The notes under the pieces: model-generated
Seen by the model: the letters and a program-made list of their open reading frames with translations, nothing else
The model's database searches: none
Told to the model about the DNA's origin: nothing
Program-made: the position numbers and the translations under genes
Source: Marinobacterium iners DSM 11526
GTDB lineage: Bacteria > Pseudomonadota > Gammaproteobacteria > Pseudomonadales > Balneatricaceae
Direction: 5' to 3'
DNA: 64,000 nucleotides
Assembly (NCBI RefSeq): GCF_900107855.1
Contig: NZ_FNRJ01000001.1
Coordinates: 186,001 to 250,000 of the forward strand
In this document: positions 1 through 64,000 of the stretch, one piece after another
Layout of the letters: each line of letters starts with the position of its first letter
How positions within the stretch are numbered: the first letter of the stretch is position 1

Positions 1-33
1 TTGACGGTGCACTGCGCATCTAGTTCCCCTGAT

Positions 34-60
34 GCAGCGCCGGCGTTCGCGCCGGCCTGC
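34..60. other. GC-rich hairpin upstream of ampG
   Basis: A perfect 7-bp stem (GCCGGCG/CGCCGGC) closed by a TTCG tetraloop lies at 39-56 and is extended by a 4-bp stem (GCAG/CTGC) across a one-base bulge. No T-tract follows on either strand, so it may terminate a gene left of the window by another route, or be a repeat. The rest of the first 138 bases holds a possible -10 element TATACT at 99-104 for ampG, without a good -35. Confidence 0.4.
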
Positions 61-138
61 AGCACCCGCCTTTCGCTGTTGCACCAACCACTTTCCGCTA
101 TACTCGGGCCTTTCTGAATTAGCCGGACCCGCATCTAT

Positions 139-1476
139 ATGCCGCACTCATGGAAAGAAACCTTCTCCCGATACCGTGATATCCGCCTGCTGTGGATCTT
201 TCTGATGGGATGCTCCAGCGGTTTTCCCTTTGTGCTGATTGGCAGCAGCCTCAGTGGCTGGCTTGCCGATGCTGGCACCAGCCGTGCTGACATTGGCCTG
301 CTGGGAACCGTAGCCACCGTGTATGCGATCAATTTTCTCTGGGCACCACTCGTAGACCGAGTAAAGCTGCCACTGGTCGGCCGCCTGGGACAAAGGCGCA
401 GCTGGATTTTCACTACCCAGATACTGATGTTGCTGTTCGTTTTGCTGATTTCCACCGTGGACCCAGCCTCCAATCTGGTTCTGGCAGGGGCTTTGGCATT
501 GGGTATTGCCGCCAGCTCCGCCACACAGGATGTAGCCATCGATGCCTTTCGAATAGACCAATTTGCTCGTCATGAGAAAGAAAAGCTGCCCCCAGCCGCC
601 GCAATGGCCATTATTGGCTGGTGGACCGGTTACTCATGGCCGGGCTACCTGGCCTTTGTTCAGGCTGATCGCATCGGATGGAACGGGGTCTACTTGCTGA
701 TGGCCGGCATCATTCTTCTATTAATGCTGTTTACCCTGATCGTACGGGAGCCGGTCACCTCACGAGACCTGTTGCAGGAGCAGGCTGATCGACGCTACCA
801 GCAAGAGCTGCACAGCTCGAAAATCGTTGCCTGGCTGATGGTCACCGTGGTGGAACCGTTCGCCGAGTTCTTCCGCAAGAATGGTATCAAGGTCGCACTC
901 ATGCTGATGCTGTTCATATTCCTGTTCAAGGTGGGTGAGGCTTTTCTTGGTCGGATGTCGATTGTGTTCTACAAGGAAGTGGGGTTCAGTAATGAGCAGA
1001 TCGGCGAATATACCAAGATGTTCGGCTGGTTTGTAACCGTGAGCTTTACCCTGCTCGGCAGTGCCTTTAACACCCGTTTTGGTGTTGTGCGTGGCTTGTT
1101 GCTGGGCGGTGTTGCGATGGCGTCCAGCAATCTGATGTTTGCGGTGATCGCTGCCGTCGGCCCGGTCGAGTGGCTGCTGGTCCTGACCCTGATTGTGGAT
1201 AACTTCACCACAGCATTTTCGACCGTGGCGTTTGTCTCATTTCTTACGCTGCTGACCGGTCGCGCCTTCAGTGCAACCCAGTATGCACTGCTGGCCTCGT
1301 TGGGCAACCTCAGCCGGACCACGCTGGCCGGCCTCAGTGGCTACAGCGTTGACTGGCTGGGGAGCTGGGAGCGGTTCTTTATCGTCACGGCACTGATGGT
1401 GCTGCCATCACTGCTGATGCTCTGGACCCTGCGACATCGGTTTGATGCAATAGCCGTTGATGCCGATAACAAATGA
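139..1476 (+). CDS. ampG: AmpG-family muropeptide permease (MFS)
   Basis: Inner-membrane major facilitator protein of 445 residues, predicted to import GlcNAc-anhydroMurNAc peptides released by cell-wall turnover, the first step of peptidoglycan recycling. The N-terminus (SGFPFVLIGSSLSGWL) and the following A-TVYAINFLWAPLVDR stretch are typical of AmpG, and about 12-14 hydrophobic segments are spaced along the chain. It is a little shorter than E. coli AmpG and lacks its C-terminal tail. It starts at ATG 139 and stands alone. The recycling enzymes AmgK and MurU, which act later in the same route, are encoded at 40.4-42.2 kb. Function is by family resemblance. Confidence 0.85.
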   Translation: MPHSWKETFSRYRDIRLLWIFLMGCSSGFPFVLIGSSLSGWLADAGTSRADIGLLGTVATVYAINFLWAPLVDRVKLPLVGRLGQRRSWIFTTQILMLLFVLLISTVDPASNLVLAGALALGIAASSATQDVAIDAFRIDQFARHEKEKLPPAAAMAIIGWWTGYSWPGYLAFVQADRIGWNGVYLLMAGIILLLMLFTLIVREPVTSRDLLQEQADRRYQQELHSSKIVAWLMVTVVEPFAEFFRKNGIKVALMLMLFIFLFKVGEAFLGRMSIVFYKEVGFSNEQIGEYTKMFGWFVTVSFTLLGSAFNTRFGVVRGLLLGGVAMASSNLMFAVIAAVGPVEWLLVLTLIVDNFTTAFSTVAFVSFLTLLTGRAFSATQYALLASLGNLSRTTLAGLSGYSVDWLGSWERFFIVTALMVLPSLLMLWTLRHRFDAIAVDADNK

Positions 1477-1490
1477 TATCAATTATCATT
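1472..1490. promoter_or_regulatory. Fur-box-like palindrome
   Basis: AATGATATCAATTATCATT: 7-bp inverted arms (AATGATA/TATCATT) around TCAAT. It contains the half-site ATTATCA and resembles the Fur 19-bp GATAAT-repeat consensus, with mismatches in the left half. It overlaps the ampG stop codon and precedes the small ORF at 1551. A TACAAT at 1491-1496 could be a -10 element. Resemblance only; binding is inferred. Confidence 0.4.
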
Positions 1491-1550
1491 TACAATAAAT
1501 TCTACGACAGATAGAGTAACTGCTGAACCGAATGACAGCAGGAGTCTGAC

Positions 1551-1766
1551 ATGACATTTCAAATTAACGCTTGGCTGGAGCATCCCCAACCCAGCCTCAG
1601 TATCAGCGATAAACTCAGCGGCGCAACTTTGATGGAGTGGAAAGGCCCACAGCTGCACCGGCTGTTCACTAAAGGAGGGCTGGTAGCAGAGGACTTCAGC
1701 CACTGTGGAGAGCAGGAACAGCAGGCGCTGGCACGCGAACTGTTTCTGCTCTGTTGCCAAGACTAG
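1551..1766 (+). CDS. Small cysteine-containing protein of unknown function
   Basis: A 71-residue ORF starting at ATG 1551, behind an AGGAG ribosome-binding site about 7 bases upstream. I do not recognise a family. It has no signal peptide or membrane segment. It contains Cys52, Cys68 and Cys69, the last two as a CC pair three residues from the C-terminus (LLCCQD). It lies between ampG and a perfect hairpin terminator, so it is probably a monocistronic unit. The Fur-like palindrome 60 bases upstream suggests, but does not show, iron-responsive expression. Confidence 0.6.
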   Translation: MTFQINAWLEHPQPSLSISDKLSGATLMEWKGPQLHRLFTKGGLVAEDFSHCGEQEQQALARELFLLCCQD

Positions 1767-1773
1767 ACTCAGT

Positions 1774-1797
1774 AAGCCGAGTACACACTCGGCTTTG
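1774..1797. terminator. Bidirectional hairpin between convergent genes
   Basis: Perfect 9-bp stem AAGCCGAGT/ACTCGGCTT with an ACAC loop, followed by a single further T. It lies between the small ORF (plus) and yajQ (minus) and can serve both. Confidence 0.65.
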
Positions 1798-1802
1798 CCC
1801 AA

Positions 1803-2285
1803 TCAGTCACGGAAGTTGTTGAACTGCAGCGGCAATTCGACATCAGACTCACGCAGCAGCGCGATCGCCTCCTGCAGGTCATCGCGCTTTTTGCCGGTCA
1901 CGCGCACCTTGTCACCCTGAATCTGGGTCTGCACTTTCAGTTTGGCATCCTTGATCACCTTGCTGATCTTCTTGCACAGCGGCTGGTCGAGTCCCTGACG
2001 CAGGACCACCTCCTGCTTCGCCTTCACACCGCCCAGATCCGGATCCTTGATCTCCATACACTTGATATCGATCTTGCGCCCGGTCAGCTTGGCCTTCAGC
2101 ATTTCCAGCATCTGCTGCAGTTGAAAGTCCACTTCCGCTTCCAGTGTCACCACCTCTCCGCTGAGTTCATATGCCGCCTTGACACCCTTAAAGTCATACC
2201 GGCTCTGTAGCTCACGGTTGGCCTGATCGACAGCATTGGTTACTTCATGCATATCCAGCTCAGACACTACATCGAATGAAGGCAT
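1803..2285 (-). CDS. yajQ: YajQ-family nucleotide-binding protein
   Basis: A 160-residue protein of the YajQ/UPF0234 family, a tandem ferredoxin-like fold reported to bind nucleotides and, in Xanthomonas, cyclic di-GMP. Its beginning ([20 protein letters not shown]) and the internal [20 protein letters not shown] are typical, and the length matches the family. The frame stays open further upstream, but the start at 2285 has a good Shine-Dalgarno (CAGGAGAG) and matches the usual MPSFD beginning. The gene is divergent from panE across 80 bases that should carry both promoters. Confidence 0.9.
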
Positions 2286-2365
2286 TTCAACTCTCCTGTT
2301 AATATCGGTTTCATCCCCGCCCGAAACGGGGCTAAGATCATGCTTTTTGGACCTGCGGAGTACCC

Positions 2366-3283
2366 ATGCACTGGTACATTCTTGGCGCTGGCGCGATTGG
2401 ACGCCTCTGGGCCTGCCTCTTCGAACACGGCTCTGTACCAACGACCCTTATGCTGCGCGACAAGGCTGCACTGAAAAGCTGGCAGCATGGCAACAGCATA
2501 GAGCTGCATGAGTCAGGTCAGGTACAGCGCTGCTCACCCAAAGCGGAAACCATCAACAACCCCAACCCGATCCGGCACCTGCTGGTCACAACCAAGGCCT
2601 ATGATACCCTGACTGCGCTGCGTGCCATACAGCATCGGCTGCAACCCGACTGTCAAATTGTGCTATTGCAGAACGGTATGGGACAGCAACAGGCCGTGCT
2701 TGATCTGCTACCCGACTGCCAGCTCTGGGCAGCCACCACTACAGCAGGCGCCTGGCGCGAGCCACCCAACAGGCTGCACTCCATCAGCCGAGGCGAAACC
2801 CTGATCGGCCCACTGACCCCAGCTTCATCTGTTCTACCTGATGGTTGGGACCGGTTGCCTCTGACACTGACAGGCTGCAACGAAATTCTGCCGGTACTGT
2901 GGCGCAAGCTGGCAATCAATTGTGCCATTAATCCGCTGAGCGCCCTGGAAAACTGCCGTAACGGCGAACTGCTGCATAATCAGCATCGCCTGCAACTGCT
3001 GCGACAGGTTTGCACCGAAGTCGAGCAGGTAGCCGCAGCAGCCGGTATCACACTGTTTACTGAACCGCTGCATCAACAGGCAGAAGCCGTGGCACATGCG
3101 ACAGGCGACAACCTGTCTTCTATGCTGCAGGATATACGCCATAAGCGACAGACGGAAATCGAACAGATTACCGGTTACCTCTGCCATCGAGCATCTGAAT
3201 ATGGCATTGCCACCCCACTTAATACGGCCCTGCTTCATCAGATCAGAACATTGACAATGGAAAGAGAACATCGGAATGACTGA
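2366..3283 (+). CDS. panE: 2-dehydropantoate 2-reductase (ketopantoate reductase)
   Basis: A 305-residue NADPH-dependent reductase of the ApbA/PanE family, making pantoate for coenzyme A synthesis in the cytoplasm. It has a Rossmann glycine motif GAGAIG at residues 7-12. The C-terminal helical domain carries the family block [26 protein letters not shown], which includes the catalytic lysine region. The last codons overlap the start of the PPK2 gene by 8 bases, suggesting translational coupling. Panto-specific activity is assigned by family; some paralogues act on other 2-keto acids. Confidence 0.8.
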
Positions 3284-4085
3284 ACCGCACACACCGGATT
3301 ACCCCTACAAAAAAAAGCTCAAGCGCGACATCTACGAAGCGGAAAAGCGCGAGCTGCAAATTGAGTTGCTCAAGGTACAGCGCTGGGTACGAGAAACGGG
3401 GCAGAAGATTCTGATCATATTCGAGGGGCGCGATGCCGCAGGCAAGGGAGGTACCATCAAACGCTTCATGGAGCACCTCAATCCGCGTGGCGCCCATGTC
3501 ATTGCACTTGAGAAGCCAACCGAGCGTGAGAGGTCGGAATGGTATTTCCAGCGCTATATAAAACACCTTCCCGCTGCTGGTGAGATCATCCTGCTCGACC
3601 GTTCATGGTACAACCGCGCAGGCGTCGAGCGTGTAATGGATTTCTGCACCCCGTCGGAATACCTGGAATTCATGCGCGAAGCACCGGAGCTGGAACGCAT
3701 GTTCGTGCGCAGTGGCATTCGACTGTTCAAGCTGTGGTTTGAAGTCAGCCGCGAGGAACAGTTCAATCGTTTCCAGTCACGCCGTACCGACCCGCTCAAG
3801 CACTGGAAACTTTCTCCGGTTGATCTGGCATCACTGGACAAGTGGGATGCCTATACCGAAGCCAAGGAATCGATGTTCTTTCATACCGACACGGCAGACG
3901 CCCCCTGGACCATTATCCGCTCTGATGACAAGAAACGGGCACGCCTGAACGCAATGCGCCATATTCTCAGTCATTTGCCTTATCCGGATCCGAATCCGGA
4001 CATTCAGATCGAACCCGACCCTCTGATCGTACAAGCGGCACACATCAGCCTGCAGCAGCGAAGCCCATCAACGGAGCAGAACTAA
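3276..4085 (+). CDS. ppk2: Polyphosphate kinase 2 (class I PPK2)
   Basis: A 269-residue P-loop kinase that transfers phosphate between polyphosphate and nucleoside diphosphates. It has the Walker A motif GRDAAGKGG at residues 51-59, the lid-region sequence PTERERSEWYFQRY at 81-94 and the Walker B-like DRSWYNRAGVE at 108-118, all hallmarks of PPK2. One-domain length and these motifs fit class I (ADP or GDP phosphorylation), but the class is an inference. It overlaps panE by 8 bases and is followed after 9 bases by the adenosyltransferase gene, so the three are probably co-transcribed. Confidence 0.87.
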   Translation: MTEPHTPDYPYKKKLKRDIYEAEKRELQIELLKVQRWVRETGQKILIIFEGRDAAGKGGTIKRFMEHLNPRGAHVIALEKPTERERSEWYFQRYIKHLPAAGEIILLDRSWYNRAGVERVMDFCTPSEYLEFMREAPELERMFVRSGIRLFKLWFEVSREEQFNRFQSRRTDPLKHWKLSPVDLASLDKWDAYTEAKESMFFHTDTADAPWTIIRSDDKKRARLNAMRHILSHLPYPDPNPDIQIEPDPLIVQAAHISLQQRSPSTEQN

Positions 4086-4094
4086 GGAACCCAC

Positions 4095-4655
4095 ATGAGT
4101 AATCGTCTCACTCGAATCTATACTCGCAGCGGCGACAGCGGTACTACCGCTTTGGCCAACGGCCAACGCATCCCAAAATATCACCCGCGCATCGAGGCAC
4201 TTGGTGATGTGGATGAACTCAACAGCCTGCTGGGGCTGCTGCTGGCTGAGATTGACATGCCGGACAGCCTGTCACCGCTGTTGCAGCGCATTCAGAATGA
4301 CCTGTTTGATATCGGCGGCGAGCTGGCCGTAGCGGACCCGGATTACACTGTAATCACACAGGAAGTGGTTCTATGGCTTGAGCAGCAACTGGATAGCCTC
4401 AACACCGAATTGCCGCCACTGGAGGAGTTTATTCTGCCCGGCGGCAACCGTGCAGCCGCTCAGGCTCACCTCTGTCGCTGTGTGTGTCGGCGCGCCGAAC
4501 GCCGAGTTGTTGAACTGGCCGGTACCGACAGTGTCAACCCGCAAAGTGCAGCTTACCTCAACCGACTCTCAGACCTGCTGTTCGTGTGTGCCCGTACACT
4601 GAGCCGCCTCAATAGTGGTACTGAAGTACTTTGGCAGCCACGCCGGCCAAAGTAG
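4095..4655 (+). CDS. PduO-type cob(I)alamin adenosyltransferase
   Basis: A 186-residue enzyme that transfers the 5'-deoxyadenosyl group of ATP to cob(I)alamin, giving adenosylcobalamin. The N-terminal ATP-binding signature TRSGDSGTT (residues 10-18), the FILPGG turn (112-117), CRRAERRV (131-138) and the YLNRLSDLLFVCAR helix (154-167) are all PduO/MMAB hallmarks. No cobalamin synthesis or cobalamin-dependent enzyme genes are nearby, so it likely serves salvage or housekeeping. It faces the convergent HDOD gene across only 9 bases, with no obvious terminator between them. Confidence 0.88.
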   Translation: MSNRLTRIYTRSGDSGTTALANGQRIPKYHPRIEALGDVDELNSLLGLLLAEIDMPDSLSPLLQRIQNDLFDIGGELAVADPDYTVITQEVVLWLEQQLDSLNTELPPLEEFILPGGNRAAAQAHLCRCVCRRAERRVVELAGTDSVNPQSAAYLNRLSDLLFVCARTLSRLNSGTEVLWQPRRPK

Positions 4656-4664
4656 GCGCAGGTA

Positions 4665-6209
4665 TTAACGCCTATGACGCAGGACCTCCAACCCAAGGCG
4701 GGCCTGCACCAAAAACTGGTTGAATACCCGAAATTCCTGATCCTCGACAATACTCCCCGGTGTGATTTTATCGGCATAGATTAAGCCGATCACCCTGTCA
4801 TTAACGGCCAGAGGCGCCATGATGAAACCACGTGGATCCACCTGTTGCATGAACTCGGCTGGCAGTCGGTCACGCCAGCCCGGCTCATCGGTATCAGGCA
4901 CCAGCAAGGTCATACGCTTATCCATCAGACGAAAGAACAGCGTAGCCCACTCATCATCGCGCCTTAGCTGAAAAAAATGACGCAGCGGTCGTCCATCGAG
5001 TCCCGACACCAGTTTTGCCCTGAGTTCCTTGCCTTCAGAACCGAGCATACAGAACGCCGAACGCTCCAAAGCACAGCTTTTTACAATCGCATCGACAGCC
5101 ACTTCCAGCAGACTGGTGGCACCGGCCTGCTCACTGATGAGTTCGTTCAGCCGCTGCAGATAGATAAGCTGTTGTTCCATCCAGTGAGCTTTTTCATCCA
5201 ACTGAGCCGATTCAAGCGGGGCCGGCACAACGTCAGGGTCGCGTCGACGGGCCTCTCGGGAGTGGACATAATAGGCCAACTTGCGGGTAGCTTCGTCCAG
5301 TGGCGCATCTTCAGACGCCTCGACACGAGGGCTGATGGTACTGTTCCTGAGACCGTACTCATCAGCCAAATCACACACCTGACGAAACGCTTCGCTGACA
5401 TGCTGATCCAGGCTGTCCACCGGTTGCCGAGTAGCTGATGCCAAATCCAACATCAGCTCGGTGTAGTCCAGGTCACCGGAAGTATCACGTCGATAGATCA
5501 ACTCCAACAGATCATGACAGCCGGCGGCCAAGCGATGATTCAGCTTGTCCTTCCCGTGCAGTTGATCGGCTGACAGCGGGTCCATCGCCTGTACTACGGT
5601 TTTTGGAAAGCCCCAGCTTTGCGCCAAATCCTGGCCTATGTCACTGAAGTGCCCACCCAGCGCCTGTAGCTGGATACGTGGCCACCCCTCTCGCTTGAGG
5701 GCACGCTGGCGCAGCATGTCGCGATAGGTATCCGGCAAGGTGAAGGCAACGATAATCTCCCCCAGTCCGTAGAGCAAACCACAGATATAGGTTTCCTCTA
5801 TATCAACAGCCCCGGCCGCAGCGGCCATTTCCCGGGCGATGGACGCATTGAGAAAGGCACTGATCAGCAGCTGCTCGATCCCTGTATCCGGTTGCTCATC
5901 CCGAAAGCTTTCGATCAGCTTGAGGGTCATGCAGAGATTGTGAATCCGCTCAAAGCCAATCAGTACAACCGCTCTGGAGACGGCGCTTATTTTGCCCTGG
6001 CCTCGATTGTAGGTGTGGGTATTGGCTATCTTGAGCAGTTTGGCTGACAGGTTGGCATCTTTCATCACTGCCATGGCCAGTGCCATGGCATCACTTTGTC
6101 GGGAGCTGCTGACCTGACGAATACGATTCACCGTAGCACTGAATACAGGCAGGTCACCCAGACGATCCAGGCGGGCATAAATAGCGTTAAGTGTTTCCTG
6201 GTATTTCAA
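4665..6209 (-). CDS. HDOD-GAF signalling protein
   Basis: A 514-residue cytoplasmic protein. Residues about 15-215 form an HDOD domain (LPVFSATVNRIRQV, AMAVMKDANLSAKLLKIANT, AVVLIGFERIHNL), a relative of HD phosphodiesterases that usually lacks the catalytic metal site. A linker follows, then a GAF-like domain at about 345-510 (SLLEVAVDAIVKSCALERSAFCMLG and the closing FNQFLVQARLGLEVL). Such proteins often act in signalling or motility control, but the ligand and partner cannot be read here. It stands alone, divergent from zapG. Confidence 0.75.
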   Translation of the reverse strand: MKYQETLNAIYARLDRLGDLPVFSATVNRIRQVSSSRQSDAMALAMAVMKDANLSAKLLKIANTHTYNRGQGKISAVSRAVVLIGFERIHNLCMTLKLIESFRDEQPDTGIEQLLISAFLNASIAREMAAAAGAVDIEETYICGLLYGLGEIIVAFTLPDTYRDMLRQRALKREGWPRIQLQALGGHFSDIGQDLAQSWGFPKTVVQAMDPLSADQLHGKDKLNHRLAAGCHDLLELIYRRDTSGDLDYTELMLDLASATRQPVDSLDQHVSEAFRQVCDLADEYGLRNSTISPRVEASEDAPLDEATRKLAYYVHSREARRRDPDVVPAPLESAQLDEKAHWMEQQLIYLQRLNELISEQAGATSLLEVAVDAIVKSCALERSAFCMLGSEGKELRAKLVSGLDGRPLRHFFQLRRDDEWATLFFRLMDKRMTLLVPDTDEPGWRDRLPAEFMQQVDPRGFIMAPLAVNDRVIGLIYADKITPGSIVEDQEFRVFNQFLVQARLGLEVLRHRR

Positions 6210-6505
6210 TCTAGGCTGTCCTCACCGCAATATACTGTCGCAATTGGACGGCATTATATCAGAGTTACCCGCCGATCACGCCTTGATCCAGCGGGTACAG
6301 AAGAGTCTCTTCTAAGCTGCACAACGGATACTCGCTGTGACTGACATCAAGCCAAGACGCACTTGCACAGTATAGCTGAGGGCTACTCGACCAACCGCCT
6401 ATGGACACGACTCTTGCGACAAGAATAATGGTTGATGCATGGGTTTCGGGATCGCTTTACTTTAATATGAAGGCGTTAACAGATTTTGTGAATGAGGACT
6501 GAGGC
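6210..6505. promoter_or_regulatory. Divergent control region between the HDOD gene and zapG
   Basis: About 296 bases without a gene. On the minus strand there is an extended -10 (TGATATAAT, top-strand complement at 6253-6261), well placed for the HDOD start at 6209. A perfect 7-1-7 palindrome AGAAGAG-T-CTCTTCT lies at 6299-6313, upstream of that promoter. On the plus side TTTAATAT at 6461-6468 is a plausible -10 for zapG. Nothing else is recognised. Confidence 0.5.
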
Positions 6506-7081
6506 GTGGAACAAAGCAACATATGGATTATCACACTGATTGCCCTGGCGATCGGCGCCCTCATCGGTTATCTGCTGGGTCGTGCCGGTGGCTCTTCGAA
6601 TCGCGAGCAAGAGCTTGTGGATGAATTGGACAGCGCCCGCAGCGAGCTTGAGCAGTACAGGACCAAAGTTGGTCACCATTTCGAGGAAACGGCCGAGCTG
6701 GTTAATGGTCTGAGCGAACAGTACCGCAAGGTGCACCAGCACCTCGCCAACAGCGCAGAGTCGCTTTGCCCAGGGCTACCGGCCTCAATGGCACTGCAGC
6801 ATGAGGCACCGCCCAAACTGGGCCAGGACATTCCAACCGTGACAGATGCGCTTGATAACAGCGAACAGGAAGAGCTCCCGGAGCCACCGCGTGATTACGC
6901 TCCGAAGAAGTCCGACGAAGCGGGCACCCTGTCTGAAAGTTACGGCTTGAGCCGTAAAGAGCAGGCAGAAGCGGAAGAGCACACGAAAGCGCCTGCCGCC
7001 CATGATCCGACTGCTTACGGTGATGATGCACCGGAGGATGATACCCATAAGCGTTCTTCAGAGCAGAAGCCAAAAAACTGA
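6506..7081 (+). CDS. zapG: ZapG/YhcB-like cell-envelope protein (DUF1043)
   Basis: A 191-residue single-pass inner-membrane protein. One N-terminal membrane segment (residues 7-25, IWIITLIALAIGALIGYLLG) is followed by a predicted coiled coil (about 33-80, with EQELVDELDSARSELEQYRTKV) and the family stretch HFEETAELVNGLSEQYRKVHQHLA. The remaining hundred residues are acidic, low in complexity and probably disordered. Members link the Z-ring or elongation machinery with envelope synthesis in E. coli. The start is GTG 6506, preceded by GAGG. It converges on the Nif3-family gene. Confidence 0.8.
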   Translation: MEQSNIWIITLIALAIGALIGYLLGRAGGSSNREQELVDELDSARSELEQYRTKVGHHFEETAELVNGLSEQYRKVHQHLANSAESLCPGLPASMALQHEAPPKLGQDIPTVTDALDNSEQEELPEPPRDYAPKKSDEAGTLSESYGLSRKEQAEAEEHTKAPAAHDPTAYGDDAPEDDTHKRSSEQKPKN

Positions 7082-7115
7082 CCCTTCCGCCCGCTTTATT
7101 AGGGTACTTCAGGGC

Positions 7116-7877
7116 TTACACCGGGTTGTCGATATCGACAAACCGGTGTTCCAGCCCGAACTGCTCAGCCAGATGTTCCCCAAGGGCCTGCACACCATAA
7201 CGTTCGGTTGCATGATGGCCCGCACCGATGTAGTGAATTCCCGCTTCGCGCGCAATGTGCACCACCGGCTCTGAAATCTCGCCGCTGATGTAGGCATCCA
7301 CACCCTGTGCCAGCGCATGCTCAATCATCCGCTCTGCAGCCCCGGTACACCAGGCGACCGTTCGAATATCATGACTCCCGCCACTTATAACCTGCGGACT
7401 GCGACCCAATACATGGCTGATGCGCTGCTCCAGTCCCTGCAGTGACAAACCTTGCTCAAGTCGTCCCATATTACCAATCGCCGGCACGGCCCCGGGCTCA
7501 AGTGGCCCTTCCACCTTGAACCCCAGCAGCTCAGCGAGCCTGGCGTTGTTGCCCAACGTCGGATGCGCATCCAGCGGCAAATGATAAGCCATCAAATTGA
7601 TATCATGCTGCAGCAAGGTTTTCAGCCGCCGCTGCTTGATCCCCGTCACCACCTGTGACTCGCCTTTCCAGAAGTAGCCATGGTGTACCAGTACCAGATC
7701 AGCCTGCCACTCAACAGCGACATCCAGCAGCGCCTGACTGGCCGTCACCCCTGTGAGAATACGGCTAATCCGGGAACGCCCTTCCACCTGCAGGCCGTTG
7801 GGACAATAATCACGGAAACTGCCGACCTGAAGCAGCTGGTCACAATATTTCACCAGCTCATTGATATTCATCGACAT
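7116..7877 (-). CDS. Nif3-like dinuclear metal-centre protein (YbgI family)
   Basis: A 253-residue protein of the NIF3/YbgI family. Members form toroidal hexamers with a two-metal site; YbgI has been described as GTP cyclohydrolase I type 2-like, but the cellular function is unsettled. The metal-binding stretches are present: VHHGYFWKG near residue 70, HLPLDAHP near 95, and GHHATERYG near the C-terminus. The frame could begin at a TTG or ATG slightly upstream, but ATG 7877 sits 4 bases behind GGAGGA, so I prefer it. Confidence 0.82.
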   Translation of the reverse strand: MSMNINELVKYCDQLLQVGSFRDYCPNGLQVEGRSRISRILTGVTASQALLDVAVEWQADLVLVHHGYFWKGESQVVTGIKQRRLKTLLQHDINLMAYHLPLDAHPTLGNNARLAELLGFKVEGPLEPGAVPAIGNMGRLEQGLSLQGLEQRISHVLGRSPQVISGGSHDIRTVAWCTGAAERMIEHALAQGVDAYISGEISEPVVHIAREAGIHYIGAGHHATERYGVQALGEHLAEQFGLEHRFVDIDNPV

Positions 7878-7947
7878 CAATTCCTCCATCAATTTTCAAA
7901 ACAGCTCGCGCAGCCGTATAATCAGTCCAGTCTGAAATGATGTACAG

Positions 7948-9111
7948 GTGCAATCAAGCAAGATGCGCAGAGTATCCTATCTCATCTGGCCAGTAGTAAC
8001 CGGTATTCTTGCCGCTCTGCTGATACTGCAATTTTATCCACAGCTGATCTCACCGCCTGTTACCACTGTCGAGATCCGCGAGGCCGCCTCCTCTGAACTG
8101 ACACTCCCAGCACGAGAAGGCGTGGTGTCCTATGCTGACGCGGTCGACAAAGCAGCTCCTGCCGTGGTGAACATCTATACACGCACACTGGTTCGCCAGC
8201 CAGTCAACCCTCTTTTGAATGATCCTTTCTTCCGCAATTTTTTCAATGCCGAGCAACTGCCACAACGCGACCGAATAGAGTCCAGCCTTGGCTCTGGCGT
8301 TATTCTTAACGAACAAGGATATGTCGTCACCAATAATCACGTTATCAGCGGGGCTGACAGTATCGTGGTGGCACTGCGTGATGGCCGAGAGGCACAGGCC
8401 AGCGTTATCGGCCTTGACCCGGAAACGGATCTCGCCGTCCTCAAGATAGAGCTTACAGACCTGCCCAGCATCACACTGGCGGCCAATGACGAGCTACGCA
8501 TCGGGGATGTCGCACTGGCGATAGGCAACCCCTTCGGCGTTGGCCAGACCGTCACCATGGGGATCATCAGTGCCACCGGTCGTAACCGCCTTGGCTTGAG
8601 CACCTATGAAGACTTCATCCAGACCGACGCCGCGATCAACCCCGGAAATTCTGGCGGGGCGCTGGTGGATGCACACGGCAACCTGGTTGGCATCAATACC
8701 GCCATTTTTTCCAAATCCGGAGGCTCGCAGGGAATCGGTTTTGCCATCCCCTCATCGCTGGCAAGACAGGTGATGCAGGATTTGATCAGCCATGGCCGCG
8801 TAATCCGTGGCTGGCTCGGCGTAGAGATTCAGGAACTGACCCCTCGGCTCGCCGAGTCATTCGGTGTTGGTGAGCGGCCTGGCCTGATTGTGGCGGGAAT
8901 CTTCCGTAACGGCCCAGCCCACCAAGCAGGACTCCAGCCCGGCGATATTCTGCTGCAGGTTGAAGGTGAACCAGTCACCACCAGTCGCGCTACCATGAAT
9001 CGTATCGCTCGCTTCAAGCCTGGGCAGAAAATTGCACTGGGTGTCCTTAGGGATGGTCATGAGATGATGGTTACAGCCAGCATCGGTGAGCGCCCACCCA
9101 GCCGTAATTGA
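7948..9111 (+). CDS. Periplasmic serine protease of the DegS/AlgW type
   Basis: A 387-residue inner-membrane-anchored HtrA-family protease. One membrane segment (about residues 11-28) precedes the protease domain with catalytic His131 (TNNHV), Asp161 (ETDLAVLK) and Ser235 (NPGNSGGAL). A single PDZ domain occupies about 280-385. One PDZ and a retained anchor fit DegS/AlgW, which cleave the anti-sigma factor RseA/MucA during envelope stress, rather than DegP/MucD. The start could be GTG 7948 or ATG 7963; neither has a strong ribosome-binding site. Divergent from the Nif3-family gene and followed by a hairpin terminator. Confidence 0.85.
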   Translation: MQSSKMRRVSYLIWPVVTGILAALLILQFYPQLISPPVTTVEIREAASSELTLPAREGVVSYADAVDKAAPAVVNIYTRTLVRQPVNPLLNDPFFRNFFNAEQLPQRDRIESSLGSGVILNEQGYVVTNNHVISGADSIVVALRDGREAQASVIGLDPETDLAVLKIELTDLPSITLAANDELRIGDVALAIGNPFGVGQTVTMGIISATGRNRLGLSTYEDFIQTDAAINPGNSGGALVDAHGNLVGINTAIFSKSGGSQGIGFAIPSSLARQVMQDLISHGRVIRGWLGVEIQELTPRLAESFGVGERPGLIVAGIFRNGPAHQAGLQPGDILLQVEGEPVTTSRATMNRIARFKPGQKIALGVLRDGHEMMVTASIGERPPSRN

Positions 9112-9133
9112 CACATCCGCCACTGAAACAGAT

Positions 9134-9160
9134 AAAGGCTCCCTCAGGAGCCTTTATTGT
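9134..9160 (+). terminator. Terminator after the DegS-like gene
   Basis: Perfect 9-bp stem AAAGGCTCC/GGAGCCTTT with a CTCA loop, followed by ATTGT. It lies between the protease gene and the convergent hisD, so it can act in both directions. Confidence 0.75.
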
Positions 9161-9183
9161 GCACGCTGCATGCTGTTTTCGGA

Positions 9184-10488
9184 TCAGTTCTTGATCCTGT
9201 ACTCTGCCGAGCGCGCATGAGCGGTCAGGCTCTCGCCACGGGCCAGCACCGACGCCACCTTACCCATCTCCGATGCCCCATCGGCTGAGAACATGATCAG
9301 CGATGAGCGTTTCTGGAAGTCATAGACCCCCAGAGGAGATGAGAACCGCGCCGTACCGGAGGTCGGTAGTACGTGATTGGGACCGGCACAGTAGTCGCCC
9401 AATGCCTCCGCTGTGTAGCGTCCCATGAAGATGGCCCCGGCATGACGAATCTGAGGCAGCAGTGCAACCGGGTCTTCCACAGACAGCTCCAGGTGTTCCG
9501 GCGCAATACGATTGCTCAGCTCTGCCGCCTGATCCATATCGGCAACCTTGATCAGCGCAGCACGGTTCTGCAGCGAAATTTCAATGATTTCACGTCGCTC
9601 CATAGTTGGCAGCAGCTTGTTGATACTGGCCTCAACCTGATCCAGGTAGTTTGCATCCGGGCAGATCAGAATCGACTGGGCATCCTCGTCATGTTCAGCC
9701 TGCGAAAACAGGTCCATCGCAACCCAGTCCGGGTCTGTCTTGCCGTCGCATACCACCAGGATTTCGGAGGGGCCGGCAATCATGTCGATACCCACAGCAC
9801 CAAAAACGGCACGCTTGGCTGTCGCGACAAAAATGTTGCCCGGGCCCACGATTTTGTCTACCCGCGGCACCGTTTCAGTGCCGTAGGCCAGTGCAGCAAC
9901 CGCTTGAGCACCACCAAGGGTAAACACACGATCGACACCTGCCAGCGCTGCCGCTGCCAGTACCAGCTCGTTGAGCACGCCTTCAGGGGTGGGTACAACC
10001 ATAATGATTTCACGCACACCTGCCACATGGGCCGGCAGTGCATTCATCAGAACCGAAGAGGGGTAAGCCGCCTTGCCACCGGGAACATAGATGCCAACAC
10101 GGTCCATAGGCGTAATTTGCTGACCCAGCATGGTGCCATCGGCTTCCGTGTACTGCCAGGACTCACCTTTCTGCCGTTCATGGTAGCCACGTACACGCTC
10201 GGCTGCCTTTTCCAGTGCAGCGCGCTGTTCAGCCGGCAGGCCATCCAGTGCCTGCTGCAAACGCGCCTGCCCCAGTTCAAGATCCTGCATCGAACGGGCA
10301 TTGGTGCGGTCAAAGCGGTTGGTGTACTCGACCAGTGCAGCATCGCCTTCGGTACGTACACGGCCAATCACTTCATTGACGATCGTGTTGACCTTGTCAT
10401 CTGACACACTTTCCCACGCCAGCAAGCGGCTCAACTGCTGATCAAAATCGGACTGCGCCGCATCCAGACGTTGAACGGAGATACTCAT
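9184..10488 (-). CDS. hisD: Histidinol dehydrogenase
   Basis: A 434-residue enzyme that oxidises histidinol to histidine in two NAD-dependent steps, the end of histidine synthesis. Diagnostic stretches include [18 protein letters not shown], the [13 protein letters not shown] loop, [14 protein letters not shown] (zinc/substrate region) and the C-terminal [18 protein letters not shown]. Length is normal. It overlaps hisG by 4 bases, typical of coupled translation in a hisG-hisD operon. No hisC follows; the next gene lies on the other strand. Confidence 0.95.
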
Positions 10489-11135
10489 GCTGCTCCCTCC
10501 CGACGTGCATCGATCGCCTGCTGCAACTGATCCAGAATCGGCTGAATCAGTGCGTGCTTCATTTTCATTGACGGCTGGCCAACCACCAGGCGAGAGCTGA
10601 TATCCGCAATGTGCTGCATCGGTTCCAGGCCGTTGGCGCGCAGGGTGTTGCCGGTATCCACGATATCCACGATTCGGTCGGCTAGCCCCATAATCGGCGC
10701 CAGTTCCATCGCACCGTAGAGCTTGATGATGTCGACCTGCTGCCCCTGACGGGCAAAGTACTCTCGGGTCAGGTTGACGAACTTTGTCGCCACCTTCATA
10801 CGCCCCTCAACCGCGGCCGCATTCTTCATCCCGGCTACCATCAGCTGACATTTGGCAATTTCGAGGTCCAGTGGCTCATACAGTCCCTCACCACCATGCT
10901 CCATCAGCACATCCTTGCCTGCCACCCCCATATCGGCACCGCCGTATTCAACATAGGTGGGCACATCGGTCGCCCGAATGACCACCAGCTTGATATGCGA
11001 ATGATTGGTATCGAAAATCAGCTTGCGACTGCTGAATATGTCCTCAGCCGGTACGATATCGGCCGCTGCCAGCAGCGGCAGGGTCTCTTTCAGGATGCGC
11101 CCCTTTGACAGGGCGATGGTCAGCTGTTGTTTCAT
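10485..11135 (-). CDS. hisG: ATP phosphoribosyltransferase, short form
   Basis: A 216-residue enzyme that joins ATP and PRPP, the first and regulated step of histidine synthesis. The sequences [15 protein letters not shown] and the PRPP-loop region [21 protein letters not shown] are typical. The C-terminal regulatory domain of the long form is absent, so a HisZ partner encoded elsewhere is expected to be required. The gene follows murA by 16 bases and is coupled to hisD, as in many relatives. Confidence 0.93.
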
Positions 11136-11151
11136 TGGCCTCTTCGCTCAC

Positions 11152-12673
<1,522 letters not shown>

Positions 12674-12758
12674 TCGCTACTCCCGTGCTGCAACGTGGTC
12701 TGTACTCTTAAAACTGGCGCTGATGATAACGAAAAGGGGGACAAAAGGCGATTGACCC

Positions 12759-13061
12759 TCAGCGCCGCACACCCTCAAGCCCGACCAACTCGGCAATCGA
12801 ACAAAGATCTTGCGGCGGACTTTCCAATATCAGATTGACCCCTCTGCGTTTCGCTTCACGCTGACACACCAGCCAAAGAGACAGCGCCGAGCTGTCGACG
12901 CGCCCCACGGCCTCCAGATTCAGTCGACGTTCCCCCTCGCGGGCAAAGAGTTCCTGCAGCAACGGCTCGCGCAGCGCCGGAACGGTCTGGAACGTCAAGT
13001 CACCGGAGACCCGGATAACGCCGTCGTTGCTGGTATCAAGCTTCGCTACTGTCAGTTTCAT
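12759..13061 (-). CDS. mlaB: STAS-domain protein MlaB
   Basis: A 100-residue cytoplasmic STAS-domain protein, predicted to bind the MlaF ATPase and stabilise the MlaFEDB phospholipid transporter. The anti-sigma-factor-antagonist-like core (LNLEAVGRVDSSALSLWLVCQREAKRRG) includes a DSSALSL loop as in MlaB. The start overlaps the end of mlaC by 26 bases, marking it as the last gene of the mlaFEDCB set. Confidence 0.85.
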   Translation of the reverse strand: MKLTVAKLDTSNDGVIRVSGDLTFQTVPALREPLLQELFAREGERRLNLEAVGRVDSSALSLWLVCQREAKRRGVNLILESPPQDLCSIAELVGLEGVRR

Positions 13062-13710
13062 CCTGCCCGCCCGGCTGCTCCTTCAGGTTGACATCCTGCA
13101 TCTGGTCAGCCCATGCCTCGATTGTGGCTGACATGGACCGGTTACGCTCATACAGATCAGCAAACTGATTACGGAAGGTGATACGCAGATTGATACCATC
13201 CACCATCACGTTCACCAGCGTCCAACGATCCTGCTGACGCAACATGTAGTAGACCAGTGTGTAGGTCTGACCATTAGCGGCCTGCATATTGACGCTCACG
13301 ACCTGTTTGTCAGGCTCTGGGCTTTCCGAGCCCGGAACCTGCATGTCGTAGTTACGCAACTCAAAGCCGGAAATCGATTTGGCATAGGTGCGCAGCAGGG
13401 TTGTCTTGAACACATCCGCAAAGCGATCACGCTCCTCATCAGATGCACGACGGAAATACTTGCCCATGACTTGACGCGCGATGTAGGGGAAATCAACCAC
13501 CGGCGCAATGATGGTTTCGATTTCGCCCATCATCTTTTCGATGTTCTCTTCTCCGGTCAGGGCATCATTGTCCATCAACGCCAGCATGTCTCGGGTAGCG
13601 CTGTCGATTACAGCACTGGCCTCATTCCAGCTGCCCTCTGCCACCGCCGGCTGAATCACCAGCACCAGCAATGCGACCAGGGCATTCCTGCAGACTTTAA
13701 CCATCATCAT
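13036..13710 (-). CDS. mlaC: Periplasmic phospholipid-binding protein MlaC
   Basis: A 224-residue periplasmic protein that shuttles phospholipid between the outer-membrane MlaA complex and the inner-membrane MlaFEDB complex. An N-terminal signal peptide (VALLVLVIQPAVAEG) leads into the Tol-tolerance/Ttg2D domain with FPYIARQVMGKYFRRASDEERDRFADVFKTTLLRTY. Its ATG overlaps the mlaD stop codon (ATGA). The start could be any of three consecutive ATG codons; I give the first. Confidence 0.9.
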   Translation of the reverse strand: MMMVKVCRNALVALLVLVIQPAVAEGSWNEASAVIDSATRDMLALMDNDALTGEENIEKMMGEIETIIAPVVDFPYIARQVMGKYFRRASDEERDRFADVFKTTLLRTYAKSISGFELRNYDMQVPGSESPEPDKQVVSVNMQAANGQTYTLVYYMLRQQDRWTLVNVMVDGINLRITFRNQFADLYERNRSMSATIEAWADQMQDVNLKEQPGGQDETDSSEA

Positions 13711-14165
13711 TCACCCACCTTGTTGAACAGGAACTTGCCGATCAGCTCTTCAAGCACTAAAGCCGATTGTGTATCTTCAATGTAATCACCGTCGCCAAGC
13801 ACTTCCACATCCGCGCCCGGCACAACACCGATATATTGTTCACCCAGAAGTCCAGCTGTCAGAATACTGGCCGAACTGTCAGTAGTGAGGTAATCAACTT
13901 CGTTGAAAATCTCCATCTCGACTTCAGCCATCAACATGCGTGTATCAATACGGATCGCGGTCACCTTGCCGATCTGAACACCAGACATCGATACTTTGGC
14001 CCTTGGGGTCAGGCCACCTATGTTTTCAAAACGAGCATATACCTTGTACCCCTTACCTTGTTCAGACAGGTTCAGACCACTGACGTTCAACGCCAGCACA
14101 AGCAGGGCGGCGATACCCGCCAGCATGAACGCTCCCACACCGATTTCTACGGTTCTCATGCGCAT
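13707..14165 (-). CDS. mlaD: MCE-domain lipid transport protein MlaD
   Basis: A 152-residue inner-membrane-anchored protein with one MCE domain; six copies form a ring on the periplasmic face of MlaE. It has an N-terminal membrane segment (VGAFMLAGIAALLVLALNVSG) and the MCE core YARFENIGGLTPRAKVSMSGVQIGKV, ending with GLLGEQYIGVVPG. The frame is open a further 15 bases upstream, but ATG 14165, just behind the mlaE stop and 9 bases after GGAG, gives the usual N-terminus. Confidence 0.9.
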   Translation of the reverse strand: MRMRTVEIGVGAFMLAGIAALLVLALNVSGLNLSEQGKGYKVYARFENIGGLTPRAKVSMSGVQIGKVTAIRIDTRMLMAEVEMEIFNEVDYLTTDSSASILTAGLLGEQYIGVVPGADVEVLGDGDYIEDTQSALVLEELIGKFLFNKVGE

Positions 14166-14166
14166 T

Positions 14167-14952
14167 TCAGAGTTCTCCAAACATCAAAGCTGTCAGTACA
14201 AAATCGAGCCCCAGCACCGCCAGCGACGAGTACACAACCGTACGGGTCGTTGCCTGACTGATTCCTTCCGAGGTAGGGATACAGTCGTATCCCTGGAATA
14301 CCGCTATCCAGGTCACCACCAGACCAAAACAAACGGCCTTGATAATGCCGTTGACAACATCATCATAAAAACTGACCGACTGCTGCATGTTGGCCCAGAA
14401 AGAGCCTTCATAAATCCCCAACCAATCCACTGCGACCAGAGAGCCACCCCAGATGCCCACAACGGCAAAGATCATGGCCAACAATGGCATGCAGATGAAC
14501 CCAGCCCACAGGCGTGGTGCGACAATACTGCGCAACGGGTCGACCCCGATCATTTCAAGACTGGCAAGCTGTTCAGTGGCCTTCATCAGACCGATTTCCG
14601 CTGTCAGTGCCGAACCTGCCCGACCGGCAAACAGCAGAGCGGCCACTACCGGTGCCAGTTCGCGTACCAGGCTCAGCGCAACCATCTGACCAACCGCCTG
14701 TTCTGATCCGTAATCGACCAGGATGGTATAGCCCTGCAACCCCAGCACCATGCCGATAAAGCCGCCGGATACTACGATAATCACCAGTGACAGCACCCCG
14801 ACAAACCAGATCTGCTTGAGCACCAGTGGCAACATCATCAACGGCTGCGGCCTGGCCACCAGGGACTGGAACAGAATTTGGCTCGCCCGCCCAAGCGCCG
14901 CAAGTCTCGACAGGGACCGATGGCCCAGCCGCTGCAACATATTCAGCATCAT
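14167..14952 (-). CDS. mlaE: Phospholipid ABC transporter permease MlaE
   Basis: A 261-residue permease of the MlaE/Ttg2B family, the membrane core of the system that maintains outer-membrane lipid asymmetry. It has about five membrane segments, with the signature [35 protein letters not shown] and the [17 protein letters not shown]-terminal stretch. The gene starts on the last base of the mlaF stop (1-base overlap). Confidence 0.94.
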
Positions 14953-15764
14953 TACCGTGTTTCTCCCAGCAGGTCCTGCATGTAGTCCGGCGCCTTGTAA
15001 TGGAACGGCACGGGTCCATCAGGCAACCCCTGCATGAACTGGCGCACTTTGTCGGAATCTACATCGGCCAGCTCCTTCGGGGTGCCGCGGGCAATAACCT
15101 TGGCATCCGAAAGTATGTATATATAGTCCGCAATTCCGAGGGTCTCCTTGATATCGTGCGACACAATGATACTGGTATGCCCCAACGCCTGATTAAGCCT
15201 TCGAATCAGGTTTACCAACACACCCATCGCAATAGGATCCTGCCCGGTAAAGGGTTCGTCATACATCACGATATCCGGATCCAGTGAGATGGCGCGCGCC
15301 AGGGCAACACGACGCGCCATGCCACCTGACAACTCACTTGGCATCAGTTCACGCGCTCCCCGCAGCCCTACCGCCTGCAGTTTCATAAGCACAATATCTC
15401 GGATCATTTCTTCGGGAAGATCGGTATGCACTCGCAGCGGAAAAGCCACGTTTTCAAATACATCCATGTCGGTAAAAAGCGCTCCGCTCTGGAACAGCAT
15501 CCCCATGCGTTCGCGCACCTCGAACAGCTCACGCCGGCCCAGAGTCGGAATATTAAGATCATCCAGCAGAATATCGCCACGATCAGGGCGCAGCTGGCCA
15601 CCGATCAACTTGAGCAAAGTTGTTTTGCCGGTACCGGACGGCCCCATGATAGCCGTCACTTTGCCGCGTGGTATTTTGATATCCACGCCATCAAAAATTG
15701 GCCGATCGCCACGGGAGAAACTCAATCCGCGGATATCAATAATGGCATCGCTTTCAGGCTTCAT
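14952..15764 (-). CDS. mlaF: Phospholipid ABC transporter ATPase MlaF
   Basis: A 270-residue ABC ATPase that powers the Mla transporter. Walker A GPSGTGKT at residues 41-48, the signature [14 protein letters not shown] and Walker [14 protein letters not shown] are intact, and the GQDP variant after the Walker B is typical of MlaF. The open frame extends 61 codons further upstream, but ATG 15764 gives the normal MlaF N-terminus and leaves room for the promoter at 15841-15869. First gene of the mlaFEDCB operon. Confidence 0.93.
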
Positions 15765-15840
15765 AGCGTCAGCATGGCTCCAGCTTCCGTTCAGATTCAG
15801 GCCTCTGTGACGGGCCCGCAATCCATACACAAAGGTGGGC

Positions 15841-15869
15841 AATATACCACTGCGACGGTTAAACTTGAA
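15841..15869 (-). promoter_or_regulatory. Predicted promoter of the mla operon
   Basis: On the minus strand, TTCAAG (15864-15869) and TATATT (15841-15846) are separated by 17 bases, and TGG before the -10 makes it an extended -10. It reads toward mlaF. Confidence 0.5.
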
Positions 15870-15897
15870 CGTCTTCCTCAGGCTTGTCAGACATGCG

Positions 15898-15927
15898 TTA
15901 GGCGCCCCGGCCACTCTGGGGTAGAAT
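15898..15927 (+). promoter_or_regulatory. Predicted promoter of the kdsD-lpt operon
   Basis: TTAGGC (15898-15903), an 18-base spacer and TAGAAT (15922-15927), about 40 bases before the kdsD start and divergent from the mla promoter. Confidence 0.4.
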
Positions 15928-15967
15928 GCCGTTTTTGGCAGACACAACTGATCAGGTGATACCGACC

Positions 15968-16939
15968 ATGACTCAAAGCGACTACCTCCGATCCGGCCAG
16001 CAGACCATCCGCCTGGAACTGGAGGCGGTACAGGAGTTGCTGAACCACCTTGACGAGCATTTCAGCCAAGCCTGTAATCTGATGTTCAATTGCAAGGGTC
16101 GTGTCATTGTGACAGGTATGGGCAAGTCTGGGCACATCGGCAACAAGATAGCCGCCACCCTCGCCAGTACCGGCACTCCGTCGTTTTTCGTTCACCCTGG
16201 CGAAGCCAGTCACGGTGATCTCGGCATGTTTACCGGCAACGATGTCGTGCTGGCCCTGTCCAACTCAGGCGAAACCGCTGAACTCATTACCATTCTGCCG
16301 CTGATCAAACGAATGGGAGCCCCCATGATCAGCATTACGGCGAATGCCGATTCCACCCTCGCGCACAGCGCGGATGTCAATCTGCACATCCCCGTCGATC
16401 GTGAAGCCTGTCCACTGGGGCTTGCTCCAACTTCCAGTACAACGGCACAGCTGGTATTGGGTGATGCATTGGCCATTGCGCTGCTCGAAGCCCGCGGCTT
16501 CAGCAGCGAAGACTTTGCCTTCTCACACCCAGGTGGCAGTCTTGGCCGACGGTTACTGCTGAAAGTCGACGACATCATGCACACCGGTGAGGACATTCCT
16601 CAGGTCCAGGCCAGCACCTCGGTGCGTGAAGCACTGCTGGAAGTCACACGTAAACGCTTGGGCATGACGGCCGTGACCGATCCACAGGGTAAATTGCTGG
16701 GTGTCTTTACTGACGGTGACTTGCGCCGCACACTGGATCAGGAGATCAACCTCGCCAGCACACCCATTGCTGACGTGATGACAACCGAATGCACACGTGT
16801 ATCTCCCGGCATTCTGGCCGCCGAAGCCCTCAGCCTGATGCAGCAGCGCAAAATCAACGCATTGTTGGTAGTTGACGAGCATGATCGGCCGGTCGGCGCC
16901 CTCAACATGCATGACATGCTGAAAGCGGGAGTCATCTGA
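15968..16939 (+). CDS. kdsD: D-arabinose 5-phosphate isomerase
   Basis: A 323-residue enzyme that converts ribulose 5-phosphate to arabinose 5-phosphate for Kdo, the inner lipopolysaccharide sugar. An N-terminal SIS domain (VTGMGKSGHIGNKIAATLASTGTPSFFVHPGEASHGDLGM, ALSNSGETAEL) is followed by a pair of CBS domains (DIMHTGEDIP... and VMTTECTRVSPG...). I start it at ATG 15968 rather than 14 codons upstream because the SIS domain then begins normally. It runs into kdsC with a 1-base overlap. Confidence 0.94.
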   Translation: MTQSDYLRSGQQTIRLELEAVQELLNHLDEHFSQACNLMFNCKGRVIVTGMGKSGHIGNKIAATLASTGTPSFFVHPGEASHGDLGMFTGNDVVLALSNSGETAELITILPLIKRMGAPMISITANADSTLAHSADVNLHIPVDREACPLGLAPTSSTTAQLVLGDALAIALLEARGFSSEDFAFSHPGGSLGRRLLLKVDDIMHTGEDIPQVQASTSVREALLEVTRKRLGMTAVTDPQGKLLGVFTDGDLRRTLDQEINLASTPIADVMTTECTRVSPGILAAEALSLMQQRKINALLVVDEHDRPVGALNMHDMLKAGVI

Positions 16940-17478
16940 TGCATCTGGACAATTTTCCCACCTCATTGCGTGAGGCACTGAGTAATATCCGTCTGGCAGT
17001 GTTCGATGTCGACGGCATTCTGACAGATGGCCGCCTCAACTTTCTGGCTGATGGCCGCGAAGTCAAAAGCTTTCACACCCTCGACGGCCTCGGTATCAAG
17101 CTGCTGCATCGCTGTGGCATCGAAACGGCCATCATCACGGGGCGCCGTTCGCCCCAGGTGGAGCAGCGAGCTGAAGCGTTGGGCATCACCTATCTGCGCC
17201 AGGGGCGAGAAGACAAACTGGTCGCACTGGATGAACTGTGGCAAACCAGTCGACACAGCGCCGCCGATACCGCCTATATCGGAGACGACCTGCCCGACCT
17301 TGCCGCCATTCGCGCCTGCGCCTTTGGCGCCTGTGTACCCAACGGTCATCCACTGGTGCGCAAAGAGGCGGATTGGTGCAGCAGTGCCGCTGGAGGCAAG
17401 GGGGCCGCAAGGGAGTTTTGCGAGTTGATTCTGGCCGCACAGGGCAAACTCAGCGCCATCTACGACGAGTACCGCTGA
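16939..17478 (+). CDS. kdsC: 3-deoxy-D-manno-octulosonate 8-phosphate phosphatase
   Basis: A 179-residue HAD phosphatase that releases Kdo from Kdo-8-phosphate. It has the HAD motif I FDVDGILTDG near residue 18-27, the motif with IITGRRSPQVEQRAEALGI, and the metal-binding YIGDDLPDLA. It lacks a large cap domain, as usual for the tetrameric KdsC. It starts on the final base of the kdsD stop, and lptC begins on the base after its stop codon. Confidence 0.94.
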   Translation: MHLDNFPTSLREALSNIRLAVFDVDGILTDGRLNFLADGREVKSFHTLDGLGIKLLHRCGIETAIITGRRSPQVEQRAEALGITYLRQGREDKLVALDELWQTSRHSAADTAYIGDDLPDLAAIRACAFGACVPNGHPLVRKEADWCSSAAGGKGAAREFCELILAAQGKLSAIYDEYR

Positions 17479-18042
17479 ATGCTGCAAAGTCGACTGAGAC
17501 TCTCCATCGCCTTGATCCTGCTGCTGGTGCCCCTGCTCTGGTGGGGGTTTGCCTCTACCCGGCTGAACGACGAGCCTTTACTGGACAATGGTGCCGCTCG
17601 GATCGACTTTTTCGTCCGCGAGGCCCGGATCACGCGCTGGAACCAGAGCGGCGAAATGGCACAGGAACTGAGCTCTCCTCTGATGCGCCACTACCCTGAA
17701 CCAGGTGAGATGCTGCTGGACAACCCAACCACCCTGATACCCCGCGAGCAGAGTGGTGAGTTCCGTATTTTGGCACAGGAAGGCCGCATGCCCGACTCAC
17801 AGGAACGCATAGTACTTGCAGGTGATGTACAGCTTCATGATAATCCGCCTTCAGGCAGTGCCAGCGAGATGCTGACCGAGCGACTGACACTCTACCCTCC
17901 ACGCGACTATGCCCACACAGACCTGCCAGTCAGGGTAATACGCGGCCTGGACCATATGGAAAGCCAAGGCATGGAGGTCTTTTTTGACGAACAGCGGGTT
18001 GAACTGCTGTCCGAGGTAAAAGGTACATACCATGCGAATTAA
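17479..18042 (+). CDS. lptC: LPS transport protein LptC
   Basis: A 187-residue bitopic inner-membrane protein that receives lipopolysaccharide from LptBFG and passes it to LptA. One N-terminal membrane segment (LSIALILLLVPLLWWGFA) precedes a beta-jellyroll domain with FFVREARITRWNQSGE and VLAGDVQLHDN. Its coding end overlaps lptA by 11 bases, in the conserved kdsC-lptC-lptA-lptB order. Confidence 0.88.
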   Translation: MLQSRLRLSIALILLLVPLLWWGFASTRLNDEPLLDNGAARIDFFVREARITRWNQSGEMAQELSSPLMRHYPEPGEMLLDNPTTLIPREQSGEFRILAQEGRMPDSQERIVLAGDVQLHDNPPSGSASEMLTERLTLYPPRDYAHTDLPVRVIRGLDHMESQGMEVFFDEQRVELLSEVKGTYHAN

Positions 18043-18544
18043 CCGCCCTGTGTTGCTGACCACCCTGCTGCTGAGCCTGTCCGCCAGCGTGCAGGCACTG
18101 CCCGAGGATCGCAATCAGCCAATCAACGTCTCGGCTGATCGCGCCAGCATGAACGAGCGTACCGGTATCACCGTATACACAGGCGATGTGGAAATAATTC
18201 AGGGCAGCATGGAAATTCGTGGTGAGCGCGTTGAACTGCACCGTGCAGCTGACGGCAGCATTGACCGCATTATCTCCACCGGCAAGCCGGCCAGATTTCA
18301 GCAGCAGCCATCTGCCGATCAGCCCCTGACCAAGGCCTACGGTGAAAGGATGGAGTACCGGGTCAAGCAACAAGAGGTTACCATCACCGAAAATGCACGC
18401 GTCGATCAGTCCAAGGATACCTTCACCGGAGAGCGGATCGTTTACAATATGGCGCGTGCGGTGGTGAACGCTTTCGGCAGCGACCGCGAGGGCGGCGAAC
18501 GGGTCAAAATGGTGATTCAGCCCAAGCCGACGGGGACCAACTGA
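18032..18544 (+). CDS. lptA: Periplasmic LPS bridge protein LptA
   Basis: A 170-residue periplasmic protein that polymerises into the bridge carrying lipopolysaccharide to the outer membrane. A signal peptide ([18 protein letters not shown]) leads into the OstA-type domain ([57 protein letters not shown]). It ends on the first base of the lptB start codon. Confidence 0.9.
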
Positions 18545-19269
18545 TGGCGACACTGGAAGCCTTACACCTTGCCAAAAGCTACAAGGGGCGCCAGGTGGTA
18601 CAGGATGTATCCCTTCAGATGGAAACGGGCCAGATCGTTGGTCTGCTGGGACCCAACGGTGCCGGCAAGACCACCTGCTTTTATATGATCGTGGGGCTTA
18701 TCCACGCCGACCGGGGACAAATCCGACTGCACCAGGACGACGTTACCCGCCTGCCCATGCATGAGCGCGCTCGCCGTGGTATCGGCTATCTGCCTCAGGA
18801 AGCTTCGGTGTTTCGGAAGCTGAGCGTACATGACAACCTGATGGCCATTCTGGAAACTCGCAAGGAGCTGAATACCTCGGATCGTAAGGCATTACTGGAG
18901 CAGCTGCTGGAAGAGTTTCACATTACTCACCTGCGCAATAGCCTGGGTATGGCCCTGTCTGGCGGAGAGCGTCGACGTGTTGAAATCGCACGGGCCTTGG
19001 CAACCGAGCCTGACTTTATCCTGCTGGACGAACCCTTTGCCGGCGTTGATCCAATCTCGGTCAGCGATATCAAACAAACCATTCGCCACCTGCAGTCTCG
19101 CGGCATTGGCATTCTGATCACCGATCATAACGTGCGCGAGACACTCGACATCTGCGAACGAGCATATATCGTAAGTGAAGGGGGAATACTCGCACAGGGC
19201 ACACCGGCCGAGATCCTGGCTAACGAACAGGTTCGCCGTGCCTATCTGGGCGAGCAGTTTTCCCTTTGA
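18544..19269 (+). CDS. lptB: LPS export ABC ATPase LptB
   Basis: A 241-residue ABC ATPase that drives lipopolysaccharide extraction by LptFG. Walker [10 protein letters not shown], the Q-loop stretch [21 protein letters not shown], the signature [15 protein letters not shown] and Walker [17 protein letters not shown] are intact. Near-full identity of these motifs with the family makes this a firm call. rpoN follows after 51 bases. Confidence 0.96.
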
Positions 19270-19320
19270 TCCTGAGTCGTCAATCATGTACATCCACTCC
19301 GTCCACCTGGCAGCTCTGAT

Positions 19321-20826
19321 ATGAAGCAATCGTTACAACTCAAGATCGGCCAGCATCTGACGATGACACCCCAGTTGCAACAAGCAATACGTCTGCTGCA
19401 ACTGTCAACGCTGGACCTGCAGCAGGAGATCCAGGAAGCCCTGGAGAGTAACCCACTGCTGGAAGTCGAGGAGGAACTGGACAGCGCCGAAGAAGCCCAG
19501 ACTGAAGCCCGTGATGATCGTCACGACGCCTCTGCCGACAGCCTCTCTAACGACACCGCTGACGAGGACAGCTGGGACGAAAGCGCACTGGAAGAGCGCT
19601 GGAATGATGAAATCCCTCGTGAGCTGTCCACCGACAGCAACTGGGATGATACCTTCCAGCACCAGAGTACACCCGGTCCTGCCCGTGATGATGACTGGGA
19701 ACCCGGTGATAACGACTCGGCCGAAGACAGCCTTCAGGATCACCTGCTGTGGCAGCTCAACCTTACCCCCATGAGTGACCCTGACCGTATGGTCGCCATG
19801 GCCCTTATCGATGCTGTCGATCCGGATGGCTATCTACGCACGGACGTAGATGAAGTTCTGGAACACTTCACCCGGAGCGAACCCCAGCTGTTTGCAGATG
19901 CCGAGCTTGAAGAGATTGAAACGGTACTGCACCGCCTGCAACAGTTTGACCCGCCCGGTGTCTGCGCACGAGACCTGAGCGAATGTCTGCAGATACAGCT
20001 GCGCCAGCTGCCTGAAAACACTCCGATGCTGAAAGAGGCATTACGCCTGGTACGCGATCACCTGGGTCTGCTCGGCAACCATGACTATCGTACCTTGATG
20101 CGCCGCATGCGCCTGAAGGAAGAGGCCCTGCAACAGATCATCAGTCTGATCCAGTCGCTTAATCCAAAACCGGGCACCAGCATCAGCAGTGAACAGTCAG
20201 AGTACGTTATACCCGATGTGGTGGTGCGCAAGGTGCAGGGGCAGTGGAATGTAAGCCTGAACTCAGAGGCATCCCCCAAGCTGCGTATCAATACCGACTA
20301 TGCTGATCTTATAAGACGGGCCGACAACAGCGCTGACAACACCTATCTGAAAAACCATCTACAGGAAGCGCGCTGGTTTCTGAAGAGCCTGCTGAGTCGC
20401 AACGAAACCCTGCTCAAGGTCGCCACCGAGATCGTGGCCCGCCAGATCGATTTTTTCGAGGAAGGTGAAGAGGGTATGAAGCCGATGGTTCTGCATGACA
20501 TCGCTGAAGCCGTAGAGATGCACGAATCAACCATTTCCCGTGTCACTACCCAGAAATACATGCATACACCCCGAGGCATCTTCGAGCTGAAGTATTTTTT
20601 CTCCAGCCATGTGAGCACGTCAGACGGAGGTGCTGCCTCCTCTACCGCCATTCGTGCCTTGATCAAGAAGCTGATCAGCGCGGAGAATACCGCAAAACCT
20701 CTCAGTGATAACAAGATAGCCGACCTGCTGAAAGAGCAAGGATTTAACGTAGCCAGACGCACAGTGGCAAAATATCGTGAAGCGATGAACATTCCGCCTT
20801 CTAATGAGCGCAAGCGTCTGGTTTAA
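19321..20826 (+). CDS. rpoN: RNA polymerase sigma-54 factor
   Basis: A 501-residue sigma factor that directs RNA polymerase to -24/-12 promoters and needs an enhancer-binding ATPase. Region I (residues 1-50, glutamine- and leucine-rich, [21 protein letters not shown]) is followed by a long acidic region II, the core-binding part, the HTH ([16 protein letters not shown]) and the RpoN box [10 protein letters not shown] near the C-terminus. The DmpR-type activator at 58.9 kb is a likely client. Confidence 0.97.
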
Positions 20827-20877
20827 TGAAACTACAGGCACGCCGGAAGAACGTGCTTTATGACGAGGAGAAAACCT

Positions 20878-21168
20878 ATGCAGATCAACATCACTGGCCA
20901 TCACGTCGAACTGACTGACGCCCTGAACGAATATGTACGTACCAAGTTCGACCGACTGGAACGCCACTTCGATAACATCACCAATGTACAGGTCACCCTC
21001 AGTGTCGAGAAGCTGCGCCAGAAGGCCGAAGCCGATATCCACCTGGCCGGCGGTGAAGTATTCGCAGCGCATGAGCATGACGACATGTATGCTGCAATTG
21101 ATGGCATGGTGGACAAGCTTGACCGCCAGATCATCAAGCACAAAGAAAAACTCAAATCCCACAAATAA
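20878..21168 (+). CDS. hpf: Ribosome hibernation promoting factor
   Basis: A 96-residue short-form HPF/YfiA-type protein that binds the 30S decoding region and stabilises idle or dimeric ribosomes. The sequence (MQINITGHHVELTDALNEYV, the YAAIDGMVDKLDRQIIKHKEKL helix) is typical. The frame is open six codons earlier, but ATG 20878 follows GAGGAG at proper distance. It lies directly after rpoN, the conserved arrangement. Confidence 0.95.
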   Translation: MQINITGHHVELTDALNEYVRTKFDRLERHFDNITNVQVTLSVEKLRQKAEADIHLAGGEVFAAHEHDDMYAAIDGMVDKLDRQIIKHKEKLKSHK

Positions 21169-21189
21169 CCGGTAGCAGCACGTCACGAC

Positions 21190-21651
21190 ATGCAACTATC
21201 AGAACTGCTGACCTCATCCCGTACACTCTGCCACGTCGATGTGGTCAGCAAAAAGCGAGCGCTTGAGCTCGCCAGCCAGACTATCGCCGAGCAGCTGGAC
21301 GGCATGGCCGCTGAAGATATCTTCAGCGGCCTGATCAACCGAGAACGCCTTGGCAGCACCGGTATCGGTGAAGGCGTTGCCATTCCTCATTGCAGAATTC
21401 CAGGTGTTACAACAGCCATCGGATTACTGATGACGCTGTCCAGCCCGATTGACTTCGATGCCATCGACAACCGTCCAGTCGACCTGATCTGCTTCCTACT
21501 GGTTCCCGAAGACGGCGCTGAAGAGCACCTGCAGACACTGGCAGGGTTGGCAGAGCTGTTCAACGACTCCAGCACCCGTGAATCACTGCGCAGCTGCGAA
21601 GATTCCTCAAGCCTGCTGGATCGCGTTCAAACTCTCTGCAGAGGCGCCTGA
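21190..21651 (+). CDS. ptsN: PTS IIA-like nitrogen-regulatory protein PtsN
   Basis: A 153-residue EIIA-Ntr protein, the phospho-acceptor at the end of the nitrogen PTS that regulates potassium uptake and other targets rather than sugar transport. The phosphorylation site is His67 in GVAIPHCRIPG. The conserved loop EDIFSGLINRERLGSTGIG precedes it. It is followed after one base by rapZ and then ptsO. Confidence 0.95.
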   Translation: MQLSELLTSSRTLCHVDVVSKKRALELASQTIAEQLDGMAAEDIFSGLINRERLGSTGIGEGVAIPHCRIPGVTTAIGLLMTLSSPIDFDAIDNRPVDLICFLLVPEDGAEEHLQTLAGLAELFNDSSTRESLRSCEDSSSLLDRVQTLCRGA

Positions 21652-21652
21652 C

Positions 21653-22537
21653 ATGCGACTGGTCGTCATCAGCGGCCGCTCCGGCTCAGGCAAAAGCACC
21701 GCCCTGCAGGCACTGGAAGATGTCGGTTTCTACTGCATCGACAACCTGCCGGCCCTGCTTCTGCCCGAGCTGATCCGACTGATGCTGGCTGAGGAAAACC
21801 CTAATCGAGAAATTGCCGTCAGCATTGATGCTCGCAACCTTCTGAGCAACCTGAAACAGTTCCCCAGTGTGATGCGCACTCTGCGTGAACAGTCCAAGCT
21901 GAGCACCGAAACCCTGTTTCTTGATGCTGGTGAAGCTACTCTGCTGCGACGCTATAACGCAACCCGGCGGCGTCACCCGCTCACCGATAAACAACAGAGC
22001 CTACAGCAAGCAATTCGAACCGAACGCAGCCTGCTTGAGCCCATCGCCAATCTCGCTGATCTGCGCATCGATACTACGCGGCTATCACTTTATGAGCTGC
22101 GTGACGAAGTCAAACTGCGTGTTGCCGGGCGCAGTGAACAGGTTCTGTCACTGCAATTTGAGTCATTTGGCTTCAAGCATGGTGTACCGCTCGATGCCGA
22201 TTTCACCTTCGATGTACGGGCCTTGCCCAATCCATACTGGGTCCCTGAATTGCGCCGTCATACCGGCCTCGACACCGAGGTGATCGAGTTTCTGCGCCAG
22301 TCGCCCGAGGTCACCGAGATGGTGAACGACATACAGGCCTTCGTAAGCAAGTGGCTGCCTCAGTTCCAGGCCAATAATCGCAGCTACATCACAATCGGAA
22401 TTGGCTGCACCGGAGGCCAACACCGCTCGGTCTATATTGCCGAGCAACTGGCTGGTTATTTCCGCGGGCATATGGATAATGTGCAGGTGCTACACCGAGA
22501 ACTGAGTCAGCCTGCCGCAGGACCACACCATGATTGA
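21653..22537 (+). CDS. rapZ: RNase adapter protein RapZ
   Basis: A 294-residue P-loop protein (formerly YvcJ/YhbJ). In E. coli it binds GlmZ RNA and recruits RNase E, controlling glucosamine-6-phosphate synthase. Walker A GRSGSGKS is at residues 8-15, and the C-terminal RNA-binding part has IGIGCTGGQHRSVYIAEQLA. The frame is open upstream inside ptsN, but ATG 21653, two bases past the ptsN stop, gives the family N-terminus (MRLVVISGRSGSGKST). It overlaps ptsO by 8 bases. Confidence 0.94.
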   Translation: MRLVVISGRSGSGKSTALQALEDVGFYCIDNLPALLLPELIRLMLAEENPNREIAVSIDARNLLSNLKQFPSVMRTLREQSKLSTETLFLDAGEATLLRRYNATRRRHPLTDKQQSLQQAIRTERSLLEPIANLADLRIDTTRLSLYELRDEVKLRVAGRSEQVLSLQFESFGFKHGVPLDADFTFDVRALPNPYWVPELRRHTGLDTEVIEFLRQSPEVTEMVNDIQAFVSKWLPQFQANNRSYITIGIGCTGGQHRSVYIAEQLAGYFRGHMDNVQVLHRELSQPAAGPHHD

Positions 22538-22799
22538 AACGCGACTGACCATTATCAACAAGCTGGGCCTGCACGCCCGCGCCGCTGCCAAGCTGGTCAC
22601 GCTGGCCAATCAGTTCAATGCCAACATCCGCATCAACAAGGATGGCCGCGAAGTGGATGGCAAGAGCATCATGTCCGTGATGATGCTGGCCGCCAGCAAA
22701 GGTACTGAAATCGCGCTTGTCGCTGAAGGGGATGATGCCCCTGAGGCGCTTAATGCCATCACCGCATTGATCAACAATCGCTTTGACGAGCCCGAATAA
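22530..22799 (+). CDS. ptsO: HPr-like phosphocarrier NPr
   Basis: An 89-residue HPr-family phosphocarrier that passes phosphate from EI-Ntr (PtsP) to PtsN. The active-site His15 lies in NKLGLHARAAAKL, and the second conserved region DGKSIMSVMMLAASKGTEI carries the regulatory serine position. It closes the ptsN-rapZ-ptsO set and is translationally coupled to rapZ by an 8-base overlap. Confidence 0.94.
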   Translation: MIETRLTIINKLGLHARAAAKLVTLANQFNANIRINKDGREVDGKSIMSVMMLAASKGTEIALVAEGDDAPEALNAITALINNRFDEPE

Positions 22800-22852
22800 G
22801 ATCGCGCTCCCCTTTTCCCCGGACAAGCGCCCACCTCCGATCGAGATCCGCC

Positions 22853-24202
22853 ATGAGTCAGCAGGAAACCAAATCCAACCTGGAAGCATTGAGCGCCGCG
22901 CTTGAGGTCGGTGAACTGCAGCAATTGAGGTTCATGCTCAACAAGGGGCTAAAGCCGGTTGAAGTGGCGCACCTGCTGGAAAAGACACCTCCTCGCGAGC
23001 GCCAGATTCTGTGGAACCTGCTCAACCAGGAGCTGGAAGGTGAGGTATTGCAGTACCTGGGGGACGATGCCCAGACCGAAATCCTGAGCCGCATGGAGGC
23101 TTCAGAAGTACTCGCCATTACCGAGTCGCTGGAAACGGACGACATGGCTGACATCCTGCAGCAGCTGCCCGAACGGGTCATGAAGGAGCTGCTGCAGATC
23201 ATGGACCAGCAGAATCGTGAGCGGGTTGAGGAAGTACTGGCGTACCCGGAGGATACCGCCGGCGGTCTGATGAACACGGATACAGTGACTATCAGACCCG
23301 ACATCAATGTGGAAACGGTACTGCGCTATTTGCGCCGCCACAAAGATATCCCGGAAATGACTGACACCCTGTTCGTTGTGAGCCGCAAGGACTCCTACAT
23401 TGGTGTACTGCCACTGACCCGCTTGCTCACGGCAGATCCCGGCGTACTGGTGCGTGAAATCATGCAAACCGATGTAGAGCCGATTCCGGCCGACATGCCG
23501 GATGAAAGCGTCGCCCGCCTGTTCGAACAACTGGACCTGATCTCGGCCCCGGTAGTCAATGAAGAGGGCCGCCTGCTGGGCCGTATCACCATTGATGACG
23601 TAGTCGATGTCATCCGCGAAGATGCTGATCACTCACTGATGAGCATGGCCGGCCTTGATGACGACGAAGATACCTTTGCGCCGATCATGAAAACCACCCG
23701 CCGGCGTGCAGTCTGGCTTGGTATCAACCTGATAACCGCCTTTGCGGCATCCGCGGTCATCGGTCTTTTTGAGGCCACGATTGATAAAGTGGTCGCGCTG
23801 GCCGTACTGATGCCGATTGTTGCCTCTATGGGGGGCATCGCCGGCAGCCAGACACTGACACTGGTGATCCGCGGTCAGGCCCTGGGGCATATCGAGCGCT
23901 CCAATATCGGCTGGCTGTTCAACCGAGAGCTGGTGGTAGGGCTGTTGAACGGGATGCTTTGGGCATTGGTCGTTGCCGTAGTGGCTGTACTCTGGTTTCA
24001 GGACATGACGGTTGGTATCGTGATCGCCATGGCATTGGTAATCAACTTGATTGCCGGCGCCATGGCCGGCACCCTGCTGCCAACGATATTGAAATCAATG
24101 GGTATAGACCCTGCACTGGCCGGAGGCGTCCTGCTGACAACCATCACTGACGTGGTGGGCTTTTTCGCCTTTCTGGGACTGGCGACCCTGTTTTTTGCCT
24201 GA
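22853..24202 (+). CDS. mgtE: Magnesium transporter MgtE
   Basis: A 449-residue magnesium channel. The order is a helical N domain with MgtE repeats (residues about 20-130; PERVMKELLQIMDQQNRERVEEVLAYPEDTAGGLM), two CBS domains (about 135-260), a plug helix, and five membrane helices (from about 285) with the pore region GIAGSQTLTLVIRGQA. The CBS/N part senses cytoplasmic magnesium. No M-box riboswitch fits in the 53-base gap after ptsO. It ends on the base where darP may begin. Confidence 0.93.
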   Translation: MSQQETKSNLEALSAALEVGELQQLRFMLNKGLKPVEVAHLLEKTPPRERQILWNLLNQELEGEVLQYLGDDAQTEILSRMEASEVLAITESLETDDMADILQQLPERVMKELLQIMDQQNRERVEEVLAYPEDTAGGLMNTDTVTIRPDINVETVLRYLRRHKDIPEMTDTLFVVSRKDSYIGVLPLTRLLTADPGVLVREIMQTDVEPIPADMPDESVARLFEQLDLISAPVVNEEGRLLGRITIDDVVDVIREDADHSLMSMAGLDDDEDTFAPIMKTTRRRAVWLGINLITAFAASAVIGLFEATIDKVVALAVLMPIVASMGGIAGSQTLTLVIRGQALGHIERSNIGWLFNRELVVGLLNGMLWALVVAVVAVLWFQDMTVGIVIAMALVINLIAGAMAGTLLPTILKSMGIDPALAGGVLLTTITDVVGFFAFLGLATLFFA

Positions 24203-24213
24203 TGGAAACTGTT

Positions 24214-24732
24214 ATGAGCGATTTTGACCACCTGCAGCATGATGACGAAGAACAGCTGCCGCCAAGCAAGTCCCAGCTCAAGCGTGATGCAGATGAGCTG
24301 CAGAATTTGGGTCAGCGGATGACTGAACTGCGCCCGGACCAGCGAGAGAAACTGCCGATTGATGACCGCCTGCGTGCCGCACTGGATGAATACAGTCGCA
24401 TAAAGGCCAATGGAGCCAAGCGACGCCACCTGCAATTCATTGGCAAACTGATGCGTACAGCGGATGCGGACGCAATTCGCGAAGTGGTTGACCGCTTCGA
24501 CTCCGCTACGGCAGCCCACAACCAGCTGTTTCATGAGCTGGAGCGCTGGCGTGAACGCTTGATCAGCGAAGACAACGAAACGCTGCAAAGTTTTATCGCT
24601 GCCCACCCGGGAGCGGATATTCAACACTTGCGCCAGCTGGTACGCAATGCCAAGCGCGAACGCCAGCTGGAGAAGCCTCCCGTGAATGCGCGCAAACTGT
24701 TCAAGTATATTCGCGAGCTAAACGAAGTCTGA
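24214..24732 (+). CDS. darP: Ribosome biogenesis factor DarP (YjgA)
   Basis: A 172-residue protein of the DUF615/YjgA family that associates with late 50S intermediates in E. coli. It is highly charged and helical, with typical PPSKSQLKRDADELQNLGQRM and HELERWRERLISEDNETL stretches. Translation could also start four codons earlier at 24202, overlapping the mgtE stop. It converges on yhdP with a 5-base gap. Confidence 0.88.
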   Translation: MSDFDHLQHDDEEQLPPSKSQLKRDADELQNLGQRMTELRPDQREKLPIDDRLRAALDEYSRIKANGAKRRHLQFIGKLMRTADADAIREVVDRFDSATAAHNQLFHELERWRERLISEDNETLQSFIAAHPGADIQHLRQLVRNAKRERQLEKPPVNARKLFKYIRELNEV

Positions 24733-24737
24733 CAGAC

Positions 24738-27700
24738 TCAGTCACCGGAGCCAGTCAATAGCTCGAGCTCCGGATTTTCCCAGCTGCCACTGAGTCGATA
24801 GCGCAGTGTCGAGAAGTGCTCCAGCCGATCGCCAATCAATTTGTCGATCACGAATACAGCACCGGCTACCTGGGGCGCTCCAAGCAACACTGCTGCCAAC
24901 GGCACATTACTGCTGATTGGCAAGGCCACCTCGACCTCCTTGTCCAGAGTACCTTCAGCCAGATTCACCTGCCCCTGAATACTCATATTGGCAGACGGAC
25001 CCACCATGACCAGAGGCTCAACGGTGGCAGCAACCCCCTGCTGTAGCCGGTAATGTCCATCCAGACGGTCAAAGCTGACCCCTTTCTTCAACAGATCGCT
25101 GAAATCGAGTCGAAGTCGACGCGCCAGTGAGTTGAAGTTCAGTATCCCGAAAACCCGCAGCAGATTGGTGCTTTCAGCCGTTTCTATCAGACGCCCCTCT
25201 CGGGTCGAGAACTGCAGCTCGCCATTCAGGCGATCCAGTTTTACGTCCCAGGGTGCACCTTTCCAGTTGAGCTGCAACAATGATTCCACCTGGCTTGTTT
25301 CAAGTACACGACCATAGTGCCAGCGCTCAAGCAGCGCGCCGATATCATCCCCCACCAGCCTTAGCGTCAGCTCAGTTTGCTGCTCAGCCTGCTGGCTCCA
25401 ATGTGCCTCACCTCGCAATATAAGTTGATCCAGGTAGGCCTCCAGTGAAGATATGCGGGTACCTCGCTCATCCGGACGCAGACTGAAACGCCAGTCACCC
25501 AGTACCTTTTCACCCAACCAGAGTGAATCTACCCTGACATCGGCTGCAGGCAGGCGCGTACGCCCCAACAACTGTGGATAAAAATCGTCCCTTTCCACCG
25601 CGGCTTCGGTCTCGGGTACTTCATCCTGCATCAGTGCATTCAGCTGCAACCGCTCAAGATGGATCTTCAGTGGCTCATCCGCATGCGGCAGTAACACCTT
25701 ACCCTGCAGGTCAGCACCTCTGATTTCAACCGCAAGCCCGGAAGCCTCGTTTGCGCCGCGGAGTTTAATGGTTTCGGCCGTTGTACCGACGCGCGCAAGT
25801 TCCAACTCAACTTCCTGTATCTGAACCGGCGTACTCAAATTCAGTTTCAGGTTCAGAGGTGCTGCGACCTCTGCCGGCTTGAACAAGACACCGGGCAACG
25901 GCAACTCCACTCCAATCAGATTACTGCTCAGTTCAAGGCTCGGACACGTGGTATCAGCACAGAGCAGCAGTTCACCCTGCCAGTGGGTCGCACCCGTCAC
26001 CATATCCAGAAGTGGCTGTTCCAGCCAGCGGTTCAGGGCCTTCAGGTCAGTCTGCCCCTGCAGACTGACGCTCACTCTATCACGCTCGGTAGTCACGCTG
26101 GCGCTGACCGGGCCTCCCCATGCCTGCGCTTGGATATCTCGGGCACTGAAGCCACGAGCATTGGTATACGTGAAGTGTCCTTCGACATTATCCAGCTCAA
26201 GCCCGAGAGCCTGTGAACCAAAACGCCCCTTGTGGAGATCCACGGCAACACGTACATCGGGTGGTTGCTCTTCAACAAGCGGAATGCTCAGTCCCAGACG
26301 GGTGTCTGCTTGCCCTTCCAGCTGCCATCGCTGCAGCTCTTGCCCCACCAGATTGGCCAGTGGAGTGGTTTTGAGTACCTTATCGATATCACTGGCCGGA
26401 CCATCCAGCAGAGTCTCAATCTCCAACTGTCGACTGCCCGGTGGCAGGTAAGCCCAGCCAGAGGAGATATCGCTGTCGAGAAGTGTAGCCCGGTTGATAT
26501 TGATCGCCAGCCCCTGATCCTTTACAAGTACAAACAGATCACCCTGCTCAATGGCTGGCCAGCCCGGCTGATAATCCAGCCGTGCATCCTCGATATCAAA
26601 AAATAGCTGGACCACAGGGGTCGAGCTCTTGCCAAGAGATCGAGTACCGGTTCTGAGTAACATGCCTGCTTGACGCAACCGCCCTGCCTTGACCGCACGT
26701 TCAAGCCAGCTGTACAGGCCGGTGCCTACCTCTTTTTCAGGGGTATAGAGTGGTGCCTGACTGCCGTCACTGTCTGTCATCCCGATCATCAGGATCAGGT
26801 CAGCCTGCTGTTCAGGATCAAAGGGCAGATCAATACTGAAACGCCCCGCTGCATTGGTCTGCTGATTATGCAGCTGCAGTTGTTCGCCGCTGACCCTGAT
26901 GCCAGCCTCATCTCGCTGCCAGCGGATTTCACCACTGGCTTGCTCATAGCTCCAGCCCTGTGGATAAAGCTCAGGGAAGTGCATATCAAAGGTCTGGCTA
27001 TTAAGCCGGATCAAGCCAGCATCGAGGTTGGCAAGCAGCTCCCCACTGACACCCTCCAGTGCCGGAGCACCGTGCCAGCCATTGACCCCAACTTCGTCAA
27101 GCTCTGCGCTCAGGGTCAGATCACTCCAGTTACCATTAACGGGCTTCTTGAGCCTCAACTGTCGCAACACACCACGGGGCTTCAACTGCTGCAGCAGCTT
27201 GACAAAATTTGGGGCAATATCCTCTGCAACACCAAGCCAGGCTTCGGTTGCTGTAAGGTCCAGCTCCGATATGAAGGCGTGCCTGAGATCAAGTTGCCGC
27301 TCTTGCCAGCCAAAATCAGCTACCAGCAGGGGCAAGGTCAACTGCGCCTGTTCATGCACCAGGGTAATCGGCTGTAACTGAAGCTGATATCCCTGATCAT
27401 TCTGTAGCAACGCCGCTGTAAAGCGCCCCGCCTGAGGTTGAGATAGAGCAGGATCAGTTAACTGCAGCTGTTCAAAGCCAACTTCAGCCTGCAGACTTTG
27501 CAATTGCTGATTACGAACATCGGCCCAAAGCTCCAGATCCAGATCAAGCGCCGCCAGCTCAGGCTCAAGCTCCAGCATTTGAAACAGCTCCGGCCCCAGA
27601 TCCTCAACCTGCAGATAAAAACGGTAGCGGGCCTTGAGTGGGTCCGAAGTTGCCAGATCGGTTTCAATCGCAAAATGCACGCCCGCATCGGCGCCCAGTT

Positions 27701-28313
27701 CCGGCATACGGAACAGGCCACTCAGGCGGTGTTCCTGAGGGGCGTTCTCCAGCTCCAGATCAGCCGGAGTAATAACAAGCGGCACCCCCTGCTCCGGTAT
27801 CAGAGTAATGTGGACATCCCGAATGACTGCATAGGGCTGACGGACCAGCAAACCAACCAGCTGTTCCCAGGCGGATGGCGACACCCCCTGATCTTGCCTG
27901 CCGGGCGCAGCACCCGGACGATGCAGCCAATGCCCTTCGCGCTGGTGCCAGCGCAGATCTACACCCTCAACTTCAAAGCGTTGAAAGATCGGCATTCCCT
28001 CCAGCAAGGAAGCAAGCAGATCCAGCTCAACTTCAAGCCTGTCAATCTGCAGCCTACCGCCAGCACCGGGATCATCGGCAGAAGTGCTTGCCGAAATACC
28101 CTGAACCTCCATTACCGGATAGGCATAGCGCCAACTGCCCTGCATACTGCCAAGCTGTACCGGAAGCGCCAGTACTTCACTGAGCCAGCGCTCAGCCTGC
28201 GGACGAAAGCGATCCGCAGACTCCAGCGCCAGCCTCGCAGCCGTCAGCAGCAATGCCAACAACAGCAACAGCAGCAAAAAAAACCACCAGGCACGACTCA
28301 AATGACGACGCAT
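24738..28313 (-). CDS. yhdP: YhdP-family AsmA-like lipid-transfer protein
   Basis: A 1191-residue inner-membrane-anchored protein of the YhdP/TIGR02099 family, one of the AsmA-like proteins thought to form a long groove moving phospholipid to the outer membrane. One N-terminal membrane segment (FFLLLLLLLALLLTAARLAL) precedes a large beta-rich periplasmic region (DUF3971) and an AsmA_2-like C-terminus. The end of the chain (LSGSWENPELELL) matches the family. It follows rng by 12 bases on the same strand and is probably co-transcribed with it. Confidence 0.88.
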   Translation of the reverse strand: MRRHLSRAWWFFLLLLLLLALLLTAARLALESADRFRPQAERWLSEVLALPVQLGSMQGSWRYAYPVMEVQGISASTSADDPGAGGRLQIDRLEVELDLLASLLEGMPIFQRFEVEGVDLRWHQREGHWLHRPGAAPGRQDQGVSPSAWEQLVGLLVRQPYAVIRDVHITLIPEQGVPLVITPADLELENAPQEHRLSGLFRMPELGADAGVHFAIETDLATSDPLKARYRFYLQVEDLGPELFQMLELEPELAALDLDLELWADVRNQQLQSLQAEVGFEQLQLTDPALSQPQAGRFTAALLQNDQGYQLQLQPITLVHEQAQLTLPLLVADFGWQERQLDLRHAFISELDLTATEAWLGVAEDIAPNFVKLLQQLKPRGVLRQLRLKKPVNGNWSDLTLSAELDEVGVNGWHGAPALEGVSGELLANLDAGLIRLNSQTFDMHFPELYPQGWSYEQASGEIRWQRDEAGIRVSGEQLQLHNQQTNAAGRFSIDLPFDPEQQADLILMIGMTDSDGSQAPLYTPEKEVGTGLYSWLERAVKAGRLRQAGMLLRTGTRSLGKSSTPVVQLFFDIEDARLDYQPGWPAIEQGDLFVLVKDQGLAININRATLLDSDISSGWAYLPPGSRQLEIETLLDGPASDIDKVLKTTPLANLVGQELQRWQLEGQADTRLGLSIPLVEEQPPDVRVAVDLHKGRFGSQALGLELDNVEGHFTYTNARGFSARDIQAQAWGGPVSASVTTERDRVSVSLQGQTDLKALNRWLEQPLLDMVTGATHWQGELLLCADTTCPSLELSSNLIGVELPLPGVLFKPAEVAAPLNLKLNLSTPVQIQEVELELARVGTTAETIKLRGANEASGLAVEIRGADLQGKVLLPHADEPLKIHLERLQLNALMQDEVPETEAAVERDDFYPQLLGRTRLPAADVRVDSLWLGEKVLGDWRFSLRPDERGTRISSLEAYLDQLILRGEAHWSQQAEQQTELTLRLVGDDIGALLERWHYGRVLETSQVESLLQLNWKGAPWDVKLDRLNGELQFSTREGRLIETAESTNLLRVFGILNFNSLARRLRLDFSDLLKKGVSFDRLDGHYRLQQGVAATVEPLVMVGPSANMSIQGQVNLAEGTLDKEVEVALPISSNVPLAAVLLGAPQVAGAVFVIDKLIGDRLEHFSTLRYRLSGSWENPELELLTGSGD

Positions 28314-28325
28314 CGACGCTCCGTA

Positions 28326-29798
28326 TCAGCGCAGTACAACATCAAACTGTTCCGGGGTATACATCGGCTCAACCTGGAACCGTACCGTCTTGCCGATAAA
28401 GGCCTCCAGCTCTGCCACATGGTCAGACACCTCATCCAGCAGGTGATCCACCACCGACTGTGCTGCCAGTACCAAATAGGTCTCGGTGTCATACGCCCGA
28501 TGCTGGCGCAGGATTTCACGGAAAATTTCGTAGCACACCGTCTCTGGCGTTTTCAGTGAACCCCGCCCCTGACAGTGACTGCAGGGCTCACACAGCACTT
28601 GCTCCAGGCTCTCACGCGTGCGCTTGCGGGTCATCTCAACCAGACCCAGCTCTGACACACCGGTCACCTTGCATTTGGCGTGATCCTTCTCCAACACACG
28701 CTCAAGGGTGCGCAATACCTGGCGTTGGTGGTCGGGATCTTCCATATCGATAAAGTCGATGATGATAATGCCGCCCAGGTTACGCAGGCGTAACTGACGA
28801 CCGATGGCTGTGGCCGCTTCAAGATTGGTTTTGAAGATGGTTTCTTCGAGGTTGCGATGGCCCACAAATGCGCCAGTGTTCACATCTACCGTTGTCATTG
28901 CCTCGGTCTGATCAAAAATCAGATAACCACCGGACTTGAGTTCGACCTTGCGCCCCAGCGCCTTCTGCATCTCTTCTTCGACATTGAACATATCGAAAAT
29001 GGGACGCTCGCCAGGGTAATACTCCAGCTTTTCCTCGATTTCGGGTACGAGTGCCTGAACGAATTCCTGTGCACGCTGAAAGGTTTCGCGTGAGTCGATT
29101 CGGATCCGTTCAACACCGGCATGTGCCATGTCTCGCAAGGCACGCATATTCAGCGGCAGATCCTCATACACGATGGCAGGCGGCTTGACCTGCTTGATTT
29201 TGTATCGAATGGATTCCCACAGGCGTCGCAGGAACTGCAGATCACTCTCCAGTTCAACCTCAGTCACACCTTCTGCCACAGTGCGCAGGATCACACCCCA
29301 TTCCGGGGTAGCGGTTGCCTCTGTCTGCATCAACCCTTGCATCTGGTTGCGCAGACGCTCTCGCTCCTGCGGATCTTCTATGCGTTGCGAGATTCCGATG
29401 TGAGTACTGCCAGGCATTAAGACCAGATAGCGCGACGGAATCGAGATATGAGTGGTCAGACGCGCACCCTTGGTCCCGATTGGGTCCTTGGTCACCTGTA
29501 CCAGCAACCCCTGCCCTTCACGCAGCACCTGCGAGATAGAGGTCGAATTACGCTGCTCAGCCGGCAGGCTCTGATCCACCACTTCATCTACATGAATAAA
29601 CGCGGCACGCTCAAGACCGATATCGATAAATGCCGCCTGCATGCCGGGCAACACGCGGGCAACCTTGCCCATATAGATATTACCGACGATACCACGCCGC
29701 TTGGCACGCTCCACGTAGATCTCCTGGGGCATACCGTTTTCGATCACTGCCACACGCGTTTCCATTGGCGTGAAGTTAATCAGGATCTCCTCACCCAT
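28326..29798 (-). CDS. rng: Ribonuclease G
   Basis: A 490-residue endoribonuclease that matures the 5' end of 16S rRNA and degrades some mRNAs. It has the N-terminal S1 domain (GNIYMGKVARVLPGMQAAFIDIGLERAAFIHVDE), the DNase I-like catalytic part with the acidic IIIDFIDMEDPDHQRQV, and the zinc-link CEPCSHCQGRG. It lacks the long degradosome tail of RNase E, so RNase G is preferred. It sits in the conserved mreBCD-maf-rng order. Confidence 0.95.
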   Translation of the reverse strand: MGEEILINFTPMETRVAVIENGMPQEIYVERAKRRGIVGNIYMGKVARVLPGMQAAFIDIGLERAAFIHVDEVVDQSLPAEQRNSTSISQVLREGQGLLVQVTKDPIGTKGARLTTHISIPSRYLVLMPGSTHIGISQRIEDPQERERLRNQMQGLMQTEATATPEWGVILRTVAEGVTEVELESDLQFLRRLWESIRYKIKQVKPPAIVYEDLPLNMRALRDMAHAGVERIRIDSRETFQRAQEFVQALVPEIEEKLEYYPGERPIFDMFNVEEEMQKALGRKVELKSGGYLIFDQTEAMTTVDVNTGAFVGHRNLEETIFKTNLEAATAIGRQLRLRNLGGIIIIDFIDMEDPDHQRQVLRTLERVLEKDHAKCKVTGVSELGLVEMTRKRTRESLEQVLCEPCSHCQGRGSLKTPETVCYEIFREILRQHRAYDTETYLVLAAQSVVDHLLDEVSDHVAELEAFIGKTVRFQVEPMYTPEQFDVVLR

Positions 29799-29832
29799 CC
29801 TCTGTGTCCTCGATCAGCTGATTCTTTATAGT

Positions 29833-30414
29833 TCAGTTTGGCTGCCATAACGGGATATCAAACTTCTGCAGCATTGCAGCCGTCTCCATCAACGGCAAGC
29901 CCACAACAGCCGAATAACTGCCATTAATGCTTTTGACAAACACCGCTCCCAACCCTTGTATGCCATAGGCACCGGCTTTGTCGCAAGACTCACCGGTACG
30001 CCAGTACTGGCGACAACGCGCATCATCCAGCTCAATGAACTCCACATCCGTTTCTACACAGCAGACTTCGACTTTCCCCTCTGCGGCCAACGCGACAGCG
30101 GTCAACACCTGATGGCGCCTGCTAGACAACTGCATCAACATTGCCACAGCCTCATCCTCATTGGCAGGTTTGGCCAGAATATGATCATCTATGGCTACGG
30201 TAGTATCAGAACCCAACACCACCGAATCGCCACCCGCCTGTTCCAGTCCAGCCAATGCCTTCTCTTGTGCCAGGCGAGTCACATATTCACGAGCGGACTC
30301 CTGCTGCAGAGGATCTTCACAGATATCAACGGGACGACAGTCGAAATGGACGCCGATCTGCTCAAGCAGTTCACGTCGGCGCGGGGAGGCTGAAGCCAGA
30401 ATCAGATGTGGCAT
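29833..30414 (-). CDS. maf: Maf/YhdE-type nucleoside triphosphate pyrophosphatase
   Basis: A 193-residue nucleotide house-cleaning enzyme (dTTP/UTP pyrophosphatase type). The N-terminal LILASASPRRRELLEQIG and the central VLGSDTTVAIDD motif are diagnostic; the position between mreD and rng supports the YhdE branch. The frame is open 43 codons upstream within mreD, but ATG 30414 gives the standard N-terminus. Confidence 0.92.
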   Translation of the reverse strand: MPHLILASASPRRRELLEQIGVHFDCRPVDICEDPLQQESAREYVTRLAQEKALAGLEQAGGDSVVLGSDTTVAIDDHILAKPANEDEAVAMLMQLSSRRHQVLTAVALAAEGKVEVCCVETDVEFIELDDARCRQYWRTGESCDKAGAYGIQGLGAVFVKSINGSYSAVVGLPLMETAAMLQKFDIPLWQPN

Positions 30415-30421
30415 AACAGTT

Positions 30422-30913
30422 TCACTGTATGTAGAAGGTGTGACGAACGGCCCGCAGCAGCAGGTACAGCCAGGGCCAGACCAGCGCGCTGACCAGCGAT
30501 GGCAGCAGAAACAGTAATGACTCGCCCGTGGTGCCGGTAACACTTTGCATCCAGTGAAACAGCAGCTGATTGATACCCACCAGCACCAGTACCATCAGCG
30601 ACTGCTGCCAGAGCGGGAACATGCGCAGGCGCTTGTACAATACCAGCACCAGAAAGGCGATCAATGTCAGTGACAGGGCGCTGAGGCCAAGCACGCTGCC
30701 ACGCACCACATCCAGCAGAATGCCGAGCATAAAGGCACTGCCGAGACCCACCCGGTGTGGCAAGGCCATAACCCAGTAGATCAGCATCAGCACGACCCAT
30801 TCAGGCCTAGCCCATACCAGCAGGTCCGGCAGCGGCATCTGGCTCAGCACCAGCCCTACCAAAAAAGTGGCAAAGATGATTAAACCTCCGCCACGCACCT
30901 CACTCATCCGCAA
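30422..30913 (-). CDS. mreD: Rod shape-determining protein MreD
   Basis: A 163-residue inner-membrane protein with about five membrane segments, part of the Rod elongation complex. It has the family features LPDLLVWARPEWVVLMLIYWVMALPHRVGLGSAFMLGILLDVVRGSVLGLSAL. The start overlaps the mreC end by 14 bases. It is recognised mostly by hydrophobicity, the RPEW...LIYW motif and position. Confidence 0.92.
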   Translation of the reverse strand: MRMSEVRGGGLIIFATFLVGLVLSQMPLPDLLVWARPEWVVLMLIYWVMALPHRVGLGSAFMLGILLDVVRGSVLGLSALSLTLIAFLVLVLYKRLRMFPLWQQSLMVLVLVGINQLLFHWMQSVTGTTGESLLFLLPSLVSALVWPWLYLLLRAVRHTFYIQ

Positions 30914-31754
30914 CCTCTTCCTGCGGGGCGGGCAGCACCGGATGATACTCGACCAGTAACAGGTGGCGGCTGCGGTCCAGTCGCGCCGAAGGCTCCGCTT
31001 TCACCAGCGTGAAGGGGCGTCCCGGATCGCGGATCACTTCCGTCACTCGGGCAACAGGATAGCCGCGCGGAAAACGTCCACCCAAACCTGAGGTCAGCAG
31101 CAGATCATCCACACGAATGTCAGCCGTATCGGGCACATGCTCCAGCTCCAGCTCATTTAAGACGCCCTTGCCAAGCGCAATGCCACGGTAGCCATTTCGA
31201 TTGACTTCAACAGGCACCGCAGAGCGGGCATCCGTCACCAGCATAACCCGGCTGGTATAGTGCGCCAGCGACACCACTTGCCCCATGACACCACCGGCAT
31301 CCAGTACCGGCTCGCCAATAAAGACCCCGTCTTCCGAGCCGCGATTGAGGATTACTTCATGCTGAAAGGGGTCAGGGTTTACGCCTATGAGCTCCGCCAG
31401 ACGAGTGGGTGCCTCTACGCGCTCACCGGCACTGAGCAGCTCACGCAGGCGAATATTCTCGGCTGTCAGTGCTGCCATTTGCTGCACTTTGCGCTCCAGT
31501 ACCAGCGCCTCCGCTTTCATGCTCTGGTTTTCACGCACAAGACTGGCACGCTCCACCACCACATCCGAGAGGCTGTCAGCTAGCCGGGATGGTATATCCA
31601 CCACCCACTGCAATGGTGTTACAACGAGGGAAAGCCAGGCACGACCTTCCTTCATTTTGGGCCAGTTGAGGTCGGCCACCATCAGCAGCACAGCCAGAAA
31701 CACCAGCAACAGAAACAGTCGACGCGGTGAACCGCCACGGAAGATCGGTTTAAT
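30900..31754 (-). CDS. mreC: Rod shape-determining protein MreC, apparent ATT start
   Basis: A bitopic protein (284 residues from the start proposed here) whose periplasmic domain scaffolds elongasome enzymes. After a membrane segment (LFLLLVFLAVLLMVADL) come a coiled coil (about 65-110) and the beta-barrel MreC domain (VILNRGSEDGVFIGEPVLDAGGVMGQVV, LLLTSGLGGRFPRGYPVARV). No ATG or GTG precedes the membrane segment in frame. An ATT at 31754 stands 6 bases behind a strong GGGAGG and yields M-K-P-I-F-R-G-G-S, which lines up with E. coli MreC (M-K-P-I-F-S-R-G). The in-frame TTG 31709 would remove the cytoplasmic N-terminus and part of the membrane segment. Confidence 0.9.
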   Translation of the reverse strand: MKPIFRGGSPRRLFLLLVFLAVLLMVADLNWPKMKEGRAWLSLVVTPLQWVVDIPSRLADSLSDVVVERASLVRENQSMKAEALVLERKVQQMAALTAENIRLRELLSAGERVEAPTRLAELIGVNPDPFQHEVILNRGSEDGVFIGEPVLDAGGVMGQVVSLAHYTSRVMLVTDARSAVPVEVNRNGYRGIALGKGVLNELELEHVPDTADIRVDDLLLTSGLGGRFPRGYPVARVTEVIRDPGRPFTLVKAEPSARLDRSRHLLLVEYHPVLPAPQEEVADE

Positions 31755-31821
31755 AACCCACCTCCCGTAAAACCGGGCGCAGGCGGCCGGGGTTACTCAA
31801 CAGTTGCCACTGCACCCGCTG

Positions 31822-32973
<1,152 letters not shown>

Positions 32974-33072
32974 TTATGCGCCTTTCACCCTTTCCAAACC
33001 CAACTGTTGCGGGGGCCTGTCCTATTCAGGCGCCCTTAAGCCAACAGACTGATCAGAGCGAGAAGCGGACCT

Positions 33073-33360
33073 ATGTCACTGGACCGATCCGATGTGGAAC
33101 AGATTGCACATCTGGCACGGCTGCAGATCGATGCGGCCGATATCGACGGCTACAGCCAATCCCTCAACAGTATTCTGGGCCTGGTTGACCAGATGCAGGC
33201 CACCTGCACTGAAGGCGTCGAGCCGCTGGCGCATCCACTGGATGCCGTTCAGCGCCTGCGTCGTGACGAAGTCACCGAGCCCAACCAGCGCGAAGCCCTG
33301 CAGGCCATCGCACCGGCCACAGAAGCCGGACTGTTTCTGGTTCCCAGAGTGATTGAGTAA
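33073..33360 (+). CDS. gatC: Asp/Glu-tRNA amidotransferase subunit C
   Basis: A 95-residue subunit that clamps GatA to GatB in the transamidation complex converting Glu-tRNA(Gln) or Asp-tRNA(Asn) to the amide form. Typical features are the opening [13 protein letters not shown] and [19 protein letters not shown]. gatA follows after 27 bases. Confidence 0.95.
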
Positions 33361-33387
33361 TGCCTACGGCAGCAAGGATTACCGATA

Positions 33388-34845
33388 ATGTTTGAATTGA
33401 CACTGGCTGAACTGGCCCGCGGGCTGGATAACGGCGACTTCAGCAGTACAGAACTGACACAGGCCTACCTGCAGCGCATCAAGTCGCTGGATGGCCAATA
33501 CAACGCATTCATCACCGTTACCGAAGAGCAGGCACTTACGCAAGCCAAGGCCGCCGATGAGGCACGTGCCGCTGGCAAGGCCGGTGCGCTCTGCGGTCTG
33601 CCGATCGCGCACAAGGACCTGTTCTGCACCCAGGGCGTGCGCACCTCCAGCGCATCCAAAATGCTGGACAACTTTATCTCTCCTTACGACGCCACCATCG
33701 TCAGCCGCCTGAAAAACGCCGGCAGCGTGATGCTGGGCAAGCTGAACATGGATGAGTTCGCCATGGGCTCCTCCAACGAGAGCAGCTTCTACGGCGCCGT
33801 GCGCAACCCCTGGGATACCGACCGTGTACCCGGCGGCTCTTCCGGTGGCTCGGCAGCAGCCGTGGCGGCGCGCCTGACCCCGACTGCGACCGGTTCCGAT
33901 ACCGGTGGCTCCATCCGCCAACCGGCAGCACTGTGCGGCGTGACCGGCATCAAGCCAACCTATGGCCGCGTCTCGCGCTACGGCATGATCGCCTTTGCCT
34001 CCTCACTGGATCAGGCAGGCCCCATGGCGCAGACCGCCGAAGACTGTGCCATGACCCTCAACGCCATGGCCGGTTTCGACCCTCTGGATTCCACCAGCGC
34101 CGAGCGTGACACCGAGGATTACACCGCCGCGCTGAATCAGCCGCTGGCAGGGCTGAAGATCGGTCTGCCCAAGGAGTATTTCTCCGCCGCACTGGATTCA
34201 GGCGTCGCTGAACAGGTGCGCAATGCCGTCGCCGAGTTCGAGAAGCTGGGCGCGACCGTGAAAGAGGTCAGCCTGCCCAACACCGAGCTGTGCATTCCGG
34301 CCTATTACATTCTGGCCCCGGCCGAAGCCTCCTCCAACTTGTCCCGCTTTGATGGCGTACGCTATGGCTACCGCTGCGACAACCCGGTGGATCTGGAAGA
34401 CCTGTACAAGCGCAGCCGTGGCGAAGGTTTCGGCACCGAGGTCAAGCGCCGCATTATGGTGGGTGCTTACGCGCTTTCTGCCGGTTACTACGATGCCTAC
34501 TACCGCAAGGCACAGCAGATCCGTCGCATGATCCAGCAGGATTTCGTCAATGTGCTCAACGACGTCGATGTCATCATGGGTCCGACCACACCGCATCCGG
34601 CCTTCAAACTGGGAGAAAAGAACAGCGACCCAGTTTCCATGTACATGGAAGATATCTTCACCCTGTCACTGAACCTGGCCGGCCTGCCGGGCATCTCCAT
34701 CCCTTGCGGTCAAACCCAGGGCCTGCCGGTGGGCCTGCAGATCATCGGTAACTACTTTGCCGAGTCCAAGCTGCTCAACGTGGCGCACCAGTTCCAGCAG
34801 GCAACTGACTGGCATAAACAGATTCCGGCCGGAGTGGAGGTGTAA
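33388..34845 (+). CDS. gatA: Asp/Glu-tRNA amidotransferase subunit A
   Basis: A 485-residue amidase that releases ammonia from glutamine for transamidation. The Ser-cisSer-Lys triad is complete at Lys76 (AHKDLF), Ser151 (PGGSSGGS) and Ser175 (DTGGSIRQP), matching the spacing of S. aureus GatA. gatA and gatB show more strongly biased, GC-ending codon use than their neighbours, as expected for highly expressed genes. Two bases separate it from gatB. Confidence 0.97.
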
Positions 34846-34847
34846 GC

Positions 34848-36302
34848 ATGGAATGGGAAGTTGTTATCGGACTGGAAATCCACGTCCAGCTGTCGACCAA
34901 AACCAAGATTTTCTCCGGCGCCAGCACCGCCTTTGGTGCCGAGCCCAACACTCAGGCCTGCGCCGTTGACCTGGCGCTGCCAGGCACCCTACCGGTGTTC
35001 AACGAAAACGCCCTGCGCATGGCGGTGATGTTTGGCCTTGCAGTCAACGCCGAGATCGGCAAGCGCTCGGTGTTCGAGCGCAAGAACTACTTCTACCCGG
35101 ACCTGCCCAAGGGTTACCAGACCACCCAGCTGGCCGAGCCGATCGTTGGCCCGGGCTTCATCGACATCGAGACCGATGACGGCGTGCAGCGCCGCGTGCG
35201 TATCCACCACGCCCACCTGGAAGAGGATGCAGGCAAGTCCCTGCACGAAGACTTTCACGGCATGTCCGGCATCGACCTGAACCGCGCTGGCACCCCGCTG
35301 GTGGAGATTGTCTCCGAACCGGACATGCGCACCTCCAAGGAAGCGGCGGCCTATGCGCGCAAGATCCACGCCATCGTCACCACTCTCGGCATCTGCGACG
35401 GCAACATGGCCGAAGGCTCCATGCGCTGCGACTGCAACGTTTCCATCCGCCCGAAGGGCCAGGAAGAGCTTGGCACTCGCACCGAGCTGAAAAACATCAA
35501 CTCCTTCCGCTTCATCGAGCGCGCCATCGACACCGAAGTGGCGCGCCAGATCGATCTGATCGAAGACGGCGGCCGCGTGGTACAGGAAACCCGCCTGTAC
35601 GATCCGGACAAGAACGAAACCCGCAGCATGCGCTCCAAGGAAGAAGCCAACGACTACCGTTACTTCCCCTGCCCTGACCTGCTGCCGGTCATTATCGATG
35701 ACAGCTATATCGATGCGATCCGCGAAACCCTGCCGGAACTGCCGGATGCCCGTCGCGAGCGCTTCATCAGCGATTACAACCTGTCCGAGTACGATGCAGG
35801 TGTGCTGTCCGCCTACCGTCCGCAGGCCGACTACTACGAGCAGGTAGTCAAACTGTCCGGCGATACCAAGCTGGCCGCTAACTGGGTGATGGGTGAACTG
35901 GCCAAGTTCCTCAACCAGAACGACACCGACATCAAGGACAGCCCGGTTTCCGCCGAGCAGCTCGGCGGCCTGCTGGTACGCATCAAGGACAACACCATCT
36001 CCGGCAACATCGCCAAGAAAGTGTTCGAACTGATGTGGAGCAAGGGCGGCAGCGCTGACGAGATCATCGAAGCCGAAGGCCTGAAGCAGGTCACCGATAC
36101 TGGCGCCATCGAGAAGATCGTTGACGAAGTGATCGCCAATGCCGACAAGCAGGTGGAGCAGTACAAGGCCGCCGAACCGGACAAGCGCGGCAAGATGATT
36201 GGCTTCTTTATGGGACAGGTGATGAAGGCTACGGGCGGCAAGGCCAACCCGGGCGCCGTCACCGGCATCCTGAAGCAGAAGCTGGACGCGCTCTGCGATT
36301 GA
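34848..36302 (+). CDS. gatB: Asp/Glu-tRNA amidotransferase subunit B
   Basis: A 484-residue subunit that binds the misacylated tRNA, activates its side chain with ATP and performs the transamidation. Hallmarks are [13 protein letters not shown] at the start, [30 protein letters not shown], and the GatB/YqeY tail domain ([16 protein letters not shown]). Presence of gatCAB implies that tRNA-Gln and/or tRNA-Asn is charged indirectly. A terminator follows. Confidence 0.97.
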
Positions 36303-36326
36303 ACCCGCTAAACGGGTCAGGTAGTG

Positions 36327-36361
36327 AAGGCCGGCCTCCATTGCGGAAGACCGGCCTTTTT
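36327..36361 (+). terminator. Terminator of the gatCAB operon
   Basis: An 8-bp stem AAGGCCGG/CCGGCCTT with an imperfect inner part, followed by a run of T (TTTTT at 36357-36361). Standard intrinsic terminator 25 bases after gatB. Confidence 0.8.
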
Positions 36362-36375
36362 GCTTACGCGCTTTA

Positions 36376-36401
36376 CAAACGCCCTTGATGCATCAAGGGC
36401 G
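36376..36401 (-). terminator. Hairpin overlapping the stop of the lipoprotein gene
   Basis: A perfect 22-base palindrome at 36380-36401 (9-bp stem CGCCCTTGA/TCAAGGGCG, TGCA loop) includes the TGA stop of the minus-strand gene and is followed on that strand by TTTGT. Likely its terminator. Confidence 0.6.
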
Positions 36402-36980
36402 CTCGCGTCCAACGAAGCTGCAATCCAGCTGCCCCTGAAGAAAGCCTTTTGAATCGATCTGGCGCCGCATACCGCGTTGATAGTCCCGATAATGGCCAAC
36501 GGCAATGATGCAGGCCTCTGATCGATACCGGGCCGCGTACTCGCCGGGGCAGATTTGGACGCGTTGGCCATCAAACCAGGCAACAGCTTCACGGACTTGG
36601 GACGCACGACCCGGCTCGTAGAACTCAACCTCCACCTGCACACCCAATACCAGATCCAGTGCAGCCGGTTCGAGCTTCCTCCAATCTCCTGAACGATGAT
36701 GACTGATCGGTTCAAGCACACACTGGACACGTTCACCGTATCTTGCCTGCTGCCGCAACAGCATCAGCCTGTTAGCTGCCTCACGGGCGGCCTCAGCACG
36801 GGCTTCGGCCTCTCGCGCCAACCTGAGATCACGTGCCTGATCAAGATCCGCCTGCTTTTGGCTTGCCTCAAGCTTTTGCTGAGGCGACAGCTCGTGCCAG
36901 CTGTCCTTATCAAGACCCAGCGGATAGCTTGTACAGCCCAGAACAGTCATGGTCAGTAAAATCGTGACTAACAGGCGCAT
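36393..36980 (-). CDS. Putative lipoprotein of unknown function
   Basis: A 195-residue protein starting at ATG 36980 behind GGAGAGGG. The N-terminus is a lipoprotein signal (LLVTILLTMTVLGC), with the cysteine of the lipobox VLGC as the predicted lipidated residue. An alanine/arginine-rich helical stretch (about residues 40-80, QKQADLDQARDLRLAREAEARAEAAREAANRL) resembles a coiled coil. The C-terminal half has several cysteines (VQCVLEP, VQICPGEY, EACIIAV, QLDCSFV) that may pair in the periplasm. I do not recognise the family. It stands alone. Confidence 0.7.
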   Translation of the reverse strand: MRLLVTILLTMTVLGCTSYPLGLDKDSWHELSPQQKLEASQKQADLDQARDLRLAREAEARAEAAREAANRLMLLRQQARYGERVQCVLEPISHHRSGDWRKLEPAALDLVLGVQVEVEFYEPGRASQVREAVAWFDGQRVQICPGEYAARYRSEACIIAVGHYRDYQRGMRRQIDSKGFLQGQLDCSFVGRERP

Positions 36981-37093
36981 TGGACCCTCTCCTTTTGTAC
37001 TGAGGTTTAGATCAAAGGCCTTTTGATGCCCACCGGGCTCCGCCACAGGCACTCGGCGATACTCAGTGTTAGTCTACCGGCCAGCCATACCCT

Positions 37094-37774
37094 TTAAAGC
37101 AGCTCGGCAAAACTGTCCACAACCCGATCCGGCGAGCAGTTCTCCACCGGCTCGCCGTGGTTGTAACCGTAGCTGACGCAGATCACCGGGCAGCCGGCGG
37201 CGCGGGCGGCCAGCACATCGTTGCGTGAATCCCCCAGCATCAGTGCCTGTTCAGGCTGACAACCCAGGGTTTCCATCACCACCCGCAGCGGCAGCGGATC
37301 AGGCTTCTTCACCGGCAGACTGTCACCGCCTAATACCTGATCAAAGTAATGATCAATCTTCAGCGCCTGCAGCAGCGGCGTGGTAAATGCCATCGGCTTG
37401 TTGGTCACCACCGCCATGAGCACACCGGCGTGCTGCAGATGCAACAGCACTTCTTCAACACCCGGATAGAGTTTGCTGTAGCGCCCATTACTCTGGGTAT
37501 AGGCCGACAGGAACACCTCGAACGCCGCCTGAAACAGTTCCGGCTCGATGGCATCATCCGCCGGATACATCTCGCCCGTGAGTGCACGCATCACCAAAAC
37601 CGGTGCGCCGTTGCCGACCCACTGGCGCACCTTGTCCTCACCAGCCGTCTTCCGCCCCAGCGCCTGCAGCATGTTATCCACAGCGGCCGTCAGGTCCAGC
37701 GCACTGTCCACCAGCGTGCCATCCAGGTCGAACATCACACAGGCGGGCAACTCGCCATTGAACAGACTGCGCAT
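37094..37774 (-). CDS. gph: Phosphoglycolate phosphatase
   Basis: A 226-residue HAD-superfamily phosphatase that removes 2-phosphoglycolate formed during DNA repair. HAD motif I is FDLDGTLVDS (Asp16 and Asp18), motif II VVTNKP, the motif III lysine lies in KKPDPLPLRVV, and motif IV is MLGDSRNDVLAARAAG. It follows rpe with a 1-base overlap, the usual rpe-gph arrangement. Confidence 0.92.
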   Translation of the reverse strand: MRSLFNGELPACVMFDLDGTLVDSALDLTAAVDNMLQALGRKTAGEDKVRQWVGNGAPVLVMRALTGEMYPADDAIEPELFQAAFEVFLSAYTQSNGRYSKLYPGVEEVLLHLQHAGVLMAVVTNKPMAFTTPLLQALKIDHYFDQVLGGDSLPVKKPDPLPLRVVMETLGCQPEQALMLGDSRNDVLAARAAGCPVICVSYGYNHGEPVENCSPDRVVDSFAELL

Positions 37775-38448
37775 CAGCCCGCGACCTTCGCCAGTTCGTC
37801 GCGCATCTGCGCAATCGTCGCTGCGTAGTCATCGGTATTGAAAATGGCGGAACCGGCGACAAAGGTGTCAGCACCGGCAGCCGCAATCTCGGCAATATTG
37901 CCGATACCCACGCCACCGTCCACTTCCAGACGGATATCAAAGCCACTCTCATCGATGCGCTGGCGCACCTGACGCAGCTTGTCCAATGTAGCCGGAATAA
38001 ATTTCTGGCCGCCAAAACCGGGGTTAACCGACATCAGCAGGATCATGTCCACCTTATCCATCACATGATCCAGATAGTGCAGCGGCGTGGCCGGGTTGAA
38101 CACCAGGCCGGACTGACAGCCGCCGTCGCGGATCATCTGCAGCGAACGGTCGATATGCTCGGAGGCTTCCGGGTGGAAAGTGATATAGCTTGCCCCCGCC
38201 TTCAGAAACTCACTGATCATGTGGTCTACCGGCTTCACCATCAGATGGGCATCGATGGGTGCGGTGATACCATAGTCACGCAGCGCCTTGCACACCATCG
38301 GGCCGATGGTCAGGTTGGGCACGTAGTGGTTGTCCATGACATCAAAGTGGACAATGTCCGCACCGGCTGCCAGTACGTGTTCAACCTCTTCCCCCAGACG
38401 GGCAAAATCGGCGGAGAGAATGGAAGGAGCAATCTTGAAATCGGCCAT
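37774..38448 (-). CDS. rpe: Ribulose-phosphate 3-epimerase
   Basis: A 224-residue TIM-barrel enzyme of the pentose phosphate pathway. Signatures are [36 protein letters not shown] (metal-binding His/Asp), [15 protein letters not shown] and LEVDGGVG. The frame is open 23 codons upstream, but ATG 38448 gives the standard N-terminus. A divergent gene begins about 110 bases away. Confidence 0.95.
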
Positions 38449-38561
38449 GGGAACTCGTTCGCTGGTTAACAATGCGGCTATTGTACCCAAGCTGCCGACG
38501 CTATTCAGCACCCGCACCAGTAATCCTTGCGGCCATGCAAGTCAGCCTCGATAATCAGACC

Positions 38562-39611
38562 ATGCCTATTTATTTGAAGCTCATCACATTCATGCTCGGC
38601 ACTCTAATCCCTTTCGCCTTTGCGCAAGCGCAAACAGAGCCCCCGGGCGATGATACTGCCCCTGCACGCCATTCGGCGGGTAGTCTTGATGGTGCTGAGC
38701 TACTGCTTCTGCAACTCGAAGCGAATGCAGAGCTGATTTCCCTGGAGCTGGAAGAAACTGCCTTTTTTTTGATTTTCCGTCCGGGTGTTGCCCCTGTTCC
38801 AGTTGGCAATTTGGTGATCATGCCGGATACAGGTGTTGGCGCAGGTTGGGCCGAGCAAGGTACGGCCATCAGCCGTTATCTTTCGGTGCATGGCTGGAAC
38901 ACGCTGATATTACAGCCCCCAAGCCCTCCAAACCCTGCTCTGCCCAAGCGCACGCTGCCAAGCATGCGAGCGATTAGGGCCGGCACAACGCCAGACACAC
39001 CACCCACTCCCCAGACTGAAACTGAACCAACGCAACCCGGATCAGAAGACACGGCCGAAGCAACACCCGAGATGCCTTTCGCTGATCAAGTACGCCAACG
39101 ACTGTCCCTGGCACGCACTGAGTTGCAGCAGAGAAGCCATGAGGATACCGAAATCAACGTAATGCTGGGCATAGGCAGCAGTGCCCCCTGGGCGGCAGCC
39201 CTTGCAGCCGAGCTGGGAGATGAATGGGATCTGGTGATGATCAATCCGCGTCCGAGCGAAGCCTCCGAAGCCAACCTGATTGAACTGTTGCCACGGATTA
39301 AAGGCAGAATTATTGATCTATATTACCTGCCACTGCCCGGCTACCCGGAAGCCGCACCTGACGCGCAACTGCGTCGCCAACTGGCCATTCGCACGGAGAT
39401 GCTCGACTATCATCAAAGCCGACTGCCCGGTGTATTCATAGGCTGGCAGCACGAAATGCCTCAACTTGTTCGCCAGCTGCGCGGGATTATGGAGCGGATA
39501 TTACTGGCCGAGCCAAAAGTGCCAGAGTCAAAACAGTTACCAGCACCCGAAACCCAGACCGCGCCGGGCATGCGCAACCCACGCCCGGCGAGCGGCCCCG
39601 GAGCGGTATGA
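38562..39611 (+). CDS. DUF3530 family protein, secreted
   Basis: A 349-residue protein with an apparent signal peptide (LITFMLGTLIPFAFAQAQ) and the layout of the DUF3530 family, an alpha/beta-hydrolase-like group without a known role. The AWEQGT-like stretch GWAEQGTAISRYLSVHGWNTLILQPPSP and the MLGIGSSAPWAAALAAELG nucleophile-elbow-like segment fit that fold. A proline/threonine-rich linker lies at about residues 135-170, and the tail is proline-rich. The frame is open 30 codons upstream; I choose ATG 38562 because the signal peptide starts there. It converges on djlA with a 1-base gap. Confidence 0.65.
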   Translation: MPIYLKLITFMLGTLIPFAFAQAQTEPPGDDTAPARHSAGSLDGAELLLLQLEANAELISLELEETAFFLIFRPGVAPVPVGNLVIMPDTGVGAGWAEQGTAISRYLSVHGWNTLILQPPSPPNPALPKRTLPSMRAIRAGTTPDTPPTPQTETEPTQPGSEDTAEATPEMPFADQVRQRLSLARTELQQRSHEDTEINVMLGIGSSAPWAAALAAELGDEWDLVMINPRPSEASEANLIELLPRIKGRIIDLYYLPLPGYPEAAPDAQLRRQLAIRTEMLDYHQSRLPGVFIGWQHEMPQLVRQLRGIMERILLAEPKVPESKQLPAPETQTAPGMRNPRPASGPGAV

Positions 39612-39612
39612 G

Positions 39613-40431
39613 TCACCTCATGCCACGCGCCGCCTTGATACGGTCATAGGCAGCCTGTATTTCCTGGGTTTTCTCTTTGGCAAGCTGAACCATGTCTTCC
39701 GGCAGCCCTTTGGCAATGAGTTTGTCTGGATGATGCTGACTCATAAGCTTGCGCCAGGCCTTTTTGACATCGGCATCACTGGCTTCGGGGCTAACCCCTA
39801 TTACACCATACGCATCCGCCAAAAGGCCTGCCTCGTTATAGCCAGGCTGCTGATGCGATTCCCAAGAGTGGCGTCTGAAAGCATCTTCTGCCCGCATGCG
39901 CGACATCAGCAGCTCAATTTCCTGCTGCGTGAAACGCAGTTCCGAAAACACCTGCTGCAGCACAGCTTGCTCTGCCTGGCTAATTTCGCCATCTGCCATC
40001 GCTGCCTGCAGCTGAATCTCGACGAACATCAATTTCACGGTCGGCCGCTGGCGCAGCACAATGGCAAGTGGCCTCAATACGGCGGCGATATCAAAATCGT
40101 CCTGCTTACCTTCCGTGAAATGCTCAATCGCTTCACGTCGACGCGCCTCGCTCAGGCTCATTCGGGTCATGACTTCACGGGCAAAAGCGATCTCGTTTTC
40201 GGTTACACGCCCATCCGCCTTGGCCACCTTGCCCATGACACTGAAGGTACCGCGAAAAAACAATTGCTGCGGATTATACGCCTGCAGTTTGCCGCTCAGG
40301 CTACGCTGAATCAGAAAGCCGACCGTACCGCCGATCAGCAAACCCAGAGGGCCGCCACTGAGCAGCCCAATCAAACCGCCAGTGATTGCCCCGGCCCGGT
40401 AACGCCGCAACTGTTGCAACAGGTTTTCCAT
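39613..40431 (-). CDS. djlA: DjlA-type membrane-anchored J-domain co-chaperone
   Basis: A 272-residue protein. A glycine-rich N-terminal membrane segment (AGAITGGLIGLLSGGPLGLLIGGTVGFLI) precedes a TerB-like helical domain (FFRGTFSVMGKVAKADGRVTENEIAFAREVM, about residues 58-185) and a C-terminal J domain (YGVIGVSPEASDADVKKAWRKLMSQHHPDKL) with the essential HPD. DjlA stimulates DnaK at the inner membrane. It lies 11 bases downstream of murU on the same strand. Confidence 0.92.
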   Translation of the reverse strand: MENLLQQLRRYRAGAITGGLIGLLSGGPLGLLIGGTVGFLIQRSLSGKLQAYNPQQLFFRGTFSVMGKVAKADGRVTENEIAFAREVMTRMSLSEARRREAIEHFTEGKQDDFDIAAVLRPLAIVLRQRPTVKLMFVEIQLQAAMADGEISQAEQAVLQQVFSELRFTQQEIELLMSRMRAEDAFRRHSWESHQQPGYNEAGLLADAYGVIGVSPEASDADVKKAWRKLMSQHHPDKLIAKGLPEDMVQLAKEKTQEIQAAYDRIKAARGMR

Positions 40432-40442
40432 AATTCCCTCCC

Positions 40443-42166
<1,724 letters not shown>

Positions 42167-42283
42167 TCGCCCTTATCCTCTAGCACTTGAAGTTGTGAAT
42201 GCTTTATCATGCATGGCTCGGTATGGTACTCGACTTACGGGCTGGCGTGAAACCGGCCACGACCGCAACTGGATGGCGATCTG

Positions 42284-45238
42284 ATGCCCTTTAACACCCG
42301 CGCTGCATTCAAACTCACCCTTGCCATTGCTGCTGCCATCTGTACTCAGTCAGTACAGGCACAGGAGAGCAACGAACGACTCTGGAGCTGTAACCTGACT
42401 CCGTCTGGAGAATGGGACTGTGAAGTCAATGAAGCCCTGATGCAGCAACAAGAGGGCACACCCTCTGCCAGTCAAACAACGGCGGAGACCGATTCCACAA
42501 CCGGGCAGGACACGCTCCAACCCAGTGACTCCTCTACAGCGGATACAACTGCAACGGCCGCCACACAGAAAGAAGCGGCAGCTGAAACAGGCGCAGAATC
42601 CGTCAGCATCAGCACTGTATCTGCAGCGCCGCCCGTTACTGACACAGAGTTGAAAACAGGCGCACCAGCGGCCATACAGTGGCCTGAGCCTGCAGCGGCT
42701 ACACTACGATCGGAGCCCATCATGGCTCAAACACAGATTGCAGCCCCCCCCACCACCACTGGGGACTGGAGCTGTGTCGCTGTCGACGGTGAGTGGGACT
42801 GCAACCGTCAAAATGATACCAGTGGCCCTCGCCCAGGCATGGCCATTGCGGGACCGAGTGCTGCAATGACCGGCAAGCCGGAGTGGAGCTGCGAAGCTGA
42901 CGGCAATGAATGGGCCTGTCAGCAGGTCGCCACTCAGGCCCCCTCTCAGCCTGCGGCCCAGGGCGCTCGCATCGCGACCCCTGCCAATCAAGCCTCGCTG
43001 GACTGGTATGCCTACGCACCCGGTGAGGCACCTGGTGCCTGTACTGGCCGCTACATTGAACCTGAATTTGCCTTTCTGGAAGATAACCGCCCCTTTGATC
43101 AACAGCCGGTCTATATCAATGCGCTCAGATCCAGCACAGAGCTTGGCGGCATTACCCGGCTGGAAGGTGGTATCGAAATACAACGCGGTGGCCGCCTGTT
43201 TACAAGCGCCAGTGGCGAATTTGACCAGGGCGCGCGCGTTGCTCGCCTGATTGGTGGCGTTAATTACCGGGAAAAAGGCCTCCTTCTTCTGAGTGAGCGG
43301 GCCGAAGCGAACATGATCAGCGGTGAGACCCGATTCGATGGCGCTCAATATGTGATGCATGAGCAGCACATGCGTGGCAACGCGGACAACATCACTCGCT
43401 TTGGTGATCGTCGTATTCTGTTGAACGAAGGCGCCATCACATTCTGCGAGCCTGGCAGCAATGCCTGGCAAATCGCAGCGGAATCCATTGAGCTCAACCC
43501 CGAGGCCGGACGAGGTGTCGCCAGGCATGCCACATTTGATGTTGCTGGCGTCCCCATCCTGTACACCCCTTATCTGTCATTCCCGATTGATGATCGTCGC
43601 CAGTCAGGCTTCCTCTACCCCAGCCTTGGTTACTCGGAAAGCAATGGGATCGATATCGCCATTCCCTACTACTTCAATCTGGCCGAGAATTTCGACGATA
43701 CACTGACCCCACGCTACATCGGTGAACGCGGGTTGCTGCTGGAAAATGAATTCCGTTACATGAACCGCTGGTCACACAGCACTCTGAGTACAGCCTGGAT
43801 GTCCGATGACAGTCGTTATAACGACAGTCGCTGGCTTTTTGGCGTCGATCATAAGGGCACCCCTTATGACAACCTCTACAGCCGTATCGACTTCACCCGA
43901 GTCAGTGACGATGATTACTTTGAAGATCTTGGCACATCACTCGAAGTTCAGCGTGATGACCACCTCGATCAGCTGTTTGAGCTACGGTATCTGCAGCCGA
44001 GCTGGAATCTTGCACTGCGTACTGAAAGCTATCAGACCATTGGTGGTTCCACTCCCTATGAACGTTTGCCGCAGCTGTTGCTGACAGGCCATCAGAACCG
44101 CCTTGCCGGCATATTGGATCTAAGCTATCAGGCCGAATACACACGCTTTGAGCGTGACCTCGACAGTATCTACGCACCGGCAGGTGATCTGGCAGCGACT
44201 GTTGGCGACCGTGTACATCTGCGCCCCAAGCTGAGTCTGTCTCTTGACCGTCCCTGGGGGTTCATCCGTCCGGCCGTTACACTTTGGCACTCATCCTATG
44301 AGCTCGAAAACGAGCGCAATGGCGCCTTGGGAGGTAGCCAGTCAATCACTGCCAGTATTTACAGCCTGGACAGTGGACTGGTACTTGAACGTGATTTTGG
44401 CCTCGCTGAAAGCAACTATACGCAAACGCTTGAACCTCGTTTATTCCTGCTGCATTCGGACGCCGACGAGCAACCGGATTCACTGATTCCCCGGTTTGAC
44501 TCGTCACAGCTCGGCTTTACCTACTACAACCTGTTCCATGAAACCGGCTGGAGCGGTAACGACCGGGTAGCTGACACAACGCAGGCAACCATTGGTTTGT
44601 CCAGTGCCCTGTATAATGATCTGGGTATGGAAAAGCTGCGCGTGGGTGTGGCTCAGGCACAGTATTTTGCTGATCGTGAGCACGCGGGTCGTCCGGGTGA
44701 TAACATTACAGGCTCTACTGCAGGCAGCTCCAATTTGGCCACTCTGGCCAACTGGAGTATCACGCCCAGCCTGAAGCTGAGTCATGATGGCGAAGTTGAT
44801 CGCGACAGTTACGAGTTTCTGGAACACAACTACAAGCTAAGCTATCTGCCGGGTGACAAGCGCCTGCTCTACGTGAGTTATCGTGACAGTATCGAAAAGG
44901 ATCTCAATGAAGGTGTTAAGCAGCTGGATGTAGCCTTTCGCTGGCCCCTTAACAAAAGCTGGACCAGTTACGGTCGCTGGCAACATGACCTGGACAACAG
45001 CGAAAACCTTGAAACCCTGCTCGGGGTCGAATACGCCAGCTGCTGCTGGAAGATGCGCCTTACCGGTCGCAGCTGGGTAGTTGATCCAAATACAGTTGCC
45101 CAAAACCAGTTTGAAACCGATACAGGCATCTTCCTGCAATTCGTTTTCCGAGGCCTTGGCGCCTTTGGACAAGGCAGTGGCCGCGAGTTCCTGGAAGATA
45201 TCACCGGATATGATGAGGATGAAAATGGCTCTTTCTAA
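42284..45238 (+). CDS. lptD: LPS-assembly outer-membrane protein LptD
   Basis: A 984-residue outer-membrane barrel that inserts lipopolysaccharide into the outer leaflet. A signal peptide (residues 1-26, ending VQA) is followed by a long N-terminal extension, then an OstA-type domain from about 255 and a beta-barrel to the C-terminus. The four cysteines expected for the LptD disulfides are at 253 (GACTGRYIEP), 388 (ITFCEPGSNAW), 920 and 921 (SCCWKMRL). The extension holds three W-x-C...W-x-C motifs, at 34-46, 162-173 and 201-212, separated by Thr/Ser/Ala-rich linkers; P. aeruginosa LptD, as I recall it, has one comparable motif. It is followed by surA, overlapping by 14 bases. Confidence 0.95.
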   Translation: MPFNTRAAFKLTLAIAAAICTQSVQAQESNERLWSCNLTPSGEWDCEVNEALMQQQEGTPSASQTTAETDSTTGQDTLQPSDSSTADTTATAATQKEAAAETGAESVSISTVSAAPPVTDTELKTGAPAAIQWPEPAAATLRSEPIMAQTQIAAPPTTTGDWSCVAVDGEWDCNRQNDTSGPRPGMAIAGPSAAMTGKPEWSCEADGNEWACQQVATQAPSQPAAQGARIATPANQASLDWYAYAPGEAPGACTGRYIEPEFAFLEDNRPFDQQPVYINALRSSTELGGITRLEGGIEIQRGGRLFTSASGEFDQGARVARLIGGVNYREKGLLLLSERAEANMISGETRFDGAQYVMHEQHMRGNADNITRFGDRRILLNEGAITFCEPGSNAWQIAAESIELNPEAGRGVARHATFDVAGVPILYTPYLSFPIDDRRQSGFLYPSLGYSESNGIDIAIPYYFNLAENFDDTLTPRYIGERGLLLENEFRYMNRWSHSTLSTAWMSDDSRYNDSRWLFGVDHKGTPYDNLYSRIDFTRVSDDDYFEDLGTSLEVQRDDHLDQLFELRYLQPSWNLALRTESYQTIGGSTPYERLPQLLLTGHQNRLAGILDLSYQAEYTRFERDLDSIYAPAGDLAATVGDRVHLRPKLSLSLDRPWGFIRPAVTLWHSSYELENERNGALGGSQSITASIYSLDSGLVLERDFGLAESNYTQTLEPRLFLLHSDADEQPDSLIPRFDSSQLGFTYYNLFHETGWSGNDRVADTTQATIGLSSALYNDLGMEKLRVGVAQAQYFADREHAGRPGDNITGSTAGSSNLATLANWSITPSLKLSHDGEVDRDSYEFLEHNYKLSYLPGDKRLLYVSYRDSIEKDLNEGVKQLDVAFRWPLNKSWTSYGRWQHDLDNSENLETLLGVEYASCCWKMRLTGRSWVVDPNTVAQNQFETDTGIFLQFVFRGLGAFGQGSGREFLEDITGYDEDENGSF

Positions 45239-46517
45239 ACTGAGGCACCCCCTTGCGGCCTTGCTACTGTTCGCCCTGCCGCTGACCTCCGTCAACGCCG
45301 AGTTACTCGATCGCGTAGCCGCCATCGTAAATGAAGATGTGGTTCTGGAAAGCGAGCTTGAACAGCGGTTGGAGCTGGTGACTGAACAGATTAATGCCCG
45401 CGGTGAAGACACGCGCCTGCCACCCGAAAATATCCTTAAACAGCAGGTGCTGGACCGCTTGATTCTGGAAAGCATTCAGACACAAACTGCCCAGCAGCAG
45501 GGCATCCGCGTCTCCGACCGCCAGCTGAACGATGCTCTGGAACGCATCGCGCAGCAAAACAACATGACGCTGGGACAGTTCCGCGAAGCACTGATTGCCG
45601 AGGGCCAGGATTACAACGCCGCTCGTGAGCAGATTCGGCGCGAAATTCTGCTCAGCCAGGTGCAGCAGAGTAACGTCAACCGTCGCATCAGTGTCTCTGA
45701 CCAGGAGGTACAAAACTTCCTTGATTCAGAGTTGGGACAGCAGGAAATTCAGGCGGAATTTCAGTTGCGCAACATCCTGATCGCACTGCCTGACGGCGCT
45801 TCGCCCCAGATGATTCAGCAAGCCGAGGAGAAGTCACGCGACCTGTATCAGCAGCTGCAGGAGGGTGCAGACTTTGCCGAACTCGCACTGGCGGTATCCA
45901 ATGCCCCCAATGCGCTGCAGGGTGGGGAACTGGGCTGGCGGCGCGAGTCCGAACTGCCTGAACCACTGGCTGCAGCCATCGGCAAACTGAGCCCTGGTCA
46001 GATCAGCCAGCCAGTTCGCACTCCCGGCGGCTTTCATATCCTCAAAGTTGAGGACAAGCGTGGTGGCAAGGTCCAGCTGGTGAGTCAGGTTAAGGTACGC
46101 CATATTCTGCTGACGCCAAATGAGATTCGCAGTCCCGAACAGACCCGCCGCCTGATCGACGAGCTGTACCGCCGCCTGCAGGATGGCGAACCCTTTGATG
46201 AACTGGCCCGTCGCTACAGTGACGATGCCGCCAGCGGCTCGCAGGGCGGTGACCTGGGCTGGACCCAGAATGGCCAGATGGTGCCTGAGTTTGAGCAGGT
46301 GATGAACAGCACCGACAAGGGTGAGATCAGCGAGCCTTTCCAGTCACGTTTCGGCTGGCACATTCTGCAGGTACAGGATTATCGTACACAGGACATGGGG
46401 GAGGAGATGCTGGAATCACAGGCACGCAACAGCATTCGCCAGCGCAAGTTCTCAGAGGAATTGAACAACTGGCTGCGCGAGATTCGATCTCAAGCCTATA
46501 TTGAGCGCAAGATTTGA
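45225..46517 (+). CDS. surA: Periplasmic chaperone and peptidyl-prolyl isomerase SurA
   Basis: A 430-residue periplasmic chaperone for outer-membrane proteins including LptD. A signal peptide ([16 protein letters not shown]) is followed by the SurA N domain ([23 protein letters not shown]), two parvulin domains (about 175-275 and 285-385, each with QGGELGW- or QGGDLGW-type motifs) and a C-terminal helix. ATG 45225 follows GAGGA at 5 bases, inside the lptD end; ATGs slightly upstream are less well placed. Confidence 0.93.
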
Positions 46518-47512
46518 CTGTGAGTTGCCCACGCCTTGCCCTCACCCCCGGGGAGCCTGCCGGTATAGGCCCTGAGCTCTGCGTACAGCTGGCCCAGCAG
46601 GCGTTTCCCTGCCAGCTGGTTGCCGTAGCGGACCCGGAGCTGCTGCGCCAGCGTGCTGCAGCCCTGGGGCTTGAACTTGAAGTGCTCCCCTTCAACAGTG
46701 TCGAACCTGCTGTGCCCGCTCAGCCTGGAGCCATTTATTGCCAGCCGGTACAGCTCACGGCCAAAAGTGAACCCGGCCTGCTGAACCCGGCCAACGCTTC
46801 CTATGTGCTGGAAACGTTGCGACAGGCAACGCTGGGCTGCCTTTCCGGCAGCTTCGATGCGCTTATCACGGCACCTGTACACAAGGGCGTAATCAATGAC
46901 GCCGGCATCGCCTTTACCGGCCATACTGAGTTTCTGGAAGAGATGACCGGCAGTCACAAGGTCGTGATGATGCTGGCCACTGAAGGACTGAAAGTCGCCC
47001 TGGCTACCACTCACCTGCCTCTTGCCGCCGTATCCGCCGCCATCACCCAACCGCTGTTGCGTGACGTCATTACGGTGCTGCTGCATGATCTCAAGCGGTC
47101 ATTTGGCATCAAGCAGCCTCGCATACTGGTGGCCGGGCTCAACCCCCATGCCGGTGAGGGTGGCCACATGGGCCGCGAAGAGATCGATGTGATCGAGCCG
47201 ATACTGGCGGAATTCAGACAGCACGGAGCTGATCTGGTGGGCCCCCTGCCCGCTGATACGCTGTTCACCGAACACCATCTCAAGGATGCCGATGCGGTGC
47301 TGGCCATGTATCATGATCAGGGACTGCCCGTCCTCAAGTACAAGGGATTCGGTCGAGCGGCCAACATCACACTGGGGTTACCGATCATCCGCACCTCGGT
47401 TGATCACGGTACGGCGCTTGACCTGGCCGGCACTGGGCTGGCCGACATTGGCAGCCTTGAGACCGCGCTGCGTTTTGCCCTCGACATGGCCCGCCATCAA
47501 TCAGGTAACTGA
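46514..47512 (+). CDS. pdxA: 4-hydroxythreonine-4-phosphate dehydrogenase
   Basis: A 332-residue enzyme of pyridoxal 5'-phosphate synthesis. Typical stretches are [44 protein letters not shown] (metal/substrate site), [16 protein letters not shown] and [18 protein letters not shown]. The start is TTG 46514 overlapping the surA stop, or GTG 46520; no ATG is available. surA-pdxA-rsmA-apaG is the conserved order. Confidence 0.94.
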
Positions 47513-47515
47513 TCA

Positions 47516-48316
47516 ATGAGTAAAAAACCCGTTGGACACAAGGCGCGCAAGCGTTTTGGTCAGAACTTTCTGCACGATCAGGGCGTCATAGGACGTATCA
47601 TCCGTGCCATTAACCCTCAGCCGGGCGAACATATGGTCGAAATCGGCCCGGGGCTTGGAGCTCTGACTGAAGAACTGCTGGACGCCTGCAATGGCGAACT
47701 GGATGCCGTGGAGCTGGATCGGGACCTGATTCCGGTCCTGCGCACGCAGTTTTTCCGTTATGCTGACACCTTCACCATCCATGAAGCCGATGCACTCAAG
47801 TTCAACTTTGAGAGCCTGAAACAGGATGAACGGCCGTTACGCATTGTGGGCAACCTGCCCTATAACATCTCGACACCGTTGATCTTTCACCTGCTCAGCT
47901 TCAATGGCCTCATTAAGGATATGCACTTCATGCTGCAAAAGGAGGTCGTTGAGCGCTTGGCCGCAGGTCCGGGTGAAAATCACTACGGCCGACTGGGGAT
48001 TATGGCCCAGTATTATTGCCGCATAGAACCACTGTTTATTGTGCCTCCGGAGGCTTTTTCGCCGGCCCCCAAGGTCGATTCAGCCATTGTCCGTCTGGTC
48101 CCCTACGCCGAACCCCCGGTTCCGGCAAAGGATGTGCACCTGTTGCAAACAGTCGTGCGTACCGCCTTCGGCCAGCGCCGTAAAACACTGCGCAACAATT
48201 TAAAAACGCTGATTGATGCCGATCAGCTGGAACAGCTGGGTATCGACCCGGGACTACGCCCGGAGCGTCTGACACTGGCACAATTTGTCAGCATCAGCGA
48301 TGCTTTGACTGCGTGA
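47516..48316 (+). CDS. rsmA: 16S rRNA dimethyladenosine transferase
   Basis: A 266-residue SAM-dependent enzyme (KsgA) that dimethylates A1518 and A1519 of 16S rRNA; its loss gives kasugamycin resistance. Motifs are [11 protein letters not shown] at the start, [15 protein letters not shown] (SAM), and the catalytic [15 protein letters not shown]. Length is normal. It is coupled to apaG by a 4-base overlap. Confidence 0.96.
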
Positions 48317-48741
48317 TGAACCCTGCTCACAGGCAAGAGGAAACCGAAAAACTGATGCAAAACCTGGACTACAGTCGAAACATCGAGATCCGTGTCGACA
48401 CCGCCTACCTGCCGGAACAGTCCGAGCCAGAGGCGCACCGTTTTGTTTTTTCCTACCGAATCAGCATTACCAACAACAATACCGAAAGTGTTCAGCTATT
48501 GAGCCGACGCTGGCGCATCACCGACGGCAATGAACATGTTCAGGAAGTTGAGGGTGAGGGCGTGGTTGGAGAAAAACCAGTCATCGAACCTGGCCATACC
48601 TACGAGTACACCAGTGGCACCGTGCTTGCTACTGAGGTTGGCAGCATGCAGGGACACTACCATATGGTAACGGGTGACAATCAAGGCTTTGACGCTCAGA
48701 TCCCCCCGTTCACTCTGGCTCAGCCCAACGCACTGCACTGA
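48313..48741 (+). CDS. apaG: ApaG/CorD protein
   Basis: A 142-residue protein with the fibronectin-like ApaG fold, associated with cobalt resistance and magnesium efflux phenotypes in enterics; the molecular role is unknown. Core features are [28 protein letters not shown] and [20 protein letters not shown]. The start may be GTG 48313 or an internal ATG at 48355; the former gives an N-terminal extension of 14 residues. The usual next gene apaH is missing here; a DUF72 gene faces it instead. Confidence 0.9.
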
Positions 48742-48744
48742 GTG

Positions 48745-49602
48745 TCAGAACAGCCCCGGTTGACGCCGGGGCTGCGTTGCCCAGTCGACAAAGCCACAAA
48801 TCCCGGGCCGCTGTTGCTCCAGCCTCTGTGCAAACCAGCGCGCCAGCTCAGGCGCCCTCGCATTATCGGGCGAGTGCATGAATATGAAGGGGGTCCTGCC
48901 CTCATCAATCCATTTCAGTACCTGTCCAACCCAGGGTTCAAGCCACTGATAGCCCTGCTCCAGTGCCAGCGGTGCAATGAATCTCACCATGGGTGTTAAC
49001 CCTGTCGCCAATACTCTCAGCGGCAGATCCGGTTTCTGCTGAAGTGCCTCTCGACTGACAGGGTCAGCCGCCGGGTTGGCAAACAGAGCTCTGGTATCAA
49101 AACTGATCCGATTGATCCCCGTTTCCATCAGCAGTCTGTTCAGACAACGCTCCGGCTCCCCGCCCTGAAAAAACGCCTGATGCCGAACCTCTACCCCGTA
49201 ACGCACACCGGCTGGCAGCTGCTGCAGAAAGCGTTCAAGCAGAGTCAGGTCGTTCGGCCCGAAGCTGGCAGGCAACTGCAGACAGAGCATTCCCAACCGC
49301 TGCTCCAGCAACAGCATATGATCCAGAAACGCAGCCAGTTCAGCTCCGCAACCGCGCAGACGCGCTGCATGGCTGATGCTTTGGGGAAATTTGAAGCAGA
49401 AACGGAAATCTGCAGACGTTTGGCTCTGCCAACGCAACAACGTATCGCGCCCGGGCAGCCCATAGAAGGTCGTATTACCTTCCACTGAATTGAAGCAGGC
49501 GGCATACTGGGCCAGATCGGATTGCTGTGCATCCGTCTGGAAACTGTTATCCCACTGCGGATGTTTCCATTGCGGCAGGCCAATATAGTAGTCTGACGAC
49601 AT
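48745..49602 (-). CDS. DUF72 family protein
   Basis: A 285-residue TIM-barrel-like protein of the DUF72/YecE family, function unknown. It has the family motifs YYIGLPQWKHPQW at the start, YAACFNSVEGNTTFYGLP, FRFCFKFPQSISHA, LQLPASFGP and the C-terminal FIFMHSPDNARAPELARWF. The frame is open 105 codons further upstream, into the motA region, but ATG 49602 gives the normal N-terminus. Its 3' end contains a hairpin (48751-48774). Confidence 0.85.
   Translation of the reverse strand: MSSDYYIGLPQWKHPQWDNSFQTDAQQSDLAQYAACFNSVEGNTTFYGLPGRDTLLRWQSQTSADFRFCFKFPQSISHAARLRGCGAELAAFLDHMLLLEQRLGMLCLQLPASFGPNDLTLLERFLQQLPAGVRYGVEVRHQAFFQGGEPERCLNRLLMETGINRISFDTRALFANPAADPVSREALQQKPDLPLRVLATGLTPMVRFIAPLALEQGYQWLEPWVGQVLKWIDEGRTPFIFMHSPDNARAPELARWFAQRLEQQRPGICGFVDWATQPRRQPGLF
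48751..48774. terminator. Hairpin at the apaG/DUF72 convergence
   Basis: Perfect 9-bp stem CAGCCCCGG/CCGGGGCTG with a six-base loop, lying inside the 3' coding end of the DUF72 gene and 10 bases after the apaG stop. There is no T-tract, so terminator function is likely but not certain. Confidence 0.45.
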
Positions 49603-49678
49603 CGGTAGGGTCTTGTTATACTGCGACTTCACATTCCAGTGCCGACATTGGCACGGCTGTACAGGGTACTCAAAAACA

Positions 49679-50503
49679 ATGGATTTCGCCTCACTTCTCG
49701 GGATTTTTTCAGGCATTGCCCTGATCGTCAGCGCCATCCTGTTGGGCGGCAACCCCGATGTATTCGTCAACGTCCCCGGCCTGATGATCGTAGCCGGCGG
49801 GACTATTGCAGCCACTCTGCTAACAGTCCAGTTCAAGGATGTACTGAACGCCTTTAAGGCGGCCTGGATCGTATTTACACAAGACAAAACCAATGCGCAG
49901 GAAATGATCGATACCATGCTTGAGCTGAGCCGGGTATCACACCGTCACGGTCTGTTGAAACTGGGAGATGTGGAAAGCGACTCCCATGTACTGAAACGCA
50001 CCTGCAACCTGCTGGCCGAGGCCGCTTCAGAGCAAGTGATCAGAAATACTCTGCAGAATGAGATCGACTCTCTGATCGCACGTCACCATTCGGTACAGGA
50101 CGTGTTTCGCAAGATGGCAGCCTATGCACCGGCTTTCGGCATGCTGGGCACCCTGATCGGTCTGATCCAGATGCTCAGTCAGTTGAGCAACCCGGAAACC
50201 ATTGGCCCCGCGATGGCCGTTGCTCTTTTGACAACCTTCTATGGTTCACTTCTGGCCACCATGGTGTTTCTGCCCATTGCCGGCAAACTGCACGCGCGCA
50301 CCCTGTCTGAAGTCACCAACCTGGAGATTATCCGAGAAGGCTGCATCAGCATCCTCACCAATGACCATTACATGCATGTCTACGAACAGCTGGCCTCCTA
50401 CCTGCCCGAAGCCCAGCGCAAGCCGATTAAAATCGGTAAGGCACAAAAGCCCGGTGAAGAGAATGCCAAAGCAGCTCGCAAGAAGCCCGAGGCTTCGCGG
50501 TGA
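49679..50503 (+). CDS. motA: Flagellar motor stator protein MotA (PomA-like)
   Basis: A 274-residue four-helix inner-membrane protein that forms the ion channel of the flagellar stator with MotB. Diagnostic segments are FASLLGIFSGIALIVSAILLGG, VPGLMIVAGGTIAATLL and FGMLGTLIGLIQMLSQLSNPETIGPAMAVALLTTFYGSLLATM. The sequence resembles sodium-type PomA/MotC more than E. coli MotA, so a sodium-driven motor is possible. The C-terminal tail is basic. It overlaps motB by 4 bases. Confidence 0.9.
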   Translation: MDFASLLGIFSGIALIVSAILLGGNPDVFVNVPGLMIVAGGTIAATLLTVQFKDVLNAFKAAWIVFTQDKTNAQEMIDTMLELSRVSHRHGLLKLGDVESDSHVLKRTCNLLAEAASEQVIRNTLQNEIDSLIARHHSVQDVFRKMAAYAPAFGMLGTLIGLIQMLSQLSNPETIGPAMAVALLTTFYGSLLATMVFLPIAGKLHARTLSEVTNLEIIREGCISILTNDHYMHVYEQLASYLPEAQRKPIKIGKAQKPGEENAKAARKKPEASR

Positions 50504-51297
50504 GCAGTCGTCGACGTGAGCTGACAGATGACTCCGGCTCTCCAGGCTGGTTGATGACCTACGCCGACCTGATGACGCTGCTACTGGTGTTCTTTGTTTT
50601 GCTGTTTTCCATGTCCAACCTGGAAAAGGAACGCTTTGCCGATGCAATGCGCTCATTTCAGACAGCTTTCCAGCGTGCCGTCTCCGGTGCGCCCAACAGT
50701 ATCGTTCCACTGGAACATAACGCCCCAACCACTGACTCAACCGAAATTAACGATACCATTTTGCAAACGCCGGAAGAGCGTCCACAGTCCGATCAGGATT
50801 TTGATGCGGATCAGGAAGCACGCGCACTGGAGCTGGAGTGGCAGCAGCTGACGCGTGACATGCAGAGAGCGTTTGAGCTCATGCAGATGCAGGATGCGGT
50901 CGAAATCGGCGCACCCAAAGATGGCAAACTCTCTCTACGCGTCAAGGGAGCAGCCCTGTTTGGCTCCGGCTCTGCCGAGTTCAATCGCGCCATGCTGCCG
51001 ATGCTGGATGCACTGCTTGAGACGCTGGTAATCAACCCAGGCTACAAGCTGGAAATTCAGGGTCATACCGATGATATTCCGATCAGCACAGCTCAGTTCC
51101 CGTCAAACTGGGAATTGTCGGCCGTGCGTGCTACCACAGTACTGCGCTATATGGTCGATGCGGGTATCAACCCCAAACGGCTGACAGCAACCGGCTATGG
51201 CTCTTCGATTCCGCTTGTACCGAACATCTCGCCAGAAAACAGGGCCATTAACCGCCGCATTGAATTCGTTTTGGAAAAACGGGCTGTAGAACAATGA
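50500..51297 (+). CDS. motB: Flagellar motor stator protein MotB
   Basis: A 265-residue protein with a single membrane helix and a C-terminal OmpA-type peptidoglycan-binding domain that anchors the stator. The ion-carrying aspartate is Asp23 in WLMTYADLMTLLLVFFVLLFSM. The OmpA domain has IQGHTDDIPI and NWELSAVRATTVLRYMVDAGI. The start is GTG 50500, overlapping the motA stop. The end overlaps the PilZ gene by 4 bases. Confidence 0.92.
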   Translation: MSSRRRELTDDSGSPGWLMTYADLMTLLLVFFVLLFSMSNLEKERFADAMRSFQTAFQRAVSGAPNSIVPLEHNAPTTDSTEINDTILQTPEERPQSDQDFDADQEARALELEWQQLTRDMQRAFELMQMQDAVEIGAPKDGKLSLRVKGAALFGSGSAEFNRAMLPMLDALLETLVINPGYKLEIQGHTDDIPISTAQFPSNWELSAVRATTVLRYMVDAGINPKRLTATGYGSSIPLVPNISPENRAINRRIEFVLEKRAVEQ

Positions 51298-51665
51298 AAC
51301 CAAGGATCCATATTCCAGAGCTGGCCGACAACGGACGCAGGGCCTATCGCCTCAAGGTAAACGAGGACGACCCCATCTGGGTTGAAATACAGGGTATGAG
51401 CGTACACCTGGAAGACTTGTCTGAAACCGGTATCGCCTTTTTTGCTGAAGCAGACCTGTCGCTCCAGTGCTATCCGGTCAGGCTGAAATTCCAGATTAAT
51501 GATCGCGCATTCAGTTTTGACTGCTCACTCCAGCTGGTGCGCCAGGTAAATGAACTCTGGTGTGGCGACCTGTCGGGCCTGTCCGAGTTTGAGCACAGAA
51601 TGCTGTCGCAGTTCGTAACCTGGTGCCAAACACGTGCCATCCGACGCGATAGAATGAAAACGTAA
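51294..51665 (+). CDS. PilZ-domain protein co-encoded with motAB
   Basis: A 123-residue protein consisting essentially of one PilZ domain, a cyclic di-GMP receptor fold. The binding motif R-x-x-x-R is seen in NGRRAYRLKV and the second motif D/S-x-S-x-x-G in LEDLSETGIAFF. Its ATG overlaps the motB stop (ATGA), so it is made with the stator. This suggests a c-di-GMP brake acting on the motor, by analogy with YcgR; that link is inference. Confidence 0.82.
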   Translation: MKPRIHIPELADNGRRAYRLKVNEDDPIWVEIQGMSVHLEDLSETGIAFFAEADLSLQCYPVRLKFQINDRAFSFDCSLQLVRQVNELWCGDLSGLSEFEHRMLSQFVTWCQTRAIRRDRMKT

Positions 51666-51672
51666 TAAACTC

Positions 51673-51701
51673 TTGACCTTAGCTTAATCCGTGCGTAATA
51701 T
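51673..51701 (+). promoter_or_regulatory. Promoter of the initiator tRNA gene
   Basis: TTGACC (51673-51678), a 17-base spacer and TAATAT (51696-51701), followed by a GC-rich discriminator (ACGCGTC), as expected of a stable-RNA promoter. The tRNA begins 18 bases after the -10. Confidence 0.8.
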
Positions 51702-51718
51702 ACGCGTCATCAAGTTGA

Positions 51719-51795
<77 letters not shown>

Positions 51796-51803
51796 AATTT
51801 TAA

Positions 51804-51839
51804 GAGGCAGACTAGGTACTTACCTGATCTGCCTTTTTT
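51804..51839 (+). terminator. Terminator of the tRNA gene
   Basis: Stem AGGCAGA/TCTGCCT with an inner AGGTA/TACCT stem, followed by six T. Intrinsic terminator 10 bases after the tRNA. Confidence 0.85.
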
Positions 51840-52146
51840 CATTGCGTTTCTTATATTACTCTGTGTAAAAAACCCTCTGACAAAAAATCGCTCCTGCTGA
51901 AATATTAAATTTTTCACCTGACTTTTAAGGTACTTTTGCTCAGCTACCACTAAGAATTGCTCAACCTCAAGTTTGGCATCGGCTTAACAAGGAAGGATTA
52001 CACTAGAATCCGCCCTTGCTGAGGTCATTTGGAGTAGGTATTTTCAACACGCTATGGACTGCCACAATCACGATCAAACTCTTAAATACAATCGGAATTT
52101 TTTCAAATTGGGCCGCGGCAATGGCTGAAAGTATGATTTTTTATCC
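51840..52146. other. A+T-rich intergenic stretch at the left edge of the malonate-type operon
   Basis: About 300 bases without a convincing gene, clearly richer in A and T than the DNA to the left. It marks the change from core chromosome to the accessory operon. I find no integrase and no copy of the tRNA 3' end that would mark an attachment site. Confidence 0.5.
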
Positions 52147-52809
52147 CTACGATCGGAATAGCACTTTCCCCAACGAGGTTATGAAGGGCATAAACTCGCT
52201 GCGAGTCATATCCAAATGATGGAACATTAAATCAGCCGCCAACTTTTCATCTCGTTGCATAATTGCCTCAGCAATAGCAATATGTTCTTGAGCAGATTCA
52301 GCGGTCATACCCGCAACACGGTGGATATGACGCCTGTAAGGGGCGACTTTTCTTCGCACATTAAACACCGCACTCACCAGTTCATCATTACTGGTCATTT
52401 GATACATCAGTTCGTGAAACAGCTTATTTGAGAGAGAGTACTCAGGTACGCCCTCTGCAGAGGCATCAGTTGTTTGCTTGGCCAAAGCCAATAATTCTTT
52501 TTTGTCCTCAACGCTCCCAGATCTGGCGGCAAGCCGCGCACAAGACGATTCAAGCACAGCCAAAAACTCCAACAGGGATAATACATAAGTAAGGCTTACT
52601 TCCTTGACGAACACCCCACGACGCTCCCGATGCTCAACGAGCCCCTCGCTCTGAAGCCTAGCTAAAACATCTCGAATCGGAGTCCTAGATACACCGAATT
52701 CAGCCGCCAGGTCACGCTCGTTTAGACGTTCTCCTGCAATATAAAATCGGTCTAGAAGGCGTTCTTCAATCGTTTTTTTTATCTGATCCCTATCCAAAGG
52801 ACGCTCCAT
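52147..52809 (-). CDS. GntR-family regulator, FCD (FadR-like) subgroup
   Basis: A 220-residue transcription factor. An N-terminal winged helix (LNERDLAAEFGVSRTPIRDVLARLQSEGLVEHRERRGVFV) is followed by an FCD ligand-binding domain with the likely metal-site histidines (NKLFHELMYQM, RRHIHRVAGM, AQEHIAIAEAI, HHLDMTRSEF). It is the last gene of the TRAP/MatB operon and the likely repressor of it; a similar GntR-type regulator controls malonate genes in rhizobia (MatR, GtrA). ATG 52809 has a weak ribosome-binding site; a TTG at 52851 lies inside a hairpin and is less likely. Confidence 0.85.
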   Translation of the reverse strand: MERPLDRDQIKKTIEERLLDRFYIAGERLNERDLAAEFGVSRTPIRDVLARLQSEGLVEHRERRGVFVKEVSLTYVLSLLEFLAVLESSCARLAARSGSVEDKKELLALAKQTTDASAEGVPEYSLSNKLFHELMYQMTSNDELVSAVFNVRRKVAPYRRHIHRVAGMTAESAQEHIAIAEAIMQRDEKLAADLMFHHLDMTRSEFMPFITSLGKVLFRS

Positions 52810-52828
52810 TTTGCACAAAGCTTGATAG

Positions 52829-52858
52829 GTGCCCTTTGAGCTGAAGCCCAAAGGGCAC
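52829..52858 (-). other. Strong stem-loop between dctP and the gntR gene
   Basis: A perfect 10-bp inverted repeat GTGCCCTTTG/CAAAGGGCAC with a 10-base loop, 12 bases after the dctP stop and 19 bases before the regulator start. There is no T-tract. It could attenuate regulator expression or protect the 3' end of the transporter mRNA. Confidence 0.6.
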
Positions 52859-52870
52859 TACACATTAAGA

Positions 52871-53860
52871 CTACTTATTGTATTCCGTCAGTACCTCCAC
52901 TAACAGACCCGCATCATCACCATACGTGCTGGCAAACTCCTGCATATACTTGTCAGTCAGTGAATTGATAAGCTGCTCGTCGTCCTCCTTAAAGCTGATC
53001 ACTGTTTTTGATTGCGACTCCACAATTTTAGCAAGTCGCTCAGACTCCGCATCAAAGTTTTCCGCAGACCACGCGATCGTGTTCCGGACAGCCTCCCTGA
53101 CGGCCTGTTGCTCAGATTCGTCCAATCGATTCCACTTACGGAGGTTCATCAGCAGGGCATAAGGTGTACGAACAATGGACCGCTCAAGCCGTGCTGGAGC
53201 AACTGTAGCCAGCCCCAGGTTGGCATAGGACGAATTGGTTGTAATAACACCATCCACACCACCTGTCTGCAGCTGTAAGAACTGTTCCGCCGCACTCATG
53301 AATACCACTGAAGCTCCAAGGTCTTGCAGAACCGGATCCGTGTACCCACCGACCCCCCTGATCCGTTTACCGGAGAACTCCTTGATGCTGGATATAGGAT
53401 CCGCAAGGAAAACCGTCGTTTCACCAGACGAGTTCACGAAGCCAAGCAACTTGACTTGAGATGTCTCAAACCGCTTCCCCAGTATATCAAGCACACGAGG
53501 GTCATTCGCAAACTCCAACAATTTTGAATCTGTCATCGATTTGGATGGGAAGGGAATTGTGAATATCCGCATCAGATCAACACTGCCAACCGCATAACCA
53601 CCAAACAAGCTATAGATATCTACCGTGCCTCTGGCAGTCGCCATAAACCCATCCCGGCCTTTTACCAGTGACTCCGATGGATATACTTTTACATCGAAAG
53701 CATCAGAGTTGAGCTGGTCAGCAAAGTACTGTGCAGTTTTCCCCCTGAAATCTTCAGTGGGGAAATAATGTCCCAGCCGAAGCACCTCTTTAGCATAAAC
53801 AGACATCGAAAGCATGGAAGCCAACAGAACTAGCATGAACTTTTTACTTAGCGTTATCAT
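52871..53860 (-). CDS. TRAP transporter solute-binding protein (DctP family)
   Basis: A 329-residue periplasmic protein that captures the substrate for a sodium-driven TRAP transporter. A signal peptide (FMLVLLASMLSMSVYAKE) leads to the DctP fold, with the substrate-carboxylate region SGKRIRGVGGYTDPVLQDLGASVVFMSAAEQFLQLQTGGVDGVITT carrying the usual arginine (Arg in GKRIRG). ATG 53860 lies 6 bases after GAGG; an ATG 4 codons upstream is less likely. Operon context (MatB-type ligase) points to malonate or a close dicarboxylate. Confidence 0.85.
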   Translation of the reverse strand: MITLSKKFMLVLLASMLSMSVYAKEVLRLGHYFPTEDFRGKTAQYFADQLNSDAFDVKVYPSESLVKGRDGFMATARGTVDIYSLFGGYAVGSVDLMRIFTIPFPSKSMTDSKLLEFANDPRVLDILGKRFETSQVKLLGFVNSSGETTVFLADPISSIKEFSGKRIRGVGGYTDPVLQDLGASVVFMSAAEQFLQLQTGGVDGVITTNSSYANLGLATVAPARLERSIVRTPYALLMNLRKWNRLDESEQQAVREAVRNTIAWSAENFDAESERLAKIVESQSKTVISFKEDDEQLINSLTDKYMQEFASTYGDDAGLLVEVLTEYNK

Positions 53861-53892
53861 ATAAAGCCTCATTTTTTTTATGTGTATAGCGC

Positions 53893-55170
53893 TTAATAGA
53901 TAGCTGTCAGCGAGGGAAATACCGAAAGAACGGCAATCGCAACAGCGTACAGTACGATGAACGGGATCGTGCCTCGAATGACCTGAGCAAGCGTAAGCCC
54001 AACAACACTATCTCGAACAACGTAAAGACATAGGCCGACAGGCGGCGTTATAACGGCGAAGCACATGTTCACCATAACCACGACACCCAACCAGATGGGG
54101 TCAAAGCCATAGGCAATCATTGCCGGAAATATAATCGGGATGGCGATAATCACGAGAGAGATGGCATCAAGCAGCATTCCGAGGAAAAACAGCATCACCA
54201 TCACAATGATGAAGAATGTCCATTTATTCAGTTCAGCCGAAATAACCATCTCGGCGACATGTTGAGGCACCTGCGCATTGCTGAGGGCATAACTGAACAC
54301 CATTGCGAATGCCAGTATTGCCAACAACATGCAGTTGGTCTTGGTGGATTTGACGAGTGCCTGTGAAAAAGTTTGTACCGATAGTGAGCCTTTTAAGGCC
54401 GAAATGACCAGCGCACCGAAAACCCCTATTGCAGCTGCCTCTGTCGGCGTGGCAACACCATTATAGATACTGCCAATGACGACGATGATCAGGAAAATAA
54501 CTGGCCCCGCAAGCAGTAGCGAGCGGACAAAGCTCAGATTCTCATGCAGTTCAACTTTCACGTCCCCATGGAATTTGCGCTCTTTCATTGAAACGAAGAT
54601 GACATAGCCACACATCATCAATACGATAACGATCCCTGGAACCAGTGCGCCCGAGAACAGGTCAGCAATCGACGTTTCCGTTACAACACCGTACATAATC
54701 AGTGGCAGGCTTGGAGGAATGACCATGCCTAGCCCACTGGAAGCTGCAACGGTACCCGATGACATCTCACCACTGTAGTTACGCTTCATCATTTCGGGTA
54801 TAGCCACACTGCCGATCACCGCCGCAACACCAACGGCCGTTCCGCTAACTGCTCCAAAAATTGCACCTGCTACAATAGCACTGATTGCGATGCCACCCGG
54901 CAGACGGCAAAACCACTTATCTACACTTCGAAACAGGTCTTTGCCAACACCGGAGCTGTTGATAATCTCGCTCATCAGAACAAACAGAGGAATTGCGACC
55001 AGCACAAATTCGGAAACAGTCCCCCAAATGATGTCTGAGACTGCCACAGACGCTTCAATGCCGCCTACATACACGATGCCCAACAGAGCTGAGATTGCCA
55101 GGGAGAAAGCGACTGGTGTCCCCAGCGCAAGCAGTATCAAAAGCGAGGAGATAACGATGATCACCATCAT
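53893..55170 (-). CDS. TRAP transporter large permease (DctM family)
   Basis: A 425-residue membrane protein with about 11-12 segments that forms the translocation path of the TRAP transporter. It has DctM signatures such as FVLVAIPLFVLMSEIINSSGVGKDLF, FGAVSGTAVGVAAVIGSVAIPEM, GMVIPPSLPLIMYGVVTETSIADLFSGALVPG and GVATPTEAAAIGVFGALV. ATG 55170 overlaps the dctQ stop (ATGA); the open frame reaches 17 codons further but that would lie within dctQ. Confidence 0.9.
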   Translation of the reverse strand: MMVIIVISSLLILLALGTPVAFSLAISALLGIVYVGGIEASVAVSDIIWGTVSEFVLVAIPLFVLMSEIINSSGVGKDLFRSVDKWFCRLPGGIAISAIVAGAIFGAVSGTAVGVAAVIGSVAIPEMMKRNYSGEMSSGTVAASSGLGMVIPPSLPLIMYGVVTETSIADLFSGALVPGIVIVLMMCGYVIFVSMKERKFHGDVKVELHENLSFVRSLLLAGPVIFLIIVVIGSIYNGVATPTEAAAIGVFGALVISALKGSLSVQTFSQALVKSTKTNCMLLAILAFAMVFSYALSNAQVPQHVAEMVISAELNKWTFFIIVMVMLFFLGMLLDAISLVIIAIPIIFPAMIAYGFDPIWLGVVVMVNMCFAVITPPVGLCLYVVRDSVVGLTLAQVIRGTIPFIVLYAVAIAVLSVFPSLTAIY

Positions 55171-55682
55171 GCTGCTTCTCCCTGACCAGTATTCACAACT
55201 CGGCTGATATTTCGAAGACATTGCCGTAGCGCCTCAAAAGCCAGTACGACTGACCCAATCGGCATTAACATCTGCGGTATATACAGCGGCATCCCCAAAG
55301 TAGTGGATGATTGCCAATTCAGTTGATACGACAATAACGCCATATCATAAGTGGCATATCCCACTACCAGTGCGAGGATCAGTACGAGCAGATCCACGAG
55401 TGCCATAAAAACCAATTTGGGTGAACCGGAGAGCATATCAACAAATATTGACATGCTGACGTGCCCCCCCTCTCTGTAAACCCGACCCGCCGCAAGAAAA
55501 AGTATTGACGAGACCAAATACCCAGAAACTTCAGACACCCAAACGGAGGAAGAACTGAACAAGAAGCGATTAGCCACCTCCCAGGTTATGGATATCACCA
55601 AGAAAACCGTGATAATTTGAGAAATTTTGAAGCAAAGATCACCCACTTTTCCAAAAGCACTATCTATTATTTTTATAATCAT
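55167..55682 (-). CDS. TRAP transporter small permease (DctQ family)
   Basis: A 171-residue four-helix membrane protein, the small TRAP subunit. It has ITVFLVISITWEVANRFLFSSSSVWVSEVSGYLVSSILFLAAGRVYREGGHVSMSIFVDML, the typical E-V-S...G-H-V-S layout, and a second helical pair. ATG 55682 follows AGAGG by 5 bases. It precedes dctM with an ATGA overlap and follows the MatB-like gene by 32 bases. Confidence 0.88.
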   Translation of the reverse strand: MIIKIIDSAFGKVGDLCFKISQIITVFLVISITWEVANRFLFSSSSVWVSEVSGYLVSSILFLAAGRVYREGGHVSMSIFVDMLSGSPKLVFMALVDLLVLILALVVGYATYDMALLSYQLNWQSSTTLGMPLYIPQMLMPIGSVVLAFEALRQCLRNISRVVNTGQGEAA

Positions 55683-55714
55683 AAGAACCTCTATTTTTAT
55701 AAGCGGTGCTTTAT

Positions 55715-57229
55715 TTAGATAAAAAGGCTTGTATGCTCCGCTCTCAAATGAGCCTTTAAGACTTTTCCCATTGCATTTCTTGGCAGCTCCGCAACAACCT
55801 TCACGGCTTTAGGCACCTTGTATCCTGCAAGGTTTTCTTTGCATACAGCAATGACATTTTCGGCAATCGTGTCGGATTTCTCACCCGGTACCACCACCGC
55901 TACCACGGCCTCACCGAAATCAGGATGGGGCACACCAATGACCGCAGACTCCTGTACCTCAGGGATGGCATCAATGACCAGCTCAACCTCTTTGGGGTAT
56001 ACGTTATATCCTCCTGATATGACGAGATCTTTCCCCCTCCCCGAGATATACAGATAACCTTCTTCATCAAGTCTCCCCAGGTCACCGGTTTTAAACCAGC
56101 CATCACGTGTAAACTCTTCTGCTGTCTTCTCGGGTTTGTTCCAGTACCCTTTCATAACAGCTGGCCCCTTTATCTCGATTGAGCCGACATCACCAACTGC
56201 AACACTATCGCCACTCTCCGCAGTGATCCTTACCTGAACGCCTTCAATGGGAAGGCCAACAGAGCCAATTTTACGTTCCAAATTATAGGGGTTGCTGGTA
56301 ATGATGGCGGATTCCGTCATGCCATAACGTTCCAAAATGACGTGGCCCGTGCGTTCATAGAACTGCTGACTGGACTCTTCAAGCAACGGCGCTGATCCAG
56401 AGATGAACAATCGCATTCTGCGCGTCAATTCTTTATCAAAGCCTGGGGCTGCCAACAGGCGAGTGTAAAAGGTGGGCACTCCCATCATGACCGTGCTCTG
56501 TGGGATGTTTTCCATGACCGTCGTGGTGTCAAACTTCTCCAAAAAGATCATTTTACTCCCGGAGAGCAACACGCAATGCGTTGAAATAAACAGGCCATGT
56601 GCATGAAAGATAGGCAATGCATGTAACAGCACATCAGAGTCATCAAACATCCACGCTTTGGTTAGCGCCTGTGCGTTCGAGGTTAGGTTGGCGTGGGTAA
56701 GCATCGCCCCTTTAGGCTGCCCGGTCGTTCCCGAGGTATAGATAATAATCGCAACATCGGAGCCATCCCTCACCACCGGGGGAGCCAACTCTTCATGGAT
56801 AACATCGGCCAAAAGAGTGGCACATTCACCACTATCGTTAAATATCACCGAGCCAAGGCGAACATGAGCATCAATCGCTTTTTTATTTTCCACGGCCTTT
56901 GCAGCAGAGCAAAAAAATATTGCAGGTTTGCAGTCACAAAGAAAATAATCGACCTCTTTGGGTGTATATGCGGTGTTCAAGGGTACAAAAATACCCCCTA
57001 CCCTGAGGACAGCCAAGTAAAGAAGAAAACCATGCGGACTTTTATTTATTTGGGCCGCGACCCGATCACCAGGTTCAACCCCAAGGTTATGGAGATGCTC
57101 TGAGAAAATAGAGGTTATATTCAACAGATCATTGTAGGTGTACGTCTTTCCTGCGTGCTCGACCATAAATATTTTTGATCCAGACACGGATGCAGATTCT
57201 ATAATTCGACTGAAAAAATTCTCATTCAT
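55715..57229 (-). CDS. matB: Malonyl-CoA synthetase (MatB type)
   Basis: A 504-residue adenylate-forming acyl-CoA synthetase, predicted to make malonyl-CoA from malonate, ATP and CoA. The P-loop YTSGTTGQPKGAM (residues 164-176), LPIFHAHGLF (205-214), MGVPTFYTRLL (249-259), RYGMTES (301-307), the hinge region GRGKDLVISGGYNVYPKE (397-414) and the catalytic Lys489 (RNAMGK) are in place. The HAHGLF, VPTFYTRLL and GGYNVYPKE stretches resemble MatB more than general long-chain ligases, but substrate choice is inferred. It starts 5 bases after the carboxyltransferase gene with AAGGA inside that gene's end. Confidence 0.78.
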   Translation of the reverse strand: MNENFFSRIIESASVSGSKIFMVEHAGKTYTYNDLLNITSIFSEHLHNLGVEPGDRVAAQINKSPHGFLLYLAVLRVGGIFVPLNTAYTPKEVDYFLCDCKPAIFFCSAAKAVENKKAIDAHVRLGSVIFNDSGECATLLADVIHEELAPPVVRDGSDVAIIIYTSGTTGQPKGAMLTHANLTSNAQALTKAWMFDDSDVLLHALPIFHAHGLFISTHCVLLSGSKMIFLEKFDTTTVMENIPQSTVMMGVPTFYTRLLAAPGFDKELTRRMRLFISGSAPLLEESSQQFYERTGHVILERYGMTESAIITSNPYNLERKIGSVGLPIEGVQVRITAESGDSVAVGDVGSIEIKGPAVMKGYWNKPEKTAEEFTRDGWFKTGDLGRLDEEGYLYISGRGKDLVISGGYNVYPKEVELVIDAIPEVQESAVIGVPHPDFGEAVVAVVVPGEKSDTIAENVIAVCKENLAGYKVPKAVKVVAELPRNAMGKVLKAHLRAEHTSLFI

Positions 57230-57234
57230 TATTA

Positions 57235-58341
57235 TTATCCTTCAATACGGTCAATTATTTTTAACGCAATGAGTTCAACATTTACTTTTTTGACATCACC
57301 AGACACAATAATCTGATCAACAACGCCATAAGGCAGGGCCTGAACCTTAACGTTTGCAGAAGCCGTCACTTCAGTGGATGCAGAGGCAAGCGCTATGTAG
57401 AGCCCGCCTGAGACATCTTCTGCAAAGTGGCATATGACCTCACAGCCCTCATCCACCTTGTGATAAATTGCTTCAGACAGCCCATAAAGCAGATAGCTTT
57501 GGTACGCATTTTCATCCTGAGTATTGAGACTGTGGCATGGCCATTCACACGTAAGGGTGAGTGTATTTTCTCGATCCCAGTCTGTTACAGCCGATATCAG
57601 GGCCGCGAGGTCTACAACGGAGGGAGCGGTAGTTCCTGCACAGTACAAACCTGCAGCATTGATGTGCACTCGGGGGGAAACATTCTGCGGCCCTGCTGCC
57701 ACGGGTATATGAGCCATATCCAACTCAGCCGCATTTGGACCGCTGCGAGTAAGAGCCTCTATTAATGCCCTCTTCACCTCGCTTTGACCTTCAGCCCAGA
57801 CCCCTGATGCATCTTTTTCAATACGATTCTCTGCAGCGATAATCGCACTCACATCCTGGTTCCGGTTATCCGAGAGTTTCTCCAGCACTCGAGGACCTGT
57901 CATCGAGACACGAGTAGAGGGCTCATAGATACGCGTATCCCCCCCCATCGCAAGCAGACTGGCTCCACCAAAAACATTTCGCCCCATAAGGACAATGAAG
58001 CGGTGGCCTCCCGTTCGAAACTCAAGAACAGACCTCAGCAACTTTCTAAAAGACGCCTGAATACCGTCTCCTTCGCTTAGTCTTGCTCCTGCCGAGTTGA
58101 GATAAAAAAGAATGGGCCAGCGTTTCTTTGCAGCGTATTCAAATACTTTGCAAATATGGTCAATTTCAACCGCACCAAGAGCGCCTTTATCTGCTGTATT
58201 CTCGGAGCGGATCAATACAACAGGCTGGTCGTGAAAGCGCGCGCACCAACTGGTCACTGAAAGCGGGTTGCCTGTTAAACCAAGCGCCAAAGAATTCAAA
58301 AGTGCGACATGCTCGTCGATGAACGTACGCATGAGCTCCAT
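57235..58341 (-). CDS. Fused MdcD-MdcE-like carboxyltransferase, candidate malonyl-CoA decarboxylase
   Basis: A 368-residue protein with two crotonase-fold carboxyltransferase halves. The N half (about 1-190) resembles malonate decarboxylase subunit MdcD: GALGAVEI (53-60), YLNSAGARLSEG (80-91), FGGASLLAMGG (124-134), MTGPRVLE (147-154). The C half (about 215-368) resembles MdcE: YGLSEAI (286-292), FAEDVSGGLYIALAS (306-320), then VKVQALPYGVVDQI. Both Gly-Gly segments expected to form oxyanion holes are kept. It is compact: separate MdcD and MdcE are each about 240-290 residues. No biotin motif, acyl-carrier subunit (MdcC) or MdcA gene is nearby. The first gene of the operon; ATG 58341 follows AAGGAAA. 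Decarboxylation of malonyl-CoA is my inference; a transcarboxylase or methylmalonyl-type activity is possible. Confidence 0.65.
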   Translation of the reverse strand: MELMRTFIDEHVALLNSLALGLTGNPLSVTSWCARFHDQPVVLIRSENTADKGALGAVEIDHICKVFEYAAKKRWPILFYLNSAGARLSEGDGIQASFRKLLRSVLEFRTGGHRFIVLMGRNVFGGASLLAMGGDTRIYEPSTRVSMTGPRVLEKLSDNRNQDVSAIIAAENRIEKDASGVWAEGQSEVKRALIEALTRSGPNAAELDMAHIPVAAGPQNVSPRVHINAAGLYCAGTTAPSVVDLAALISAVTDWDRENTLTLTCEWPCHSLNTQDENAYQSYLLYGLSEAIYHKVDEGCEVICHFAEDVSGGLYIALASASTEVTASANVKVQALPYGVVDQIIVSGDVKKVNVELIALKIIDRIEG

Positions 58342-58360
58342 GGTATTTCCTTTTTGTTTT

Positions 58361-58372
58361 TTGGTATACCAA
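58361..58372. promoter_or_regulatory. Palindromic operator candidate for the GntR regulator
   Basis: TTGGTATACCAA, a perfect 12-base palindrome 19 bases upstream of the first gene of the malonate-type operon. It fits the TGGT...ACCA pattern of FadR/FCD-type operators and the GTATAC core reported for MatR-like proteins. Confidence 0.6.
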
Positions 58373-58396
58373 ATATAGCAACTGAAGCACCATATG

Positions 58397-58423
58397 AGTA
58401 TATTAGACTTTAGTCTAAATCAA
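58397..58423 (-). promoter_or_regulatory. Possible operon promoter with a second palindrome in its spacer
   Basis: On the minus strand TTGATT (58418-58423) and TATACT (58397-58402) are 15 bases apart, short for sigma-70 but usable if a neighbouring register is taken. The gap holds the inverted repeat TTAGACT-TT-AGTCTAA (58403-58418). A regulator bound there would block polymerase. Confidence 0.4.
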
Positions 58424-58451
58424 TGTGTATCGTCGTCATGCCTTTGTATGA

Positions 58452-58796
58452 TTCCAACACATACAGCACCAGCATGCTTATGACCTGCTCTACACCCTCA
58501 GATCACTGGATTTTTCAGTCAGCAGCACGGCTTGGGAGCATCAGGAGGGACGCGCGTACCCGGGTGCTGCCATGCTCAGTGGAAAAACCGCTGCAGCCAT
58601 GATCAACACCCTTGGTATTCCTTTAGTTCGAGTTGGTTACCCATGGATCGGAGATGCTCAGGTGCCAGAAGAGTTTTCCGAAGGCCTGGGCGGCATGGGT
58701 GTAAGTAACATTGATGATCTAATAAAACCAATTGAAAACATTATCTACTCAATTATCGCCTGCTGTACCAGGGCAAGAGAAGAGATAAACATATAA
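58452..58796 (+). pseudogene. Possible gene remnant or short ORF of unknown function
   Basis: A frame open for 114 codons from the stop at 58449 to the stop at 58796. The first ATG is at 58572 (74 residues), but the sequence before it (YDLLYTLRSLDFSVSSTAWEH) reads like normal protein and runs on into GRAYPGAAMLSGKTAAAMI and LGIPLVRVGYPW without a break. There is no good ribosome-binding site at 58572. It looks like the C-terminal end of a larger gene whose beginning was lost. I do not recognise the parent family. It lies between the malonate-type operon and the DmpR-type regulator, on the opposite strand. Confidence 0.4.
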
Positions 58797-58803
58797 CCAT
58801 CCT

Positions 58804-58836
58804 GGAATAGGTCATTTGTAAAAAATGGCCTATTCC
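58804..58836. terminator. Long hairpin between the remnant and the sigma-54 activator
   Basis: A 14-bp stem (GGAATAGGTCATTT/AAATGGCCTATTCC, one G-U pair) with a five-base loop. It follows the remnant's stop by 7 bases and the activator's stop (minus strand) by about 70 bases. No T-tract follows, so it may terminate or only stabilise RNA. Confidence 0.5.
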
Positions 58837-58905
58837 GGCTTAACGCAAGGCAATTTTTCAGGGCAATGATTGTGATAGTTTACATGACTGATAATCCAAA
58901 AGCGT

Positions 58906-60582
58906 TCATGCCCCTCCCTCCTTTTGCACACGATACGCGACCTGTCGTCTTGTAACGCCGAGCATTTTCGCTGCCTGAGTCAGATTACCGCCCGACTTTT
59001 CCACAGCCATGTGATAGATGCGATTCAGATGCGTTTCCATATCAACTGAACTGCCAATCAGTGACTCATAGAGGCCATCAAGACCGGCCTCTTCCAGTTT
59101 GTGCACCTGCCCGCCGGGACTGAGCCCCGCGCCGGAAATCGACAGCCCTGCCTTGCCCGGGAACAGATGCTCGATTTCGATCGGGCCGCCTTCTGGCGCG
59201 AGGAGGACCGCTCGCTCTATCAGATTTTCAAGTTCACGTATGTTGCCCAGCCATTTGTATTCAGTCATGGCTTGCATTGCGCCGTCCGTAATCCCACTGA
59301 TGGACTTGCCGTAGAGCGGCAGAAACTTGTCCAGCATGGCCTGAGCCAACAGCGGGATATCCGATTTTCGCTCACGCAACGGAGGTATGTTGACCGGGTA
59401 TGTCGCTATTCGATAGAAAAGATCCGCCCTGAAGGCACCATCCGCAATTGCCTTCTCCAGATTCACATTAGTTGCGGCAATGAGCCGAACATCCACCTTG
59501 CGTGTCTGGTTGTCACCCAACCGTTCAACTTCCCCACTTTGAAGCACACGCAGCAGTTTGACCTGCGCCGAGGGCGAAAGATCGCCAACCTCATCAAGAA
59601 AAAGGGTACCTCCATTTGCCCGCTCGAAACGTCCGGGCCGTGACTCCTGAGCGCCCGTGTAGGCGCCTCGGCGAACGCCAAACAGCTCGGCTTCAATCAA
59701 TTCATTTGGGATGGCTGCGCAGTTAATGGCTACAAATGGCTGCTCGGCACGGGCACTATTGTCATGCAACCATTTGGCAAAGACCTCCTTGCCCACGCCT
59801 GGTCCACCGAGAAGCAGCACATTGATCGGTCCACGACAGGCTTTTTGCAAAAGGTCGAACGCCTTTGCAAAACCGGGAGACTGGCCGACCAGATTCCCCC
59901 GATTCAGCGGCTCAAGTCTGGGCCTTGAGCCGCGCAACTGCTGCAGCTGCTCTTCAAGATCGCAGCCGGAGGTCGGCACCTGATCCATTCTGAACAGGTC
60001 AATGTAGCTGTCATCGTTCCACTCTTCCGCGGGTTTCCCGATGATCGTGCAGTGAGGATCCCCCTTACAGGCACATTCAACCTCTCGAAATACGATGAAC
60101 CTTCGGAAAAACGTACTGACATAACCTGAGGCATAACCGACCAGGGTCCAGCAGCCAACATCGTCGCCAACACCATACTTCTGGATATGCGCTTCAGCTT
60201 CCCAGGACCCTTCCATGCGGACATGTCCATCGAAGCTGCCTTTCTCCCAATCGATATCGGCCTGAGTGATTTCGGCCTTGACCTGCCCTTCGAAAGCATG
60301 AAGCTCGGGACCAATCTTGAATACATCATAGTCATCACCGGCCCCGTACAGCTGCATGGCAACCTGAGCATCAAGCTGACCGGCCTTGAACCCCATCCGA
60401 ATCAGGACCCCACGGGCACGTGCCTCGCTCATATTTGAGAACAGCTCGTCTCTCAAACTGCTCAAGGCTTGCGTATGCAGCAGCAACATCCGATTTTCAC
60501 ACAACCAGATGTGACCATTGTCGATATTGAATTTGAGTTTCGAGCGCAGATTGAAATGCTCGATCAATCTTTTCTCACTCAT
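58906..60582 (-). CDS. Sigma-54 activator of the XylR/DmpR family
   Basis: A 558-residue enhancer-binding protein predicted to sense an aromatic compound. The XylR_N/V4R sensor (residues about 1-200) contains His95 and Trp127 as candidate phenol contacts, and C144, E167, C170, C178 with the 23-3-8 spacing of the MopR zinc ligands. The AAA+ domain (about 228-470) has Walker A GGPGVGKE (259-266), GAYTGA (306-311) in place of GAFTGA, and Walker B GGTLFLDEVG (324-333). A Fis-type helix-turn-helix (GNLTQAAKMLGVTRRQVAYRV) ends the protein. The genes it controls are not evident in the window. Confidence 0.9.
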   Translation of the reverse strand: MSEKRLIEHFNLRSKLKFNIDNGHIWLCENRMLLLHTQALSSLRDELFSNMSEARARGVLIRMGFKAGQLDAQVAMQLYGAGDDYDVFKIGPELHAFEGQVKAEITQADIDWEKGSFDGHVRMEGSWEAEAHIQKYGVGDDVGCWTLVGYASGYVSTFFRRFIVFREVECACKGDPHCTIIGKPAEEWNDDSYIDLFRMDQVPTSGCDLEEQLQQLRGSRPRLEPLNRGNLVGQSPGFAKAFDLLQKACRGPINVLLLGGPGVGKEVFAKWLHDNSARAEQPFVAINCAAIPNELIEAELFGVRRGAYTGAQESRPGRFERANGGTLFLDEVGDLSPSAQVKLLRVLQSGEVERLGDNQTRKVDVRLIAATNVNLEKAIADGAFRADLFYRIATYPVNIPPLRERKSDIPLLAQAMLDKFLPLYGKSISGITDGAMQAMTEYKWLGNIRELENLIERAVLLAPEGGPIEIEHLFPGKAGLSISGAGLSPGGQVHKLEEAGLDGLYESLIGSSVDMETHLNRIYHMAVEKSGGNLTQAAKMLGVTRRQVAYRVQKEGGA

Positions 60583-60630
60583 GGACTATCCACTCAGGCC
60601 ACAGTTGCTGGTATTGAGGAAGACCCGGGC

Positions 60631-62127
60631 CTACGCCAGTGTCAATATAGCTTCACAGGCTTGTTTGACTTTCTGGTATGCCGGTCGGACCTGCTGCACC
60701 CCCAACTCTCTGGCCTGCAACAGTTCACCACGTTCGGCCAACTGAAAAATCACATCCCGGGACGAACGGTAATCCCTGATCGCTGTTCGCAATGCCGTTA
60801 TGAGCTGGTCTTTAAGCTGGGGGGCCGTGTTGGTGTGACAGGCACCGCTGATCCGATCCACTTGCATGTCGATAAAGCCATCGATTTGCCGAACGCGCCT
60901 GATAAATGGCACGACCTGATCAGAGGTTCGCGCATTCATGATCATGATGTTATTCAAACGTATCTCTTCAATTAAATCCATCAGGAGCGCATGATCACTT
61001 GCCGTCACATCCAGATCACTGGCCATATCCTTGATCGTCGTGAACTGCATCGTCAGCTGACGTATATCCTCATTACAGCTATTAACGAGCTGATCGAGGC
61101 GGTTGGACAACTGCTGACCCTCATGCGCCGACGTCGTCAACTGGCCCGTGATATGCAATTGAGCATCGGCACCACCCAGCATGCGCTCTGCTTCTTGCGA
61201 AGCGATGGCTGCATGCTCATCAATACTGTTCAATAGAGCCGATACCTCCTCCGCCACGCCATGCACCGTCTCTGTTGTCTCTGTAGCGACTGTCAGCTGT
61301 ACATCAAGCTTTTCAATGCCCGCTCCAATACTGTCAATGATCTGCCTGACATCCTGAGTGGAGCGTTCGGTACGCTCGGCGAGCTGGCGTACCTCATCAG
61401 CGACCACTGCAAAACCACGCCCGTTTTCACCTGCCCGCGCAGCTTCTATGGCAGCATTCAGTGCCAACAGATTGGTCTTGCCGGCAATTTCCTGAATGAT
61501 GCTTACGATCTCCCCTATACGTGCAACATCATTGCGTACCGTACCAAAATCACCGGAAACCCTTGTGATCACGTCCAGCATCGTTGCCGCATTTTCCGCC
61601 ATTTGACTGGCCGTGCCATTCCCCTGCTGTGCGCCGTCCTGTACCAAAGACGATACATCGACCAGCTCGGTGGCCTGTTGACTGATGTCTGATGCATGCC
61701 CCGCCACACGTTGAACAACAGTTGTTGTCTGCTCAGCCAGCAGCGCCTGACGATCAGCCGTCGCAACAATTTGTGTGAAGTTTGACACCAGACTGCCCGC
61801 CGCATTGGAAAGCGAACGGGTCAATTCGTTGATGCGTGCCGCTTTAGTGACCTTCTCAGCCAACACGTCATTGAGCTGAAGCAGCTGTTCAGCCGTGGAT
61901 CTGCGGCTCGCGTCTGTCTCGAAAAGAGCGCAAACCCGGTCAGCCGCGTTTACCAACCGCTTTTCCCGTGCCTCACTTGAAAGATGGTAGCCCACTGCCA
62001 GCAACAGGGCGAAACCGGTGAGTGCCTTCAATTGAAAACCACCGGCACTGTAAATAATACACACCAGCACCAGCACGAGCGCAGCCAATAAAAGGCGCTC
62101 TGATTTCAGCTTTGTTTTTATAGTCAT
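60631..62127 (-). CDS. Methyl-accepting chemotaxis protein with a C-terminal four-helix-like module
   Basis: A 498-residue chemoreceptor. Two adjacent hydrophobic segments (residues about 11-28 and 31-48) form a hairpin in the membrane with almost no periplasmic loop. The methyl-accepting signalling domain runs from about 90 to 370, with the hairpin tip [42 protein letters not shown] further 130 residues follow; 380-498 resemble the second half of a four-helix-bundle ligand-binding domain ([11 protein letters not shown]..., [40 protein letters not shown]). Sensing is thus expected in the cytoplasm. It sits between the transporter and the DmpR-type gene, 48 bases from the latter. Confidence 0.85.
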
Positions 62128-62181
62128 CAGAGATTACTCAAGAATAAAAGGACATCCCTGTCATGAAATCGCGTGTTTATG

Positions 62182-64000
62182 TCATGCTTTTTTTCTAAGC
62201 AAGAAGTACCCCAGAGAGGGCAGCAATATCAGTGCTCCGAGCATGTTCCAGATGAACATGAATGCCAGTAGGATACCCATGTCCGCCTGGAACTTGATGG
62301 GCGACAGCACCCAGGTAAAGACCGCCACACCCAGTGTAATGCCAGTCAACACAACCACTTTTCCGGTAAACAGCAGGGCCTGATAGTAAGCCTCTGACAA
62401 CGTTTTTCCTTCTTTCAGGCGCGCCATGGTCACTGTGAGAATATAGAGGGCATAATCGACCCCGATACCGACGCCCAATGCAATCACGGGCAGTGTTGCC
62501 ACCTTAACCCCAATATTCAGCCAAACCATCAGCGCCTGGCAGAGTATGGATGTCAACATCAAGGGCAGTACCGCACACACAACCGCACGCCAGGACCGGA
62601 AGGTAATGAAAGCAAGCAGGATAACGGCGGAATAGACCAGCACCAGCATTTGCACATTGGCCTTTTCCACCACGATATTGGTGGCGGCTTCGATACCGGC
62701 ATTGCCGGCGGCACTCAAAAAGCGGATCTTGTCACTGTTGTATTGGGCCGCGAAACGCTCCACTGTTTCGACGACGCTGTGCAACGTATCGGCTTTGTGG
62801 TCTTTAAGGTAGGCATAAACAGTCAGCAAATCACAGTTTTGATTAAACAGCTCACGCGGTGCCCGTGTGATAATGGCATTCAACATCCCCTGAGAACGCG
62901 GAATGCCATACCATTTAAGGCTGCCTTCATTCATGCCGACCTGCGCAATCTTGGCCAGTCCGGCAAGTGAACTGGTGGACTCCACGGCCGGCAACTGGGC
63001 CAGCTGACGCTCCAGAGCATCGACAGCCATCAGTGTGTCATAGTGCGCACACTCATACTGCCCCGTGCGCACCATTACAACATAGACGTCACTGCTGGCG
63101 GCGTAGTTGTCTACCATGAACCTGTTATCCAGGTTGTAACGCGAGTCCGCTCGCAGTTCCGGTGCTCCCTGACCGGTATCACCGATTCTAACCTTGGAGC
63201 TGACGACCAGCCCAACGCCACCCAGCGCAATAGAAAAGACCACAACAAGCGTCGCGTAACGTTTTTGGGTGAACAGGTCCAGCCATGCCCAGAATGGGTG
63301 TTTGCTATGTTCCGTATCGTTGAGATCGGCAATCTCAGCACGAATACTGCGTTCGGCAGCTTTTGCATTCACTCCAGTGTAAGACAGGAGCACAGGCAAC
63401 AGGATCAAATTGGTAAAAATCAACACCGCTACACCGATGCTGGCCGTCACTGCCAGATCCTGAATCACCGGAATATCAATGACCATCAGAACAGCGAAGC
63501 CAATCGCATCAGACAGCAAGGCTGTCAAACCGGCCAGAAAAAGGCGACGGAAGGTGTAACGCGCTGCCAGCAACTTGTGCACACCTCGACCAATATCCTG
63601 CATGATGCCGTTCATTTTCTGCGCGCCATGACTCATGCCGATGGCAAACACCAGAAAAGGAACGAGAATCGAGTAGGGATCCAGGTCGTAGCCCAGCAGG
63701 GGCAACAATCCCAGCAGCCAAACCACAGCCGTCAGCGAACTCAGCACGACCAACAACGTGCTGCGGAGGCAGCGGGTATAAAGATAAAGTACAAGCATCG
63801 CGATGGCGATCGTCAGGGCAAAGAACAGCAACACCTGCTTCAGCCCCTCGATCAGATCGCCCACGACCTTTGCAAATCCGGTGATATGGATGCGAACCTT
63901 GTTTGATTCGTACTTGCTTCTCAACTCTTCGAGCTGCTGCGAGAACGCATGGTAGTCAATGCGCTCTCCCGTTGATGCATCAGTTTCCTGCAGCGGCACC
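62182..64000 (-). CDS. RND/MMPL-family transporter, 5' end beyond the window
   Basis: The C-terminal 605 or so residues of a large RND-superfamily membrane protein. Visible are a first group of membrane segments (from LLFFALTIAIAMLVLYLY), motif-bearing helices with FLVFAIGMSHGAQKMNG, a periplasmic domain (about residues 270-430) and a second group with VIALGVGIGVDYALYILTV and GVAVFTWVLSPIKFQADMGILLAFMFIWNMLGALILLPSL. The duplicated layout and the G-x-D-Y-type motif fit the HAE3/MMPL exporter group, which moves lipids or hydrophobic compounds. The N-terminus lies beyond 64000. The substrate is unknown; proximity to a DmpR-type regulator hints at a hydrophobic or aromatic one. Confidence 0.8.
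   Translation of the reverse strand, partial: VPLQETDASTGERIDYHAFSQQLEELRSKYESNKVRIHITGFAKVVGDLIEGLKQVLLFFALTIAIAMLVLYLYTRCLRSTLLVVLSSLTAVVWLLGLLPLLGYDLDPYSILVPFLVFAIGMSHGAQKMNGIMQDIGRGVHKLLAARYTFRRLFLAGLTALLSDAIGFAVLMVIDIPVIQDLAVTASIGVAVLIFTNLILLPVLLSYTGVNAKAAERSIRAEIADLNDTEHSKHPFWAWLDLFTQKRYATLVVVFSIALGGVGLVVSSKVRIGDTGQGAPELRADSRYNLDNRFMVDNYAASSDVYVVMVRTGQYECAHYDTLMAVDALERQLAQLPAVESTSSLAGLAKIAQVGMNEGSLKWYGIPRSQGMLNAIITRAPRELFNQNCDLLTVYAYLKDHKADTLHSVVETVERFAAQYNSDKIRFLSAAGNAGIEAATNIVVEKANVQMLVLVYSAVILLAFITFRSWRAVVCAVLPLMLTSILCQALMVWLNIGVKVATLPVIALGVGIGVDYALYILTVTMARLKEGKTLSEAYYQALLFTGKVVVLTGITLGVAVFTWVLSPIKFQADMGILLAFMFIWNMLGALILLPSLGYFLLRKKA

Follow-up and report, generated by a model that had tools for sequence, protein, structure and literature searches.

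At positions 52147-58341 of the window, i.e., the whole stretch of 64,000 nucleotides from Marinobacterium iners DSM 11526 that was analyzed, six open reading frames lie on the minus strand in a single direction and encode, in this order, a carboxyltransferase-fold protein (hereafter CT), a MatB-type malonyl-CoA synthetase, the TRAP transporter proteins DctQ, DctM, and DctP, and an FCD-type GntR regulator (Table 1). Consecutive genes are separated by 5 and 32 bases, an overlap, and 20 and 19 bases. An operon of this composition had been proposed in an earlier note made from the sequence alone, and all six reading frames as well as their families could be confirmed. MatB was assigned to the malonyl-CoA synthase family with 699.8 bits (cut-off 558), and DctQ, DctM, DctP, and the regulator are clear, ordinary members of their families. 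The note was also correct in that MatA, MdcA, MdcC, and any biotin protein are absent from the operon. Neither MdcC nor prosthetic-group genes were found within the operon or adjoining it.

Table 1. Features of the operon region in the window.
Feature	Position	Strand	Basis
CT, proposed decarboxylase, 368-aa single-chain two-domain carboxyltransferase-fold protein	57235..58341	-	Family scans, homologue, model
MatB-type malonyl-CoA synthetase	55715..57229	-	NF005702; R. palustris MatB 4fuq, E 1.5e-145
DctQ, small TRAP permease	55167..55682	-	PF04290
DctM, large TRAP permease (start likely near 55170, judged from L100)	53893..55221	-	PF06808
DctP, TRAP substrate-binding protein	52871..53872	-	PF03480
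FCD-type GntR regulator (longest ORF; the start probably lies inside it, ~52803)	52147..52851	-	PF07729 and PF00392
Palindrome TTTGGTATACCAAA upstream of CT, candidate GntR operator	58360..58373		L100 counterpart TTTGGCATACCAAA, same offset
Palindrome TTAGACTAAAGTCTAA, second candidate operator or promoter element	58403..58418		Similar TAGACTAAGGTCTAATAT in L100, same offset
tRNA-Met	51719..51795	+	Same-species homology ends just past the gene

A complete same-species genome is homologous up to about 48 bases past tRNA-Met, and the homology resumes about 60 kb away; the operon therefore belongs to strain-specific DNA bordering on a tRNA gene, and the other strain does not carry it. Phenol-degradation genes, as read from the open reading frames, are present in the same strain-specific DNA.

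A second copy of the operon was found on a contig of an uncultured Marinobacter (L100), in which the order of the six genes is identical. Identities between the two copies are 60% for CT (full length), 74% for MatB, 73% for DctQ, 88% for DctM, 76% for DctP, and 79% for the GntR regulator. Upstream of CT, the sequence AAAAAGGAAATACC is common to both operons, which supports the assigned CT start. The ribosome-binding region is placed at the same offset in both, as are two palindromes, which are candidate operators of the GntR regulator or, in the case of the second, a candidate promoter element. Since the six genes, the palindromes, and the ribosome-binding region all recur, the operon represents a conserved unit, and a full-length homologue within the same six-gene operon shows that CT is not a chance reading frame. 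The contig was recovered by a scan of 84,980 species genomes that was steered by an alignment of CT with an artificial version of itself in which everything but six motifs was scrambled. The single true relative obtained is a lower bound because only two patterns were used. A first scan of genome contigs with CT alone, for which the peptides had been drawn from outside the conserved motifs, yielded no match. Likewise, searches of a phylum sample (398 genomes), of the order (391), and of the family (116), as well as of plasmids and viral contigs, gave no other full-length relative. Synonymous sites between the CT homologues are saturated, so no dN/dS is given for CT.

A matA gene or a set of mdc genes elsewhere in the genome could carry the flux instead, and MatA and MdcA were looked for. 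MatA (PF05292) was not found genome-wide in the source genome, and a query with the MatA of a congener yielded no hit there or in the complete same-species genome. PF05292 is present in four of the six congeners tested, which together with matching family members served as positive controls. For MdcA (PF16957), the sole match in the source genome was partial (25.8 bits) and belonged to a 544-aa CoA-transferase-like protein, and PF16957 also matched in the Escherichia coli control; an MdcA elsewhere was thus rejected. The survey for further MatB/CT pairs suggested in the earlier note is positive in that the pair occurs in a second genome, but the Marinobacter genome in question has a MatA elsewhere. 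This MatA gene adjoins a short-chain dehydrogenase gene, a context also seen in congeners, and looks like a fatty-acid-linked copy rather than a part of a malonate operon.

With regard to its sequence, CT just reaches the Pfam threshold for Carboxyl_trans (score and cut-off both 22.3 bits, residues 41-158) and falls well short of what NCBIfam requires for AccD (50 bits, cut-off 317) and for the malonate decarboxylase beta subunit MdcD (41.8 bits, cut-off 278). All family matches are confined to the N-half (residues 23-158). For the C-half, the Pfam and NCBIfam scans gave no family match, with MdcE not exceeding its threshold, and a profile comparison with MdcE yielded no match either. The N-half scores slightly higher as AccD than as MdcD, and the reverse applies to the Marinobacter homologue. 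In a tree of N-halves, CT grouped with AccD at 89/73; this placement is not decisive, as groupings with a sister family of single-chain carboxyltransferases described below (p-AU 0.36) or with MdcD (p-AU 0.29) were retained as alternatives. That CT is an AccD paralogue was rejected, since the AccD-like score is limited to the N-half and the genome contains a separate, ordinary AccD.

The fold of CT was examined using an AlphaFold model built from an alignment of seven sequences (pLDDT 70.1, pTM 0.75); a single-sequence model with a pLDDT of 37 was discarded. Foldseek aligned the model over its full length (about 370 columns) with single-chain two-domain carboxyltransferases at high rmsd, which is expected if the relative placement of the two halves differs. 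With VIA-align, the Shewanella acetyl-CoA carboxyltransferase 9kkm matched over 331 residues (Z 21.0, rmsd 3.0 Å) and MdcD (5vip_B) over 194 residues (Z 18.8, rmsd 3.2 Å). MdcE chains are missing among the VIA-align rows listed, which is not evidence against an MdcE-like C-half. According to the model, CT is a compact single-chain two-domain carboxyltransferase with oxyanion-hole loops. The structural comparison with MdcDE called for in the earlier note therefore agrees with the proposed architecture of fused MdcD-like and MdcE-like folds, but the E-half is recognized by structure only and not by sequence. A search of the available literature found no account of a fused MdcD-MdcE.

Single-chain two-domain carboxyltransferases are known from PccB, MmdA, and the transcarboxylase 12S subunit, with which CT shares this architecture and the fold. 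In contrast to CT with its 368 residues, these proteins have about 510 residues and work with biotin partners, and their sequence similarity to CT is marginal. Hence, CT is unusual not for its single chain but for how short and divergent it is and for the operon in which it occurs.

For the MdcD-MdcE pair of Pseudomonas aeruginosa, the oxyanion hole is formed by Val121 and Gly162 of MdcD, and Leu123 and Arg180 are among the CoA contacts (PMC5534430). In the alignment these positions correspond to Ala86, Gly126, Leu88, and Arg144 of CT, so that the oxyanion-hole and CoA-contact positions are kept. On the MdcE side, Gln100, Tyr102, and Ser142 are located near the malonyl group; S142A or Q100E lowers the rate ten-fold, and Q100E/Y102F abolishes activity (PMC5534430). 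Ser142 aligns with Ser311 of CT, whereas Gln100/Tyr102 are replaced by a conserved Cys269-His270-Ser271. This mapping is tentative, because the alignment of the C-half has low sequence support. The P. aeruginosa pair decarboxylates malonyl-CoA itself with a kcat of 2.3/s (PMC5534430), and the chemistry is therefore precedented for the fold. Besides the replaced Gln100/Tyr102, CT differs from MdcD-MdcE in being one chain instead of two, in a C-half not recognizable as MdcE by sequence, and in an operon without MdcA, MdcC, or prosthetic-group genes; if active, it would probably use CoA rather than ACP thioesters. As MdcA, the family scores, and two of the three MdcE residues were all tested and do not agree with an Mdc enzyme, CT is outside the Mdc family.

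The closest known counterpart of the operon as a whole is matPQMAB of Sinorhizobium meliloti, which combines a TRAP transporter, MatA, MatB, and a GntR regulator (PMC5237526). A homologous set in Rhizobium sp. WL3 has the order GntR-DctP-DctQ-DctM-MatA-MatB. The likeness comprises the transporter, MatB (about 51-53% identical), and the FCD/GntR regulator (about 36%), whereas gene order and MatB pocket residues differ, DctP is only about 25% identical, and MatA, a member of the MCD family, is replaced by the non-homologous carboxyltransferase-fold protein. Since MatA adjoins MatB in the rhizobial set and CT takes this position in the window, displacement of MatA is the best reading. Accordingly worded, the pathway would start with the import of a malonate-type dicarboxylate by DctPQM, followed by its activation to the CoA thioester by MatB. 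CT, filling the slot held by MatA in matPQMAB, would then decarboxylate the malonyl-type thioester to the acyl-CoA without biotin. CoA would be bound by the N-domain, which would also provide the oxyanion hole, and the carboxylate would be held by the C-domain. The operon would be under control of the GntR regulator.

We consider it moderately probable that CT is the decarboxylase of the thioester made by MatB. The replacement of Gln100/Tyr102, the occurrence of related proteins beside MatA, and the fact that the operon was found in two genomes only speak against it. Of the fourth arrangement of malonate breakdown proposed in the earlier note, the occupation of the MatA slot by a single-chain CT beside MatB, the TRAP/GntR context, its recurrence in a second genome, the kept oxyanion-hole and CoA positions, and the failure to find MatA or MdcA in the source genome stand; malonyl-CoA as the substrate is not established, given the changed MdcE Gln/Tyr positions, the altered C2 pocket of MatB, and the divergent DctP.

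The related proteins form a sister family of similar size that also consists of single chains. In the genome reached via the nearest MatB in the family (G408), GntR and MatA are followed by a 400-aa single-chain CT whose N-half resembles MdcD (64 bits) and whose C-half matches MdcE weakly (19.5 bits, below the cut-off). The arrangement GntR-MatA-CT with a divergent MatB is also found in three further genomes (G616, G808, and G811), whereas in a fifth (G842) the gene lies behind phosphonate genes and away from matAB. A link to MatB is thus seen in four of the five genomes that carry the family. In profile-profile comparison, the CT family of the window matched the sister family (probability 93.9, E 1.5e-7, 312 columns) better than it matched MdcD (86.2, E 4.9e-6, 192 columns). 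The sister proteins are only 17-18% identical to CT, and the libraries searched contain no name for their family. Unlike CT, the sister proteins keep Gln at MdcE position 100 and have Phe at 102. Because they do so and yet sit beside MatA, their role does not obviously appear to be decarboxylation. Their location mostly beside MatA weakens replacement of MatA by CT as a general rule, though it stands for the operon in the window; together with the MatA elsewhere in the Marinobacter genome, this means that CT instead of MatA holds per operon and not per genome.

The location of the sister proteins beside MatA in four genomes, as well as the changed malonyl-binding residues of CT, would also fit an accessory role of CT to MatB, e.g., as regulator, as scaffold, or in thioester editing, a role that the sister proteins may have as well, with malonyl-CoA passing to fatty-acid synthesis or to an unrecognized decarboxylase. 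We regard this as unlikely, since no other known malonyl-CoA decarboxylase was found in the source genome and CT has retained the glycine of the oxyanion hole along with Arg144 and Ser311, residues that a pure scaffold would not need. Still less probable is that CT acts as a true carboxyltransferase which passes the carboxyl group from a malonyl-type thioester to the biotin carrier of the cell or to another acceptor. Biotin-dependent carboxyltransferases and transcarboxylase 12S are indeed among the best structural matches, and the N-half leans slightly toward AccD in score and in the indecisive tree. However, neither operon copy contains a biotin carrier or biotin carboxylase, the Marinobacter homologue scores higher with MdcD than with AccD, and CT is about 150 residues shorter than biotin-dependent single-chain carboxyltransferases.

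The nature of the acid can be approached through MatB. Ala210 and Ile309 of the window protein occupy the positions of Thr207 and Met306 in Rhizobium MatB (Thr208 and Met307 in R. palustris, by an inferred one-residue offset in numbering). Both CT-linked MatBs have Ala/Ile at these positions, which set the tolerance for C2 substituents; in the nine further MatBs compared, the first is Thr or Val and the second Met. Wild-type MatB shows low activity on most substituted malonates (PMC6164871), and the engineered Rhizobium variant T207G/M306I is the one used for malonyl-CoA analogues (PMC8044089). Taken together with the changed CT residues and the divergence of DctP, the pocket indicates a C2-substituted malonate about as strongly as malonate, so that both appear about equally probable as the natural acid; the pocket itself is to be read as a lead and not as a test. 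A more far-reaching version, in which CT would be the first member of a new family of acylmalonyl-CoA decarboxylases that consist of a single chain and need no biotin, and in which the operon would be dedicated to a C2-substituted malonate such as methyl- or ethylmalonate, with transporter, MatB pocket, and decarboxylase shifted together, is a rather doubtful possibility. That the operon does not serve malonate-type acids at all, MatB acting on an unrelated carboxylic acid and CT catalyzing a hydrolase-type or other crotonase-fold reaction, would be compatible with the pocket changes and with DctP but is very improbable, as MatB exceeds the cut-off of the malonyl-CoA synthase family by a wide margin (700 bits against 558), the surroundings of its pocket are otherwise conserved, and a malonyl thioester would require just this combination of MatB with a CT fold.

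The operon is thus real and probably a new variant of malonate breakdown, in which a MatB-type pathway ends in a non-homologous last step. The sister family indicates that unnamed carboxyltransferase-fold proteins recur in malonate operons. If CT alone decarboxylates malonyl-type CoA thioesters, malonate breakdown would gain an enzyme class beyond MatA, Mdc, and Mad, and carboxyltransferase-type decarboxylation independent of ACP and biotin could be studied in a small single-chain protein. Given the hint from the MatB pocket, two purified proteins would furthermore suffice to test for a catabolic route that acts on C2-substituted malonates.

A sister family of unnamed single-chain MdcD/MdcE-like proteins is encoded directly 3' of MatA (malonyl-CoA decarboxylase) in four genomes from the taxonomic family of M. 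iners. All four of these proteins retain the catalytic Gln, and three the Ser equivalent (MdcE Gln100 and Ser142, respectively). In genome G842, the sister-family gene follows phosphonoacetaldehyde hydrolase-like and 2-aminoethylphosphonate transaminase-like genes and is not located near matAB.

A 544-aa acetate CoA-transferase-like protein of M. iners DSM 11526, which scored barely above the MdcA Pfam cut-off, was rejected as MdcA and represents a false friend in such searches.

Shortly past a tRNA-Met gene begin approximately 60 kb without counterpart in the complete same-species genome, which carries approximately 8 kb of different DNA there. The tRNA-Met site is a strain-variable insertion site. 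The sigma-54 activator and the phenol hydroxylase-like/meta-cleavage set share this strain-specific region, and several siderophore-type genes, including TonB receptors, ABC exporters, AraC regulators and Fe transport, are located downstream within it.

Coordinates of the features (L, DNA loci; G000:C11, source contig)
Feature	Position	Basis
Sister-family genes beside MatA	L066 12857-14059; L084 8768-9889; L097 7469-8572; L098 7423-8607	
G842 sister-family member and preceding genes	L096 4999-8467	
544-aa protein	L107 925-2559	
tRNA-Met gene and the variable segment after it	window 51719-51843 and onward; G000:C11:237719 to ~298121	comparison with complete same-species genome
XylR/MobR-type sigma-54 activator (phenol-degradation regulator family)	window 58906-60582	
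Meta-cleavage and phenol hydroxylase-like gene set	L062 (G000:C11:255001-274000)	read from ORFs
Siderophore-type genes	L063 (G000:C11:274001-293000)
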